This document shows, in pieces, positions 1 to 53,557 of a stretch of 53,557 bases of DNA. The notes beneath the pieces were generated by a model. That model ran no database searches and was not told the origin of the DNA. It saw only the letters and a program-made list of their open reading frames with translations. The stretch covers positions 1 through 53,557 of the forward strand of contig JAFSRW010000090.1 of the NCBI GenBank assembly GCA_017445925.1, written 5' to 3'. Within the stretch, counting starts at the first letter, position 1; every line of letters begins with the position of its first letter. The translations under genes and the position numbers were made by a program. The DNA is from Bacteroidaceae bacterium. Its GTDB lineage: Bacteria; Bacteroidota; Bacteroidia; Bacteroidales; Bacteroidaceae.

Positions 1-155
1 CTGAAAACGGGAACGATAACGATAACGAAAACCAGAACGGTGGTAACACCGGTGGCGGTGACAACACCAACGTAAATCCAAACCCTAACGAGGGTGGCGG
101 CGACAACGGAGGTGACGACAACGGTGGCGACGAGCCAGGAGAGGATGAAGACTAG
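1..155 (+). CDS. C-terminal acidic Asn/Gly/Asp-rich tail of a truncated protein
   Basis: The only open frame reaching the TAG at 153-155 reads as a low-complexity tail made almost wholly of Asn, Asp, Gly and Glu and ending in EPGEDED. The body of the protein lies before the window, so its family cannot be read directly. In Bacteroidales, a smalltalk protein gene commonly follows an HU-related DNA-binding protein with such a disordered acidic tail. The smalltalk gene at 392 makes that the best guess, but this rests on context only. The tail is built from iterated AAC/GAT words (AACGATAACGATAAC), and the same word recurs in the non-coding stretch at 513-598, so the tail may have grown by repeat expansion. 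Confidence 0.6.
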   Translation, partial: ENGNDNDNENQNGGNTGGGDNTNVNPNPNEGGGDNGGDDNGGDEPGEDED

Positions 156-157
156 TG

Positions 158-182
158 AAGAGCGGGCCTTGGGCCCCTCTTT
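158..182 (+). terminator. Rho-independent terminator after the truncated gene
   Basis: A GC-rich hairpin (GGGCC, loop TTG, GGCCC) is extended by AGAG/CTCT and runs into a short T tract. It starts directly after the stop codon at 153-155. Confidence 0.7.
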
Positions 183-184
183 AG

Positions 185-243
185 AGTTTACAGTTTACGG
201 TTTACGGTTTATAACGCTAACCTCTAACCCCTAACCGCTAACC
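185..243. repeat. Iterated short-word repeat (GTTTACGG / CTAACC words)
   Basis: Imperfect reiterations of a 7-8 nt word (GTTTACAG, GTTTACGG, GTTTACGG) pass into CTAACCTCTAACCCCTAACC-type words. No coding potential is visible. Similar slippage- or template-switch-like stretches recur at 513-598, 16129-16160, 43321-43387 and 52137-52385. Confidence 0.7.
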
Positions 244-391
244 AATAGAGAATTATTTCAGTAGTTAAGCCATTACCATTACACGTGTATAACTATCGGC
301 TTTAACTTCTCAGGCCGCAAGGCCGATAACTCCTTTAACTTCTTTAACTTCTCAAGAAAAATCTATTAACCTATTAAACTACTAAGCTAAG

Positions 392-487
392 ATGAAAAAA
401 GAAACTTGGAAATTTATCATTCAGACGATAGTAGCTATTCTGACTGCTATTCTCACCAGCCTGGGCGTTACCAGCTGCATGAACTAA
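392..487 (+). CDS. smalltalk protein (31 aa)
   Basis: This is a 31-residue protein starting MKKETWKFIIQTIVAIL and ending LGVTSCMN. It matches the pattern of the Bacteroidetes 'smalltalk' family: a short basic N-terminus with a Trp, one hydrophobic helix (about residues 8-26), and a VTSC motif just before the end. The cysteine after VTS looks like a lipobox, but at residue 29 of 31 it may leave only a two-residue lipopeptide. The molecular role is unknown. Family members typically sit next to HU-like DNA-binding proteins and cell-wall amidases, and the acidic-tail gene upstream fits that. A terminator follows immediately. ATG 392 is the only start giving this pattern. Confidence 0.85.
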   Translation: MKKETWKFIIQTIVAILTAILTSLGVTSCMN

Positions 488-513
488 AGAGCGGGCCTTC
501 GGGCCCGACTCTT
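487..513 (+). terminator. Terminator with UUCG tetraloop after smalltalk gene
   Basis: CGGGCC-TTCG-GGCCCG forms a six-pair stem closed by the stable C(UUCG)G loop. AAGAG/CTCTT extends it, and it abuts the TAA of the smalltalk gene. The stem is nearly the same sequence as the terminator at 158-182, so the two genes end in duplicated terminators. Confidence 0.8.
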
Positions 514-598
514 AACGAAAACGATAACGATAACAAAAACTAATTAACAATTAACAACGAAAGACCGTAAACGGTAAACAGTAAACGGTAAACAGCAA
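513..598. repeat. Iterated AACGATAAC / GTAAACGGTAAACAG word repeat
   Basis: Back-to-back reiteration of AACGATAAC words, then AATTAACAATTAAC, then (C)GTAAACGGTAAACAGTAAACGG. There is no ORF. The gene-free stretch 488-879 holds this repeat, a terminator-like hairpin at 666-699 and a promoter at 779-809, and nothing else recognisable. Confidence 0.7.
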
Positions 599-665
599 AC
601 TGACTTTTCGGCCTAGACTATTACATTGACAAAGTAACAAAATAAGCTCTGCTTATCTCTAACAA

Positions 666-699
666 GAAAAAGGCATCCATTGCGTATGGGTGCCTTTTG
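666..699. terminator. Bidirectional terminator-like hairpin
   Basis: AAAAGGCATCC and GGGTGCCTTTT pair around a loop of about 10 nt. A runs lie on the left and T runs on the right, so it could terminate in either direction. No gene ends immediately before it inside the window. Confidence 0.55.
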
Positions 700-778
700 C
701 GTTCCCCTTTCACCTTTCTTCATCAGGAAAATATATACGCTCATCTTCTGTCGCATAGACACATTATTAGAAGTTTTC

Positions 779-809
779 TTTGCAGATTCAGGGTTTATGC
801 CTATTTTTG
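779..809 (+). promoter_or_regulatory. Bacteroidetes-type promoter for the 880 gene
   Basis: TTTG at 779-782, 19-nt spacer, TATTTTTG at 802-809. This matches the Bacteroidetes TTTG/TAnnTTTG consensus. The predicted start site near 816 leaves a leader of about 64 nt before ATG 880. Confidence 0.65.
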
Positions 810-879
810 CAAACAAAATCTGTGACTTGTCACTTCTTGATCCAAATAGCCTGGACTTGTAAAGAAACACTGTTACGTT

Positions 880-1026
880 ATGGCTAACATAAAGATTATA
901 AAAGGGGAGTTTGAGAAGGAGCTGGCGCTGCCGATGGCTCCTGAGGTATTTGCCAATGCCATCAAGCATGATTATAGAAGCAAGAACCCCACCACAAGGT
1001 GGTCCGATATAATACGGCTAAAGTAG
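880..1026 (+). CDS. 48-aa small protein of unknown function
   Basis: Starts MANIKIIKGEFEKELALPM and ends RWSDIIRLK with TAG. I do not recognise the family. Three things support it as a gene: a consensus promoter 70 nt upstream, a plausible soluble amphipathic composition, and the recurrence of its last 17 codons (976-1026) at 2145-2195 with only synonymous changes. Such changes are expected of selected coding sequence. The nucleoside hydrolase gene starts 20 nt downstream, so the two are probably co-transcribed. It could also be a remnant of a longer gene, because it ends abruptly and its tail is duplicated. Confidence 0.5.
   Translation: MANIKIIKGEFEKELALPMAPEVFANAIKHDYRSKNPTTRWSDIIRLK
976..1026 (+). 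repeat. 51-bp direct repeat, copy 1 (encodes RSKNPTTRWSDIIRLK-stop)
   Basis: Matches 2145-2195 at 45 of 51 positions. In the frame of the 48-aa ORF every codon difference is silent (ACA/ACT, TCC/TCA, ATA/ATC, AAG/AAA), and the stop changes from TAG to TGA. The core CCACC-loop-GGTGG can also form a small hairpin. The two copies bracket the nucleoside-hydrolase gene. Confidence 0.85.
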
Positions 1027-1046
1027 CCCTATGCGAGAAAAAAAAC

Positions 1047-2117
1047 ATGACAATGAAAGTCCAAACAATAAAGACCATCCGGCTGTGGATGTTGGCACTC
1101 ATCCTCATCTACGGCACAAGTGTATTCACATCGTGTAAGTCAGATGATGACAATCCGCCCAGCGAACATGACTACACGAGCATGCCGCTGGTCATACTCG
1201 ACACCGACATAGGCTCTTCCACCGACGACCTCTTCTCCTTAGAAATGCTCTATTACTATCAGAAGCAGGGACGCTGCAAACTGCTCGGCGTGGTGGTGGA
1301 CCGCGAGGGCGAGGATTGCGCCGCCTGTGCCGATGTGATGAATACGTACTTCAATAACGGTAACGTGCCCATCGGCTTGGTGCGCGAAGGTATCAAGAAC
1401 CCGAAGGTATGGATTGACTACAAGGCTCTGCCCGACTTCAAGAAGACCGACGGCACACCTATGTTCGCCCACAGCATCGGCGACTACTCAGCACTACCCG
1501 ACGGCTGGCAGCTTTACCGCAGTATACTTGCCGCGCAGCCCGACCACTCGGTGAGCATCTGCTCCATCGGCTTCACTGCCTGCCTCGCCCAGTTGCTTGA
1601 GTCCAAGGGCGACACCTATTCCCCGCTGTCGGGCGTGGAACTGGTGCGACGCAAGGTGAAGTGCCTCTACATCCAGGGCGGCTCCTTCGACCTGTCCCCC
1701 GAACCCGACTACAACTTCCTTCAAAGCATGGACTTTGCCAAGACTGTCTTCCGCCTCTGGCCCTCCGACGTAGACATCATCTTCGACCCTATGGAGACAG
1801 GCGACGGCATAGAGTACCTGCCTGAGCAAGTCATCAGCGATGTCTCATGGACCGACTATCACCCCATCAAACAAGTCTATATGACACGCAACTGCAACAC
1901 TGGCCAGAAGATGTGGGACCTACTGACCGTCATCAACGCTGTGGAGGGTGACGGACTCTTCACGCTGTCTGAGCGCGGCACCGTGAGGCTCAATGACGAC
2001 GGTACGGTCATCTTCACCCTTTCGGCCACAGGTAACAGTCGCGTCCAAATGCCTGGCGATGATGCCTGGTGCTCCGCCATGCTGGAGAAAATCCGCAACG
2101 TGAACAAGATACACTAA
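1047..2117 (+). CDS. Nucleoside-hydrolase-like lipoprotein
   Basis: About 356 aa. The N-terminus (MTMKVQTIKTIRLWMLAL...) is a signal peptide ending in a lipobox-like FTSC, so the mature protein is likely a lipid-anchored periplasmic or surface protein starting at that Cys. ATG 1047 (or 1053) is preferred over the upstream GTG because it gives a clean signal peptide. The mature domain begins LVILDTDIGSSTDDLFSLEML. This is the calcium-binding DTD-G-x-x-x-DD signature of inosine-uridine-preferring nucleoside hydrolases, which cleave ribonucleosides to base and ribose. A later segment (SICSIGFTACLAQLL) corresponds to the family's IGPLTNLA motif. The spacing in the Asp motif is unusual (GSSTDD), so substrate choice or activity may differ. 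It is bracketed by the two 51-bp repeats. Confidence 0.75.
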   Translation: MTMKVQTIKTIRLWMLALILIYGTSVFTSCKSDDDNPPSEHDYTSMPLVILDTDIGSSTDDLFSLEMLYYYQKQGRCKLLGVVVDREGEDCAACADVMNTYFNNGNVPIGLVREGIKNPKVWIDYKALPDFKKTDGTPMFAHSIGDYSALPDGWQLYRSILAAQPDHSVSICSIGFTACLAQLLESKGDTYSPLSGVELVRRKVKCLYIQGGSFDLSPEPDYNFLQSMDFAKTVFRLWPSDVDIIFDPMETGDGIEYLPEQVISDVSWTDYHPIKQVYMTRNCNTGQKMWDLLTVINAVEGDGLFTLSERGTVRLNDDGTVIFTLSATGNSRVQMPGDDAWCSAMLEKIRNVNKIH

Positions 2118-2144
2118 GAAAGGGACTAAAGCAAAGCTCAATTC

Positions 2145-2195
2145 AGAAGCAAGAACCCCACCACTAGGTGGTCAGATATCATACGGCTAAAATGA
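2145..2195 (+). repeat. 51-bp direct repeat, copy 2 (orphan coding tail)
   Basis: Encodes the same 16-residue tail as 976-1026, ending in TGA. The frame is closed by TAA at 2127-2129, 15 nt upstream of the repeat, with no start codon, so this is a gene-tail fragment and not an intact gene. Upstream residues K-A-Q-F weakly match K-H-D-Y of copy 1. Confidence 0.8.
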
Positions 2196-2268
2196 TTACG
2201 ACGAAACAGATAAAAGCAGCCAATGCAGAAGCGCAGATAGGCAGTAGCTCAGATTTTCTCAAAAAAAA

Positions 2269-2300
2269 TTTGCAGAATTCCTCACTTACTCGTATCTTTG
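2269..2300 (+). promoter_or_regulatory. Bacteroidetes-type promoter for the NRPS gene
   Basis: TTTG at 2269-2272, 20-nt spacer, TATCTTTG at 2293-2300. Transcription should start near 2307, about 18 nt before the NRPS start codon, so the leader is very short. Confidence 0.75.
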
Positions 2301-2324
2301 CCAATAAATTGTATATTAAACACC

Positions 2325-5300
2325 ATGAATATGACTCAGACACAGACGATTGCCGCGCTGTTCCGTCAGCAGGCGAAGGCGACTCCACAAAATGTCGCCG
2401 TGGTTTATAAAGATAAGCGGTACACTTATGCCGAAGTGGATGAAATCAGCGACCGCATAGCAGCATTTGTAGCCTCGAAAGGGCTGGGCAAAGAGGATGT
2501 CGTTGCCATTTTGATTCCACGTTGCGAGTGGATGCCCATTGCACCGCTCGGCGTATTGAAAGCTGGCTGCGCTTATCAGCCCCTGGACCCCACATACCCC
2601 CAGGAGCGTCTGAGATACATGATTCAGGATGCCCATGCCAAGTTGCTGATTGCCGACGAGGAGTTGCTGCCGCTGTTAGGCGATGTTACTACGCCACTCC
2701 TTCTGACTAAGGATATCAGCCAGTTGCCGCCTGTCACCGAGCCGTTGAAAGACCCTGACCCAACAGGTCTGGTGATGCTTGTTTATACTTCAGGAACCAC
2801 AGGACAACCCAAGGGCGTTATGCTGGAACAGCGCAACGTAGCCTCGTCTTCTGTTCCATTTGGAAAGTTCCTGGGCATGAAGGTCGGTAGCCGTGTAGCT
2901 AACTACGCCAGCTTCGGTTTTGTACCCACTGTTGTTGAGACATGGGGAGCCCTTTCTTTAGGTGCTACCCTGCACATCCTGGACAATGCCGAGCGCTTTG
3001 ACATGGGACGACTGAAAGCGTATATCCGCAAGGAAAGCATCACACATATTTTCATGACTACCATGATGGCTTATCAGTTTGCCGGCAGTATGGATGAAGA
3101 CACCACGCTGGAGGTGCTTAGTTGCGGTGGTGAGGCACTACCGCCTTTAACCCCACCGAAGCATATCCGAATGGTTAACTTCTACGGTAGTTCTGAGTGT
3201 ACGAGTATTGCCGGACATAACCTGATAGAGCGTGAAGAGCAGTCTATATTAGGCACCCCTCTGGGTGATACATCATTGGTTATTATGGCCGATAATGGTC
3301 AACCTGCCGCCCCTGGCGAAGAGGGTGAGCTTTGGGTAAGGGGGCCTCAGGTATGCCGTGGCTATCTGAATGCTCCTGAGCTGTCGGCCCAGAAAATAAT
3401 GGAAGACGACACATACGGCCGTATTTTCAAGACGGGCGACATCGTCAGACAGCGTGAAGACGGTGAACTGGTGTTCGTAGGCCGTCGTGACGGTATGGTG
3501 AAGATTCGCGGTTTCCGTGTCGAACTGAAAGAAGTGGAGGCTGTGATACGTGACTTTCCTGGTATCAAGGATGCCACAGTGCATGCTTTCGATACGGAAG
3601 GAGAAGGAGCTGGCAAGTACATTGCCGCCTACGTGGTGAGCGATTCTCCTGTCGACATAGAAGCACTGAACAAATTCATCTTTGAAAAGAAGCCACCATA
3701 TATGGTGCCTGAGGTGACGATGCAGATTGATGCCATCCCGATGAACCAAAACCAGAAAGTGGACAAGCGGGCACTGCCCAAGCCTGTCAGGTCTGCTGCA
3801 GTTCAGTCGCAACAAACAGCACAGGCCCCAATGAACGTGCTGGAGAAGGAGCTTCACGAGATTATTTCGAAGCTAGTGGGCAACAGCGACTTTGGCATCA
3901 CTACGGTGCTGGGCTACACTGGCCTTACATCCATTACGGCCATGAAACTGGCGGTAGAGGTCAATAAGCGCTACGGCATAGAGCTTGACGCTAAGTCGAT
4001 GGCGAAAGAAGTGACTATTCAGAGTATCGAGAACGAGATTATCAAAAGTCTGATGGATGGTGGAAGAAGTAAGAAGGGAGAGACGGAAACTCACCTTAAT
4101 CTTACCTCTGCTCCGCTCAACTACGCCCAGTTGGGTGTATATTACGAGTGCATGAAGCATCCGCTTGATGTCACCTATAATCTTCCCATTGCCATCACAC
4201 TTCCCTCTGGCGTTGATGCTGACAAGGTGGAAGAAACCCTGATACAGATTATTCAGGCACATCCTGCCTTCAACATCCACTTCGAGACACAGGGTGACGA
4301 CGTTGTCCAGGTGTACGATCCTGACCAGGAACCGCTGGTAACCCGTAACGAGATGACAGAAGAGGAACTGGCCGACTATCAACATCAATTTACACTGCCT
4401 TTCCACTTAGAGCGTGGTCCGCTCTACCGCATGGAAATCGTGCAAACAGAAAAGCGCGTAGTCATTCTGATGGACGTTCACCATCTCATCTCTGACGGAG
4501 CTTCGACAGACCTGATGCTACGTCAGTTATGCACTCTCCTCGACGGAGGTACCATAGATCGCGAACAGATAGGCTATCTGCAGTTCTCGCAGGAGCAGCG
4601 CCAAGCGGAGAATGGTCAGGAGTATCAGGAGGCCAAAGCCTACTTTGCTGAAGTAATGAAGGAGTGCGAGGGTTGTACGGAGATAACTGACGACTTCTCG
4701 CCCAGTGAACCTCACGGTCATGTTGCCCAGGTAACAAGAACCTTCGATTACAACAAAGTGGAGCAGTTCTGCAGGCAGCTGAATGTAACGCCTGCCAGCC
4801 TGATGCTTGCCGCAGCTTACTACACACTATCGCGATACACAAACAATCGTCATGTATATATCTCCACAATCAGCAATGGCCGTTCCGACTTGCGCCTGGC
4901 TGACACAACAGGTATGTTTGTTAACACCCTTCCATTGGCAGGACACATTACAGAACAGACCGTAGAGGAGTTCATCCGCCGTACAAGTCAGGATTTCGAA
5001 CAGACGATGCGACACGAGCAATACCCCTTCGCACGTATTGCTGCCGATTATGATTTCTCGGCTAACACAACCTACACTTATCAGTTGGGAGTGTTTGAAA
5101 AGCATACCGTTGGTGGCAAGAATATAGATGTCAAGTCGATTGAAGTAGATGTACCAAAACAGAAACTTGATATCATCATTATAGAACAGAACGGGCAACC
5201 TGTGGTCTGCCTTGAGTATGACGATGCCTTCTATAGTGAGAAGACGATAGCAGGGCTGGCAGAGTCCTACATAAGCGTTGTGGAGCATTTCATGGAAGCA

Positions 5301-8300
5301 CCGAAAAGCAGTCTTCTCAAGGTGTCGATGCTCAGTGAGGAGCAGGAACGTTTGATTAATTCGTTCCGTATGGCTGGCACAGCAGAAGTGCCTACCCGCC
5401 TGTTCCATCAAGCCGTTGAGGCAAATGCCGAGCAGAAGCCCGATGCCAAGGCCCTTGTGGCATGCGACGGTACCTTTACCTTCAGCCAATTAAATGCAGA
5501 GATGAACCGTGTGGCCAATGCGCTCATAGAGCACGGTGTAAAGCGCGGCGATCGTGTGGCTATGTTGCTACCGCGTACCAGCCGCCTCATCTTTACCATG
5601 TTCGGTATCATGAAGGCTGGTGCAGCATACATTCCTTGCGATCCGCATTATCCTGCAGACCGCATTAAGCTGATTCTTGAGGACAGTGAGGCTACCTATA
5701 TCGTTACAGATGAAGAAAACCTTGCAAATCTGAAGACACAGGCAGGTGAGGGAAGTCTCAAGGTATTGGAGAAAGCCCTGAACGTAGAAGATTTGTTGCA
5801 ATGCCAGAACACGGCTAACCCCGGTATTCCACAGGAAGGCAGCGACCTCGCGTACATTATTTATACGTCAGGTTCTACGGGTCGTCCAAAGGGTGTGATG
5901 CTTCACCACAAAGGTATCTGCAACGAACTCTTTGCCCATCCGCTCAACTTCCGCAACTGGACAGTGACGCAGGAGGTGAAGTGTATTCTCGGACTGGCCA
6001 CCATATCCTTCGATGCCTCTGTTGAGGAAATCGGTATTCCGCTGTACAATGGTCTTACCTTGGCATTAGCCAACGATGAGATTACCAATGATCCTATCCG
6101 TTTGGCGGAGTTTATGTTGGAGAACAACGTGGGCATGTTCCAAGGCACGCCCTCACGACTGATGCAGCTATACGAATCAGACATCTTCCGTCAGGCACTG
6201 GCAGGTTGCCGCATCATAGAACTGGGTGGTGAGAAATTCTCTGACAGCCAACTGTATGAACTGCAAAAGACCACCAAAGCCCATCTCTTCAACAGTTACG
6301 GCCCCACCGAGATAACGGTGGAGAGCAACAGTCACGAGGTGACGAACGACGAACACATCACCATCGGTCGTCCACTGGTGAACGTTACCGAATACATCGT
6401 GGATGCCGACATGAACCGCATTCCTTTAGGGGTTACAGGTGAACTGCTGATAGGTGGCGCACAGGTAGGCTTAGGTTATAACAACCTGCCTGAGAAGACC
6501 CGCGACGCCTTTATTCCCAATCCGTTCTTCCCTGACGACCCCATTGACAAAACATTGTACCGTTCTGGCGACTATGCCCGTTGGGACGAACGCGGCTACG
6601 TTAGTATCCTAGGACGTACAGACAATCAGGTGAAACTGCGTGGACTACGCATTGAATTAGGTGAGATAGAAAGCGTGATAGCCCAACAGGAGGGTATCGG
6701 TCAAGTGGTTGTGATGATTCGCAAGATTAACGGCAAGGAACACCTCTGTGCCTACTTCACTGCCAATCATCCAGTGGACATCGATGAACTGAAAGTAGAG
6801 ATAAGCAAGAGCCTGACCCAATACATGGTTCCTACCGCCTACCTGCAACTCGACAAAATGCCCACCTCGCCCAGTGGCAAGACCGACGTGAAGGCACTGC
6901 CTGAGCCTGTGCTTTCCGTAACAACAGAATATGTGGCACCGGCAAATGATCTGGAGAAACAGCTCTGCGACATCTTCGCTGATATCCTACAGGTAGAACG
7001 TGTAGGAGCCACCGATGACTTCTTTGAACTGGGTGGTACGTCACTCGTCGTAACACGTTTGATTATAGATGTAGATAAAATAGGGCACCATCTGGTATAT
7101 GGAGATGTCTTTGACAATTCTACACCCCGACAGATTGCTGCTCTATTGAAAGGTGAGAATTCTGAAGAGAGTGGTGGATTGGAGTCTGAAGTTAAGGACT
7201 TCGACTATACCGCCATTGAAAAAGTACTGGCTGGTAGCACAATAGACGCTTTCCGTAAAGGTACTCCACTCACGTTAGGGAATGTTTTCCTGACGGGAGC
7301 TACAGGATACCTGGGCATTCACCTGCTCCACGAGCTCATCAATTCCGAGGCTGAGACGATTACTTGCCTTGTACGTGCCAAGACTCAATCAGATGCCCAG
7401 CAGCGCTTGCAGACGCTTCTGTACTACTATTTTGCATCAGCCTATCGCGAGTTCTTTGAAAACGGACGACTTCGGGTCATCAAGGGTGATGTGACGGACG
7501 ACCTCTGTTCAATCTGTTGTGATGACGCAGCAACAAGCTACGACACCGTATTCAATTGTGCTGCCATCGTGAAACACTTCTCCAAGGACGGCGACATCGA
7601 ACGAGTCAACGTAGAAGGTACGCAACGCTGCGTAGATTTCTGCTTGAAGACGGGAGCTAAGCTTATTCAGGTTTCCACCGTTAGCGTGGGCGGTTTCCTT
7701 ACGCATGGTGAGACGGCAGACAAAGCCTTCCTGGACGAGCAACATCTGTTTATGAACCAATATTTCGGCAACCAGTATACCCTTTCGAAATTCCTTTCTG
7801 AGCGTATCGTTCTCGATGCCGTTGCTACCAAGGGACTCGTTGGAAAGGTTATGCGTGTAGGCAACCTCGCTGCCCGTTCTACAGACGGTGAGTTCCAGGT
7901 GAACTTCCAAACCAACAGCTTCGCAAACAGGATGCGCGCCTTCAGCTTAATTGGTTGCTGTCCTTATGAGAGTTTCAAAGACCCTGTTGAGTTCTCTCCC
8001 ATCAACGAGGTGGCACATGCCATTTGTCTGCTGACTACCACACCACGCGAGTGTTGTATATTCCATCCTTACAACAACCACAGCGTGTTCCTTGGTGACG
8101 TACTCCGTGAACTGGATTCTGTAGGTACCCCCGTGTACATGGTAGAGCAGGAGGAGTTCAGGAAGAGACTGGATCAGGTGAAGTCCGACCCGCAGAAGGT
8201 AGAGCGTCTACAGAGTCTGGTGGCATATAGCGATGTCACTCACGGCCAAGAGGCTATTCCCGTACAGGAAGTCAACGACTTCACCATGCAAGTGCTTTAC

Positions 8301-8390
8301 CGTCAGGGCTTCTTCTGGTCTCCAACGTCTTGGGACTATGTTGACCGCTTCTTCCAGACTATTGCAGGCTTTGACTTCTTTGATAATTAA
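2325..8390 (+). CDS. Two-module NRPS with terminal thioester reductase (A-T-C-A-T-R)
   Basis: 2021 aa; ATG 2325 lies just after the promoter. Order: adenylation 1 (to about 490; A3 VYTSGTTGQPKG near 150, KTGD, NQNQKVDK), carrier 1 (GLTSI serine near 535), condensation (HHLISDG near 718), adenylation 2 (IYTSGSTGRPKG near 1178, FNSYGPTE, YRSGD, SPSGKTDVK), carrier 2 (FFELGGTSL near 1565), reductase (GATGYLG near 1657; YTLSK near 1818). No leading condensation domain makes module 1 the loading module. The reductase should release the dipeptidyl thioester with NAD(P)H as an aldehyde, which may cyclise to a dihydropyrazinone or pyrazinone. This architecture is known from gut bacteria making protease-inhibiting peptide aldehydes. 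In domain 1 the FDAS motif reads FVPT, so the Asp that binds the substrate amino group is missing. No phosphopantetheinyl transferase is adjacent; fmt follows 44 nt downstream. Confidence 0.95.
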   Translation: MNMTQTQTIAALFRQQAKATPQNVAVVYKDKRYTYAEVDEISDRIAAFVASKGLGKEDVVAILIPRCEWMPIAPLGVLKAGCAYQPLDPTYPQERLRYMIQDAHAKLLIADEELLPLLGDVTTPLLLTKDISQLPPVTEPLKDPDPTGLVMLVYTSGTTGQPKGVMLEQRNVASSSVPFGKFLGMKVGSRVANYASFGFVPTVVETWGALSLGATLHILDNAERFDMGRLKAYIRKESITHIFMTTMMAYQFAGSMDEDTTLEVLSCGGEALPPLTPPKHIRMVNFYGSSECTSIAGHNLIEREEQSILGTPLGDTSLVIMADNGQPAAPGEEGELWVRGPQVCRGYLNAPELSAQKIMEDDTYGRIFKTGDIVRQREDGELVFVGRRDGMVKIRGFRVELKEVEAVIRDFPGIKDATVHAFDTEGEGAGKYIAAYVVSDSPVDIEALNKFIFEKKPPYMVPEVTMQIDAIPMNQNQKVDKRALPKPVRSAAVQSQQTAQAPMNVLEKELHEIISKLVGNSDFGITTVLGYTGLTSITAMKLAVEVNKRYGIELDAKSMAKEVTIQSIENEIIKSLMDGGRSKKGETETHLNLTSAPLNYAQLGVYYECMKHPLDVTYNLPIAITLPSGVDADKVEETLIQIIQAHPAFNIHFETQGDDVVQVYDPDQEPLVTRNEMTEEELADYQHQFTLPFHLERGPLYRMEIVQTEKRVVILMDVHHLISDGASTDLMLRQLCTLLDGGTIDREQIGYLQFSQEQRQAENGQEYQEAKAYFAEVMKECEGCTEITDDFSPSEPHGHVAQVTRTFDYNKVEQFCRQLNVTPASLMLAAAYYTLSRYTNNRHVYISTISNGRSDLRLADTTGMFVNTLPLAGHITEQTVEEFIRRTSQDFEQTMRHEQYPFARIAADYDFSANTTYTYQLGVFEKHTVGGKNIDVKSIEVDVPKQKLDIIIIEQNGQPVVCLEYDDAFYSEKTIAGLAESYISVVEHFMEAPKSSLLKVSMLSEEQERLINSFRMAGTAEVPTRLFHQAVEANAEQKPDAKALVACDGTFTFSQLNAEMNRVANALIEHGVKRGDRVAMLLPRTSRLIFTMFGIMKAGAAYIPCDPHYPADRIKLILEDSEATYIVTDEENLANLKTQAGEGSLKVLEKALNVEDLLQCQNTANPGIPQEGSDLAYIIYTSGSTGRPKGVMLHHKGICNELFAHPLNFRNWTVTQEVKCILGLATISFDASVEEIGIPLYNGLTLALANDEITNDPIRLAEFMLENNVGMFQGTPSRLMQLYESDIFRQALAGCRIIELGGEKFSDSQLYELQKTTKAHLFNSYGPTEITVESNSHEVTNDEHITIGRPLVNVTEYIVDADMNRIPLGVTGELLIGGAQVGLGYNNLPEKTRDAFIPNPFFPDDPIDKTLYRSGDYARWDERGYVSILGRTDNQVKLRGLRIELGEIESVIAQQEGIGQVVVMIRKINGKEHLCAYFTANHPVDIDELKVEISKSLTQYMVPTAYLQLDKMPTSPSGKTDVKALPEPVLSVTTEYVAPANDLEKQLCDIFADILQVERVGATDDFFELGGTSLVVTRLIIDVDKIGHHLVYGDVFDNSTPRQIAALLKGENSEESGGLESEVKDFDYTAIEKVLAGSTIDAFRKGTPLTLGNVFLTGATGYLGIHLLHELINSEAETITCLVRAKTQSDAQQRLQTLLYYYFASAYREFFENGRLRVIKGDVTDDLCSICCDDAATSYDTVFNCAAIVKHFSKDGDIERVNVEGTQRCVDFCLKTGAKLIQVSTVSVGGFLTHGETADKAFLDEQHLFMNQYFGNQYTLSKFLSERIVLDAVATKGLVGKVMRVGNLAARSTDGEFQVNFQTNSFANRMRAFSLIGCCPYESFKDPVEFSPINEVAHAICLLTTTPRECCIFHPYNNHSVFLGDVLRELDSVGTPVYMVEQEEFRKRLDQVKSDPQKVERLQSLVAYSDVTHGQEAIPVQEVNDFTMQVLYRQGFFWSPTSWDYVDRFFQTIAGFDFFDN

Positions 8391-8434
8391 CTTGTAATTC
8401 CTAAAAGAAATCGCGTTCGAGAACCAAGAATTAG

Positions 8435-9394
8435 ATGAAGAAAGACATAAGAATCGTATTTATGGGGACACCAGACTTTGCTGTCCCCTCATTAGCCAAA
8501 CTGGTAGATAACGGGTATAATGTGGTGGGGGTTGTTACGATGCCTGACAAAGCCATAGGAAGACATCATGATGTCCTGCAGTCAAGCCCCGTAAAACAAT
8601 ATGCCGCCACCCATAATATTCCCGTGCTTCAACCAGAGAAACTGAAAGACGAAGAATTCCTGTCGGCGTTGCACAATCTTAAGGCTGACCTGCAGATTGT
8701 AGTTGCTTTCAGGATGCTGCCTCAAGTGGTTTGGGGAATGCCTCGCCTGGGTACCTTTAACCTGCATGCAGCTCTGCTACCACAATATCGAGGTGCTGCT
8801 CCCATTAACTGGGCTATCATCAATGGTGACAAAGAGACGGGTATCACTACATTCTTTCTGGACGAGAACATAGATACAGGCCGTATTATCCTTCAGGAGC
8901 GTATCCCCATAGGAGAAGAGGATTGCCTGGAGGACATACACGACCGCATGATGATGCAAGGGGCTGACCTGGTACAGAAGACTGTAGACCTGATAGCTGA
9001 AGGTAAAGCGGAGGCTATTGACCAGGAACAGTTTATGACAGATGAGCCGCTCCGCCCTGCACCCAAAATCTTCAAGGAAACCTGTGAGATAAAGTGGGCA
9101 AGCACCGAGGGAGTATACAATTTTATAAGAGGATTGAGCCCCTACCCTGCTGCCTGGACAACCCTGCATACTCAGGATGGGAAAGAAGTGGTGATGAAAA
9201 TCTTCAAGAGCAGGAAAGAAACTGCATTGACAGACGTTAAAAAACCCACCCTTCAGACAGACAACAAGACATACCTGCGCGTAGCTTTGCCCGATGGGTA
9301 TCTTTATCTGAAAGAAGTGCAGATTTCCGGCAAAAAACGTATGCAAATTGAGGACTTTCTGCGTGGTGCTCGTACTGAAGGATGGGCATTATAA
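8435..9394 (+). CDS. fmt: Methionyl-tRNA formyltransferase
   Basis: 319 aa, the usual length. The enzyme transfers a formyl group from 10-formyltetrahydrofolate to initiator Met-tRNA in the cytoplasm. Visible features: an N-terminal formyltransferase Rossmann fold (FMGTPDFAVPSL), the core NLHAALLPQYRGAAPINWAI with the substrate-binding His, TGITTFFLDENIDTG, and the C-terminal OB-like domain with SPYPAAWT. The usual HASLLP reads HAALLP, a mild change outside the catalytic His. It sits 44 nt after the NRPS gene with no terminator seen between them, so some transcription may be shared, although fmt is an unrelated housekeeping gene. Confidence 0.95.
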   Translation: MKKDIRIVFMGTPDFAVPSLAKLVDNGYNVVGVVTMPDKAIGRHHDVLQSSPVKQYAATHNIPVLQPEKLKDEEFLSALHNLKADLQIVVAFRMLPQVVWGMPRLGTFNLHAALLPQYRGAAPINWAIINGDKETGITTFFLDENIDTGRIILQERIPIGEEDCLEDIHDRMMMQGADLVQKTVDLIAEGKAEAIDQEQFMTDEPLRPAPKIFKETCEIKWASTEGVYNFIRGLSPYPAAWTTLHTQDGKEVVMKIFKSRKETALTDVKKPTLQTDNKTYLRVALPDGYLYLKEVQISGKKRMQIEDFLRGARTEGWAL

Positions 9395-9413
9395 TAAAAA
9401 AAATGACAAAAAA

Positions 9414-9445
9414 TTTGGAAGATTGCTTAAAAAGTGTTTCCTTTG
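9414..9445 (+). promoter_or_regulatory. Putative promoter for the sigma factor gene
   Basis: TTTG at 9414-9417, 20-nt spacer, TTCCTTTG at 9438-9445 (TAnnTTTG with one mismatch). The implied leader is long, about 75 nt before ATG 9529. Confidence 0.5.
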
Positions 9446-9528
9446 CACAAGTAAACTCGTAAAATAACTAATTTAAATATCATTGCCTATAGAGAAAACA
9501 TTACACCGAAACATTTAAAACAAGCGTA

Positions 9529-10119
9529 ATGAAGAATCTAAGTACAAGTACCGACTATGAGTTGGTAGAATTGTATGAGAATGGTAATGATAATGCTTTT
9601 GACGAGTTGTTACAGCGTCATCAAAGTTATGTATACTCCTATATTCTCTTCCTTGTAAAAGAAGAGGATGTGGCTGATGATATCTTCCAGGAGACCTTTA
9701 CACGTGCCATTATGGCCATACGTAGCCATAAATATCAGACAACAGGCAAATTCAGTGCCTGGCTTATTCGCATTGCACACAATCTGATAATTGACTCTAC
9801 ACGTGAAACGGAATCTGGAATGCTGGTTACACAAGAGAAATTCTCCCCCATCATTCTTAACGATATACGTCTGAGTGAAGGCGGAATAGAAACAAACATC
9901 ATTGAACAGCAGAAAGCCGACCAGTTGCGGAAGCTACTGGACTACTTGCCAGAAGTTCAGCGTGAGGTTGTTCTTTTACGCTTTTATGAAGACCTAAGCT
10001 TTAAGGAGATTGCTGAGAAGACTGGCGTTAGCATCAACACATCGTTAGGCCGTATGAGATATGCACTTATTAATCTCAGAAAATTAGTACAGCAGCATAA
10101 TCTTGCATTGGTAGGATAA
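9529..10119 (+). CDS. RNA polymerase sigma factor, ECF/sigma-70 family
   Basis: 196 aa. Region 2 is recognisable (AFDELLQRHQSYVYSYILFLV, then DVADDIFQETFTRAI and the WLIRIAHNLIIDSTR segment that melts promoter DNA). Region 4 follows with a helix-turn-helix (LPEVQREVVLLRFYEDLSFKEIAEKTGVSINTSLGRM). Regions 1 and 3 are absent, as in ECF sigma factors. No anti-sigma gene with a membrane segment is adjacent, so control may be transcriptional or through the small downstream ORF. It is likely a group conserved in Bacteroidales, but I cannot name its regulon. Confidence 0.9.
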   Translation: MKNLSTSTDYELVELYENGNDNAFDELLQRHQSYVYSYILFLVKEEDVADDIFQETFTRAIMAIRSHKYQTTGKFSAWLIRIAHNLIIDSTRETESGMLVTQEKFSPIILNDIRLSEGGIETNIIEQQKADQLRKLLDYLPEVQREVVLLRFYEDLSFKEIAEKTGVSINTSLGRMRYALINLRKLVQQHNLALVG

Positions 10120-10209
10120 AAAAAAATCACTTTTTATACAATATTTTGCCGATTCGGTACGTTTTATTTGTAAAGACAGTAAGCAAATAAATAATACCGA
10201 ATTGTGCCT

Positions 10210-10326
10210 ATGGAACAAGTATTACCTCTACCTTACATTCAACCCAGCGTTGCCGTTTTGACACGCATACGCCAATTTGCGCGGACATATCGCCCCCAGT
10301 ATATAACAAACATAAAGCTCTGCTAA
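10210..10326 (+). CDS. Possible 38-aa small basic protein
   Basis: Encodes a 38-aa peptide beginning MEQVLPLPYIQPSVAVLTR, rich in Arg and Tyr and ending NIKLC. The stop codon at 10324-10326 lies one base before the rpe ATG at 10328, an arrangement typical of translational coupling. No homologue is recognised. It may be a genuine conserved small protein or a leader peptide for rpe. The compact fit and the lack of any other explanation for this gap are the main support. Confidence 0.4.
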   Translation: MEQVLPLPYIQPSVAVLTRIRQFARTYRPQYITNIKLC

Positions 10327-10327
10327 C

Positions 10328-10972
10328 ATGATAGTGTCACCCTCGCTATTATCGGCCAACTTTGCCGACCTGAAGAGCGAAATGGAATGGTTCAACCAAA
10401 GTACAGCCGACTGGTTGCACCTTGATATTATGGATGGCGTTTTCGTTCCCAACATATCATTTGGTTTTCCCGTTCTGAAACATGTGGCAAGATTGTGCAA
10501 GAAGCCGCTTGATGTTCACCTGATGATTGTACAACCCGAGAAGTTTGTGCAGGAGGTGAAAGATTTGGGTGCATACCTTATGAACGTACACTATGAGGCC
10601 TGCCCTCATCTGCATCGTGTGATAGGGCAGATTCATGAGGCTGGCATGAAGGCTGGTGTTACGCTGAACCCTGCCACACCTGTAAGTGTGTTGCAGGACA
10701 TCATAAAAGATGTGGATCTGGTGCTGCTGATGAGTGTTAATCCTGGCTTTGGCGGCCAGAAGTTCATCCCTCACACCACAGAGAAAGTGAAGGAGCTACG
10801 CAAGTTGATAGACCAAACAGGCAGCAAAGCCCTTATAGAAATTGACGGTGGTGTAAACCAGGAAACTGGTAAGTTGCTGAAAGAAGCAGGTGCAGATGTG
10901 CTAGTAGCAGGGAACTTCATCTTCAAGGCTCCCAATCCATCCGATGCCTGCGCACAACTTAGCGCTTTATGA
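10328..10972 (+). CDS. rpe: Ribulose-phosphate 3-epimerase
   Basis: 214 aa. Interconverts ribulose-5-phosphate and xylulose-5-phosphate in the pentose phosphate pathway, in the cytoplasm. The TIM-barrel signatures are clear: PSLLSANFADL at the start, LHLDIMDGVFVPNISFG carrying the metal and catalytic Asp, DVHLMI, MSVNPGFGGQKFI, and IDGGVN with the second catalytic Asp. Its TGA overlaps the ATG of comEC (ATGA), so the two are translationally coupled. Confidence 0.96.
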   Translation: MIVSPSLLSANFADLKSEMEWFNQSTADWLHLDIMDGVFVPNISFGFPVLKHVARLCKKPLDVHLMIVQPEKFVQEVKDLGAYLMNVHYEACPHLHRVIGQIHEAGMKAGVTLNPATPVSVLQDIIKDVDLVLLMSVNPGFGGQKFIPHTTEKVKELRKLIDQTGSKALIEIDGGVNQETGKLLKEAGADVLVAGNFIFKAPNPSDACAQLSAL

Positions 10973-12117
10973 TCATCAGACAGCCCCTTATTTGGGCTAC
11001 GCCCTTATATATAATAGGTATACTGCTGGGGAACTTGCTCTCCAGCATTTTCTTTTTATACGCTTCCGTTGCCATACTGGTAGCGGGTATGCTGCTAAGG
11101 AAGAAAACATTTGTAGCAGATGCCCTGCTCTTTGCCTTTTGGATAACGCTTGGAATGGCACGCATAGGAATGGAAAAGGAGATGCCATCCGAGAACCAGC
11201 TTTATAAGGTTGTATGCCTAAAGGCGCGACAACAGCAGGAAGCGATGACGGAACGGTTGCGTGATGCAGGTCTTGACGAAAAATCTTTATCTATCAGTTC
11301 GGCTTTACTTTTGGGACAAAAATCAGGATTGGCCAAAGAAACACGAAAGAAATACGCCCAAGTGGGCGCATCGCATCTCTTAGCCTTAAGCGGTATGCAT
11401 CTGGGCATTATATACGGAATCCTGTATATGCTCTTTATCAGACGTATCCGATTCAGCGAATGGAAATGGTTTTGGCTACCGCCCATACTTCTTACCATCT
11501 GGGGCTATGCTTTCATTGCAGGAATGCCCATATCATTAGTAAGAGCCAGCATTATGTTCTCCTTAGCTACCATTGCCACCTTTGCACAAAACGACACGCC
11601 CCCATTACACATTCTGGCATTGAGCGCTCTGACGATATTACTATTTAAGCCCAGCGCCCTCTTCGGAATTAGCTTTCAACTTTCCTTTCTGGCTGTGTTC
11701 TTCATTATTGTTTTATATCAGCCCTTAAGAGAGATAATAAGACTGCGCAATGTCATAACGGACACGTTAATGTTATCTGTCGTTGCCCAGTTAGGAACAG
11801 CACCACTAAGCATCTACTATTTTCACACGCTGCCTTTAACAGGCGCCATAGTCAGCGTGATATTGATTCCGCTCACCACCATTATCATCTATCTGGGACT
11901 CCTCACATTGCTTATTCCAATAGAATGTATTGCATGGTTGCTTACCATCGTCATAAAGACACAAGACTGGATTGTAGAGTCTTTAGCAAGCATTCCGTAT
12001 ACTACCATAACAGGACTTTACCCTACCTGGTGGCAAGTATTGCTGGTATACCTGCTATTGCTGTGCATAATAGCAAGAAGCCATATCCAATGGAAACGCG
12101 AGGATTTTAATCTGTAG
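10969..12117 (+). CDS. comEC: ComEC/Rec2-type DNA-uptake channel, short form
   Basis: 382 aa, polytopic membrane protein. The competence-domain hallmark ASHLLALSGMHLGIIYGILYML is present, followed by several hydrophobic helices (LVRASIMFSLATIATFAQ..., FGISFQLSFLAVFFIIV). It starts within the rpe stop codon. Full-length ComEC proteins run to about 650-800 aa, with an N-terminal OB insertion and a C-terminal metallo-beta-lactamase domain. Here the N-terminal domain is abbreviated and the nuclease-like C-terminal domain is absent. The role is probably transport of single-stranded DNA across the inner membrane, though a different role is possible. The 3' end overlaps clcA by 11 bp, convergently. 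Confidence 0.85.
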   Translation: MIIRQPLIWATPLYIIGILLGNLLSSIFFLYASVAILVAGMLLRKKTFVADALLFAFWITLGMARIGMEKEMPSENQLYKVVCLKARQQQEAMTERLRDAGLDEKSLSISSALLLGQKSGLAKETRKKYAQVGASHLLALSGMHLGIIYGILYMLFIRRIRFSEWKWFWLPPILLTIWGYAFIAGMPISLVRASIMFSLATIATFAQNDTPPLHILALSALTILLFKPSALFGISFQLSFLAVFFIIVLYQPLREIIRLRNVITDTLMLSVVAQLGTAPLSIYYFHTLPLTGAIVSVILIPLTTIIIYLGLLTLLIPIECIAWLLTIVIKTQDWIVESLASIPYTTITGLYPTWWQVLLVYLLLLCIIARSHIQWKREDFNL

Positions 12118-13897
12118 AGAGATCCGCTAACATTTGCCTGTAAACAGTAAGGACGGAGCTCTTGCGGATAAAACCAACGAATACCCCCTCGTCATCTACA
12201 ACAGGCAGCGTCCAGGCATGTGTCCTGTCGAACGTTGCTACCACTACATCCATAGAATCGTTAACCGTAAGGATGCCCTCGGGTTGCTTCATCAACTGAG
12301 CAACAGTAAACTGTCTGTACAACTCAGAACGGAAGATAAGATGACGGATATCATCCAGATATACAGCCGCAACGAACTGCATCTGCTTATTTACTACAGG
12401 GAAAACATGATTCTTGCTGTTGCTGACCTGATTGGCTACATCACCCAGCGTCATATCAGGATACAGCACCTGATCATAATGCTGTATCACACTATCCATA
12501 CTCATAAGGGTAAGTATAGACTTGTCGGTATGATGGGTAAGCAACTCGCCTCGTTGAGCCAGACGCATAGCATAAATGCTGTGAGGCTCAAAGGCCTTTA
12601 TTGTCAAATAGGCCATAACCGATACCACCATCAGCGGCATGAAAAGCTGATAGCCGCCCGTCAACTCAGCAATTAGGAAGATACCAGTAAGTGGAGCATG
12701 CATAACACCACTCATGAGACCACACATGCCCAACATAGCAAAGTTACGTTCCGGAATCTGGAAGCCCAACACATCATATATATTCCACAAACGGCAGAAG
12801 ATAAAACCGCATATACAGCCCAAGAACAGACTGGGAGCAAAGATACCACCACAACCGCCACCTCCATTGGTAGCTGTAGAGGCAAATACCTTAAAGACGA
12901 TTATCAGGAACAGATAAACCAACAGATGGTTACTGCCATAGAACAAAGAACGATCCATAGCAGTATTCCAATCTGCTTCTCCTGTTCCATTCAGCAGTAA
13001 CGTAATTAAATCATAACCTTCACCATATAGCGAGGGAAACAAGTAAATGAGCAAACTCAGCATTATGGCTCCAAAAACGAACTTCTTATACCGTCCCTGA
13101 AGCTTTCTGAAAATGCCTTCCAGCAAGTTCATGGTTCTGGTGAAGTACAGGGCAACCAAGCCGCATACTCCGCCTAAGGCCAGATATGCAGGAAGTCTTT
13201 CCACTGTAAAAACATCCTGAAGATGAAACTCAAAGATAGGATTAATACCGGATACGGCAAAGGTAAGTGCTGCTGCAGTAACACAACTTACCAATAACGG
13301 CAGAAGGCTGGTCATGGTAAGGTCTATCATCAGCACCTCCAGCACGAAGACAAGTCCTGCTATAGGCGCCTTAAAAATACCTGCCACAGCACCTGCGGCT
13401 CCACACCCTACCAGCAGCATCATCTGCTTACTGCTAAGCCTGAATATCTGACCAAAGGTACTACCTATGGCGCTACCCGTCAACACAATAGGAGCCTCGG
13501 CTCCCACACTACCTCCAAAGCCGATGGTTATGGCACTAGCCACGACTGACGTCCATGTGTTATGAGGCTTTATCTGACTCTGCTTTCTGGCAAGAGCAAA
13601 AAGAATCTTGGTAACTCCATGACTGATATCATCACGCACCACATAACGGATGAAGAGCATGGTAAGCCAAATACCAATAACAGGATATACAAGATATAGC
13701 CAGTTGGCTGTTGATTCCACAAAACTCTGAGTAAGAAGATGCTCGATCTGACCAATCAACCACTTCAGCAGCAATCCGGCACAAGCAGTAAAGATGCCGA
13801 CAAAGAAACTGACAACAAGTACAAACTGATTGTCGTTCAAATGTCTGCGACGCCAACGTAGCACATAGGCCAATATATCCCTGCTTCTCCTTCTCAT
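12107..13897 (-). CDS. CLC-type chloride channel/antiporter with CBS pair
   Basis: 596 aa. The N-terminal CLC membrane domain has the selectivity motifs GGSVGAEAP and GGGCGGIFAP. In the first, the gating glutamate lies in the GxxExP-like segment. A cytoplasmic C-terminal domain of about 135 aa holds two CBS motifs (DMTLGDVANQV..., DSMDVVVATFDRTHAWTLPVVDDEGVFVGFI). It moves chloride, probably in exchange for protons, across the inner membrane. CBS domains usually sense adenine nucleotides. The gene begins 2 nt after the end of tsaC, so both are in one leftward transcript. Confidence 0.93.
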   Translation of the reverse strand: MRRRSRDILAYVLRWRRRHLNDNQFVLVVSFFVGIFTACAGLLLKWLIGQIEHLLTQSFVESTANWLYLVYPVIGIWLTMLFIRYVVRDDISHGVTKILFALARKQSQIKPHNTWTSVVASAITIGFGGSVGAEAPIVLTGSAIGSTFGQIFRLSSKQMMLLVGCGAAGAVAGIFKAPIAGLVFVLEVLMIDLTMTSLLPLLVSCVTAAALTFAVSGINPIFEFHLQDVFTVERLPAYLALGGVCGLVALYFTRTMNLLEGIFRKLQGRYKKFVFGAIMLSLLIYLFPSLYGEGYDLITLLLNGTGEADWNTAMDRSLFYGSNHLLVYLFLIIVFKVFASTATNGGGGCGGIFAPSLFLGCICGFIFCRLWNIYDVLGFQIPERNFAMLGMCGLMSGVMHAPLTGIFLIAELTGGYQLFMPLMVVSVMAYLTIKAFEPHSIYAMRLAQRGELLTHHTDKSILTLMSMDSVIQHYDQVLYPDMTLGDVANQVSNSKNHVFPVVNKQMQFVAAVYLDDIRHLIFRSELYRQFTVAQLMKQPEGILTVNDSMDVVVATFDRTHAWTLPVVDDEGVFVGFIRKSSVLTVYRQMLADLSTD

Positions 13898-13899
13898 CC

Positions 13900-14469
13900 T
13901 TATCCTCTAATAATCTTCACCTCTCCGTCCTTTGTCAACTTAATAATCTGACTGGGTTGGGCCTTAGACTTTTCTCCTCGGCGGAAGTTGACAATATAGT
14001 CCACCTGATTCTTTATCTCTTCTGAAATATCATAGAAGTTCTGTGGCGAAGGCTCGCCGCTGATATTGGCACTGGTACTGACAATAGCCTTTTGGAACCT
14101 GTAACACATCTGTCTGCTGAACTCCTCATGCGTTACCCTGATGCCCAAACTGCCATCTTCAGCAAGAAGGTTGGGAGCAATGTTCACGGCATCGTCCAAA
14201 ATCAGCGTCAATGGCTTGGTGGCATAATCTACCAAATCCCAAGCTACGTCAGGTACGTTGCGGAAATAGCGTTGCATACGGTCGGCACTATCTACCAGAC
14301 AAATAAGTGCCTTGCTATCCTCGCGTTTCTTTATCTCGTAGACACGGCGTACTGCATCTGCGTTTGTAGCATCACAACCTATACCCCAGATGGTGTCTGT
14401 GGGATAGAGGATAACTCCGCCCTTACGCAGTACCTCAACAGCATTCTTTATATCTAATTCGCAATTCAT
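13900..14469 (-). CDS. tsaC: L-threonylcarbamoyladenylate synthase (Sua5/YciO/YrdC family)
   Basis: 189 aa. The family makes threonylcarbamoyl-AMP from Thr, bicarbonate and ATP for tRNA t6A37 formation. Recognisable motifs: VLRKGGVILYPTDTIWGIGCDA at the start, KKREDSKALICLV, PLTLILDDA, LGIRVTHEEF, and IVSTSANISGEPSP. It is the single-domain short form without the Sua5 C-terminal extension. It lies between prfC and the CLC channel on the same strand. Confidence 0.92.
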   Translation of the reverse strand: MNCELDIKNAVEVLRKGGVILYPTDTIWGIGCDATNADAVRRVYEIKKREDSKALICLVDSADRMQRYFRNVPDVAWDLVDYATKPLTLILDDAVNIAPNLLAEDGSLGIRVTHEEFSRQMCYRFQKAIVSTSANISGEPSPQNFYDISEEIKNQVDYIVNFRRGEKSKAQPSQIIKLTKDGEVKIIRG

Positions 14470-14518
14470 ATTTTGGTTCCTTCAAGTCACCCTTTAACCT
14501 TTTAACATTTTAACCTTA

Positions 14519-16120
14519 TCAAAACTCGCTGGTAAAATGGAACTTTATATGTTCAAAGTCTTGCTGGGCCATACTAAGCACATACCCGCTGTCGGCAAGG
14601 AACACATCCCTACCCTCGCGGTCTTTAGCCAGATACTGGTACTTACGCTTCTTAAACTGCTCCAGTTCTGCCTCGTAACCTGGCTCACATTCTATCCAGC
14701 AAGCCTTATACAGACTCACAGGTTCCCAACGGCACTTGGCATTATACTCGTTCTCCAGTCGGTATTGGATAACCTCGAACTGCAACTGACCCACTGTACC
14801 TATAATCTTTCGATTGTTGAACTGGTTGACAAAGAGCTGGGCCACACCCTCATCCATTAGCTGACTGATACCTTTCTCCAACTGTTTGGTCTTCATGGGG
14901 TCGGCATTCTCGATGTACTTAAACATCTCAGGCGAGAAAGAAGGTAGTCCGCGGAAATGCAACAATTCTCCCTCTGTCAGCGTATCTCCAATCTTAAAAA
15001 TACCATTGTCAGGCAAACCTACGATATCTCCGGGCCAAGCCTCATCGATGGTTTCCTTGCGCTGCGCCATAAACTGGGTAGGACTGCTGAAACGCAACGT
15101 CTTTCCGTTACGAACATGCAAATAAGGCGCATTACGGACAAACTTACCAGAACAAACCTTGCAGAAGGCAATACAACTGCGATGGTTGGGGTCGATGTTG
15201 GCTGTTATCTTAAAGATAAAACCAGTGAACTTATCTTCCTCTGGCCTTACCTCGCGCTCCTCTGCTGTAGTGGGACGTGGATAAGGAGCTATCTTCACAA
15301 AACAATCCAGCAACTCCTGAACACCAAAGTTATTAAGGGCAGAGCCAAAAAATACAGGTGCCACCTCAGCATCCAGATAAGCCGATGTACCATCCTCCGA
15401 AGTACCTATCACCTCCTCTACGGTTGGGTAAACACCCTCTATCATCTCTAAGTCCTCACGCAGCTTAGCTGCATCATCCTCACCTACTGCGTTGTCGAGC
15501 TCGACAGAATCGAGCTCAACACTTACCTTCTCCGTCACTTTCTGTTTGTTTGGTGTGAAAAGGTTAAGATTCTGTTCATAAATATTATATACGCCCTTGA
15601 AGCGCATACCCTGATTGATAGGCCAGCTCAAAGGACGAACCTTAATCTTCAGTTCTTCTTCCAATTCATCCAGCAAATCGAAGGGATCCTTACCTTCACG
15701 ATCCATCTTGTTCACGAAAATGATAACGGGTGTCTTGCGCATACGGCAAACCGTCATCAACTTACGCGTCTGGGCCTCAACGCCCTTGGCTCCATCTACT
15801 ACTATGATGGCACTATCTACAGCTGTCAGCGTACGAAACGTATCTTCGGCAAAGTCCTGGTGACCAGGCGTATCAAGTATATTTACCTTATATCCTTCGT
15901 AGTCAAACTCCATCACGCTGGTTGTTACAGAGATACCACGTTGTTTCTCTATCTCCATCCAGTCGCTAGTAGCTGTTTTCTTAATCTTATTGCTTTTTAC
16001 AGCGCCTGCCACCTGAATCTGTCCTCCAAAGAGTAGCAGTTTCTCCGTTAGTGTAGTCTTACCCGCATCAGGATGCGAGATAATGGCAAACGTTCTTCTT
16101 CTTTCTATTTCTGCGTTCAT
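14519..16120 (-). CDS. prfC: Peptide chain release factor 3
   Basis: 533 aa, the full family length. This GTPase recycles RF1/RF2 from the ribosome. Visible motifs: P-loop [29 protein letters not shown] (switch I), DTPGHQDF (switch II), NKMDREG and the later EF-G-like domains ([26 protein letters not shown]). The start is chosen at [22 protein letters not shown] short iterated-word repeat lies in the gap upstream. Confidence 0.97.
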
Positions 16121-16128
16121 TTATCTAA

Positions 16129-16160
16129 TTGAAAGTTGAAAGTTGAAAATTGAAAGTTAT
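16129..16160. repeat. Iterated TTGAAAGTTGAAAATT word repeat upstream of prfC
   Basis: Four tandem variants of a GAAAGTT/GAAAATT word lie in the gap between the DUF4924 gene and prfC, in the presumed prfC leader. It is the same class of short-word repeat as at 185-243 and 43321-43387. Confidence 0.65.
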
Positions 16161-16188
16161 TCTTTATTTCTTATCCAACTTATATCTT

Positions 16189-16716
16189 TTAATTTTTATC
16201 TTCATTATAAAGTTTGCTCAGCATCTCCAGCAGATAACTGATGGGCTGTAGAGCCTGCTTGGTCTCATTGGTGAGTTCACGTCCCTGCATCTTCAGCACA
16301 GTAGCACCATAGAGGGCATCCACACAGTTTTCTATCTCGTTTTTTTCCTTGTTCATGCCCTTGCTCCTTAGCTCCACAATGAAAGGCAATGCCTTGTAAT
16401 AGGCAGCACTATAGAAGGGTTGCTTGGGGTCGGCCAGCAGTTCCCGATGGCGGTCGAACATTAGCATTAAGGTATTCTTAACTACTTGCACATGTCCGCA
16501 CTCCTGAACACCTTCCTCCTGCATCATCCTGATAAGACCTGCATACCAGTCGCGCTGGTCGGCAATTTGCTCCTTTGTATATTGGAACCTTGGCAGATAC
16601 TCGTTGCAGATACGGTCCACATCCAGTCCATAGGCACGGATGATATCCTCTACCTGAAACATATATATAATGTAGGCCGAGATGTTCTGCTTCCTGAGTT
16701 TCTGAGCTACTATCAT
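16189..16716 (-). CDS. DUF4924 family protein
   Basis: 175 aa, helical and soluble, beginning MIVAQKLRKQNISAYIIYMFQVEDIIRAY. This resembles the Bacteroidetes-specific DUF4924 family, whose function is unknown. There is no signal peptide or membrane segment. Its start codon overlaps the last 4 nt of the LysE-type gene, so the two are translationally coupled. Its position between an exporter and prfC gives no functional hint. Confidence 0.75.
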   Translation of the reverse strand: MIVAQKLRKQNISAYIIYMFQVEDIIRAYGLDVDRICNEYLPRFQYTKEQIADQRDWYAGLIRMMQEEGVQECGHVQVVKNTLMLMFDRHRELLADPKQPFYSAAYYKALPFIVELRSKGMNKEKNEIENCVDALYGATVLKMQGRELTNETKQALQPISYLLEMLSKLYNEDKN

Positions 16717-17366
16717 AATCTATCAATAAGCGTCAAAACAAACATAATACCAGAAACGCCCATCACCAAAGCACCCAAGAGACGGTTAAAGAATTGTATT
16801 GTCTCCATTTGTAAGCGAGCCTTCATACTCTTCAAAGCACCTGTCAGACATGTCCACCACAGCAAGGCTCCGCAGAAAATAGCAGCATATCCCAAAGTCT
16901 GCTCCCACAGATGATTAGGCACCACAAAATTCAGTCGGGCATAGAGTGCAATAAACAGGAACACAATCAAGGGATTGCTAAGTGTCAGCAGAAAACCCGT
17001 TAAGCCATTATGTGTGAAAGAGCCTAATTTACCACTTGGTGTATGTGGTGCAGGTGGCCTGGAATTGAACATCCATAGTCCAAAAAAGAATAGCATAATA
17101 CTGCCACCGAGGCGCAGATACAGCAAGGTAGAAGGTTTCTCAATAAAATCCAGCACCAAACTCATACCCAAGCCTGTGATAACAGCATAGACTATATCAC
17201 TCAATGCGGCTCCAACACCCGTTGCGAAACCGTACCAGCGTCCTTTTTTCAGGGTACGCTGCACAACCAGAATACCAATCGGACCCATCGGAGCACTTGC
17301 TATTATTCCTATCATGAGGCCCTTTAGTATCAGGTCAATAACATCTACTGAACGTACGAACATCAT
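16713..17366 (-). CDS. LysE/RhtB-type amino-acid exporter
   Basis: 217 aa with about six hydrophobic segments. The N-terminal signature APMGPIGILVVQRTLKKGRWYGFATGVGAALSD matches the LysE translocator motif (G-P-x-x-x-x-V-x-x-x-x-x-x-G...G-x-G-a-a-x-x-D). FLLTLSNPLIVFLFIALYA is the second family motif. It likely exports an amino acid or homoserine-like metabolite from the cytoplasm, but the substrate cannot be inferred. Start at 17366 (MMFVRS) or one codon later. Confidence 0.88.
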   Translation of the reverse strand: MMFVRSVDVIDLILKGLMIGIIASAPMGPIGILVVQRTLKKGRWYGFATGVGAALSDIVYAVITGLGMSLVLDFIEKPSTLLYLRLGGSIMLFFFGLWMFNSRPPAPHTPSGKLGSFTHNGLTGFLLTLSNPLIVFLFIALYARLNFVVPNHLWEQTLGYAAIFCGALLWWTCLTGALKSMKARLQMETIQFFNRLLGALVMGVSGIMFVLTLIDRL

Positions 17367-17421
17367 AAACGCTGCAAATTTCGTACATTTTATTGACTTT
17401 TCATAGATTTTCGCTGTAAAA

Positions 17422-17454
17422 ATTGTGTTTCTCGACAGAAAATGCCTACCTTTG
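17422..17454 (+). promoter_or_regulatory. Promoter of the ROK kinase gene
   Basis: ATTG at 17422-17425, 21-nt spacer, TACCTTTG at 17447-17454. The predicted start is near 17461, about 36 nt before ATG 17497. Confidence 0.6.
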
Positions 17455-17496
17455 TCGGAAAGTTACAAACTTATAAACTAATAAACAAACAACCTT

Positions 17497-18468
17497 ATGG
17501 ACAAAGTAAAACCTTATGTTATTGGTGTTGACCTGGGTGGAACAAACACCGTGTTCGGAATCGTTAACGCTCGTGGCGAAGTTGTAGGCGAGAACTCTAT
17601 CAAGACTCAGCAGTACAAGACAGCCGAAGAATTTGTAGAGGCTGGCGTAGAGTGCCTGAAGCCTTTGCTTGCTCAGATTGGCGGTCCAGATCAGGTTCAG
17701 GGTATGGGTATTGGTGCTCCCAATGGTAACTACTACAATGGTACCATCGAGTTTGCTCCCAATCTTCCTTGGGCTCATGACGGCGTAGTTCCCTTGGCAG
17801 AAATGTTCAAAGAAAAGACCGGCATCCCTGTTAAGCTGACTAACGATGCTAATGCCGCTGCAATGGGCGAAATGGCTTACGGTGCTGCTCGTGGTATGAA
17901 GAACTTCATCGTCATCACCTTAGGTACTGGTGTTGGTAGTGGTATCGTTATCAATGGCCAGTTGGTTTATGGTAGCGATGGTTTCGCTGGCGAACTGGGT
18001 CATGTTATCATGGACCGTACGGCTAATGGGCGTCCCTGTGGTTGCGGACGTACCGGTTGCTTGGAGGCTTACTGCTCTGCAACAGGTGTTGCCCGTACTG
18101 CCCGTGAGATTCTGAGCACAACAGACCGTCCTTCTCTCTTGCGCGAGAAGCCCCTTGAGGAAATTGAATCTCTGGATGTAAGTATTGCTGCCAGCAAGGG
18201 CGATGAGGTTGCCAACGAGATTTTCCAGTTCACAGGTAAGATGCTGGGTGAGGCTTGTGCCGACTTCGCTGCTTTCTCAAGTCCTGAAGCATTCATCTTC
18301 TTTGGTGGTCTCTGCAAAGCTGGCGATTTGATTATGAACCCCATTAAGGAAGCTTACGACAATGCCGTACTGAAGATTTTCAAGGGCAAGGCTAAGTTCC
18401 TGGTTTCTGGACTCATGAACGCAAACGCCGCAGTTCTTGGTGCCAGCGCTTTAGGTTGGGAAGATTAA
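17497..18468 (+). CDS. ROK-family glucokinase
   Basis: 323 aa. Phosphorylates glucose, or a related hexose, with ATP in the cytoplasm. Phosphate-binding segment IGVDLGGTNTVFGIV at the N-terminus; sugar-binding LTNDANAAAMGE; LGTGVGSGIV; ELGHVIM with the substrate-binding Glu/His; and the ROK zinc motif CGCGRTGCLEAY. It has its own promoter and a strong terminator, so it is a single-gene unit. Codon use and base composition look richer in highly-expressed-gene choices (GCT, GGT) than those of its neighbours. Confidence 0.94.
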   Translation: MDKVKPYVIGVDLGGTNTVFGIVNARGEVVGENSIKTQQYKTAEEFVEAGVECLKPLLAQIGGPDQVQGMGIGAPNGNYYNGTIEFAPNLPWAHDGVVPLAEMFKEKTGIPVKLTNDANAAAMGEMAYGAARGMKNFIVITLGTGVGSGIVINGQLVYGSDGFAGELGHVIMDRTANGRPCGCGRTGCLEAYCSATGVARTAREILSTTDRPSLLREKPLEEIESLDVSIAASKGDEVANEIFQFTGKMLGEACADFAAFSSPEAFIFFGGLCKAGDLIMNPIKEAYDNAVLKIFKGKAKFLVSGLMNANAAVLGASALGWED

Positions 18469-18488
18469 CAACCAGACCTCTTTAATAT

Positions 18489-18536
18489 AATAAGAAAGAT
18501 GTGCAAGGGCTAGCCCCTGCACATCTTTCTTTATTA
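18489..18536. terminator. Long bidirectional terminator between ROK kinase and CotH-type genes
   Basis: A near-perfect inverted repeat (AAGAAAGATGTGCA ... TGCACATCTTTCTT, with GGGC/CCC near the centre) has A-rich and T-rich ends. It lies between two convergent genes and can serve both. Confidence 0.85.
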
Positions 18537-18546
18537 TAGCTACAAC

Positions 18547-21500
18547 CTACTTTATCATTGTCTTTTTGGTTGTGCCATCCTTCGTGCGAATGATATAGAC
18601 ACCCTTCTTTCGTCCATTGAACATGGAAGATTGAACATTGAACATTTTTCTTCCTGAAAGGTCATAAACTTCTTCATTATGAATTGTGAATTGTGAATTA
18701 TGAATTGAACCGATGCCATCCACAACATCCATTGCATCTTCCACACGGAAAGTAGAGCTTTCATCCGTAAGACTACTTTCGCTATTCAGGAACTTCAGCG
18801 AACCACCTGCTCCACCTAACTGGTTGACGCAGTTATAGTCTGTTCCCGTTTCGCGAAGCACAAAGCCTCCGCTGTTCGGCAACAAATCCCATGAATAATC
18901 ACCTTTACGCATCACAGCTTTCTTGCCATCCTTTGTCAACGTCTCAGCAACCCCCGTTGTGTAATTATACACCTTTACATGGTAAGGGTCGCCGCCGAAG
19001 GCCCACAGGTATTCTGCCGTCTGGGTTATCTTACCATCGTTCTTCTTTGGGTTGTAAGGTTCACCCCTCAGTTTACCTACGTACCAGCCATTATTGATGT
19101 GCATATTATACCATCGGGCTGTGGACTCATCCGTAGAGAACTCAAACGGACCGTTCCAGTTAACTTCGAACCTTACCGTCACGTCACTGGTAACTTTTAT
19201 GGGATGTGTTCCTATTTCCGACAGAGTAATGAAGTCGTTCGTCAAAGATGCCGACGGTGCAGGCAAAACGCTATCGTAGGTTACCTCTACGGTATCTGTA
19301 GCCACAATCATGCCTTCAAACAGTATTTCGTATGAGACTATACATGAAAGAGCTATCGGGGAAGATGAAATGGCAAAATCATAAGGCTCATAATTGGTAG
19401 CACCCAGTGTCTCGTCGTTTTCACGGTGGTCAAGGAGAATCCACTCTTCATCATCAGGTTCCTCACTCTTGGTATTGCTGGCATACAACGACCAAGTTAC
19501 TGGGTTGCGACCAGGATTCTTTTGGGTATCATTGGCTGTGGTAAACCTATAGCCGGAAAGGGCTACCTCTTCACCTGCATCTATATATAAATATAATGTA
19601 GAGTTGAAGGGACCGCAGTATTTGGTATATACATTGTCGTCAAAGAGATTCTCCTGCACTTCGTTACTGTAATAAGAACCAGTATAGGCATAAAGCTCAA
19701 GCGGCTTTATCTCCTCGCCATCCTTATTGATAAGGTCAATCTCGGAGAGTTGTATTGCAGAGTTTCCTTTTACCTCATCAATGGCAAACTGATAGTAACG
19801 GTATCCTACTCGTTCCTTAATGACGGTTATGGAACAAGTGTCGCACAATGCCTTATTCTCAAGGGCAGAGACAATAATATCTGCTTTCCCAAGACCTGTA
19901 GCTACCACCAAACCTTCTTCGTTAACTGTTGCAACAGCCTCATTGCTACTTCTCCACTGGAGCGTCAGACTTTGTGGGTTAACATTCTCCGTTATAATCT
20001 CCAGTTGTAGCGTCTCTTTAGGCAAGAGGGTTGCAGAATGCCTGCTAAGCGCCATAAATGGTGTTGGAGGCGTGACAAAGAAGTCAACAGGTGTATAGTT
20101 GGAGGCAGGCATCGATTTATCGTTCTTACGCTCATCCAGTAGAACCCATTCAGGATCATTGGGGTCGGTCAGTTGTGTATCGCTGCCATATAGCTTCCAC
20201 GAACAGGGATTACGACCAGGATAATTTCCCGTATCGTTGGCAGTATAGATGCGATAGCCGTAAGGCTCTACATCATCCATCGCATCGAAAAGGAAGTAAG
20301 CATCACCATGAAAACTGGCGCAGTACTTGGTATTGACATTATTGTCGGCTGCATTCTCCCAACTCTCACCACCGTAGCCTTCTGGCCCTCCATCATAGAC
20401 GTAAAGGTTTTCTACCTCATTCGACGTGTCATCCAGAATATCGAACTCTGAGAACTGTATGGTACCATAATTGCCGTCGTTGATTCCTGTAATGACAAGG
20501 TTGTAATAGCGGTATGTGGCAGCATTGGCATTATGGTTGGTGTAGCCTTCTTCCCCTTCATAAACCCTTCCGCTGGTTCTGCGCAGCACAGGCCACGGGT
20601 CGTGCTGACGTCCATTGTCCAGGTTTTGTCGCCAACTATTACTGCCTGTGATATCGTTATAGTTGAGTTGATAGCACAGATAGCCGTTATCCACCTGTTC
20701 AGGCGTCATGTTATTGGTCTGAGTAGAGGTATAGTCCCAACAGTTTTCAACAGAAAGACTCTTGGAAGCAAAGGCAAATTCCTTGCCTTCCGTCGAGCCA
20801 GTAACAGTACCAATATTATAACTGTTAAGCACATTTATCTTGCCTGCAGAGGGACCAATAAGGGTTGCTGCATTGAACTGGGCTATAACAGAACCTGTGT
20901 TACTACTGTATGCAACGTTGATAACTGCAAACTCATTTCCGTATCCAACAAGTGCACCTGCCCCATTGTCTGATGCTGTAACAGAGCCGTTATTCTCAAT
21001 GCCGAGGATTGTTGCAGCATTATCATGTGCATAACCTGCCAGCATACCCACGTAATTTTTACCCTCAACCTTGCACGTTGCATCAAAGACAATATTGCTT
21101 AGCGTACAATTGCCTATATGTCCGAAGAAACCAACACCTTCGCCACCACTAATGAACAGGTTACGAATAGTGTGTCCCTTGCCGTCGAAGCTTCCGGCAA
21201 AAATATTCTGCGATGTACCGATGGGCTGGAACTCCTCGTTGTAATCCCTCATATCTATGTCATTGAGAAGGACAGCCTTGGCATCCGTTTCACCATTTTC
21301 GTTCACCAGCTTGCAGAATTCTATCAAGTCATAGGCCGTAGCAAGTTGGTATATGCCATTCTTCTTATGCAGACCATAGGACAGCATATAGTCCATCCAT
21401 TCAACACGGTCTCTCACGAAATCGCGAACACGATCTACCTCCTTCTCCCACGAACCTGGCACCTCGGGGTTAAGCGAGATATACTGGTTTAGATAAGGCC

Positions 21501-23097
21501 AACGGATGAAGTTGAGATTAGCCGAAGCACGAACCTCTTCCCTGAGCGAGTCAACAACATTAGCCACATCTTCAGGATTGAAAGCTCCTGCTTTACGGAG
21601 CTTAGCCCACATCTCCTCGAGTTGGGCGAAAACAGATGGGTCGGAAAGGACACGACTGACAAACTGCCCCCAGTTGCCGGTATCACGTACCTTATAGGTC
21701 CAGTCGTAGCGGTTGTTAGCAGGATAAGTGGTCTGGTCGTTCTCCAAGGCAAGCTCAGCATCCCACAAGGGCCCAGTGTAGAAATGGTCGTCGCCGCGCT
21801 CCTTGAACATGAACACCTGGCATATCATATCCGTATTGCCATTAAACTCGCTGGCAAGGAAATACTTTAAGAACGATTCCATATCCAGCACAGAGCGCAT
21901 ACCGTTCTCCTCATCGGTATAGTTTGCACCAAAAACGGTATTCTCCATATTGTTCCAGGTATCCTGAATATATTGGAACTGTTGGGGCTGAATGACATCA
22001 TCATCGGGGTCGTGTACAGTAATCGGGTTGCCACGAGAAGACCAGAAATAATAAGGCTCGCGTGTGGCATTGTTATCCACCTCCACGTAATAGCCACCAG
22101 TAATGGTTTCCTCGTCGATGTCCGTCTCAGACATTTCTGTTATATCTATACGGTCTTTGTCCAAATCCACATGATCCGCTAAGGTATAGGTTCCTCGATA
22201 GTCGCCATTAACTACCAGGTCCACAATCTGGCTCCAAGGCGTCCATTCCTTTTCTGCTCGTTTCGACATAGCCCATGCCACAGGGTTACGCATCAGCGAC
22301 TTGTCGCGATAGCTATTGATAAGGACCCACTTCTTTGCCTTTGCTGGCGACTCATTGCGTCCGCCCTTCATCACATGGTGGCTCTTGCCGTCATTGTACT
22401 TCATACGGAAAGCCTTGTTCTCGTGGGTAGCAGAGTAGTTGCCACGCACACGGAACAGAATTGGATATTCCTGAGTAAGCGTACCACCATCATATATAAG
22501 TACCGACTGCGATTCGAAGTCCTCGCCGCGATTAACTGGGGTGATATTATCCTTCACATGAATGCTAAGCGTAGGCAGATTGGTAATCTGGTAGAACTGA
22601 CTATCATCACCCTCTCCGGCATGACCATAGAATTTAAGCTCGGCAATGTTACAATAAGAGCCCGAAGCACCTACATAGCGAACGTAACGGAAGCCCCTGC
22701 TCACGTTCACATCAGCAGTAACAGTTTTCTTGTCTGGCGTCGAACTAATGAAGTAAAGCGGCATAGCATCCATAAAATCAGGACTGTTTGCCCCCTCAAA
22801 CAAGCTCAACAACACACGGTCGGCGCCCTGACTGCCAGGAGTCGGCGTATAACCAATGCGTGTGATAACATAGGGCTCGCCCAAGTCGAGACCCACCCAT
22901 TGCATCTCACTGGCTGTCGTACTATAGTATGTCGCAGGGTCGCCGTCAAAGGCCAAAGCAGCCTTCTCCTCAGAACCGGAACACATTATAGCACCTTCAA
23001 GAAGATGGTCAACAGACGAGTCAAATGCATGTAGCAAGTTCGAGGCAGACAATAAGCAGCATAATACCAGAAGTCTGCAACTCATAAATTTTATCAT
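18547..23097 (-). CDS. Secreted CotH-domain/discoidin protein with T9SS tail
   Basis: 1516 aa. Signal peptide 1-24; discoidin-like domain (about 25-160, WVGLDLGEPYVITRIGYTP); CotH kinase-like domain (about 185-560, RVRGNYSATHENKAFRMKY ... GGYYVEVDN ... LWDAELALEND); GLUG-type repeats (about 600-790, FAGSFDGKGHTIRNLF); two more discoidin-like domains (about 880-1030 and 1120-1260) that are internal duplicates sharing YRYY and TANDT-x-x-x-PGRNP; a Big2-type Ig domain between them; C-terminal T9SS sorting domain (VYDLSGRK ... KGVYIIRTKDG). It is probably a cell-surface protein binding carbohydrate or protein. CotH relatives phosphorylate protein Ser. The usual WDFD metal motif reads WDAE here, so activity is uncertain. 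Two runs of iterated-word DNA are translated in the linker before the tail. Single-gene unit with its own promoter. Confidence 0.9.
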   Translation of the reverse strand: MIKFMSCRLLVLCCLLSASNLLHAFDSSVDHLLEGAIMCSGSEEKAALAFDGDPATYYSTTASEMQWVGLDLGEPYVITRIGYTPTPGSQGADRVLLSLFEGANSPDFMDAMPLYFISSTPDKKTVTADVNVSRGFRYVRYVGASGSYCNIAELKFYGHAGEGDDSQFYQITNLPTLSIHVKDNITPVNRGEDFESQSVLIYDGGTLTQEYPILFRVRGNYSATHENKAFRMKYNDGKSHHVMKGGRNESPAKAKKWVLINSYRDKSLMRNPVAWAMSKRAEKEWTPWSQIVDLVVNGDYRGTYTLADHVDLDKDRIDITEMSETDIDEETITGGYYVEVDNNATREPYYFWSSRGNPITVHDPDDDVIQPQQFQYIQDTWNNMENTVFGANYTDEENGMRSVLDMESFLKYFLASEFNGNTDMICQVFMFKERGDDHFYTGPLWDAELALENDQTTYPANNRYDWTYKVRDTGNWGQFVSRVLSDPSVFAQLEEMWAKLRKAGAFNPEDVANVVDSLREEVRASANLNFIRWPYLNQYISLNPEVPGSWEKEVDRVRDFVRDRVEWMDYMLSYGLHKKNGIYQLATAYDLIEFCKLVNENGETDAKAVLLNDIDMRDYNEEFQPIGTSQNIFAGSFDGKGHTIRNLFISGGEGVGFFGHIGNCTLSNIVFDATCKVEGKNYVGMLAGYAHDNAATILGIENNGSVTASDNGAGALVGYGNEFAVINVAYSSNTGSVIAQFNAATLIGPSAGKINVLNSYNIGTVTGSTEGKEFAFASKSLSVENCWDYTSTQTNNMTPEQVDNGYLCYQLNYNDITGSNSWRQNLDNGRQHDPWPVLRRTSGRVYEGEEGYTNHNANAATYRYYNLVITGINDGNYGTIQFSEFDILDDTSNEVENLYVYDGGPEGYGGESWENAADNNVNTKYCASFHGDAYFLFDAMDDVEPYGYRIYTANDTGNYPGRNPCSWKLYGSDTQLTDPNDPEWVLLDERKNDKSMPASNYTPVDFFVTPPTPFMALSRHSATLLPKETLQLEIITENVNPQSLTLQWRSSNEAVATVNEEGLVVATGLGKADIIVSALENKALCDTCSITVIKERVGYRYYQFAIDEVKGNSAIQLSEIDLINKDGEEIKPLELYAYTGSYYSNEVQENLFDDNVYTKYCGPFNSTLYLYIDAGEEVALSGYRFTTANDTQKNPGRNPVTWSLYASNTKSEEPDDEEWILLDHRENDETLGATNYEPYDFAISSSPIALSCIVSYEILFEGMIVATDTVEVTYDSVLPAPSASLTNDFITLSEIGTHPIKVTSDVTVRFEVNWNGPFEFSTDESTARWYNMHINNGWYVGKLRGEPYNPKKNDGKITQTAEYLWAFGGDPYHVKVYNYTTGVAETLTKDGKKAVMRKGDYSWDLLPNSGGFVLRETGTDYNCVNQLGGAGGSLKFLNSESSLTDESSTFRVEDAMDVVDGIGSIHNSQFTIHNEEVYDLSGRKMFNVQSSMFNGRKKGVYIIRTKDGTTKKTMIK
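18612..18712. repeat. Iterated-word DNA inside the CotH gene, near its 3' end
   Basis: Two separate runs: variants of TTGAACATGG / TTGAACATTG (18617-18646) and variants of TGTGAATTG / TATGAATTG (18678-18707). They are translated as FNVQSSMFNG and HNSQFTIHN within the linker and T9SS-tail region. Such words are normally intergenic in this genome. Confidence 0.75.
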
Positions 23098-23128
23098 GGC
23101 TTTTATCGTATATAGCTGTTTTAGGACG

Positions 23129-23159
23129 CAAAGATACGATTAAGTGAGAGAAGAACAAA
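23129..23159 (-). promoter_or_regulatory. Promoter of the CotH-type gene
   Basis: On the minus strand TTTG (23159-23156), 19-nt spacer, TATCTTTG (23136-23129): a full match to the Bacteroidetes consensus. Start site near 23122, about 25 nt before the ATG. Confidence 0.8.
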
Positions 23160-23190
23160 ATAATTTCAAATATTTTTTTCCTTTAACACA

Positions 23191-23217
23191 ATACCCTAAA
23201 AGGCACTAAAAACATCA
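23191..23217. repeat. 27-bp dispersed repeat, copy 1
   Basis: A 27-mer starting ATACCCTAAAAGG and ending AAAACATCA, identical to 43468-43494 and 44197-44223. All three copies lie just downstream of leftward genes (here the MFS gene ending at 23239). This copy lacks the palindrome units that precede the other two. Confidence 0.9.
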
Positions 23218-23238
23218 GATAAGTTTAAGAGTTTCCCA

Positions 23239-24486
23239 TTATTCTGTTAAAGGAATCTTTACCAAAGCGCTGACGATGAAGGTGACAAGGCAGCAGAGGC
23301 AGACGAAGGAGAAGAAGATGGGGAAGCCCCACAGGTCGGCCAAATAGCCGGCGAACATGCCGGGAATCATCATACCTAAGGCTTGGAAGGCCGTACAGAT
23401 GCTGAAGACTGAAGTACTCTTCTCGCCCTTGGCAAAGTAAACCAGAAACAGAGAATAGGCGGTAAAGCCAAAGCCGTAACCTAACTGCTCGATAGCTACG
23501 CAGGCGTTGATGACGAACATATTGGTGGGTTGCACGTAGGCCAGATAGACGTAGACCAGATCGGGCAAGGAGATAGCTAATATCATGGGCCACCACCAGC
23601 GACGCAAGCCGTGCTTGCTGACCAACCAACCGCCAATCAAGCCTCCCGCCAAGAGACCGCAGACGCCTATCGTTCCGTAAGCAAACCCTACGGTGGCGGT
23701 GCTGAGCTCCAGTCCGCCCTCTCCAACCGTCCTAAGCATAAAGGGTTGCGCCATCTTGGCCAACTGCGCCTCGGGGAAACGGAAGAAGAGCATGAAGAGA
23801 AGGGCAAAGACGATGCCGGGCTTGGAGAAAAAGACGCGAAGGGTGGACATAAAGCCCCCTCCAACTCCCCCTTTGGGGGAGGGAAAATCCTTACTGTCAT
23901 CTTCTACCTTAGGGAGAATGCGACTATGCCATAGGGCGAGGAGTATCATAATGGCAGCCATAAGCAGAAGCGTGATGCTCCAGGCTACGGGGATGGAGAA
24001 CGAATCCTGCAACCATCCGGCCAGAATAACGATAACACCCTGACAGAAGATACTTCCTATCCTGTAAAAGGTGCTTCGGACACCAACGTAGAGCGCCTGC
24101 TGCCGTTCCGTTAGGCCAAGGATATAAAACCCGTCGGCAGCAATATCGTGCGTGGCACTACTGAATGCCATCAGCCAGAATAAGGCCAGCGATCCCCGTA
24201 GCCACCAAGCGGTATCAAGCGTGAGGGCAACTCCCGCCAGAGCGCCTCCGATAAGAATCTGCATAGTAAGAATCCACCAGCGCTTGGTCTTGAGGGCGTC
24301 CACGATGGGGCTCCAGATGGGCTTGATAACCCACGGGAGGTAGAGCCATGAGGTATAGAGGCCCAACTCGGAGTTGGAAAGGCCCAAGTTGGTGTACATG
24401 ATTACTGACAAGGTCATTACTGCCATATAAGGCAATGCTTCGGCAAAATAAAGGGTCGGAACCCAGAGTGCGGCTTTATTTTTCAT
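23239..24486 (-). CDS. AmpG-like MFS transporter
   Basis: 415 aa, about 12 hydrophobic segments. Opening MKNKAALWVPTLYFAEALPYMAV, then VIKPIWSPIVDALKTKRWW and SSATHDIAADGFY, match the AmpG/PUCC-type major facilitator branch. That branch is known for moving anhydromuropeptides or sugars inward. The neighbouring DUF1460 gene (a putative cell-wall amidase) makes peptidoglycan-fragment import a reasonable inference. The central cytoplasmic loop contains KDFPSPKGGVGGGF, encoded by a palindromic repeat of the kind otherwise found between genes, apparently a tolerated insertion. Last gene of the long leftward operon. Confidence 0.85.
   Translation of the reverse strand: MKNKAALWVPTLYFAEALPYMAVMTLSVIMYTNLGLSNSELGLYTSWLYLPWVIKPIWSPIVDALKTKRWWILTMQILIGGALAGVALTLDTAWWLRGSLALFWLMAFSSATHDIAADGFYILGLTERQQALYVGVRSTFYRIGSIFCQGVIVILAGWLQDSFSIPVAWSITLLLMAAIMILLALWHSRILPKVEDDSKDFPSPKGGVGGGFMSTLRVFFSKPGIVFALLFMLFFRFPEAQLAKMAQPFMLRTVGEGGLELSTATVGFAYGTIGVCGLLAGGLIGGWLVSKHGLRRWWWPMILAISLPDLVYVYLAYVQPTNMFVINACVAIEQLGYGFGFTAYSLFLVYFAKGEKSTSVFSICTAFQALGMMIPGMFAGYLADLWGFPIFFSFVCLCCLVTFIVSALVKIPLTE
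23851..23890. repeat. REP-like palindrome inside the MFS gene
   Basis: CTCCCCC-TTT-GGGGGAG (23865-23881) with C-rich and A-rich flanks, translated in frame as part of the cytoplasmic loop (PSPKGGVGGG). It resembles the CTCCCCCTCT-ATGGGGAG arms at 24511-24528 and 27735-27752. Confidence 0.75.
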
Positions 24487-24493
24487 ATCATTA

Positions 24494-24633
24494 AAAGACC
24501 CTCTCCTTACCTCCCCCTCTATGGGGAGGAACTTTTATCAGCGGGGGATGTTATTAGCATTATTATTATTGTCTCTTTTTTATATTCACTTTTTCAGCAC
24601 TCCCCTTAGAGGGGGAGCGGGGAGAGGGTCTTT
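24494..24633. repeat. REP/MITE-like palindromic element between DUF1460 and MFS genes
   Basis: A 13-bp perfect terminal inverted repeat (AAAGACCCTCTCC at 24494-24506 and GGAGAGGGTCTTT at 24621-24633) encloses sub-terminal palindromes (CTCCCCCTCTATGGGGAG and CTTAGAGGGGGAG) and an AT-rich centre of about 65 bp. The right arm supplies the last codons and stop of the DUF1460 gene (TLSPLPL-stop). Confidence 0.85.
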
Positions 24634-25529
24634 ATCACCCTAACCCCTAAGACGGAGGGATGTTTCTTCATATATTGGTAGAGCGTCATAGGCTCAAAGA
24701 CTACTTTCTTATGGATGCTGCTGGCGTTCAGCAGGTGAAGTTTTCCATCCTTGCCCCACTCGGCAAAGCCCACGTGGCTGACATCGAGTCCGCTTTTGTT
24801 GGTGACAAGGGCCAGGATATCTCCATCCTTAACGTATTTGAGCGTCTTCTCAGATTCGTTCAGCAAACTGGCGGGGATGTATCGGACCTCGGTACCGGAA
24901 ACCTCCTTCTCAAGGGAAGCCATCTTCTTAACCCGCTCGGGATGGTCCTTCAGCATGGCGTAATACTCGGGATGTGTGCTCATGAAGTTGAGTTGCAACT
25001 GCTGGGTGGCGGTGAACGGGTAATGATTTCCTGAAGCCTCGCCTGTCTGCTCTTCTACCAGCCCCAAACGGGAATTGCTCGTTATCCATTGGCTGAAATA
25101 ATGGTTGCGGCTGCAATAACCGTCCAGTTTACCATTATTATAACGGATGGTTTGGAGCCAATACAGGTAATCGTCCCAGCCAAATCCGTCGTGCTGGAAG
25201 GCTAAGGCAAGAGCTGTTGCTGTCTCAACAAAAGTGGTGCAATCCAACTGGCGCAGGTTGACCACCAACTCTTCATCGGTATTCACCTCCAAGGTATGAC
25301 CCACATACGGAATACCCAGAAACTGATGGGCAAAGTAAAGTACGACGTTCTTACCCTGCGCATGCTCTCTGGCTTCCTGCAGCATATTAGCCACGCGAGT
25401 ACTATCTTCCCACTCGTATGTAATAGCTTGAACTGGTAACGATAACGTCAACGTTAACGTCAACAATTCAAATTTCAAAATTAAAAGTTCAAAATTCGAT
25501 AATTTAAACGAGAATGAGAAATGCTTCAT
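24606..25529 (-). CDS. DUF1460 family, putative N-acetylmuramoyl-L-alanine amidase-like exported protein
   Basis: 307 aa with an N-terminal signal peptide. The catalytic-type Cys lies in RQLDCTTFVETATALALA (about residue 95), and a later His in SGLDVSHVGFAEWGKDGKLHLLNAS completes an NlpC/P60-like arrangement, the DUF1460 layout. It probably cleaves or binds peptidoglycan in the periplasm. Two oddities: the signal-peptide core FELLILKFELLTLTLTLSL is translated from iterated-word DNA, and the last residues (TLSPLPL) come from a palindromic element and match the end of the peptidase encoded at 27823. Its ATG overlaps the DUF5103 stop by 4 nt. Confidence 0.82.
   Translation of the reverse strand: MKHFSFSFKLSNFELLILKFELLTLTLTLSLPVQAITYEWEDSTRVANMLQEAREHAQGKNVVLYFAHQFLGIPYVGHTLEVNTDEELVVNLRQLDCTTFVETATALALAFQHDGFGWDDYLYWLQTIRYNNGKLDGYCSRNHYFSQWITSNSRLGLVEEQTGEASGNHYPFTATQQLQLNFMSTHPEYYAMLKDHPERVKKMASLEKEVSGTEVRYIPASLLNESEKTLKYVKDGDILALVTNKSGLDVSHVGFAEWGKDGKLHLLNASSIHKKVVFEPMTLYQYMKKHPSVLGVRVIKTLSPLPL
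25435..25500. repeat. Iterated-word DNA coding the DUF1460 signal peptide
   Basis: The plus strand reads GTAACGATAACGTCAACG then variants of TCAAATTTCAAAATT / TTCAAAATTCGAT. On the minus strand these encode the hydrophobic core of the DUF1460 signal peptide. AACGATAACG also occurs in the tail gene at 1-155 and in the intergenic repeat at 513-598. Confidence 0.7.
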
Positions 25530-26761
25530 GGCTGACCCGTATTAGTTACTGAATAACCTACCAGACGGTCGTATCGAGCCCCTTGCCCACGATAATAAAC
25601 CAGCACGCTATATTCGTTCTCCGTCTGATAGAAATCGCCTTCGGTACGTGCCGTAGCACCATCTTCCTGCCTATACTGGTAACTGTAATATCCCTGCTTT
25701 AACAAAAGCGAAGCATGGTATTGCTTGTGGATTTCGTCATATTCCATCTTGCACTCAGGATTAAAGGCCTCGCCAGTCCAAAGTCCGCAGACATAAACGT
25801 CTCCACCCTGAAGCCTGGGTGCCTGCAGGAAGAAGTGGACAACCACATACTCTGCTGTGATGGCATCGGCCTCGTCATCTGAACTCCTGAGCACAAACAC
25901 GCCGTTCTGGTCCTTAACAAAAGTGTAATTGTGCTGGGGCTGGTCGGCAAAAAGAGTGGCGTGATAGTAGGGATCGAACCACTCTATACGCTCCACGCCC
26001 ATGGCGGTACGATGTATATCCAGTATTTCGAACCTATGGAACTCGCTTCCGGCAGGGAAGATAAGGTTCTTGTTATGTGTAAACTCTATGCCGGCATTAT
26101 TACGGATGTTGGGAACGAGACCCGTTACGCGATTGTCCCAACGACGGTTCTGGAACACAACAACCTTCAGCTCGCGCTGAGGGTCTATGACGTTAAGTGT
26201 TCCGTAGCCCACAGCGAGCGTAACCTGCTGGTGGTCGCGATTGAAATCCACATCGGTATTGCTACTAACTTGCGTTCTGATATTTGCTACACTTTCATAC
26301 AGGCAGAACTGGGCTTCCAGGACTGGCGTATCTTCATTCATATTATCGTCCTCATGGAATATCTGCAGGCAATAGTTGCCGCTCAACAGGGGACGGAGCT
26401 GCTGGGAAGGCAGACGCAACCGGTAGTGCGTATAAATCTGGGTAGTATTGAAGCTCTTCTCGTACTCCTCGACCAACTGGTTATTCAGGCCCGCCATGAA
26501 ATCACTTTCGAAAATCTCGTCAGACGGTTCCCAGTCGGCATTACAATGCTGCAGGTGATATACGTACCGTTGGTAGTCATGACTCATCTCGTCCCATTCG
26601 ATAGACAAGGTATTCCTTTTCCGTAATGAAAGGATGGGAGGCAAGGTAGGGTCATCATCCACAACAACAGTAAGCGTTTTTACGTTTTCGTCATAAATAC
26701 GCTGTACCTGAGCCATTGTCAGGCACGGGAGGAACAGGAGTAACAATAACACTTGTTTCAT
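25526..26761 (-). CDS. DUF5103 / T9SS plug-domain-like exported protein
   Basis: 411 aa. Signal peptide MKQVLLLLLFLPCLTMAQ. The N-terminal domain (VKTLTVVVDDDPTLPPILSLRKRNTLSIEWDEM...YVYHLQHCNADWEPS) has the pattern of Bacteroidetes DUF5103, a family also labelled as a type IX secretion plug domain. The rest is beta-rich. It is probably periplasmic or outer-membrane associated. It is transcribed with the TRIC channel upstream (14-nt gap) and overlaps DUF1460 downstream. The direct role is unknown. Confidence 0.82.
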   Translation of the reverse strand: MKQVLLLLLFLPCLTMAQVQRIYDENVKTLTVVVDDDPTLPPILSLRKRNTLSIEWDEMSHDYQRYVYHLQHCNADWEPSDEIFESDFMAGLNNQLVEEYEKSFNTTQIYTHYRLRLPSQQLRPLLSGNYCLQIFHEDDNMNEDTPVLEAQFCLYESVANIRTQVSSNTDVDFNRDHQQVTLAVGYGTLNVIDPQRELKVVVFQNRRWDNRVTGLVPNIRNNAGIEFTHNKNLIFPAGSEFHRFEILDIHRTAMGVERIEWFDPYYHATLFADQPQHNYTFVKDQNGVFVLRSSDDEADAITAEYVVVHFFLQAPRLQGGDVYVCGLWTGEAFNPECKMEYDEIHKQYHASLLLKQGYYSYQYRQEDGATARTEGDFYQTENEYSVLVYYRGQGARYDRLVGYSVTNTGQP

Positions 26762-26775
26762 GGTCTTTACTCTTT

Positions 26776-27444
26776 TTAGGTTAAGTCATCTTCGCCCTTC
26801 AATCTGGGCAAAATCCAATGATATTTGACGGCAAGCACTCTTATTATTATAACGGTAAAGCTACTCAGAAGAGCGTTCACCTCGGCGGACATTCCCAATC
26901 GGTTGCATAACATATATACCAAGCCTCCCGCCACGCAAGCTAAAGCATAAATCTCCTTACGGAAGATTAGCGGAACCTCGTTGATAAAGACATCACGGAT
27001 TACGCCACCAGCAGCACCCGTAATAGTTCCCATAGTGATAGCTGTCCAATAAGGGAAGCCCAAGTTTAGTGTCTTTTCTATGCCAATGACGTTAAACAAC
27101 GCCAAGCCGATGGTATCGAAGATGAACAGGGTATTCTTCTGACGAATCAGGTATTTCCCGTATGCCATCACCCATAGGACAGCCAAGCCACAGCAGATAA
27201 AATAGATGCTGTTGGTCATCCAGAAGGGGTTCACGCCTAACATCAGATCGCGTATGGTTCCTCCGCCAATAGCCGTAGCCATACCCACAATCCAAGCTCC
27301 AAAGACATCGAAATGTTTGGCCGATGCCAGACGAATACCGGAAATAGCAAAGGCAAAGGTTCCGATGAACTCTATTACGACAAAGGATGTGGGAAGCCTA
27401 AGCGTGGTTCCCATCTCCTGCAAGATGTCCAATAACCACTCCAT
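26776..27444 (-). CDS. TRIC-type/YadS (UPF0126) membrane protein
   Basis: 222 aa with about seven hydrophobic helices. The duplicated glycine-rich motif of the family is visible twice: VGMATAIGGGTIRDLMLG and TGAAGGVIRDVFINEVPLIFRKEIYA. Relatives are trimeric intracellular cation-type channels in the bacterial inner membrane. The ATG shares one base with the stop of the PqqD gene (TGATG), so translation is coupled. Confidence 0.9.
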   Translation of the reverse strand: MEWLLDILQEMGTTLRLPTSFVVIEFIGTFAFAISGIRLASAKHFDVFGAWIVGMATAIGGGTIRDLMLGVNPFWMTNSIYFICCGLAVLWVMAYGKYLIRQKNTLFIFDTIGLALFNVIGIEKTLNLGFPYWTAITMGTITGAAGGVIRDVFINEVPLIFRKEIYALACVAGGLVYMLCNRLGMSAEVNALLSSFTVIIIRVLAVKYHWILPRLKGEDDLT

Positions 27445-27713
27445 CAGTCAGATACTAATCCCAATTCTTTCCACTTAGCTACCATCTGATTTGCATCCTC
27501 TAATGCGGTCTGCTCATCAATCTCATATTCCTTACAAAGCAAATCGGCCAGTTCTTGACATGTAAAATCCTTGCCTATGACAGCATTCCACATGAGAGCG
27601 GCTGATTCGTTCAGGCTGATTACCTTGCTGAAATCAATATTCTTACGACCATAGGCAACAATAACATTATCGTCGCAAACGGTACGGAGTTCAAATCCAT
27701 CGTTAATCTTCAT
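27444..27713 (-). CDS. PqqD family protein (RiPP recognition element-like)
   Basis: 89 aa. The sequence MKINDGFELRTVCDDNVIVAYG...ISLNESAALMWNAVIGKDFTCQELADLLCKEYEID...DANQMVAKWKELGLV has the PqqD winged-helix layout: a short beta hairpin, then helices with LNESAALMW. PqqD-like domains bind leader peptides of ribosomally made, modified peptides, but are also found as stand-alone proteins in Bacteroidetes. In the operon it follows an HprK-like kinase and an S24/S26 peptidase, separated from them by a palindromic element. No precursor peptide is evident. Confidence 0.85.
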   Translation of the reverse strand: MKINDGFELRTVCDDNVIVAYGRKNIDFSKVISLNESAALMWNAVIGKDFTCQELADLLCKEYEIDEQTALEDANQMVAKWKELGLVSD

Positions 27714-27718
27714 ATTCT

Positions 27719-27852
27719 AAGACCCCTTCCTCACCTCCCCCTCTATGGGGAGGGACTGCAATACAGGGCGCGGGCAGTTCATATTTTGATATTTGACTTT
27801 ACTTTTTAATTAAGCTCTCCTCTTAGAGGGGGAGCGGGGAAAGGGTCTCTTT
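27719..27852. repeat. REP/MITE-like palindromic element between peptidase and PqqD genes
   Basis: Same design as 24494-24633. The left arm AAGACCCCTTCC, followed by CTCCCCCTCTATGGGGAG, faces the right arm CTTAGAGGGGGAGCGGGG then AAAGGGTCT, with an AT-rich centre. The right arm encodes the last residues and stop of the peptidase (TLSPLPL-stop). Confidence 0.82.
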
Positions 27853-28374
27853 ATAAATAGCCAGCAGATAGCGTCTTACAGGACGCAGGGCTCGCCACAG
27901 GCGGATTTTCCTCTTTAAACCCGCATCATCAGCTGAGAGGGTTCTGTTGGGGCGGATATATTCTGAAACTACTCCCCTTATGTCAGCCATAGTACAGTAT
28001 TCAACTCCTCTTATGTTTCCGTCGCCCTGGAGAGTCAGCTTGTTACCCTCCTTCTTAATGATACGATGCAGCACATAATGCCCCTTGGCTATCTCGGCCA
28101 AAACTGCATCTCCCACCTGATAGGTTTCAGCCGAGGCCAACTTAACCTTGTCTCTGCCAAACTCTATGAAAGGACGCATACTGTATCCCTTAACCCATAT
28201 TACAGCCGTATGTCCCTCGGCCAGCGTCTCGGAAACAAGTCCCAAGAAGGCATCGTTGGGCAGTTCGTGCTTAACCTCTGACGGAGCAACTCCGTTTCTG
28301 CGCTTGTTGAAATAGCGGAACGGAGTCAACAAGACCTTCAGCAGAAAGCGTATGATGGACTTTAGAACACTCAT
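27823..28374 (-). CDS. S24/S26 (signal-peptidase-like) serine peptidase
   Basis: 183 aa. The central motif VKGYSMRPFIEFGRDKV carries the nucleophilic Ser of signal-peptidase/LexA-like enzymes, and GHYVLHRIIKK matches the H-R-I strand of the SEC11/SipW type, in which His replaces the general-base Lys. There is a basic, hydrophobic N-terminus (ILRFLLKVLLTPFRYF-like) but no clean signal peptide. It overlaps the HprK-like gene by 4 nt. It is likely a dedicated processing protease for the operon's substrate, and the target is unknown. The C-terminal TLSPLPL is contributed by the palindromic element. Confidence 0.75.
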   Translation of the reverse strand: MSVLKSIIRFLLKVLLTPFRYFNKRRNGVAPSEVKHELPNDAFLGLVSETLAEGHTAVIWVKGYSMRPFIEFGRDKVKLASAETYQVGDAVLAEIAKGHYVLHRIIKKEGNKLTLQGDGNIRGVEYCTMADIRGVVSEYIRPNRTLSADDAGLKRKIRLWRALRPVRRYLLAIYKETLSPLPL

Positions 28375-29255
28375 TTTACAACAGTATCATGACAGAGATG
28401 AGCAGCTGCAGCATCAGGAAGACAACCTAACTCATACATTCCACACAAACGAATCAGCTCGGAGATTCCGTCGCACACACCATTATACACACGTTTGTCC
28501 CACTTCATGTTACTGATAGCAGGAAGCAAATTGCTAAAAGCCTCGAGCGAAGAGAGCTTACGAATGGTATTCTCAGGCCGCTGCTGAATACGGACGATGC
28601 CACCAACAGGAGCCTGAATATTACGGTAACAAGGTGTCTTGCCACTCCAAGGACTTCCGTAAACAATGGCCTCGTCATCTACAACCCTTACAACGGGGTT
28701 ATCATCATTCATCAGGTCGCAACCAGGAATATTATCGTACCAAAGTCTAGTATGCGTGCTCTTGCCAGTCCCGCTGGGCGCTGTCATCAGATAGCCCTTT
28801 CCCTGATGGCGGATAACAGAAGCATGCATCAGCATAGTCAGCTGGTCAGCCGAAGCAAAGGCATAAGCCATCATCAGCGCATTATTGAGTCCGTAGTTAC
28901 GTTGGCTCCATGTTTCACCTTTTATAGCAACGATACATTCCTTAAAATCCGGAGAAGCCTGCATATAGCTACACAACACACCTTGAACGTCAGAAATCTC
29001 ATACTGATATTCTTCGCGGTCTGTGCAATAAACGCCATGATTACAGCCTCCACAGTCGAATTGCCCGATTTCTTCTCCTTTTGTGCCAAAATGGAAGGAG
29101 TCATCCACAGTCAGAGTAAAAAGCAAAGACTCTGCAGGTTCATCCAGTTTGAATCGGGCAAATGAAGGGATCAGGGATTCGTTATTACACTCATCCCGAA
29201 AGACCACGCAGAAAGCATGACCACCAACTCGATAAAACAACTTACGTTCATCCAT
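28371..29255 (-). CDS. HPr-kinase/PEPCK-like P-loop kinase
   Basis: 294 aa. The C-terminal half has the Walker A APSGTGKSTHTRLW (about 165) followed by NDDNPVVRVVDDEAIVYGSPWSGK, the HprK/P-type PEP-carboxykinase arrangement. The N-terminal half is a beta-rich domain of unknown type. HprK-like kinases phosphorylate serine on HPr or, in some lasso and other RiPP clusters, the C-terminus of the product. It starts 6 nt after the 29262-29723 gene and overlaps the peptidase by 4 nt, so it is co-expressed with both. Confidence 0.8.
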   Translation of the reverse strand: MDERKLFYRVGGHAFCVVFRDECNNESLIPSFARFKLDEPAESLLFTLTVDDSFHFGTKGEEIGQFDCGGCNHGVYCTDREEYQYEISDVQGVLCSYMQASPDFKECIVAIKGETWSQRNYGLNNALMMAYAFASADQLTMLMHASVIRHQGKGYLMTAPSGTGKSTHTRLWYDNIPGCDLMNDDNPVVRVVDDEAIVYGSPWSGKTPCYRNIQAPVGGIVRIQQRPENTIRKLSSLEAFSNLLPAISNMKWDKRVYNGVCDGISELIRLCGMYELGCLPDAAAAHLCHDTVVK

Positions 29256-29261
29256 TAAACG

Positions 29262-29723
29262 CTACTTTTTCTTGCTTTTCTTGCTTGGTTTGCTGGTAGG
29301 TTCTGTTGCAACGGGGACGTTCGTAATTTCCGGATCTATGTATTTCTCAGCGCGGAAGGGGCATTCAATGGTTTTTAGCCTAAAATCCCCTTCGAATCTG
29401 CGGCGTACAGAAAGTATTTTCTTCTCCACCTTCTCCTTCTTCTTACCAAAGAAGATGGATGTTACAGGATGCTTACAATTTTCGTTCTTCTCGAGAAAGT
29501 CCTGTAACTGGACAGAATACAAATTCCTACCTATCAGGAATTTGGTTTTTGTGTCAACATAGGCAGAGTCAATATACTGAACATCTGTTATGAATGCCAA
29601 GGAATCCACAAATGACGTAGCGAAACCAAACATGTATACTGGTTGCTGTTTTATCTTAGCTTCAACATTCTGAGACATCAGGCAAGCCAAGAAAAACAAA
29701 ACAAAAAACAAGCTTTTCCTCAT
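29262..29723 (-). CDS. Secreted hypothetical protein with Lys-rich tail
   Basis: 153 aa. Signal peptide MRKSLFFVLFFLACLMSQNVEA; the mature part is beta-rich (FGFATSFVDSLAFITDVQYIDSAYVDTKTKFLIG) with two Cys (ENCKHPV, TIECPF) that could form a disulfide; C-terminal KPSKKSKKK. I do not recognise the family. It is the first gene of the long leftward operon, directly after a consensus promoter, and immediately precedes the HprK-like kinase. It could therefore be a substrate or partner, but this is inference from position. Confidence 0.7.
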   Translation of the reverse strand: MRKSLFFVLFFLACLMSQNVEAKIKQQPVYMFGFATSFVDSLAFITDVQYIDSAYVDTKTKFLIGRNLYSVQLQDFLEKNENCKHPVTSIFFGKKKEKVEKKILSVRRRFEGDFRLKTIECPFRAEKYIDPEITNVPVATEPTSKPSKKSKKK

Positions 29724-29752
29724 TCTGATAGTTTATTACTGATTTTAACGCG

Positions 29753-29783
29753 CAAATGTACGAAGTTTCCCCGAAATGGACAA
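29753..29783 (-). promoter_or_regulatory. Promoter of the long leftward operon, overlapping a terminator
   Basis: On the minus strand TTG (29783-29781), 20-nt spacer, TACATTTG (29760-29753). The upstream TTG lies in the loop of the degP terminator hairpin (29763-29800), so terminator and promoter share DNA. Confidence 0.7.
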
Positions 29784-29800
29784 GATTTCGGGGAAACTTT
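29763..29800 (-). terminator. Terminator of degP
   Basis: A perfect 15-bp inverted repeat, AGTTTCCCCGAAAT paired with ATTTCGGGGAAACT, with a 7-nt loop lies 27 nt after the degP stop. The T tract is better on the plus strand, so efficiency in the leftward direction may be partial. Confidence 0.7.
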
Positions 29801-29826
29801 TCGATTATATTAAATGTTCAATGAAC

Positions 29827-31314
29827 TTACTCATTCAAATCAATAACATAGCTTACCTTTCTTCCGCTTGGAGTAAGAGCCTTGATCCACAAGGTGCGGT
29901 CCGTACTTTGGTTAGCGCTCTTAACGGCCTCTTCCCAGTCTTCTACAGCGTTCATCTTCTGGTCGTTAACCTGCAGAATGATGGTCCCCTTGGTGGCTCC
30001 TGCCGTCTTCATCTTTCCGTTGCGGATGGCATTAACCGTCAGACCGTAAGTGATGTTCATCGTATTCTTCTCCTCATCGGAAACAGGCTTCAGTTGAACT
30101 CCCAACTGGTCAAGGTCGACTTCCTCCATAACCTTTGTTGTACCCTGAGAGTTGCGCAATGTTACGGTTTCCGTGTGAGATTTCTTGTTTCTGAGATACT
30201 TGATGGTAACCTTGTCGCCAGGACGATGCTGAGCAATAGCCTCTTGCAGTTCAGACATCTTCTTAACCTGCTTGCCGTCGAATTCAGTAATTACATCACC
30301 TTTCTCCAGACCGGCATCTTCTGCAGCACTTGTGTCGTAAATCTTTTCAATATAAACACCTGTAACAGTACCCAGATCAACATCGTTACCCTTGGCCTTT
30401 TCATTATCGATGTAATTTGATACATCCTGCCCGCCAACTCCAAGTACAGCACGCTGAACAGTACCATAAACCTTAAGGTCGGCTACCACCTTATTCATAA
30501 TAGAAGTAGGAATAGCAAACCCATAGCCGCTATAGCTGCCAGTCTGGCTATACAGCATAGCGTTAATACCAACCAACTCACCTTTCTCGTTCACCAAAGC
30601 ACCACCGCTATTACCAGCATTGATGGCAGCATCAGTCTGAATAAAACTCTCTATACCATTGGCACCAAGCGTACGAGCCTTTGCGCTCACAATACCAGCT
30701 GTAACAGTACTGGTAAGATTAAAGGGATTACCTACAGCCAGTACCCATTGTCCCAGTTTCAGCTCATCGCTGTTACCGATGGGTATGGTAGGCAGATCCT
30801 TGCCGTCTATTTTAATCAGAGCCAAGTCGGTAGTGGCATCACAGCCAATAATACGACCCTTAAACTCACGATTGTCATTCAACTTCACTTCAATCTGATC
30901 AGCCTCACCCACCACATGATTGTTGGTTACAATATAGCCGTCACTACTGATGATTACGCCGCTACCAGCACCATGTCTGTCGGGTGCTTTGTATTCACGC
31001 TGTTGCGGTTGCTGGCCACGACCGCCGAAACCGAAGAAATCACCAAAGAAGTCGCTAAACGGATCCTGAACCGTTACACGCTGTGTCTTCCCGGTCTGCG
31101 TTACCTTTATATATACTACAGCATTTACTGAAGATTCTGCTGCAGCTGTCAAATCTACCAGACCGCCTGGCGCAGCTGCTGCCACAGGAGATGGAGCAAA
31201 AATGGGTGTAGGCGCTTCGTTTGTTGTTGTTTTCTTAACCACTGCACCAGTTACAGCACTACTTGCAAATGCAAGAATCGTCATCCCAATCCACATTTTA
31301 GTTGTCTGTTTCAT
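29827..31314 (-). CDS. degP: Do/HtrA-type periplasmic serine protease
   Basis: 495 aa. Degrades or refolds damaged envelope proteins. Signal/anchor segment MKQTTKMWIGMTILAFASSAVTGAVV; trypsin-like domain with catalytic His in IVTNNHVV, Asp in TTDLALIKI and Ser in INAGNSGGALV; then two PDZ domains (LGVGGQDVSNYI..., and a C-terminal one with AGATKGTIILQVN). A glycine-rich linker (FGFGGRGQQPQQR) matches the family's Q-linker. Followed by a terminator; a TATCTTTG -7 box lies at 31369-31376. Confidence 0.95.
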   Translation of the reverse strand: MKQTTKMWIGMTILAFASSAVTGAVVKKTTTNEAPTPIFAPSPVAAAAPGGLVDLTAAAESSVNAVVYIKVTQTGKTQRVTVQDPFSDFFGDFFGFGGRGQQPQQREYKAPDRHGAGSGVIISSDGYIVTNNHVVGEADQIEVKLNDNREFKGRIIGCDATTDLALIKIDGKDLPTIPIGNSDELKLGQWVLAVGNPFNLTSTVTAGIVSAKARTLGANGIESFIQTDAAINAGNSGGALVNEKGELVGINAMLYSQTGSYSGYGFAIPTSIMNKVVADLKVYGTVQRAVLGVGGQDVSNYIDNEKAKGNDVDLGTVTGVYIEKIYDTSAAEDAGLEKGDVITEFDGKQVKKMSELQEAIAQHRPGDKVTIKYLRNKKSHTETVTLRNSQGTTKVMEEVDLDQLGVQLKPVSDEEKNTMNITYGLTVNAIRNGKMKTAGATKGTIILQVNDQKMNAVEDWEEAVKSANQSTDRTLWIKALTPSGRKVSYVIDLNE

Positions 31315-31368
31315 AACTATATCATGTTTTATTTGTTAATTTTCGCGTTTTTTATCTCTAAAACATCG

Positions 31369-31376
31369 CAAAGATA
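31369..31376 (-). promoter_or_regulatory. Probable -7 box for degP
   Basis: TATCTTTG on the minus strand, 54 nt before the degP ATG. No good TTTG sits 19-21 nt further upstream, so only the -7 element is supported. Confidence 0.4.
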
Positions 31377-31569
31377 TATCATTTTTATTTAATCTGATAC
31401 TACTCAAGGCGCTTTTTTGCTAATATTTAACACAGATGCATATATCATTAACGGTTGTTAAATGCTATCATAGTGATTATTTACATTCGTTTACGAACAT
31501 TACATGAGAGATTTTTCAGAAAAACAAAGGCACTTAGAAGTTTTCTTCATATCTTTGCAGACAGAATAA

Positions 31570-31948
31570 GACAGTAAACCGGCTTGTCGCTAGTTTTTTC
31601 AGTAATGAGCAAACGAGAGGAAAGTCCGGGCAACACAGGGCATCCCGCTTCCTAACGGAAAGAGATTCGCGAGAGTCTGTAAATGCAGAAGAAAATAACC
31701 GCCTTCATTCATGAAGGTAAGGGTGAGAAGGCAGGGTAAGAGCCTACCAGGTTGGTGGTGACATCAATGCTGTGCATTCCGGGAGTTGAAAGTTCATGTA
31801 TACCAGCGAACAAAAGAGAAGGCGGCCCGTCTGAGCTGGAGGGTAGAACGATAGAGGCCTGTGGCAACACAGGTTCCAGATAAATGACAAGCATCTTTCT
31901 CCCCTAAAAAGGAAAAGATTACAGAACCCGGCTTACAAGTTTACTGTC
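31570..31948 (+). ncRNA. rnpB: RNase P RNA (type A)
   Basis: The catalytic RNA of RNase P, which matures tRNA 5' ends. The conserved blocks are visible in order: GAGGAAAGTCCGGGC (CR I), ACAGGGCA, GGGTAAGAGCCTACCAG, GGTAGAACGATAGAGG-type CR IV/V with AGATAAATGACA, and the closing ACAGAACCCGGCTTAC. The 5' strand GACAGTAAACCGG pairs with CCGG...GTTTACTGTC at the 3' end to form P1. A TATCTTTG box at 31550-31557 gives a start about 10 nt before the RNA. yihY begins 17 nt after its 3' end. Confidence 0.97.
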
Positions 31949-31965
31949 TTTTCTATTTTAATGAG

Positions 31966-33246
31966 ATGAAAATGAGGAATCTGGATTATATTTGGAATAT
32001 AAACGAGCAGAAGCTATCTCCCTTCAAAAGATGGAAGTTGAGGATGGTCAAACGAGGCATAATCATTGAGGAATGCATCATGAAGAACAACCTCATGAGC
32101 TATGCATCGGCCCTCACATACAACTGTATGTTGGCAGCCATTCCCGTATTGGCCATCATCTTTGCAATTGCCAAAGGATTCGGGTTCGACATTTTTCTGG
32201 AGGAACGAATCAGAAATTCCATTGAGATAAATCCTGAGATTCTAGACACCATATTGGGCTTTGTGGACTCTTATCTGCAGCATACTAAGAGTGGTGTATT
32301 CCTGGGTGTTGGTCTGGTATTCTTGCTATACACTTTGATTTCACTAACCACCAACATAGAAACTGCATTTAACACCATTTGGTTTGTCAAATCGTCACGT
32401 AACATATATAAAAAGATTACGGATTACATCAGCGTGTTTATTCTGCTCCCCTTTGTCATCATCATCATAAGCGGTCTGAACATGGCCGTGATGACTTTCC
32501 GTAGCCTGATACCCGATTACCTGTACCTGAGCAACACCTTGGGGATTATCCTTCGTTTGTCACCTGTTGTACTTATCTGCATTGCCTTCATTTTGCTTTA
32601 CAAGATGATGCCCAACACGCATGTTAAGTTCAAGAACGTAATAGTACCCGGGATTGTTGCAGGAATAGCATTTTCTGTTATCCAATACCTGTATGTTCAT
32701 TATCAGATTAAACTGAGCAGCTATAACGCCATCTACGGTTCGTTTGCCGCATTACCCCTCTTTATGTTGTTGTTGCAGATTTCATGGAGTATCTGTCTGT
32801 TAGGCGGACAATTGTGCTATGCCAACCAATGTATGGAGAATTACGCTTTTGAGCGTCAGAGCTACGACCTTAGTCGACGTTACCGCGATACCATTTGCCT
32901 GCTCCTTATGAGCAAGATCTGCAAGCGGTTTGCCAATGGCAGCACCGCCTATTCTGCTCGTACTTTGGCAAGAGACACTCAATTGCCTGAAACAGTAGTC
33001 AGGATTTTGCTGGAAGAGTTGACCAACATGCAGCTCCTTGTTGAGACGCATAACGAGGCAGATAACGCTTCGCAGTATCTTCCTGCCATCGATATTCATC
33101 GTATGACACTTAAGATGGTGGTAAAAACGATAGACAGTTTCGGTTCTGAGGCTACATCTCACACATGGAAGATGAATGCGCCCGAATGGGAAAGACTCAG
33201 AGCCCTCAGATACCACGATAAGGACACGCTCCTGATTGATGTTTAA
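31966..33246 (+). CDS. YihY/BrkB family inner-membrane protein
   Basis: 426 aa. The N-terminal 300 residues are a six-helix YihY/BrkB domain (SYASALTYNCMLAAIPVLAIIFAIAKG, NTIWFVKSSRNIYKKITDYISVFIL, YNAIYGSFAALPLFMLLLQISW). The C-terminal 120 residues are cytoplasmic with a winged-helix look (ICLLLMSKICKRFANGSTAYSARTLARDTQLPETVVRILLEELTNMQLLVET). The family is widespread and its biochemical role is not settled. It sits directly after rnpB and shares its direction. Confidence 0.9.
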   Translation: MKMRNLDYIWNINEQKLSPFKRWKLRMVKRGIIIEECIMKNNLMSYASALTYNCMLAAIPVLAIIFAIAKGFGFDIFLEERIRNSIEINPEILDTILGFVDSYLQHTKSGVFLGVGLVFLLYTLISLTTNIETAFNTIWFVKSSRNIYKKITDYISVFILLPFVIIIISGLNMAVMTFRSLIPDYLYLSNTLGIILRLSPVVLICIAFILLYKMMPNTHVKFKNVIVPGIVAGIAFSVIQYLYVHYQIKLSSYNAIYGSFAALPLFMLLLQISWSICLLGGQLCYANQCMENYAFERQSYDLSRRYRDTICLLLMSKICKRFANGSTAYSARTLARDTQLPETVVRILLEELTNMQLLVETHNEADNASQYLPAIDIHRMTLKMVVKTIDSFGSEATSHTWKMNAPEWERLRALRYHDKDTLLIDV

Positions 33247-33272
33247 CAAATGACTGATATTTATATTACATT

Positions 33273-33419
33273 ATGATTATAAAAATTCTCTTAGGTTGGA
33301 TTATTTTCCTCGTTGTCATTTACAGTATTATGTGGTTCGAAACTATATATTATAAGAAGAACCTCCCTGCTGTCTTCCGCAAGATTCTCCTCGCTTTTAC
33401 TGAGGAAGAAGAAGAATGA
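33273..33419 (+). CDS. 48-aa single-span membrane protein
   Basis: Begins MIIKILLGWIIFLVVIYSIMW, one membrane helix, then a basic juxtamembrane stretch (YYKKNLPAVFRK) and an acidic end (FTEEEEE). It is too short to classify. It lies between yihY (26-nt gap) and the HAD gene (25-nt gap) in the same direction, so it is probably part of the operon. The helix/basic/acidic layout and codon-clean frame support it as real. Confidence 0.6.
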   Translation: MIIKILLGWIIFLVVIYSIMWFETIYYKKNLPAVFRKILLAFTEEEEE

Positions 33420-33444
33420 AATCCCAAGTAAACAAATAAAACGT

Positions 33445-33867
33445 ATGACTATTGCAGTAGATTTTGACGGGACAATCGTTGAGCATAAATATCCTGAGAT
33501 TGGCAAAGAAATCCCCTTTGCCACAGACACGCTGAGAATGCTTATTAAGGAGCGCCATAAACTCATTCTGTGGAGTGTTAGGGAAGGCAAACTTCTGGAC
33601 GATGCTGTGGAGTGGTGTAAAGCAAGAGGTGTAGAGTTCTATGCCATCAACAAGGATTTCCCTGAGGAAGATGTGGAAAAGAATATACATTTCAGCAGAA
33701 AACTGAAGGCTGATGTTTGGATTGACGACCGCAATGTGGGCGGATTGCCTGACTGGGGAACCATCTATGAAATAATCTCGAAACACAAAACATATGAGCA
33801 AGTACTGACCGAACAGCTTGAAGCAGAATCAGAGAAACCTAAAAAGAAATGGTGGAAGCTCAAGTAA
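33445..33867 (+). CDS. HAD-superfamily hydrolase, BT_0820-like
   Basis: 140 aa. HAD motif I is AVDFDGTIVEH with both catalytic Asp; the later motif IDDRNVGGLPDW carries the acidic metal-binding pair; WSVREGKLLDDAVEW lies between. The sequence closely follows the small HAD proteins of Bacteroides typified by BT_0820, whose substrate is not established in anything I can recall. The start is set at MTIAVDFDG because the longer upstream frame overlaps the small membrane-protein gene. A terminator follows. Confidence 0.88.
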   Translation: MTIAVDFDGTIVEHKYPEIGKEIPFATDTLRMLIKERHKLILWSVREGKLLDDAVEWCKARGVEFYAINKDFPEEDVEKNIHFSRKLKADVWIDDRNVGGLPDWGTIYEIISKHKTYEQVLTEQLEAESEKPKKKWWKLK

Positions 33868-33869
33868 AT

Positions 33870-33902
33870 AAAAAGAGGATGTGCCCGGCACACCCTCTTT
33901 TC
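33870..33902. terminator. Terminator between HAD and rny genes
   Basis: AAAAGAGGATGTGCC / GGCACACCCTCTTTT with a 2-nt centre and A/T-rich flanks. It lies between convergent genes, so it probably works in both directions. Confidence 0.8.
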
Positions 33903-33924
33903 TCACCTTATTATATATAAGGGA

Positions 33925-35475
33925 TTATTTTGCGTAGGAAACAGAACGGGTTTCACGGATAACCGTAATCTTTACCTGACCGGGATAAGTCATCTCATTC
34001 TGAATCTTTGTGGCAATATCCGTACTCAGAAGTTCTGTCTGCTTATCGTCAATCTTATCAGCACCAACAATAACACGGAGTTCACGACCAGCCTGAATAG
34101 CATAGGTCTTAACCACACCAGGATAACTCATGGCTATGTTCTCCAAATCCTTTAGGCGCTTGATATAGGCCTCTACAATCTCACGACGGGCACCAGGGCG
34201 AGCACCACTGATAGCATCACAAACCTGAACAATAGGTGCAAGGAGTGTTGTCATCTCCATCTCGTCGTGATGTGCACCTATGGCATTACAGATATCGGCC
34301 TTCTCTTTATACTTCTCAGCCAACTTAGCTCCATACAATGCGTGAGGCATTTCAGGTTCTTCATCAGGCACCTTACCTATATCGTGCAACAAGCCTGCAC
34401 GCTTTGCCTTCTTGGGATTCAAGCCCAACTCGCTGGCCATAACGGCACATAGGTTGGCTGTCTCACGGGCGTGCTGCAACAGGTTCTGACCATAGCTGCT
34501 ACGATACTTCATCTTACCAATGATACGAATCAGCTCGGGATGCAAACCATGAACACCAAGGTCGATAGTAGTACGCTTTCCGGTTTCAATAATCTCCTCG
34601 TCGACTTGCTTCTTAACCTTTGCTACAACCTCCTCAATACGGGCAGGATGTATACGGCCGTCGGCAACCAACTGGTGCAGGGCCAAACGACAGATCTCGC
34701 GCCGAACGGGGTCGAAGGCGCTGATAACAATTGCCTCAGGGGTATCATCCACCACAATTTCTACTCCCGTAGCTGCCTCTAAAGCGCGGATGTTACGTCC
34801 TTCACGGCCAATAATTCGGCCTTTAACTTCGTCATTCTCAATATGGAATACAGTAACGCTATTTTCAACTGCTGTTTCTGTAGCCACACGCTGAATGGTT
34901 TGGATGATGATGCGCTTCGCCTCCTTGTTGGCTGTCATCTTGGCATCATCCATTATCTCATTGATGTAAGCAGCAGCACTTGTCTTAGCTTCATCCTTAA
35001 GTGATTCTATCAGACGCTCACGAGCTTCCTCAACGCTAAGCCCGGAAATTTCTTCCAACTTAGTGCGTTCCTGTTCCACCAAACGTCCCATACGCTGTTC
35101 TAACTCTTCTTCCTTCTTCTGAAGAACAGTCTGCTGAGCCTCCAAACGCATACGCATCGTATCAGACTCCTGCTTGCGACGAGTCAATTCATCTTGTTTT
35201 TGGTTAAGACTAAGCTCTCTTTGCTTGGCCCTGTTCTCTGCTTGCTGAATCTGCTGATTACGCTGACGGACCTCGTTTTCCAACTCAGCCTTCTTGCTGA
35301 TAAACTTCTCCTTAACTTCGAGCAATTTCTTTTGCTTAATAATTTCTGCCTCCTGCTCGACCTCTTCTGTCATTCTTTTGCGCTTGCTTGGTAATACAAC
35401 AAAATACCATATACAAAAGAAGATCACAAAAGATACAATTCCAATGATCAGTCCATAAATAATATAAGGTGTCAT
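33925..35475 (-). CDS. rny: Ribonuclease Y
   Basis: 516 aa, standard length. The membrane-anchored endoribonuclease initiates mRNA decay. N-terminal transmembrane helix ([22 protein letters not shown]), a long charged coiled coil (about 35-200), KH domain ([36 protein letters not shown]) and HD phosphohydrolase domain with GLLHDIGK. Downstream of zapA (34-nt gap) in the same operon. Confidence 0.97.
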
Positions 35476-35509
35476 GAATTCTTAATGTTTGATTTATTAA
35501 TTGGGGTCA

Positions 35510-35818
35510 TTAACTCTCTGTTTTTTTCTCGAGTGCGGACTCCAACTCAGCAAGCAGCGGCTTTAGTCGGCTGGTGATAGGCTCTGTATCCATCGACGTT
35601 TCTTGCTGTTTAACTTTGACAGCTATATCCAAAATTGTCATAACAAGATACATTTCCGTATTTTGTCCTGGATAGCTGTTTGTATAAAAGTTGAATCTCT
35701 CCTTAATCAGTTTCTCTGCTTGCCGATAAACAAATTCCTCTTCACGACGAACTGTCATAGGCAACGTCCAACTGCCAAAACGGAGAGTTATTGATAAGGT
35801 GTCACTTTGCTCTGCCAT
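35510..35818 (-). CDS. zapA: Cell division protein ZapA
   Basis: 102 aa. The ZapA pattern is visible: an N-terminal beta hairpin (SITLRFGSWTLPMTVRREEE), then YRQAEKLIKERFNFY and a long C-terminal helix (EMYLVMTILDIAVKVKQQE). It stabilises FtsZ bundles at the division site. It follows a coiled-coil protein gene by 4 nt, and the pair is likely co-translated. Confidence 0.85.
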   Translation of the reverse strand: MAEQSDTLSITLRFGSWTLPMTVRREEEFVYRQAEKLIKERFNFYTNSYPGQNTEMYLVMTILDIAVKVKQQETSMDTEPITSRLKPLLAELESALEKKTES

Positions 35819-35822
35819 AATT

Positions 35823-36119
35823 CTATTCTACTTTAAGCATGGAGATACACCGGTCAACGTCACGCACCATCTTTCTGATACGGCCTCGAAGGTCTTTTAC
35901 ATCATCATCAGCCATATCAATGTACTTTGCCATCTTAAGATGGGTATATTGATGTTGGAGTTCTTCATTTTTATGCTTCAACAACAGAATCTCCTCATCA
36001 CGTTCTTTCAAACGCGACAAGAGGTCTTGCTTCTCATTTTGAGACTTGCTGTACTGCATTAAAAGTTGGCGAGTACGGGTCTCAAGTTGAATGATTAGTT
36101 CTGTCAGTTTGGCATCCAT
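35823..36119 (-). CDS. Small coiled-coil protein next to zapA (ZapB-like candidate)
   Basis: 98 aa, almost entirely coiled coil: LTELIIQLETRTRQLLMQYSKSQNEKQDLLSRLKERDEEILLLKHKNEELQHQY with regular heptads. The C-terminal part DVKDLRGRIRKMVRDVDRCISML resembles proteins that co-occur with zapA in Bacteroidetes. By size, fold and operon position it may be a ZapB-like partner of ZapA, but sequence identity to ZapB is not evident. Own promoter upstream. Confidence 0.7.
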   Translation of the reverse strand: MDAKLTELIIQLETRTRQLLMQYSKSQNEKQDLLSRLKERDEEILLLKHKNEELQHQYTHLKMAKYIDMADDDVKDLRGRIRKMVRDVDRCISMLKVE

Positions 36120-36147
36120 TTTCTATCGAACTCCTATAATTCGAGGA

Positions 36148-36179
36148 CAAAGATAACTTTTTTTTTAACGCGATGCAAA
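36148..36179 (-). promoter_or_regulatory. Promoter of the coiled-coil/zapA/rny operon
   Basis: Minus strand TTTG (36179-36176), 20-nt spacer, TATCTTTG (36155-36148). The start site is near 36141, about 22 nt before the ATG. The upstream box abuts the stop of the next gene. Confidence 0.75.
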
Positions 36180-36180
36180 A

Positions 36181-36804
36181 TTATTCCTCACTATTTTTCT
36201 TTGGCTCCTTTTTTGCGAGCATAACAAGGGTATAAACATATTCAGACATCCATGATTCCGTATACCCAAGAGCTGATTGATACTTTCTGATAGCTACGCA
36301 GGTTCGACGTACGCCGTCATCTTTCCAATCTACCTTGGTCATTATTTCATGAACCTGTTTTTCGACCATCTGTCGCAAGGCACTCTTAAAGAAACCTGGC
36401 AGACGGAATTTCCATTGCATCAAGTTGCCCATCAGCATCATCAAATCCTGACTAAACCCCTGAAACGTAACAAGATAGCCCTGGACATCCTGTATTTTCT
36501 TGCAACGTTTCTTTACGCTATTGTCCACTTCATCAAAGAAACCGTCACTAATATGGTAAATATCCTGCATCAGCTTACGGCATTGTTTCTTTTCGCCAAC
36601 GCCCAACTTGTTGTTGACTGTCTGAACATGATAGGTTTGCTTAAAAATCCTCAAGTCGGGCAATGAGGCCAAATTATTAATTCCCAACTGGGCTGCCATA
36701 ACCGACTGGTAATAAACTCTAATGAGCAACATAAAATCTTCCATGCCGCCAATACGAGTATCAGAGTTTGATTTCCGACCAAATAATTTTGAAAATATCG
36801 ACAT
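36181..36804 (-). CDS. Hypothetical helical protein (207 aa)
   Basis: Begins MSIFSKLFGRKSNSDTRIGGMEDFMLLIRVYY. It is predicted all-helical and soluble, with no signal peptide, and has a basic central part (NSVKKRCKKIQDVQGYLV) and a Trp-containing helix (WKDDGVRRTCVAIRKYQSALGYTESWM). I do not recognise the family. It begins 23 nt after the degenerate sugar-transferase gene and is probably in its transcript. Confidence 0.65.
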   Translation of the reverse strand: MSIFSKLFGRKSNSDTRIGGMEDFMLLIRVYYQSVMAAQLGINNLASLPDLRIFKQTYHVQTVNNKLGVGEKKQCRKLMQDIYHISDGFFDEVDNSVKKRCKKIQDVQGYLVTFQGFSQDLMMLMGNLMQWKFRLPGFFKSALRQMVEKQVHEIMTKVDWKDDGVRRTCVAIRKYQSALGYTESWMSEYVYTLVMLAKKEPKKNSEE

Positions 36805-36827
36805 AACTATTGATTCTGTTAATAATG

Positions 36828-37595
36828 TTAATCTATTTTATTCTTGTTCAATATTGCTTTTGCAAGTATCTTAATGTCGAGCCACAACGACCAGTTTTGC
36901 TTGTACCAAACATCTGCATTCTTACAGAACCGGCAATTCACCATGTCTGGCACAACAGACATATTACCCCCAAAAACATTCAGGAGCTGTGGCATATTCT
37001 TTAAGGCTGGTTTCCGAAGGAATGACGATTCAGGAAGATCTTCTGTTCTGAATGTTAGCTTATCAAAAGGCTTACCTCTGCCATTCTTTTCCTTAACTAT
37101 AGAAAAAACCGGCCCTGGACTTTTACGCTTTATAATTATAGCCGCAACGATGTAGATAAAAGGAAAAATGAAGAAGAGGAAGATGCCGCTGACCAACAAA
37201 TCAAAAAGGCGTTTCACCAGTTTATTCCACCAATGACTAAGCGGCTCTTCAACGGGGGAAAGAAAAGACATAAAGCCTACATTCTTCACTCGCATATTTT
37301 TCTGAAGAACACTAAGTCCTGGAGTGCAGAAAAATAACAACGTCTTGTTTTCTTGACAAAACTGACACAAAATCTGCAAATCTGTTTTCTGTAAAGCACC
37401 TGAAACACAGCAGACTGCCGCAATATTTTCCAAATCCTGCAAAGTGTCTGACAAAACTTCGGGCAATATGCAATGTGTTTTGGGAGTTAGTCCCTGTACG
37501 TTCAATTCTGCTTGAATTTCAGCTGCCTCCTCGTCAGTTCCTATCAAAAGAAAAACTTTGGTGGGGTCTTGCATCCCCTTATATAATTTCTTCAT
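36828..37595 (-). CDS. Degenerate bacterial sugar transferase (monotopic phosphoglycosyl transferase homologue)
   Basis: 255 aa. The first ~110 residues form a Rossmann-like domain (VFLLIGTDEEAAEIQAEL...VCCVSGALQKTDLQIL). The rest follows the WcaJ/PglC-type domain: KRLFDLLVSGIFLFFIFPFIYIVAAIIIKRKSPGPVFSIVKEKNGRGKPFDKLTFRT, then LRKPALKNMPQLLNVFGGNMSVV and a final YKQNWSLWLDIKILAKAIL. In active enzymes the PQL segment reads LDELPQL, where Asp-Glu is the catalytic dyad. Here it is LKNMPQL, so both acids are gone. The GPRP after MSVV is also missing, and about 50 residues before ENWSLWLD are deleted. It is therefore probably a pseudoenzyme, possibly a membrane scaffold. It sits divergent to the Wzi gene and near a second, intact initiator (WecA-type). 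Confidence 0.8.
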   Translation of the reverse strand: MKKLYKGMQDPTKVFLLIGTDEEAAEIQAELNVQGLTPKTHCILPEVLSDTLQDLENIAAVCCVSGALQKTDLQILCQFCQENKTLLFFCTPGLSVLQKNMRVKNVGFMSFLSPVEEPLSHWWNKLVKRLFDLLVSGIFLFFIFPFIYIVAAIIIKRKSPGPVFSIVKEKNGRGKPFDKLTFRTEDLPESSFLRKPALKNMPQLLNVFGGNMSVVPDMVNCRFCKNADVWYKQNWSLWLDIKILAKAILNKNKID

Positions 37596-37698
37596 AATCG
37601 AATTTTCACTCTATTTTTGCAAAGTTACAACATTTTATGCAATTGGGCTAACGTCTATGCCGAAATTATCATAAAAATCAAAAAATGTAGCAAAACAC

Positions 37699-37729
37699 TT
37701 TACACGTACAAATAAAAATTTTAACTTTG
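37699..37729 (+). promoter_or_regulatory. Putative promoter of the Wzi-type gene
   Basis: TTTA at 37699-37702, 19-nt spacer, TAACTTTG at 37722-37729; predicted start just upstream of ATG 37758. Confidence 0.5.
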
Positions 37730-37757
37730 CAAGAAAATTTTGGATATTTGGAAACAA

Positions 37758-39275
37758 ATGAAGCGTATTGTTATATTATTGTTAACGATTCTCCCCTTAA
37801 CGGCAGCTGCACAAATCAGTCGTTTGGGACAGGACATTTACTACGAAGGTACTATGACAGGTTCCTTCAGCGATGGTGATTATGCCCCATTCTGGTTTAC
37901 GAACAACAGATATGGCCTAAGTTCGCACAAAAACAACTACGGCTACCTGCGTGGTGGCATTCATAGAGACGTGATGACAGACAGCTTGCGAAATTGGCGC
38001 ATAGGATATGGTGCCGATCTGGCTGTAGCAGTAGGTATGGGAAGCAAACACTTTATTGTTCAGCAACTTTATGCCGATTTTCAATGGAAAGCACTTCGCC
38101 TTAGTCTAGGCCAGAAGGAACGCCCCCTTGAACTGAAGAACCAAGCTCTCAGTAGTGGTGGTATGACTTCAGGTATTAATGCCAGGCCACTCCCGCAAAT
38201 ACGCCTTGAGTTACCAGACTTTCTGGTTATTCCCGGTACCAAGAAATGGCTAGCAGTCAAGGCACATCTTGCATACGGGTGGTATACAGATAATGCTTGG
38301 CAGCGTGAGTTTAACGACAACAATCCATACCTTTACACCACCGGTTCGCTCTATCATTCCAAGGCTTTGTTCCTGCGCATCGGGAATGAAGAGAAATTCC
38401 CCCTTACCGTCACAGGAGGTCTGGAAATGAGCTGCCAGTTTGGTGGCACAGGACACAACATCCCTCAAAGAAAAGGATTCCCTGGTCCACAATATTATGA
38501 CGAAAGTCTGCTGCATGGTTTCAAAAGCTTCTGGCATGCTTTAATTCCCGGTGGAAGCGATAGTAATGATGGTGATCCATACAGAAACAGTGAAGGTAAC
38601 CAAGTAGGAAGTTGGCACCTGCGCGCAGACTATCATGGCAAAGGATGGAGTGCAGGAGCATATCTGGAGCACTTCTTTGAGGACCAAAGCCAGATGTTCT
38701 GGCAATACGGCTGGAAGGATATGCTTTGGGGCGTAGAGGTTAACCTTCCCAATAATCCTTTCCTAAGCAGTATTGTTTACGAACACATTGGTACAATGGA
38801 TCAAAGCGGAGCCGTCTATCATGATAAAACGGACAACATGCCTGAGCAGATAAGCGGATGCGACCAATATTACAATAATCACATTTACGGAGCCTGGCAG
38901 CATTCAGGATTCGTTATGGGTAACCCGCTACTCTCCTCACCCATGTACAACGACCGTTTTGGATTCAGCAATCGACTCATGGTTTACCATAGTCGCGTAA
39001 ATGCTCATCACGTAGGTCTTAGCGGCCAGCCAACAGAAGAATGGGGCTGGCGTCTGCTCTATACCCACGAAAAGAGTCTAGGCTCATACAACACTCCTAC
39101 TCCTAACCCAGAGAAGGCCAACTATCTGATGGCAGAAGTTACTTACAAACCTCGCCAAGTGAAAGGATTAGGAATTACAGCCAGCTACGGGCATAACGAT
39201 GGTGAGATTCTTGGAAAAAGCAATGGTGGAATGATTTCCGTATCATACAGCGGATTGTTTAATATAACGAAGTAA
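37758..39275 (+). CDS. Wzi-type capsule assembly outer-membrane protein
   Basis: 505 aa from MKRIVILLLTILPLTAAAQ, a clean signal peptide; the in-frame ATG 37740 would spoil it. The mature sequence alternates beta strands and turns typical of an outer-membrane barrel (YYEGTMTGSFSDGDYAPFWFTNNRYGLSS...FIVQQLYADFQWKALRLSLGQKE), the start of the Bacteroidetes Wzi-domain family. The C-terminus ends in a barrel strand (GGMISVSYSGLFNIT). Likely role: holding capsule or exopolysaccharide at the surface. First gene of a rightward group with the lipocalin-like protein, WecA-GT fusion and acyltransferase. Confidence 0.85.
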   Translation: MKRIVILLLTILPLTAAAQISRLGQDIYYEGTMTGSFSDGDYAPFWFTNNRYGLSSHKNNYGYLRGGIHRDVMTDSLRNWRIGYGADLAVAVGMGSKHFIVQQLYADFQWKALRLSLGQKERPLELKNQALSSGGMTSGINARPLPQIRLELPDFLVIPGTKKWLAVKAHLAYGWYTDNAWQREFNDNNPYLYTTGSLYHSKALFLRIGNEEKFPLTVTGGLEMSCQFGGTGHNIPQRKGFPGPQYYDESLLHGFKSFWHALIPGGSDSNDGDPYRNSEGNQVGSWHLRADYHGKGWSAGAYLEHFFEDQSQMFWQYGWKDMLWGVEVNLPNNPFLSSIVYEHIGTMDQSGAVYHDKTDNMPEQISGCDQYYNNHIYGAWQHSGFVMGNPLLSSPMYNDRFGFSNRLMVYHSRVNAHHVGLSGQPTEEWGWRLLYTHEKSLGSYNTPTPNPEKANYLMAEVTYKPRQVKGLGITASYGHNDGEILGKSNGGMISVSYSGLFNITK

Positions 39276-39278
39276 CAG

Positions 39279-39740
39279 ATGAAGACTAACAGGCTTTTTT
39301 TTCTATACTGCATAGTATCAATTCTCTTTCTGGCTATATCCAGCAGTTGCGAGAATAAACGAGATGACAGCGGCACTTTGGGTGGTATGTGGCAACTTCT
39401 GGAGTGGAGGGCGTTAGACGGCTCGCCCGTTTACAGCAAACCGGATAATTCTAATGCCAGCATATATTACAAGGTACGCAACAATTTGCTTATGCTGCAA
39501 TTTCTTCCTGGCGAAGCGGAAGACTACTACCTGACGTATTATAAACAGGCAGAAGGCTGTATTATTATCCAGACAGATAAGATCTTTAAAGATTCTGAGC
39601 TTGACTCCGTAGCTCATCCCATAGAAGAGTTAAAGAAATATGGCATTCCCAACAACGGACGCTTGAAGATAGAAGAATTGACTTCCGACAAAATGGTACT
39701 TTCCGGAGCAGAGGGAACGCTACGTTTCCGTAAATATTGA
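39279..39740 (+). CDS. Lipocalin-like lipoprotein
   Basis: 153 aa. Signal peptide with lipobox AISSSC, so probably lipid-anchored. The mature part has a small beta-barrel pattern (GTLGGMWQLLEWRALDGSP...YYKVRNNLLMLQFLP...GRLKIEELTSDKMVLSGAEGTLRFRKY), the layout of Bacteroidetes lipocalin-like domains: W-x-L near the start and a closing L-x-F-x-K strand. Starts 3 nt after the Wzi gene, hence co-translated; probably an accessory outer-membrane component. Ligand unknown. Confidence 0.75.
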   Translation: MKTNRLFFLYCIVSILFLAISSSCENKRDDSGTLGGMWQLLEWRALDGSPVYSKPDNSNASIYYKVRNNLLMLQFLPGEAEDYYLTYYKQAEGCIIIQTDKIFKDSELDSVAHPIEELKKYGIPNNGRLKIEELTSDKMVLSGAEGTLRFRKY

Positions 39741-39813
39741 TGCAAGTTTTTATCAAAGTCGGTTTGTTCTCAGGAAAAACCTGCATTTTGGACAATAAAA
39801 AAAGTGTAAAAAA

Positions 39814-39832
39814 CGTTTATAATATATAAACG
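39814..39832. promoter_or_regulatory. Perfect palindrome just before the WecA-GT fusion gene
   Basis: CGTTTATA-ATA-TATAAACG, an 8-bp perfect inverted repeat ending 5 nt before ATG 39838. It could be an operator or an mRNA hairpin hiding the ribosome-binding region. Confidence 0.4.
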
Positions 39833-39837
39833 ATTAC

Positions 39838-42135
39838 ATGACTGCGCTCTACATTTTCATATCCTTCGTAGCTTCGGCACTAACGTCCATGCTATTAATG
39901 CCATGGATACTTAATCTGTGCAAACGCAACGGATACTTCGACAGGCCCAATGACCGCAAGATACACAAGAATAGCACACCCCGTCTAGGAGGTGTTATTT
40001 TTGTTCCCAGCACCATAGTGGGCATTGCCGTTACTTTAGCAATCATCTTCAACTTCGACGGAGAGAGTGAGCCTCTTAAATCGAGCACTTTGCTTATAGG
40101 ATTCGGTATTTTTACCATATATGTAACAGGTTTGTTAGACGATCTTTTTGGGCTTTCTGCACATTTAAAGTTCTTCATCCAGTTTATAGCAGCACTTTGC
40201 TTCCCCCTTATAGGCCTTGCCCTAAATAATCTATATGGTTTCTGTGGCATCTATGAGATTCCGGATATATACAGTTACCCATTAACGGTCTTCCTAGTGA
40301 TGATAGTGGTAAACAGCATCAACCTTATAGATGGTATTGACGGACTTGCCAGTAGTCTTTCACTCATTGCCTTTATAGTCTTTACATGGGCTTTTTGGGA
40401 ATGGGGTATGCACATATTCTGCCTCTTTACAGCTGCCATATCCGGTAGTCTGATTGTATTCCTTTGGTATAATCTTTTTGGAGACAACGCCAAAGGTACC
40501 AAAATTTTTATGGGTGATTCCGGCAGCTTGATGCTGGGCTATGCACTAAGCTATTTAGGACTGAAATTCTGTTCGGACAATACCATAAAAGAACCAGAAG
40601 AGTTCAGCCTATTGCTGACTTATACGCTTTTACTGATTCCCACCTTCGACCTCACACGTGTTGCCTGTAGTCGTATTCTTCGAGGTGAGCATCCATTCCA
40701 TTCTGACAAGACCCATATCCATCACAAGCTCATACGAACAGGTCACTACATGCACATGGCGCTTTTGACAATTCTAGTGGCCGATATCATCTTCGCCCTA
40801 TTGAACGCAGGGTTGTACCTTATTGGACTTAACATTACATGGATAGTTTTAGTGGATGTCATACTATTCGTAGTTTGGCAGAAACGGATTGACCATTCTA
40901 TTGCCAAAAATGATGAGCGTCTGGCATTGGAGACAAACTTGCGTAAAGAACTTGACGAGAATGCCGCAAACGCCAGAAAGATTTGCATTCTTACACCACG
41001 CTTCCCCGTGCCAGAGAATGGTGGCGATGTGCTTCGCATCAACAATGTAGCCCATCAGTTGCGAAAGCAAGGCTACAAACTTATTTTGCTTAGCCTGGAG
41101 GAGGACGGACAACCGCAAATCTTTGAGGCCCAGCGTATATACCACAAGGTTTATACAGTACACAGACATCATTTCTCTTCGCTTTTTCATGCACTTATTT
41201 GCTTCTTACAGGCAAAGCCCATGCAATGCGGCTTTTACATGTCGGGCACTTACAGAAGAAAGTTACGTGAGATAATTCAGAAAGAGAACCCTGACCTTTT
41301 CATTGCTCATCTGCTACGTATGATGCCTTACCTTGATGAACTTGGGCTTCACAGTCGATCTATTATAGAAATGACAGATGCCCTTTCCAAGACCTATGCT
41401 ATGTCTTCTCAAAGCAAGGGCAACTGGCTCCTAAGGAATGTCTACCGTATGGAGCAAAGGCTAATTCTTAGAGCCGAGCAGTATAGTCTGCTGCACTTCC
41501 CCAAAAATGTGTTAGTCTCTCAGGCCGACATTGACTATCTGAAGACAAAATCCCTCCACCCCGAGAGCCTGGAATTGCATTCTAACGGCATTATTTGCAG
41601 CAAGAACATCAAACGCAAGTACGATCCCAACAAGATTGTTTTTGTGGGCAATATGCGAACCTTGCAGAATCAAGATGCTGTACTTTGTTTTGTCCAAGAT
41701 ATTTTTCCACGCATTCTCAAAAAGAAGCCCAATTCCAAGTTCTATATTGTTGGAGCACAGCCTCCACAAAGCATCCAGCAGTTGGCTTCAGAGAATATCT
41801 TTGTTACAGGTTTTGTTGATGATATTGAGGACACCATTTGTGATGCCTGTCTGACTATAGCCCCAGTCCGCGTGGCTGCAGGAATCCAAAACAAAGTGCT
41901 GGTAGCTATGAGTTGTGGAATTCCCGTTGTAATGACCAGCCTTATTTCCAACGCCATCCCAGAACTCAAGCATGAGGAGAACTGCCTTATTCAGGACGAG
42001 GCTGCCACACTAGCCGATGCCTGCCTGCGCATCATGAACCATCCCGACCTGCGTCAGCAACTGGCTATTAACGGATATGAGATGGTAAAACGTCATTATT
42101 CGTGGAAAGATAAGATTCACGGATACGTAAGGTAA
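39838..42135 (+). CDS. WecA-type polyprenyl-phosphate sugar-1-phosphate transferase fused to a GT4-like glycosyltransferase
   Basis: 765 aa. Residues 1 to about 365 are a polytopic MraY/WecA-type enzyme: opening segment with DRPNDRKIHKNSTPRLGG, LDDLFGLSAHLK, NSINLIDGIDGLASS, GTKIFMGDSGSLMLGY and HPFHSDKTHIHHKLI (the HIHH motif of the WecA branch). It should load a HexNAc-1-phosphate onto undecaprenyl phosphate. After a charged linker, residues 380-765 are a GT-B glycosyltransferase (ILTPRFPVPENGGDVLRINNVAHQL at its start; NKIVFVGNMRTLQNQDAVLCF; APVRVAAGIQNKVLVAMSCGIPVVMT). So one polypeptide can start a lipid-linked glycan and add the next sugar. Followed by an acyltransferase gene 11 nt downstream. 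Confidence 0.92.
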   Translation: MTALYIFISFVASALTSMLLMPWILNLCKRNGYFDRPNDRKIHKNSTPRLGGVIFVPSTIVGIAVTLAIIFNFDGESEPLKSSTLLIGFGIFTIYVTGLLDDLFGLSAHLKFFIQFIAALCFPLIGLALNNLYGFCGIYEIPDIYSYPLTVFLVMIVVNSINLIDGIDGLASSLSLIAFIVFTWAFWEWGMHIFCLFTAAISGSLIVFLWYNLFGDNAKGTKIFMGDSGSLMLGYALSYLGLKFCSDNTIKEPEEFSLLLTYTLLLIPTFDLTRVACSRILRGEHPFHSDKTHIHHKLIRTGHYMHMALLTILVADIIFALLNAGLYLIGLNITWIVLVDVILFVVWQKRIDHSIAKNDERLALETNLRKELDENAANARKICILTPRFPVPENGGDVLRINNVAHQLRKQGYKLILLSLEEDGQPQIFEAQRIYHKVYTVHRHHFSSLFHALICFLQAKPMQCGFYMSGTYRRKLREIIQKENPDLFIAHLLRMMPYLDELGLHSRSIIEMTDALSKTYAMSSQSKGNWLLRNVYRMEQRLILRAEQYSLLHFPKNVLVSQADIDYLKTKSLHPESLELHSNGIICSKNIKRKYDPNKIVFVGNMRTLQNQDAVLCFVQDIFPRILKKKPNSKFYIVGAQPPQSIQQLASENIFVTGFVDDIEDTICDACLTIAPVRVAAGIQNKVLVAMSCGIPVVMTSLISNAIPELKHEENCLIQDEAATLADACLRIMNHPDLRQQLAINGYEMVKRHYSWKDKIHGYVR

Positions 42136-42146
42136 AAGATGCCCTT

Positions 42147-43097
42147 ATGGCAAATATGTTTTTCAATAGATTAATTACACATCGGCAATATTTCATGGGA
42201 ATTGCCATGATACTGATAATCCTTTCCCATCTGCTTGCCACATGTAAGGAAACACGTTTGTTATGGGCATTTTATCCTGGATTTATAGGTGTGGATATCT
42301 TTTTATTCTTAAGTGGTTATGGCTTATGTAACTCATGGAAGAAAAACTCGCCAAAAGAGTTTTATGCAAGAAGGTTGCATCGGATATTACCAATGTTTCT
42401 GCTATTCCAAATCTATGTATGTTTCTACCAATATATCACAGAGAACGGTTTATCCTTATATGATGCCTTTTGCAACCTGACAACATTATCCTTTTGGAGT
42501 GTTGGTGGTCTATGTCTTGAGTGGTACCTATGTTTTCTTTTATATCTTTATCTGCTATTTCCCATTCTCTATGGCATGACCCGCAAGATTGGCATGGTAT
42601 TTCCCGCAATCCTTCTTGTTTGTGTTTTGGCAATGCAATATCTTGCCGATTGGAGATGGAATATTGATGCGGCATTTTCGAGGATACCGGTTTTTGTATT
42701 GGGAATATTATGTTTCATAAGTAATCGGAAGACATACCATTATGTTATCATGAGTATATTCTTCTTCATAGCCGCATTATTTGTTTCATATATGTTTATA
42801 ATACAGAAAGCAGAGAAATACGAGATTGTATATATGTGCGCACCCCTATTTATAATGTGTCTATCATATATAAGCAAAAGGATAACAGAGAAACAAAATT
42901 ATGTCTACCAAGTATTCTCATATTTTGGCAAAATCACACTTGAGATGTATGTTGCCAACATGATTACATTATCCTTGCTTAGCTCAAGCACCCTATCGGT
43001 ATATTCCCGTTTAATCATGTATGTTACATCTCAAGTAATTCTAACAATAATTCTTGTTTATATCAATAAAATAATGAAAAAGAGAATTGCTGTTTAA
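42147..43097 (+). CDS. Acyltransferase-3 (OafA-like) membrane protein
   Basis: 316 aa, about ten hydrophobic helices. Start MANMFFNRLITHRQYFMGIAMILIILSHLL carries the family's active-site His (SHLL); GVDIFLFLSGYGLCNSW and YARRLHRILPMF are typical. It probably adds acetyl or another acyl group to the exopolysaccharide made by the fusion upstream. The gene is clearly more AT-rich than its neighbours, with many ATA and TTA codons, and abuts the repeat zone, which suggests acquisition by transfer. Confidence 0.88.
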   Translation: MANMFFNRLITHRQYFMGIAMILIILSHLLATCKETRLLWAFYPGFIGVDIFLFLSGYGLCNSWKKNSPKEFYARRLHRILPMFLLFQIYVCFYQYITENGLSLYDAFCNLTTLSFWSVGGLCLEWYLCFLLYLYLLFPILYGMTRKIGMVFPAILLVCVLAMQYLADWRWNIDAAFSRIPVFVLGILCFISNRKTYHYVIMSIFFFIAALFVSYMFIIQKAEKYEIVYMCAPLFIMCLSYISKRITEKQNYVYQVFSYFGKITLEMYVANMITLSLLSSSTLSVYSRLIMYVTSQVILTIILVYINKIMKKRIAV

Positions 43098-43110
43098 TTC
43101 CATTGCATTC

Positions 43111-43160
43111 GCCTTTGCTTCATCCAGATTATCTTCATGATTTATTCCTTATCTCCACGT
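43111..43160. repeat. Left-end copy of the 150-bp MITE-like element
   Basis: GCCTTTGCTTCATCCAGAT ... TTATCTCCACG matches the first 50 bp of the element at 43960-44109 with few differences, but its right end is absent. Partial copy. Confidence 0.75.
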
Positions 43161-43187
43161 AATGTGAATTTACGTGTATAATGCAAT

Positions 43188-43241
43188 GAGTTAATTCAAA
43201 ACATGTAACGAGTTAACTCATGACATGTATCGAGTTAACTC
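43188..43241. repeat. Three-unit palindrome array, 22-bp period (GAGTTAACTC type)
   Basis: GAGTTAATTC at 43188-43197, GAGTTAACTC at 43210-43219 and at 43232-43241, exactly 22 bp apart. The 12-bp spacers are also alike (AAAACATGTAAC and ATGACATGTATC, both containing ACATGT). A degenerate fourth unit may start at 43166. The same palindrome with the same 22-bp period occurs again at 52060-52113. Confidence 0.85.
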
Positions 43242-43320
43242 CCTGTTTTTGACCCCATTTTTGGTGACTTGATTTTTGGAAAGAATTTTCGCTTCCATCA
43301 CGTTATTCAATAACGATTTT

Positions 43321-43387
43321 CAGTTGCCAATTATTAATTATTCATTATCAATTGTCAATTGTCAATTATCAATTGTCAATTGTCATT
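43321..43387. repeat. Iterated ATTGTCAATT word repeat
   Basis: ATTATTAATTATTCATTATC passes into five or more variants of CAATTGTCAATT. It forms part of a gene-free stretch (43098-43732) that otherwise holds palindrome arrays and a 27-bp repeat. Confidence 0.75.
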
Positions 43388-43403
43388 AAGGCCCTAAAAA
43401 AGC

Positions 43404-43494
43404 TGGCTCGAGCCATTTTGGGCATTGGCTCTAGCCAAAAAGGGCAATGGCTCGAGCCATTTTGGGCATACCCTAAAAGGCACTAAAAACATCA
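43404..43494. repeat. Three-unit palindrome array (TGGCTCGAGCCA, 22-bp period) plus 27-bp repeat copy 2
   Basis: TGGCTCGAGCCA at 43404-43415, TGGCTCTAGCCA at 43426-43437 and TGGCTCGAGCCA at 43448-43459 are spaced exactly 22 bp, with 10-bp spacers TTTTGGGCAT / AAAAGGGCAA. The array runs into the 27-mer (43468-43494) also found at 23191 and 44197. The related locus at 44177 has one unit between the same flanks, so unit number varies. Confidence 0.9.
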
Positions 43495-43732
43495 CTTGAG
43501 TTTAAAGTCTGAATTTTCTATAGTAATAAACATCTTCCTTCTTACATCTTACATCATCTTATTCAGGAGGAGGAATAATCAACTTGGAAAAATTTTTATT
43601 TAAGCTACTTTTTGCTCGAAAATAAGTTAGATAATTATCACAGATAAGCTACAATTATTGGCAAAACAAAAATGAGCTTTTGGAACCAATTCAATTTACA
43701 ACCAGCCTGTTCTCTTTATCTTGCTGAAAGAC

Positions 43733-43915
43733 TTATGATTTGTGGAACAGTACCCTCTTCAGCCATAGGTCCATCAATGGATCAGAAATACTGTAAAATC
43801 CATCGCGACGTGTTACAAGGTCTGACCTTAAGAGTGCTTTCATGGCAGACTGTGTCGCACTGGGGGACTTCAACCGGTGCCGTTTTGTAAAAGCACTTTT
43901 TCCTATTATATGCAA
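43733..43915 (-). pseudogene. Remnant of an archaeal-type/AAA ATPase C-terminus
   Basis: A 60-codon open stretch ending LKSPSATQSAMKALLRSDLVTRRDGFYSISDPLMDLWLKR. This resembles the C-terminal winged-helix and 'ydrff-lwl' end of Bacteroidetes AAA_14/DUF234-type ATPases, in which S-x-x-x-V/T-Q-x-x-x-x-L leads to the strand Y-x-I-x-D-P. The P-loop part, expected upstream, is missing: DNA before 43915 is AT-rich and closed in frame. Only the 3' fragment remains, consistent with the repeat-rich, decaying surroundings. Confidence 0.65.
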
Positions 43916-43959
43916 ATAAAATTATTTTTTTTTAATAATCTGCATAAAACAGACCATTC

Positions 43960-44109
43960 ACCTTTGCTTCATTCAGATAATCTTCATGAATCATTTCCCT
44001 TATCTCCACGACTCATTCAGATAGGACTTTAGGGGGGTAAGGGATTATCTCAATGAGTTGTTCCCCCTATTGGAACAACTTGTGCAGATAAGGGGAATGA
44101 AGCAAAGGT
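43960..44109. mobile_element. 150-bp MITE-like element with 15-bp terminal inverted repeats
   Basis: ACCTTTGCTTCATTC at 43960-43974 pairs perfectly with GAATGAAGCAAAGGT at 44095-44109. Inside, TTCCCTTATCT / AGATAAGGGGAA are sub-terminal inverted arms, and AGTTGTTCC-CCCTATT-GGAACAACT (44056-44080) is a further hairpin. There is no ORF. A partial copy of the left end lies at 43111-43160. I see no clear target-site duplication. Confidence 0.65.
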
Positions 44110-44170
44110 CACTTAGGTCACCAACACGCATTTTTCGGATATGAAATTTTTCATTGCCAAAAAGCCCCCA

Positions 44171-44223
44171 AAAAGCTGGCTCGAGCCATTTTGGGCATAC
44201 CCTAAAAGGCACTAAAAACATCA
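44171..44223. repeat. Single-unit TGGCTCGAGCCA repeat plus 27-bp repeat copy 3
   Basis: Palindrome at 44177-44188 with the same left flank (AAAAAGC) and right flank (TTTTGGGCAT then the 27-mer, 44197-44223) as 43404-43494, but only one palindrome unit. It lies just downstream of the MBL gene that ends at 44243. Confidence 0.88.
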
Positions 44224-44242
44224 CATGAATTTGGAGGCAGAA

Positions 44243-44902
44243 TTATACACTCATTGTCCCAACCAAATAAGGATTGCATGCCTTTTCATGCATCATTGTA
44301 GTTTTTCTCCCATGTCCTGGATATATTACCGTTTCATCAGGAAGCCGGCGAACAAGGAAATCAAGGCTCTCGGCCATCTCTTCCCTGTCGCCACCTGGGA
44401 AATCTGTTCGTCCAATGTTCATGGGGAGAAGAGTATCACCAGTAAAAGCAACTTTCTCTTCCCAACAATAGAACACGACAGAACCAGGAGAATGTCCTGG
44501 AGTAGAGAACACCTTTAGCTGATGATTTCCGAAGCAAATAATCTCATTATTTTGAAGAAATTTCTCTGGCAGAGGAATCGGATAAGGGTAATTCTCTCCG
44601 TAAATCTCCTTGATACGAAGAGGCAACATGTTGACCATAAGCCTTTTGTCTGCCTCATGCACCTCAGGATAAAGGCCAAAGTGTTCTAATACCAAATCAT
44701 TGCCATACAGATGGTCATGATGGGCATGTGTCAATAGAAGACGTACAGGGCGCAACTTCTCCTTCGCAATATACTCCAGAAGGTGCCGCCTTTCACTTGG
44801 ATAATATACACCACAGTCAATGATAACAGCCTCGCCAGTTTCGTCGGAAACTACGTGAGTGCATTCTTGGCAAGGGTTTACAACCCACTTCTGAATCTTC
44901 AA
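44243..44902 (-). CDS. MBL-fold metallohydrolase (glyoxalase II-like)
   Basis: 219 aa, cytoplasmic, no signal peptide. Zinc-site motif THAHHDHLYGND near residue 60, then STPGHSPGSVVFYC, FTGDTLL and PGHGRKTTMMHEK. The fold is like the short glyoxalase-II/YcbL proteins that hydrolyse thioesters. It is a paralogue of the N-terminal half of the next gene upstream (same ECTHVVSDETGEAVIIDCG-type opening and same motif order), so the pair arose by tandem duplication. The genes are 5 nt apart and co-transcribed. Confidence 0.88.
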   Translation of the reverse strand: MKIQKWVVNPCQECTHVVSDETGEAVIIDCGVYYPSERRHLLEYIAKEKLRPVRLLLTHAHHDHLYGNDLVLEHFGLYPEVHEADKRLMVNMLPLRIKEIYGENYPYPIPLPEKFLQNNEIICFGNHQLKVFSTPGHSPGSVVFYCWEEKVAFTGDTLLPMNIGRTDFPGGDREEMAESLDFLVRRLPDETVIYPGHGRKTTMMHEKACNPYLVGTMSV

Positions 44903-44907
44903 TATTT

Positions 44908-46278
44908 TTAAAGTGCGTTCAATTTCTCTTTCAATATGTCAATACCTGCTACAGCCGTTGTCTTGATATGTTTAAAGCCATAGATAGCTTGCCCGTAGGA
45001 CTCACTTGGGTCGATGATAAAACACGGAATTCCCCATGTTACTGAGTCCGTGAGATTTGCAGCAGGATAAACATGGAGCGAGGTTCCTATGACAACAAAG
45101 ATATCGGCTTCTTCGGCAATTCTTTTAGCCTTCGTCATGTTTGGCACGTTCTCACCAAAGAAAACGATGTAAGGTCTCAGTTGGGAACCATCAGCAGCTT
45201 TCTCGCCTATTAAGATTGGTTCATCCAGCGGCTTTTCTACAATGCACTTCGGGTCATTGGGATTATTCGAACCTGTTACTTTCCTCAATTCCCCATGCAG
45301 ATGAAGCACATTTGTAGAGCCTGCTCGCTCATGAAGGTCATCCACATTTTGCGTGATGATACTTACATTATACTCTTTTTCCAATTCGGCCAAAACATAA
45401 TGCGCATGATTGGGCTCTACAGTCAGTAGGTTCTTTCTTCGGGCATTGTAGAACTCCAGTACTTTAGCCCTGTCCCTGCGATAACCCTGAATACTTGCTA
45501 ATTCTTGAGCATTGAAGTTCTGCCACAAACCATCCTTGTCACGAAAAGTGCTCAACCCGCTCTCCTTGCTAATGCCTGCCCCCGTCAGTACCACCAGATT
45601 TTTCTTGTCACCTTCCTTCTTATACCAACTGGCTAACAGATAGGGATTCTTTTTCTTCTCGTATCCAATTGTTGACTCCAAATCATGCCCAGGCCATATT
45701 TTACAATCGTCAGGAAGCAAAGTCGTTATGTATTTCAAGCTATTCGTCAAATCCACATCATACCCAAATAGAGAATGAGTACTTCCAATGCTTTTTTTGA
45801 AAAGAGTGTCACCAGTAAATGCAACATGTTCTTTCTCGCAGTAGAAAACAGCACTGCCAGGTGAATGACCTGGAGTATGAAGAGTTATCAGATAATGTGA
45901 GCCAAATGCTATAACCTCATTATCCTCCAAATAATGCTTTGGCTTTACAATATCATATTCGAATCCTCCTATACCAAAGACTTCCTCTATTCTCATTTCT
46001 ATGCGATCCATCCAGAGCTTATCCCTATGATGAACTTCCGGATACAAGCCAAACTCATCACGTACCTGATCACATGATAGCAGATGGTCGTAATGTCCAT
46101 GTGTCAGCAGGCATCTAACAGGCTTCAATTCTTCGTTTCGGATATAATCAAGGAACTGTCCTCTTTCGTAACTGTCCCAAGCACAAGGATCTATGATAAC
46201 ACACTCTTTTGTCTCATCGCTTACTACATAGCAATTAGCTTTCGTAGTATTAAAACAGAATCTCTCAACTTTTATCAT
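44908..46278 (-). CDS. MBL-fold hydrolase fused to a Sir2-family NAD-dependent deacylase
   Basis: 456 aa. Residues 1 to about 222: MBL domain (THGHYDHLLSCDQV, GHSPGSAVFYC, FTGDTLF, PGHDLESTIGYEKKKNPY). Residues 227-456: sirtuin (VVLTGAGISKESGLSTFRDKDGLW; TQNVDDLHERAGSTNVLHLHGEL with catalytic His; VVIGTSLHVYPAANL). The zinc Cys tetrad is absent, as in a zinc-less Bacteroidetes Sir2 clade. FYNARRKNL keeps the Tyr-x-x-Arg that in CobB/SIRT5 binds negatively charged acyl groups, suggesting desuccinylase- or demalonylase-type activity. A hydrolase that could act on acyl thioesters joined to a lysine deacylase suggests clearance of reactive acyl donors and their protein adducts. That is inference; the joined reading frame has no break. 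Confidence 0.9.
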   Translation of the reverse strand: MIKVERFCFNTTKANCYVVSDETKECVIIDPCAWDSYERGQFLDYIRNEELKPVRCLLTHGHYDHLLSCDQVRDEFGLYPEVHHRDKLWMDRIEMRIEEVFGIGGFEYDIVKPKHYLEDNEVIAFGSHYLITLHTPGHSPGSAVFYCEKEHVAFTGDTLFKKSIGSTHSLFGYDVDLTNSLKYITTLLPDDCKIWPGHDLESTIGYEKKKNPYLLASWYKKEGDKKNLVVLTGAGISKESGLSTFRDKDGLWQNFNAQELASIQGYRRDRAKVLEFYNARRKNLLTVEPNHAHYVLAELEKEYNVSIITQNVDDLHERAGSTNVLHLHGELRKVTGSNNPNDPKCIVEKPLDEPILIGEKAADGSQLRPYIVFFGENVPNMTKAKRIAEEADIFVVIGTSLHVYPAANLTDSVTWGIPCFIIDPSESYGQAIYGFKHIKTTAVAGIDILKEKLNAL

Positions 46279-46296
46279 TGGGCTATATAGAAATAT

Positions 46297-46437
46297 TCAC
46301 ACACGATTTAGGGCAACAGCATCGTCATGTTCGGTCCTTTCTCTTATGCTGTTCAACGAATCCACAGAAATCGTCTGAGCGTACGTATTAGAGACTGCCA
46401 TATAGATAAATGAAAAGATTATGATGATACTCTTCAT
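46297..46437 (-). CDS. 46-aa secreted peptide, possibly a truncated gene start
   Basis: Begins MKSIIIIFSFIYMAVSNTYAQ, a good signal peptide with cleavage after AYAQ-type residues, then TISVDSLNSIRERTEHDDAVALNRV and stop. The mature part looks like the start of a tetratricopeptide-type periplasmic domain as found in Bacteroidetes sensor proteins, but it ends after 26 residues. It is either a genuine small secreted protein or the 5' end of a decayed gene. Its stop lies 18 nt before the MBL-sirtuin start, in the same direction. Confidence 0.45.
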   Translation of the reverse strand: MKSIIIIFSFIYMAVSNTYAQTISVDSLNSIRERTEHDDAVALNRV

Positions 46438-46544
46438 TTTCAACAATTATTTTGGAAACATATTACTTTTCTCCTATAATAATTTACGTAGTCGTTCAAG
46501 ATTTGCTTTTTCAATTACTCACCCGTCGTTTTTGGATAAATAAT

Positions 46545-46572
46545 GGTCGGGCTCCACGTATGTAACCCGACC
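46545..46572 (-). terminator. Terminator of the collar/T9SS operon
   Basis: GGTCGGG / CCCGACC, a 7-bp perfect stem with a 14-nt loop, lies 5 nt after the stop of the 1322-aa gene and is followed on the minus strand by ATTATTTATCC. Confidence 0.65.
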
Positions 46573-46577
46573 CCTTG

Positions 46578-49500
46578 TTATTGTTTTATTATTTTTTCAC
46601 TTGCAATTCCCGTTTCAGTCTTGACAACAAATATATACATTCCCTTTTGCAGGCCTCTTAAGTCAATTGTTGCTGAATTGCTACCATTTATCGGCTGTGT
46701 TGAAATACCCCTTCCTGTTAAAGAATATAGACTAACAGAAACAAGTCCCGTACCCTCAATTTTCAAATAATCTCGTGCAGGATTGGGATATATTCTAACC
46801 TTTGTATTGATATTCTTCGGAACAGAAACATTAACAGTTGCATCTTCTGATTGAACAATTATTATTTTCTTTGCTCCAATTTCTGTTTCTGGAGCGAAGA
46901 TTTCCAAGGAATCAACTCTGTCTTTTCCACTCACATTAGTATCAAATTTAAACGAGAATGTACCATCATCTATTCCCTCAGCTTCACCATTTAGATGAAC
47001 CCAAGTACTCAGAGAATCTGACACATACCAATCCATTTCTACATCATCAGCCCCATCTTTTTTGACATCTACGCTATATATTCCACCATCATATTCTACC
47101 CAAATGGTATCAGGAACATTCAGAATGGGGAAACGACGTTCGTAGTTAGCAACGTAGAACTGGTCTTTCGAACGATTGACAGTCAAGTCTATCTTATCAG
47201 ATACAACCTGACCTGACCTGTCTGTCCAGTTCTTGAAATAGTATGTGCCGTATTTCTCTATGGCAGTGAAAGTTACAGGTTGGTTGCTCATCCTATAGGA
47301 ACGATAAAGATTGCCGTTGCCGTTAGTTCGTCCGTTGATGTCTTCTGCCGAGCAAACGATGTATGGCAGCATATCGTCGCTGGCCGTAATGTCGATGTTG
47401 CGGAGACTGTTAGGACGGCGGGTGAAGTCGTACTGTAGCCGGAGCACCAGTGAATCGATGACGATGTCGGCTCCCCCCGAAGTATGTACCTTCTTCGACA
47501 GCGTTACATCGCCCCATGCCGACGGACGGGAGAAGAGCATGATGTTGCCACTATTCTTAAGGATAGAAGCCAATAGCGATGAACTTGCAGCAGACGGCTG
47601 GATGGTGGTGTTCTCGCCACTCACTGCATCGTACCTGATGCCCCAGGTGTGTGGACTGGTGGTAGAGCGCGACATGTGGTCGAACCAGTAAATCTTTCCG
47701 TCCTTCCTGAACTGCGATATGCCGCTATGTGTCATGTTCAAGTCCATGTAGCCCGAATAGCCAACCCATCCATCAACATGCGTCTCTATGTGTTGGATAC
47801 CAAGGTCAACAATTCTCACATTCTCCTCGTCGGGCGCAAAGACACCCATCTCATGGAAGTTCAAGGCAAAGCCCTCGTCGTGGTTGATGATGTCAAGTTG
47901 CTCTTTGGGAATGACTATTGAAATCGGAGCGGACTGCTCGGGGTAGTTGACAGAGTAATCGTCCACTATCTTCTCTGCCATGTCAGAGACAACTTCCCTG
48001 AAGATGGAGCCGAGAGAGCTGTAGGCGTTTGCATCATTAACATCACCCAAGGCCATGCCCAACGACTCGAACCTTTCAAACATACCCACCAGTTTGAACT
48101 CCCCTTCGTATGGCTTCAGCAATCTGTACTCGTAGGCCTTCCTCAGGTAGTAGTGGTATTTCAGCAGGCGACTCTTGGCCTGTTGCTCCATCTTTGCCAG
48201 ATACTGCATAGCATTGAGGTCGCGCTTGCTATTGCCCTCGAAGACATTTCTCTTAAGCCCGTCGAGCGCAACCAGTCCGTCACTTAACGAGGCCGTGGTA
48301 GCAGAAATATCGACTAAAGTCTGTTGTAAAAATTCTGACAAGGCATTTTTTTTCACATCAAGGCCTTTCAAATCGGCCTGTAACTCATTCCATTCAGGAT
48401 CTGCACTGCAAAGCGCTTTAAACACTTGCTCTACTTCGCTTTGAGGCGTAGAGCCATGAGACAGTTCTTCTGCCAAGCTTGTCACATTAGATATCAAAGG
48501 CCCTGCTGCTTTACTGAAGTTGTTGAATTGTGTACTTAACATATTCGGGTCATTCCCCATTTCTTTCCAGGGAATGTTGGAGATAATTGAATCCAGCTTG
48601 GATAAATCAACGCTTCCCGGTTTACCTATTATGTCAGATGCTTTGTTATAGAAATTGTTTACAGGGGAAGTGTCAGCCCCTGTGTATTGTTGTATTGTTT
48701 TTGATGCAAATGCTATATTCGAGGCGACATTCATGGCTGTCCCAATAGCCGCACCCCACGGGCCGCATACAGAAACTGCACTCGCAATGCTTTTGCATAT
48801 ACTCGAAGTTTTTTTTATTCTATTCTTCTTCTTTACACTGTGCCTGGCTTTTGCCATCAGTCTGCTTTCGATTGCACTAATCTTTTGGTTGACGATTTCT
48901 ATATCAGCTTCAACCTCCTTTATCTGGTCTTCGAGCTTGGGTATTGTCAGAACTAATGAGTTTATGGAGTTCTGACTGGCCTGTATCTCCTCTTCCTTAT
49001 TGCTTACAGCAAGTTGTTGGGCGGCAACGAGGTTTTCCAGGGTGCGGTCAACACGGCTTAGCCAATAATTCAGATAGAGCGTGGGAATGGCACGGTCTAT
49101 TTCATTATTGAAGTTCTCAAGCAATACTTCGAATGACAGCAGAGGCACCCATCCCGCAGGATTGCCGAAATAGTCAAGTCCCTGCTCCAGCTTGTACAGC
49201 ATATCCCCTATTTCGATGAGGTTGTTCTGCAGTTTCGCCTGTTCGTCATTACTGCAGTTTTCCCATTCCGAGGAACTCCTATACTCTTCGATTAAGGAGC
49301 TGTATTCCCTGCATGTCTGCAGTGCGTATTCCTGATAGTTGTTGATGAATGCGTCGCTCAACTGGCGGAGGATTGCGGCGACATAGTTCGAATGCAAATA
49401 GGCGTAAGGCTTTTCTATCAATTCAAAGTGTCCGGGTGTTCCCATGCTTCCTGTGGCTATAACTGCGCCAGCGCTGTTGGCACCATCTGCATCAACATCA

Positions 49501-50546
49501 AGCCTGACACCGGCACTGCCTCTTGCAAAGTCACAGTAGCTGCTAACATCTATCGTTGAAGCCACAGTGCCGCCATTGCCCCCATTGCCGGGCGTGCCGT
49601 TTCTGTTCGTGCTTTGCCCGCTTGCGCCATTAAGAATTAGCCTTTTCGCCGTGTTCCCCTTGAATTCCTTAACGTAAAGGGCAATATTGCCTGCATTCGC
49701 CCCGTGCTTTCCCGTGTCCTTACTCAGTGTTGCATGAGGTACAGGAGATGTGTTGATAGAGGCAAATACCGTGTCATGGTCCTCAAAGACAAGCTCGCGG
49801 GCATAGATGGTGATGTTTGTCTGTGGGAAAGATAGTGATGAACGAACGACAACCCTTTCCGCATAGAGATTCAGTTCATATATATCTTCGCGACCATTCA
49901 AACCCCAGACTTTGTTCCTCACATTATCATCGAATATTATGTCTTTTCCCGAGATACTTATTCCATATGCACTCCGAGTTTCGTAATTCAATGTCGTGAG
50001 CATTGAATCTTTAGCGACAATGGTGTAATCCCCAGCATCAGGCATAACGCCTTGCGTTTGGAAAGCGTAAACCTCTGGTGCCGTCTGTGGCATCAAACGG
50101 AATTCCACATCTTCCGAAACACTCTCCATGCCGTTTGTAGCATAGAATGTGACAATGAACGTTTTGTAGTCTTCAGCCGTAGGATAGTACTTGAAGCGTC
50201 CCGTCATCTCGTTGAACTCTATGGTTCCCGAAGGAGGGTCGCTCACCTCGCAGCTATAGGCGACGTTCAGGGAATGCAGGGAATCAGCCTTCACGTAAAA
50301 GCCGTGCCCTTCCTCCGTATAGTTGACCGTCTGGTCGTAAATGTGCCCTATTTCGTACCGAGGAAGAGAATCCTGTAAGATGTCGTACATGTAAAGGCCA
50401 TTGCTGGAGAACTCAACACCATCAATAGTGCTTTCCCCTATGGCAACAGGGTAGGCTGGACGCAGGCTTATGAACCTGGTTGGTGATTGTGAAAAGGCTG
50501 ACAATCCTATCACAATCAATAAAATAGATAATAGGATCCGTTTCAT
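46578..50546 (-). CDS. Large secreted T9SS cargo with Gly-rich, coiled-coil and hydrophobic core regions
   Basis: 1322 aa. Signal peptide MKRILLSILLIVIGLSAFSQ; cadherin/Ig-like N-terminal part (about 50-160); beta-solenoid-like segment with Gly/Asn-rich loops (about 200-340: ITIYARELVFEDHDTVF..., GKHGANAGNIALYVKEF, NGTPGNGGNGGTV); long helical and coiled-coil region (about 500-860: NKEEEIQASQNSINSLVLTIPKLEDQIKEVEADIEIVNQKISAIE) interrupted by a hydrophobic stretch (about 590-630: SICKSIASAVSVCGPWGAAIGTAMNVASNIAFA); beta-rich domain (about 870-1240); T9SS type-A tail (RIYPNPARDYLKIEG ... KGMYIFVVKTETGIASEKIIKQ). Helices around a hydrophobic hairpin recall alpha-pore-forming or Tc-toxin-like proteins, but no family is recognised. 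Operon partner of the collar gene (5-nt gap). Confidence 0.85.
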   Translation of the reverse strand: MKRILLSILLIVIGLSAFSQSPTRFISLRPAYPVAIGESTIDGVEFSSNGLYMYDILQDSLPRYEIGHIYDQTVNYTEEGHGFYVKADSLHSLNVAYSCEVSDPPSGTIEFNEMTGRFKYYPTAEDYKTFIVTFYATNGMESVSEDVEFRLMPQTAPEVYAFQTQGVMPDAGDYTIVAKDSMLTTLNYETRSAYGISISGKDIIFDDNVRNKVWGLNGREDIYELNLYAERVVVRSSLSFPQTNITIYARELVFEDHDTVFASINTSPVPHATLSKDTGKHGANAGNIALYVKEFKGNTAKRLILNGASGQSTNRNGTPGNGGNGGTVASTIDVSSYCDFARGSAGVRLDVDADGANSAGAVIATGSMGTPGHFELIEKPYAYLHSNYVAAILRQLSDAFINNYQEYALQTCREYSSLIEEYRSSSEWENCSNDEQAKLQNNLIEIGDMLYKLEQGLDYFGNPAGWVPLLSFEVLLENFNNEIDRAIPTLYLNYWLSRVDRTLENLVAAQQLAVSNKEEEIQASQNSINSLVLTIPKLEDQIKEVEADIEIVNQKISAIESRLMAKARHSVKKKNRIKKTSSICKSIASAVSVCGPWGAAIGTAMNVASNIAFASKTIQQYTGADTSPVNNFYNKASDIIGKPGSVDLSKLDSIISNIPWKEMGNDPNMLSTQFNNFSKAAGPLISNVTSLAEELSHGSTPQSEVEQVFKALCSADPEWNELQADLKGLDVKKNALSEFLQQTLVDISATTASLSDGLVALDGLKRNVFEGNSKRDLNAMQYLAKMEQQAKSRLLKYHYYLRKAYEYRLLKPYEGEFKLVGMFERFESLGMALGDVNDANAYSSLGSIFREVVSDMAEKIVDDYSVNYPEQSAPISIVIPKEQLDIINHDEGFALNFHEMGVFAPDEENVRIVDLGIQHIETHVDGWVGYSGYMDLNMTHSGISQFRKDGKIYWFDHMSRSTTSPHTWGIRYDAVSGENTTIQPSAASSSLLASILKNSGNIMLFSRPSAWGDVTLSKKVHTSGGADIVIDSLVLRLQYDFTRRPNSLRNIDITASDDMLPYIVCSAEDINGRTNGNGNLYRSYRMSNQPVTFTAIEKYGTYYFKNWTDRSGQVVSDKIDLTVNRSKDQFYVANYERRFPILNVPDTIWVEYDGGIYSVDVKKDGADDVEMDWYVSDSLSTWVHLNGEAEGIDDGTFSFKFDTNVSGKDRVDSLEIFAPETEIGAKKIIIVQSEDATVNVSVPKNINTKVRIYPNPARDYLKIEGTGLVSVSLYSLTGRGISTQPINGSNSATIDLRGLQKGMYIFVVKTETGIASEKIIKQ

Positions 50547-50551
50547 AACCG

Positions 50552-51490
50552 TTAATACTTAATAATGTATGTTACATAAACATTCTTGGGGCGATTGTCA
50601 CTGCCAACAGGAACAACAGCAGCGGCATTAAAATTCAAATTAGAAACCCAAGCATCTGCCCTGTCTTCCCCAATAATCTCGTACCACCATCCACGATTTA
50701 ATGTGAAAGCTCCTGTTGCTCCATCTGCGTTTCTTCTTGTTAATACAGCCGTTAAATCTCCCACAATATTTCTTATTGCATCCCCCTGATAGCTGCCGAC
50801 ATTATTTCCTGTGTTTCCGCCATTATTTGTAAGTACAACTCTGTTTCCTGCATCTGGGTCATTGCCCGATTCACCAGAGACACCCCTAAGGAACATCCCT
50901 CGCAAGTCGGGAAGGTTAAAAGTCGTACTGCCGTCACCTGTTCCCCAGTTTACACCTATGGCATCATAAAGGTTGGCAAAGTCAGAACGGCTGATAGCTG
51001 AACCGTCACACAACATCCATCCTGCTGGAATTTTTTCTGTTGGACCTGCAAAAGGTATGATGATGCCTGCAGGGAATGTAAGTGTGGCATTATGGGCAAC
51101 CTCTGCATATGGGGAACTTGGAAGCTGTGCATAGCTTACTTCTCGGTAGTTACTGCCTTCTAAGATTTCTATTTTCATCCAATAATAGACAGTCGCAAAG
51201 TTGATGTCCGCATAACTATTGGCTACGCTTGCGACATCACGGGTACCATGACCAACGGTAATGCCGAAACTACCCGAAATGTCCGTATGGACTTTGTGAG
51301 TCTCAATCCATGTTGGATTTGCCGCCAATTGGCCAGGGTAGAGAGATATACGCAAACTTACGTCAGAGTTTGCCAACAACACACCATCGGCATTTCTTAC
51401 TACAGCCTGATAATTAAAACCTAATCCGCTGTTTTGAGCCGAAATAGTTAAAGAAAAGATGAACACTAGTAAAAAGAAAATTTTCTTCAT
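50552..51490 (-). CDS. Secreted phage-tail-collar-domain protein
   Basis: 312 aa. Signal peptide MKKIFFLLVFIFSLTISAQ; N-terminal domain (GLGFNYQAVVRNADGVLLANSDVSLRISLYPG...IETHKVHTDISGSFGITVGHG) of a type common in exported Bacteroidetes proteins; C-terminal tail-collar domain (IIPFAGPTEKIPAGWMLCDGSAISRSDFANLYDAIGVNWGTGDGSTTFNLPDLRGMFLRG) and the RPKNVYVTYIIKY end typical of collar/fibre tips. It is not part of a prophage here, because no other phage genes are nearby. Probably a surface adhesin or a partner of the large T9SS protein encoded 5 nt downstream. Confidence 0.85.
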   Translation of the reverse strand: MKKIFFLLVFIFSLTISAQNSGLGFNYQAVVRNADGVLLANSDVSLRISLYPGQLAANPTWIETHKVHTDISGSFGITVGHGTRDVASVANSYADINFATVYYWMKIEILEGSNYREVSYAQLPSSPYAEVAHNATLTFPAGIIIPFAGPTEKIPAGWMLCDGSAISRSDFANLYDAIGVNWGTGDGSTTFNLPDLRGMFLRGVSGESGNDPDAGNRVVLTNNGGNTGNNVGSYQGDAIRNIVGDLTAVLTRRNADGATGAFTLNRGWWYEIIGEDRADAWVSNLNFNAAAVVPVGSDNRPKNVYVTYIIKY

Positions 51491-51559
51491 GATGTTATTT
51501 CTTGATGCCTCTCAACTCCCAACGTCAGCGGTTAATAATCATGGTAAGTTTATGGAAAC

Positions 51560-51866
51560 AAAAAAGGCATGGGAGTTACTACTTCTGCCCATCCCTGACT
51601 TCAGGCTCTCGCATTGCCTCTATGTAAGGATAAGCAACGCAGACAGCCCACGCCCAGTGATTATATTATAAGTATAATACACCTACGCAGACGTTTCCAG
51701 TTGCTATTATCTTCTGTACATAGATTCAAACTTGCGAGATTTGAAGTCACAGAATGATAACGTCCGTAAACGCCTTTCCCTCAGGCTTGCCCTACAAACG
51801 GCATCGTCAGCCTCAGGATTCCAATAAGATTTTGACCCGCCCAGCCCTTTCAGGCTGGCTTAGTCA
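51560..51866 (-). ncRNA. Predicted structured RNA or leader upstream of the collar operon
   Basis: About 305 nt. A promoter lies just before it, and it ends in a hairpin followed by T6 (51565-51560). Hairpins read on the plus strand: TGAC/GTCA around CCAGCC-CTTTCA-GGCTGG (51833-51866); AGGCTTGCC ... GGCA ... AGCCT (51783-51813); a long composite arm from CGTTT/AAACG (51692/51768) through ATTATC and TTCTGT pairing with ACAGAA and GATAA, to TTCAAA/TTTGAA at the tip; TATTATA/TATAATA (51664-51679); GCATTGC/GCAACGC enclosed by GGCT/AGCC (51604-51648); terminal GGCATGGG/CCCATCCC (51566-51595). No known family is recognised. It could be a trans-acting RNA or an attenuating leader for the genes starting at 51490. 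Confidence 0.6.
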
Positions 51867-51869
51867 CTG

Positions 51870-51899
51870 CAAAAATACAAATTATTTCAATACTACCAA
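51870..51899 (-). promoter_or_regulatory. Promoter of the structured RNA/collar operon
   Basis: Minus strand TTG (51899-51897), 19-nt spacer, TATTTTTG (51877-51870). Start site about 51864, at the base of the first hairpin. Confidence 0.72.
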
Positions 51900-52059
51900 C
51901 AAAATCCAAAACTTTTTTCTTTTGGAAGCACCTAAGAGCTATCTCTGGTAAGCAAAAGAGTAAAAAAAGACCTTAGGCTTTAGACTTTAGACGCTAGCAA
52001 ACAAGAGACCTTTTTCAGGATGTGGTGAATCGCGTGCAAATTAGCGTATGAAAAACGGT

Positions 52060-52113
52060 GAGTTAACTCGATTAATCAATTTCATTAACTCGATGGATGA
52101 TTTGAGTTAACGC
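52060..52113. repeat. Three-unit palindrome array, 22-bp period (GAGTTAACTC type), second locus
   Basis: GAGTTAACTC at 52060-52069, TCATTAACTC at 52082-52091 and GAGTTAACGC at 52104-52113, each 22 bp apart, with 12-bp spacers GATTAATCAATT and GATGGATGATTT. It is followed by GATTTTTGG, much as the first array (43188-43241) is followed by CTGTTTTTGA. The gene-free stretch 51900-52550 holds this array, iterated-word repeats and nothing else recognisable. Confidence 0.85.
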
Positions 52114-52136
52114 GCGATTTTTGGGGGCTTGAATCA

Positions 52137-52385
52137 TTGGCCGTTGGCTATTGGCCGTTGGCTTAACTTAAACGGTTATGGGTTATCGGTTATCGAATAA
52201 TAAAGTGTAGAGTTTAAAGTGTAGTGTTTAGAGACAGTTGGCAGGTTTAGAGTAGTAAGTATGAAGTATATTTGAACTCTGCCATAGGCGGCACTATCAA
52301 CTTTCTAAACTGACGATAAACTTTCAACTCTAAACTCTCAACTTTAGCCATCGGTTATTGGTTATTGGTAATTGATAATTGAGGC
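52137..52385. repeat. Iterated-word repeats (TTGGCCGTTGGC, GGTTATCGG, AGTGTAGAGTTTA, GGTTATTGG)
   Basis: Successive clusters of near-tandem 8-12 nt words, changing word every 20-40 bp, with no ORF. The sequence after it (to 52500) continues with a GCGGC-TTT-GCCGC hairpin and an AATTGAGAA word repeated about 90 bp apart. Confidence 0.7.
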
Positions 52386-52550
52386 GGCTTTGCCGCAATT
52401 GAGAACGCCGGAGGGTTCGCGAGAGGAATACGAGAAGGTTTTGCTCGACGGCCCGAAGGGGAAAGTCAACGAAGTGGCAATTGAGAATTCAGCTATTGGC
52501 CTTTGGCTTATCGTTATAGTTTAAACATGGATTATATAAGATTAAAAGCA

Positions 52551-52871
52551 TTAACGCGAAGAAAGAAGGCCTTCAATTACTGAATCATCACATAGATTAT
52601 TCCAAAAAGCAAGAACAAACAACGTTTCATCATCGTAACAATAGATGATAGAACTTTTTTTCATGTGGGAAATTCTTACTTCGTTTCCCTTATAAGTAAG
52701 GTCCTTATAACGTATTCCGGAATTTGGAAAAGTCTGTAGCTGTTTTATACGTGCGGAAACTTCAGAATATACTTTTTGGACGATTTGTTCACCAAAAGAA
52801 CTTTGTATGTAATCAAGCGTGCTTAATAACTCTTGGTTTGCTTCTTTAAGCCATTTATGCTTCAATACCAT
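52551..52871 (-). CDS. RelE/ParE-type toxin
   Basis: 106 aa, start MVLKHKWLKEANQELLSTLDYIQSSFG, the usual opening of ParE/RelE toxins, with PNSGIRYKDLTYKGNEVRISHMKKSSIIYCYDDETLFVLAFWNN giving the beta-sheet core and closing strand. Such toxins inhibit DNA gyrase (ParE) or cleave mRNA (RelE); which applies here is not clear. The start is chosen at 52871 because it overlaps the antitoxin stop by 17 nt; a longer in-frame start at 52910 would overlap more. Confidence 0.8.
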   Translation of the reverse strand: MVLKHKWLKEANQELLSTLDYIQSSFGEQIVQKVYSEVSARIKQLQTFPNSGIRYKDLTYKGNEVRISHMKKSSIIYCYDDETLFVLAFWNNLCDDSVIEGLLSSR

Positions 52872-53136
52872 ATCGTGTACGTATTTCTGAGAGACAATCA
52901 TCCCCATCAATCAACTCTGCTGTTTCGCTTTCAAGCTTCTGTAAACGATTCTTGACAATGGAGTACATCTCGTCTTCTGCGTATGTGCAAGGAGGAGTTA
53001 ACGGGCTATTACCGTAACTCTGTAGCATAGCCTTTACTCTTTCTGTCACCCAAAGCTGTAATGCATCTTCGCTACTGAAAGCAGGACGCACGCGTTCTAG
53101 CAACGCATCATCAATGGTTATATTAAACGTACACAT
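52855..53136 (-). CDS. Antitoxin partner of the ParE-like toxin
   Basis: 93 aa from MCTFNITIDDALLERVRPAF; the earlier in-frame ATG at 53175 lies upstream of the predicted transcription start. N-terminal beta strand plus helices (FNITIDDALLERVRPAFSSEDALQLWVTERVKAML) look like a ribbon-helix-helix-type DNA-binding region. The C-terminal half is acidic and flexible (LESETAELIDGDDCLSEI), fitting a toxin-wrapping segment. Overlaps the toxin gene; expected to repress its own promoter at 53165-53195. Confidence 0.75.
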   Translation of the reverse strand: MCTFNITIDDALLERVRPAFSSEDALQLWVTERVKAMLQSYGNSPLTPPCTYAEDEMYSIVKNRLQKLESETAELIDGDDCLSEIRTRYGIEA

Positions 53137-53164
53137 TATGGGGTCTTTAATTACAAATCTTATG

Positions 53165-53195
53165 CAAAAGTACATATTATTCTAATACGCACAAA
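53165..53195 (-). promoter_or_regulatory. Promoter of the toxin-antitoxin operon
   Basis: Minus strand TTTG (53195-53192), 19-nt spacer, TACTTTTG (53172-53165), a close consensus match. The start site is near 53158, about 22 nt before the antitoxin ATG 53136. Confidence 0.75.
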
Positions 53196-53345
53196 GAAAA
53201 CGGGAGTTTTTCTTGCGAAATGACATAGACTTTAGTTTCTATGAAGTAGTAATTCTATCTACCTGTACAAAATGGGCAAAACTGCAAACTGGTAACACCT
53301 CACCTGAAATAGTGATGAGCCCGATAATCATGCGGGATGAAAGAG

Positions 53346-53385
53346 TGTTACCTGTTTGTCGAACAGGTAACTAACAGGTAACACA
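53346..53385. repeat. Nested inverted repeat (GTGTTACCTGTT / AACAGGTAACAC)
   Basis: GTGTTACCTGTT (53346-53357) can pair either with AACAGGTAAC at 53363-53372 or, fully, with AACAGGTAACAC at 53374-53385, so two alternative hairpins are possible. GGTAACACCT also occurs near 53291. The stretch 53196-53444 contains no ORF that I can support. Confidence 0.65.
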
Positions 53386-53444
53386 ACACCTAACTTCATG
53401 AAATTATGATGTTGAGACACTAGTGTCCACTAAAAATGGACGAG

Positions 53445-53557
53445 TTAAAAATTAAATAAATTAGGTTCACCAGAACCGCTTCGGTCTTTGTCATTTTTGA
53501 ATATAGTTATGTCGAAGAGATCTCTTAGATGCGTTGTGTCAGTGAGTGACATGCTGA
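53445..53557 (-). CDS. IS transposase, C-terminal fragment at window edge
   Basis: Only the last 37 codons are inside the window: SMSLTDTTHLRDLFDI ... SGSGEPNLFNF-stop. The ending (SLTDTT-x-L-x-x-LF ... EPNLFNF) is the characteristic tail of a Bacteroidetes IS4/IS5-superfamily transposase. The palindrome GACACTAGTGTC (53416-53427) and a GTCCA/TGGAC hairpin (53426-53440) just beyond its stop may mark the end of the element. The rest of the insertion sequence lies outside the window. Confidence 0.7.
   Translation of the reverse strand, partial: SMSLTDTTHLRDLFDITIFKNDKDRSGSGEPNLFNF

Follow-up and report, generated by a model that had tools for sequence, protein, structure and literature searches.

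A one-gene synthetase predicted to release an N-capped amino aldehyde in a bacterium close to rumen Prevotella

The window, by which we mean the whole 53,557-nucleotide stretch of DNA that was analyzed, comes from a bacterium close to rumen Prevotella and carries a nonribosomal peptide synthetase (NRPS) gene at 2325..8390 on the forward strand. The ORF listing, Pfam, and a motif scan describe a 2021-aa protein with two adenylation (A), two carrier (T), one condensation (C), and one reductase (R) domain in the order A-T-C-A-T-R. Its sequence suggests that the synthetase encoded by this one gene makes an N-acyl amino aldehyde; the best guess, an N-acyl-lysinal with a leupeptin-like cap, is given a probability of roughly 0.57. 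The enzyme appears to belong to a shuffled aldehyde-synthetase family with a changeable N-cap, its substrates, product, and target being predicted.

The gene, its domains, and reductive release

The open reading frame listed for the gene, 2298..8390, begins with TTG. As this codon falls within the -7 box of the promoter match, translation probably starts at ATG 2325, from where the frame has no internal stop. A pattern scan places the Bacteroidota-type promoter (TTTG-N20-TATCTTTG) at 2269..2300 on the forward strand; TTTG-N18..22-TAnnTTTG has 8 matches in the window vs 1.13 expected, a count reached in none of 100 shuffles. Comparison by eye with the relative L022 reveals a near-identical promoter stretch 5' of the gene, with divergent DNA farther upstream.

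Pfam detects two AMP-binding stretches, one Condensation, two PP-binding, and one NAD_binding_4 match. All on the forward strand, the loading domain A1 (2343..3797) is followed by T1 (3831..4052, with the Ser of GLTSIT at codon 3930-3932), C (4095..5372, HHLISDG at 4479-4499), A2 (5397..6917), T2 (6930..7163, LGGTS), and the thioester reductase R (7215..8387; TGATGYLG at 7293, STVSV at 7674, and YTLSK at 7776). The motif scan finds A3 and A8 in both A domains and the carrier Ser in both T domains. The A10 pattern as written matches neither A1 nor A2; the alignment has its invariant Lys517 kept in both. The original prediction, a single intact A-T-C-A-T-R frame under a clean promoter, is thus borne out, and the condensation and reductase active-site motifs (HHLISDG, TGATGYLG, STVSV, and YTLSK) are all intact.

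The gene is under purifying selection (dN/dS 0.03-0.08), with values of 0.075-0.084 against three relatives at 83-87% identity and 0.034 against one relative at 99% identity. One might argue from the missing exporter that the gene is in decay or has fallen silent, since a MATE homologue lies in the available flank of 18 of 61 relative rows and is absent beside the window gene. The intact frame and motifs, the low dN/dS, and the promoter preserved in L022 make this reading very improbable. The only homologue in this genome of the MATE exporter found beside other relatives is a distant one (23% identity).

The C-terminal NAD(P)H-binding R domain sits after the last T domain, and its Rossmann motif is present together with Ser/Thr, Tyr, and Lys, which we take to be the catalytic residues. 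A PDB search returns 6vtj first (220 bits), presumably from Methanobrevibacter ruminantium, and then the AusA reductase (120 bits). The sequence therefore supports reductive release as an aldehyde, as had been proposed. Some R domains are four-electron enzymes that carry reduction through to the alcohol, and neither a protease target nor a gene for resistance was recognized near the NRPS gene among eight large window proteins scanned. An alcohol, or a product that acts as a signal or metal binder and not as a protease inhibitor, is nevertheless unlikely, given that the nearest solved R domains are 6vtj and that of AusA, which yields an aldehyde (PMC8210680).

No tailoring genes were recognized next to the NRPS gene, in line with the original prediction, and the phosphopantetheinyl transferase (PPTase) that it expected elsewhere is indeed encoded in the same genome. 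Upstream lies a nucleoside-hydrolase-like gene, with a Pfam match below the curated cut-off. Downstream, 45 bp separate the end of the NRPS gene from the start of fmt; the fmt side is common only to L022, with different genes in each of L023, L024, L027, L028, and L029, so that comparison of these six relatives found no conserved neighbors of the window-type NRPS. Condensation domains occur at one place only in the assembly (83.7% complete), the NRPS gene. Within the genus, 60 of 139 genomes, counting this one, have a match to the NRPS (E <= 1e-150), and several named records of relatives originate from the rumen and from other stomachs of ruminants.

The two substrate pockets and the proposed product

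Asp235 holds the alpha-amino group of the A-domain substrate (PMC11355689). In A1, with the pocket code VPVMLCFSIK, this position is Val (codon 2922..2924, forward strand) and position 236 is Pro, two anchors giving the same columns in the pocket alignment. An aliphatic residue at 235 is described as typical of keto-acid A domains; the marker is imperfect, as one proposed keto-acid A domain retains Asp235 (PMC10949194). Among the relatives, Asp235 is kept in all 124 A rows preceded by a C domain and missing in 13 of the 18 that come first in their protein, rows shorter than 420 aa being excluded. These 13 represent 12 distinct genes, as L022 and L103 are one gene, and the first-in-protein rows include near-copies (window/L022 and L013/L079). 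Four first-in-protein domains (L025, L026, L031, and L058) keep Asp235, so the loading position is insufficient to account for its loss. With Asp235 missing, A1 probably starts the product with something other than an alpha-amino acid, and an N-terminal amine for cyclization is probably absent.

These points weigh against two parts of the original prediction, the dipeptide and the pyrazinone, the latter because there would probably be no N-terminal amine to meet the aldehyde. The usual route to a pyrazinone joins these two groups, and AusA has the same domain order as the window enzyme. The aureusimine route is given in PMC8210680, and gut NRPSs yield dipeptide aldehydes that are isolated as pyrazinones (PMC12327764, PMC8210680). 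A free-amine dipeptide aldehyde that cyclizes as with AusA would have A1 accept an alpha-amino acid without Asp235, which the Val-Pro pair and the 124 conserved rows render quite unlikely. The NCBIfam AusA model gives 963.9 bits on the NRPS, with its best stretch at residues 607-2018, and falls short of the equivalog cut-off of 2500 bits. From the chemistry, a keto-acid starter and free ammonia could also yield a pyrazinone, so that this product class keeps some probability.

Loading A domains for beta-amino acids or aromatic amino acids such as anthranilate likewise lack Asp235, and enzymes ending in R occur among the NRPSs primed in this way. A1 could thus start a fused-ring imine like that of the tilivalline pathway. 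This is unlikely: beta-amino acid pockets usually have Asp at 236, where A1 has Pro; the partner in tilivalline is proline, and A2 appears basic; and by eye, no genes of such a pathway were recognized beside the NRPS gene.

The best PDB match of A1 is the linear gramicidin synthase LgrA, which also leads when the core is searched alone, with no recognized keto- or aryl-acid enzyme among 27 sequences (E <= 1e-25). LgrA carries a formylation domain. This match and the fmt gene 45 bp downstream led us to consider a dedicated formyltransferase, which was rejected since this is the sole full-length fmt found in the assembly and L022 has the same gene order; the second PF00551 match is a 194-aa frame of purN size.

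A2 retains Asp235 and has Glu at 239 and 331. Its code, DAESILSVEK, begins with DAESILSV and equals DAESIGSV of BacB-M1-Lys (bacitracin lysine; PMC3207962, Table 2) at 7 of 8 positions, with Leu and not Gly at 301; the row that names BacB-M1-Lys describes another A domain, on which a second predictor disagreed. Our best guess is that A2 selects a basic, Lys-like residue for the aldehyde end. Pocket codes can mispredict A-domain substrates.

In the proposed mechanism, the PPTase would arm T1 and T2. A1 would load onto T1 a carboxylic acid that is small and nonpolar and lacks an alpha-amine (an alpha-keto, alpha-hydroxy, branched, or aryl acid), A2 would charge T2 with lysine (or ornithine or arginine), and C would condense the two. 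R, with NAD(P)H, would then reduce the thioester and release the acyl-lysinal. Related C-A-T-C-A-T-R enzymes are thought to acylate via the N-terminal C domain; here the A1 acyl cap would replace that acyl group. The lysinal, free or closed into a cyclic imine by its lysine side chain, may inhibit proteases that cleave after Lys/Arg. Small peptide aldehydes with an acyl cap inhibit proteases (PMC10548850). The metabolite to seek would be an N-capped basic aldehyde and not a pyrazinone, in a screen with aldehyde traps and trypsin-like proteases.

Apparent exchange of pockets and modules among relatives

The substrate-binding core of A1 (2544..3497, forward strand, edges approximate) differs in affinity from its flanks. 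The ends of the domain resemble amino-acid-type domains and the core the acid-type A1 of L030, a pattern equalled in strength by none of 20,000 permutations. The first substrate pocket thus looks swapped in from a relative. Constraining the acid-type domains together in the flank tree is not rejected (p-AU 0.362), so the exchange may have run in either direction. Selection on the core could contribute to a mosaic pattern of this kind. Of 393 genomes sampled from the order, 4 have an A1 match, the source genome being one of them (E <= 1e-90). The core has matches in 3 of the 98 genomes surrounding the Lachnospiraceae relative L031, which is itself one of the three (E <= 1e-45); L031 carries Asp235.

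At the same chromosomal site, two relatives, L023 and L025, have a three-module vs a two-module enzyme, one block being replaced (3.9 kb vs 0.8 kb). We infer that the family has exchanged its loading pockets, C-A2 units, and reductases independently of one another. A broader reading, to which we give somewhat less than an even chance, is that bacteria like rumen Prevotella maintain combinatorial synthetases. A Lys-type C-A2 unit would be kept while pocket, extra modules, and reductase recombine. In the lineage of the window gene, a single exchange within the A domains would link a three-module, amino-acid-primed form and a two-module, acid-primed form, in either direction. The outcome would be lysinal protease inhibitors that carry different caps and each need only one gene. 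This reading gained weight because the three- and two-module forms occupy one chromosomal site. Evolution would thereby retain the residue that fits the protease pocket and change the cap. Natural A-core exchanges that seem to bridge amino acid and non-amino acid substrates would be useful for engineering. Relatives are common, and several come from the rumen setting, where proteolysis determines the use of feed protein.

Comparison with known systems

Gut dipeptide aldehydes were reportedly described by Guo et al. in 2017, and the known products of the human-gut NRPSs that make them are capped through an N-terminal C domain. These enzymes, including that for ruminopeptin (Ruminococcus bromii), give dipeptide aldehydes, some of them N-acyl-tailed (PMC12327764, PMC8210680); in the window enzyme, by contrast, the predicted source of the cap is a loading A domain, and a basic residue is predicted at the aldehyde end. 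A rumen survey counts NRPS clusters, the words "aldehyde" and "reductase" being absent from its main text (PMC8241843).

The window enzyme matches the aureusimine-type order, A-T-C-A-T-R in one protein. AusA/PznA of Staphylococcus are likewise dimodular with a terminal, related reductase; their product is a cyclizing dipeptide aldehyde (PMC8210680), whereas the window A1 lacks Asp235 and the score lies far below the AusA cut-off. The NRPSs of Methanobrevibacter ruminantium share the rumen setting, and mru0068 neighbors a MatE exporter and an anti-sigma factor antagonist (PMC2812497), homologues of which adjoin a number of relatives of the window gene. The host there is archaeal, however, module number and order differ, and the window gene has neither neighbor.

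Leupeptin, livipeptin, and further small peptide aldehydes of this type combine an N-acyl cap with a basic amino aldehyde and inhibit trypsin/papain, as predicted for the window product; their gene sets differ, livipeptin being made by a C-less A-T-R protein and a tRNA-using enzyme (PMC10548850). Finally, the A1 mosaic recalls A-core subdomain swaps in bacterial NRPSs, in which the A core is largely exchanged and the C-terminal subdomain retained. Those swaps exchange individual amino acids (PMC8097286), whereas here the acid-type piece seemingly takes no amino acid and brings an entire module along.

The window gene and its neighbours

The gene at 2325-8390 (+) is a single intact frame of 2021 amino acids with the Pfam domain order A-T-C-A-T-R, in keeping with the original prediction of an intact single-gene NRPS. 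Motif searches place A3 and A8 in both adenylation domains (A1 and A2), HHLISDG in the C domain, the carrier Ser in T1 and T2, and TGATGYLG, STVSV and YTLSK in R; the A10 pattern as written matches neither A1 nor A2, and Lys517 is found in both by alignment. With the TTG at 2298 falling within the promoter -7 box, ATG 2325 is the likely start. Purifying selection on the gene is evident from dN/dS values of 0.034 against the near-copy L022 and of 0.082, 0.084 and 0.075 against the related loci L023, L027 and L028, the latter three being rough at synonymous distances of 0.9 to 1.35. The closest named record, at 99% identity, is the sheep-rumen Bacteroidaceae assembly RGIG6899, and the remaining named relatives are mostly labelled Prevotella or Prevotellaceae. 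The phosphopantetheinyl transferase expected elsewhere in the genome was also located: PF01648 has one match, a 204-aa frame that, by size and sequence, we take to be of Sfp type. A second condensation domain was not found in the assembly (83.7% complete).

The NRPS gene stands ahead of fmt and of what are presumably ECF sigma, rpe and comEC genes, an arrangement shared by L022. By eye, the upstream DNA of the two loci diverges from just before the promoter. A nucleoside-hydrolase-like gene (999-2117) is flanked in the window by a 47-bp direct repeat (976-1022 and 2145-2191, 94% identical), and a 35-base pattern from the repeat, with up to 3 mismatches, occurs in the assembly only at these two sites. 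A 48-aa frame whose last residues, RSKNPTTRWSDIIRLK, can be encoded by the repeat matches the end of DUF4113 under the Pfam cut-off (22.7 vs 24 bits). With a GC3 of 74%, vs 47.6-55.5% in the other stretches measured, the repeat-flanked gene looks like an inserted cassette. A gene 62.5% identical to it lies beside the NRPS gene of L024, in the opposite direction (6633-7697, -). A fusion that looks unusual lies elsewhere in the window (44908-46278, -): a single 456-aa frame joins a glyoxalase II-like metallo-beta-lactamase-fold domain (14-184) to a CobB-like sirtuin domain (233-405).

Neighbours were surveyed for 61 rows ending in an R domain (phmmer E <= 1e-5), with flanks that differ in length and are short for many. 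Homologues of the MATE gene of the three-module locus L025 lie in the flanks of 18 rows, 3' of the NRPS in 15 and 5' of it in 3. Homologues of the STAS gene of L026 lie in the flanks of 19; some neighbours are at a distance above 1 kb, and one enters the count for two rows. At the same threshold, neither homologue was found in the flanks examined for the eight window-type rows (seven genes: window, L022/L103, L023, L024, L027, L028 and L029). Downstream of the L027 NRPS come RND pump genes, and an MFS gene precedes the NRPS of the three-module L030. The M. ruminantium NRPS mru0068 has MatE and anti-sigma-antagonist neighbours, according to PMC2812497. Among other relatives, L067 (1487-13202) carries two tandem reductase-terminated NRPS genes (frames of 2431 and 1465 aa) separated by 23 bp; the frame after the NRPS in L082 (701 aa) and L071 (605 aa) starts, over its first 30 residues, like a stand-alone adenylation enzyme; and in the Lachnospiraceae relative L031 a MATE exporter fused with a histidine-kinase-like ATPase domain (13099-14907) adjoins the NRPS.

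Adenylation pockets

The ten pocket positions, in GrsA numbering, were read by motif, and A1 and A2 used as separate anchors gave the same columns. The codes are VPVMLCFSIK for A1, whose ninth letter is less sure because position 331 falls in a gap in a later, larger alignment, and DAESILSVEK for A2. A table in PMC11355689 uses the same numbering, and Asp235 is described there as the residue binding the alpha-amine of amino acids. PMC10949194 gives an aliphatic residue at 235 as typical of keto-acid A domains and also proposes an exception. Letters 1-8 of A2 differ once from the bacitracin lysine code given in PMC3207962, and A2 would thus probably load lysine.

The Asp235 count covers 142 A-domain rows with a minimum length of 420 aa, shorter first domains having been dropped beforehand. 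It is present in 124/124 rows behind a C domain and missing from 13 of the 18 that come first in their protein (12 Val, 1 Ile); these 13 rows are 12 distinct genes (L022 and L103 are one) and include the near-copies window/L022 and L013/L079. Asp235 is kept in five first domains: those of L025, L026 and L058, that of L031, where ~250 unassigned residues (6321-7085) without a match to any domain of the window NRPS come before the A domain, and that of L052, a fragment truncated at its contig end. Across the 142 rows, the loss is confined to loading domains, consistent with a starter that has no alpha-amine.

Probable exchange of pockets, modules and reductases

The two loci L023 (two modules, A1 without Asp235, hereafter acid-type) and L025 (three modules, amino-acid-type, Asp235 kept) occupy the same chromosomal site, with 81% DNA identity on both sides of a differing block. 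L023 2484-7760 aligns with L025 1-5283, reaching ~0.4 kb into the NRPS gene, and alignment resumes at L023 8573-13488 with L025 9183-14125, and downstream at L023 14578-20516 with L025 15629-21561. The gap separating pieces one and two spans 3.9 kb in L025, where it holds what is left of the first A domain, then T, C and the second A core, vs 0.8 kb in L023, where it holds the acid-type core. One block replacement therefore separates the acid-primed two-module from the amino-acid-primed three-module enzyme; it may have run in either direction. A MATE exporter gene lies 3' of the NRPS in L025 and is absent from L023. Because of this pair, we put at about 0.45 (earlier 0.40) the probability of a wider, tentative reading: that these bacteria share a family of aldehyde-releasing synthetases in which recombination swaps loading pocket, extra modules and reductase around a constant Lys-type C-A2 unit, yielding lysinal protease inhibitors with different caps.

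Domain identities to the window (A1, T1, C, A2, T2, R) are 88, 88, 82, 91, 91 and 82% for L027; 58, 71, 81, 92, 88 and 80% for L025; 51, 82, 81, 90, 67 and 55% for L024; and 47, 85, 80, 89, 72 and 50% for L029. The last-C and last-A trees group all nine rows (window, L022-L029) at 100/100, and the R tree only seven of them (100/100), the L029 R grouping with L057, L058 and L064 (100/100). Identities and trees together indicate that L024 and L029 have T1-C-A2 in common with the window, not A1 or R, and that L025 and L026 share T1 to R behind an amino-acid-type A, with an extra module in front.

The mosaic extends into A1, which was compared in 40-residue bins with the second A domain of L025 and the first of L030. 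Identity to L025 is 72, 85 and 80, 85% in the outer two bins at each end and 20-51% in bins 4-9; identity to L030 is 57-85% in bins 3-10 and 47-62% in the outer bins. At 188 informative sites, 117/127 inside A1 positions 73-390 favour L030 and 54/61 outside favour L025, and an equally large drop arose in 0/20,000 shuffles, as with three further amino-acid-type partners (edges 73-92 and 390-401). The right edge of the core falls at the A8 motif. All 12 acid-type rows used form one group (100/100) in the core tree; this group is absent from the flank tree, where a constraint forcing it was not rejected (p-AU 0.362), and L030 has a long branch. The pattern inside A1 resembles the A-core exchange that PMC8097286 calls widespread.

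Predicted product

A1 would select a starter without an alpha-amine, and such a starter would close the usual pyrazinone route, in which a free N-terminal amine reacts with the aldehyde. With lysine loaded by A2 and reductive release by R, the final form may be an aldehyde, which could cyclise with the lysine side chain to an imine, and its target possibly a protease. The closest solved structure to R, 6vtj, comes from M. ruminantium. Of the dipeptide aldehyde or pyrazinone predicted originally, aldehyde release is supported and the free-amine type is not, Asp235 being absent from A1. In its mode of action the window enzyme resembles the gut aldehyde synthetases, and it lacks a defining feature of the free-amine dipeptide/pyrazinone type.
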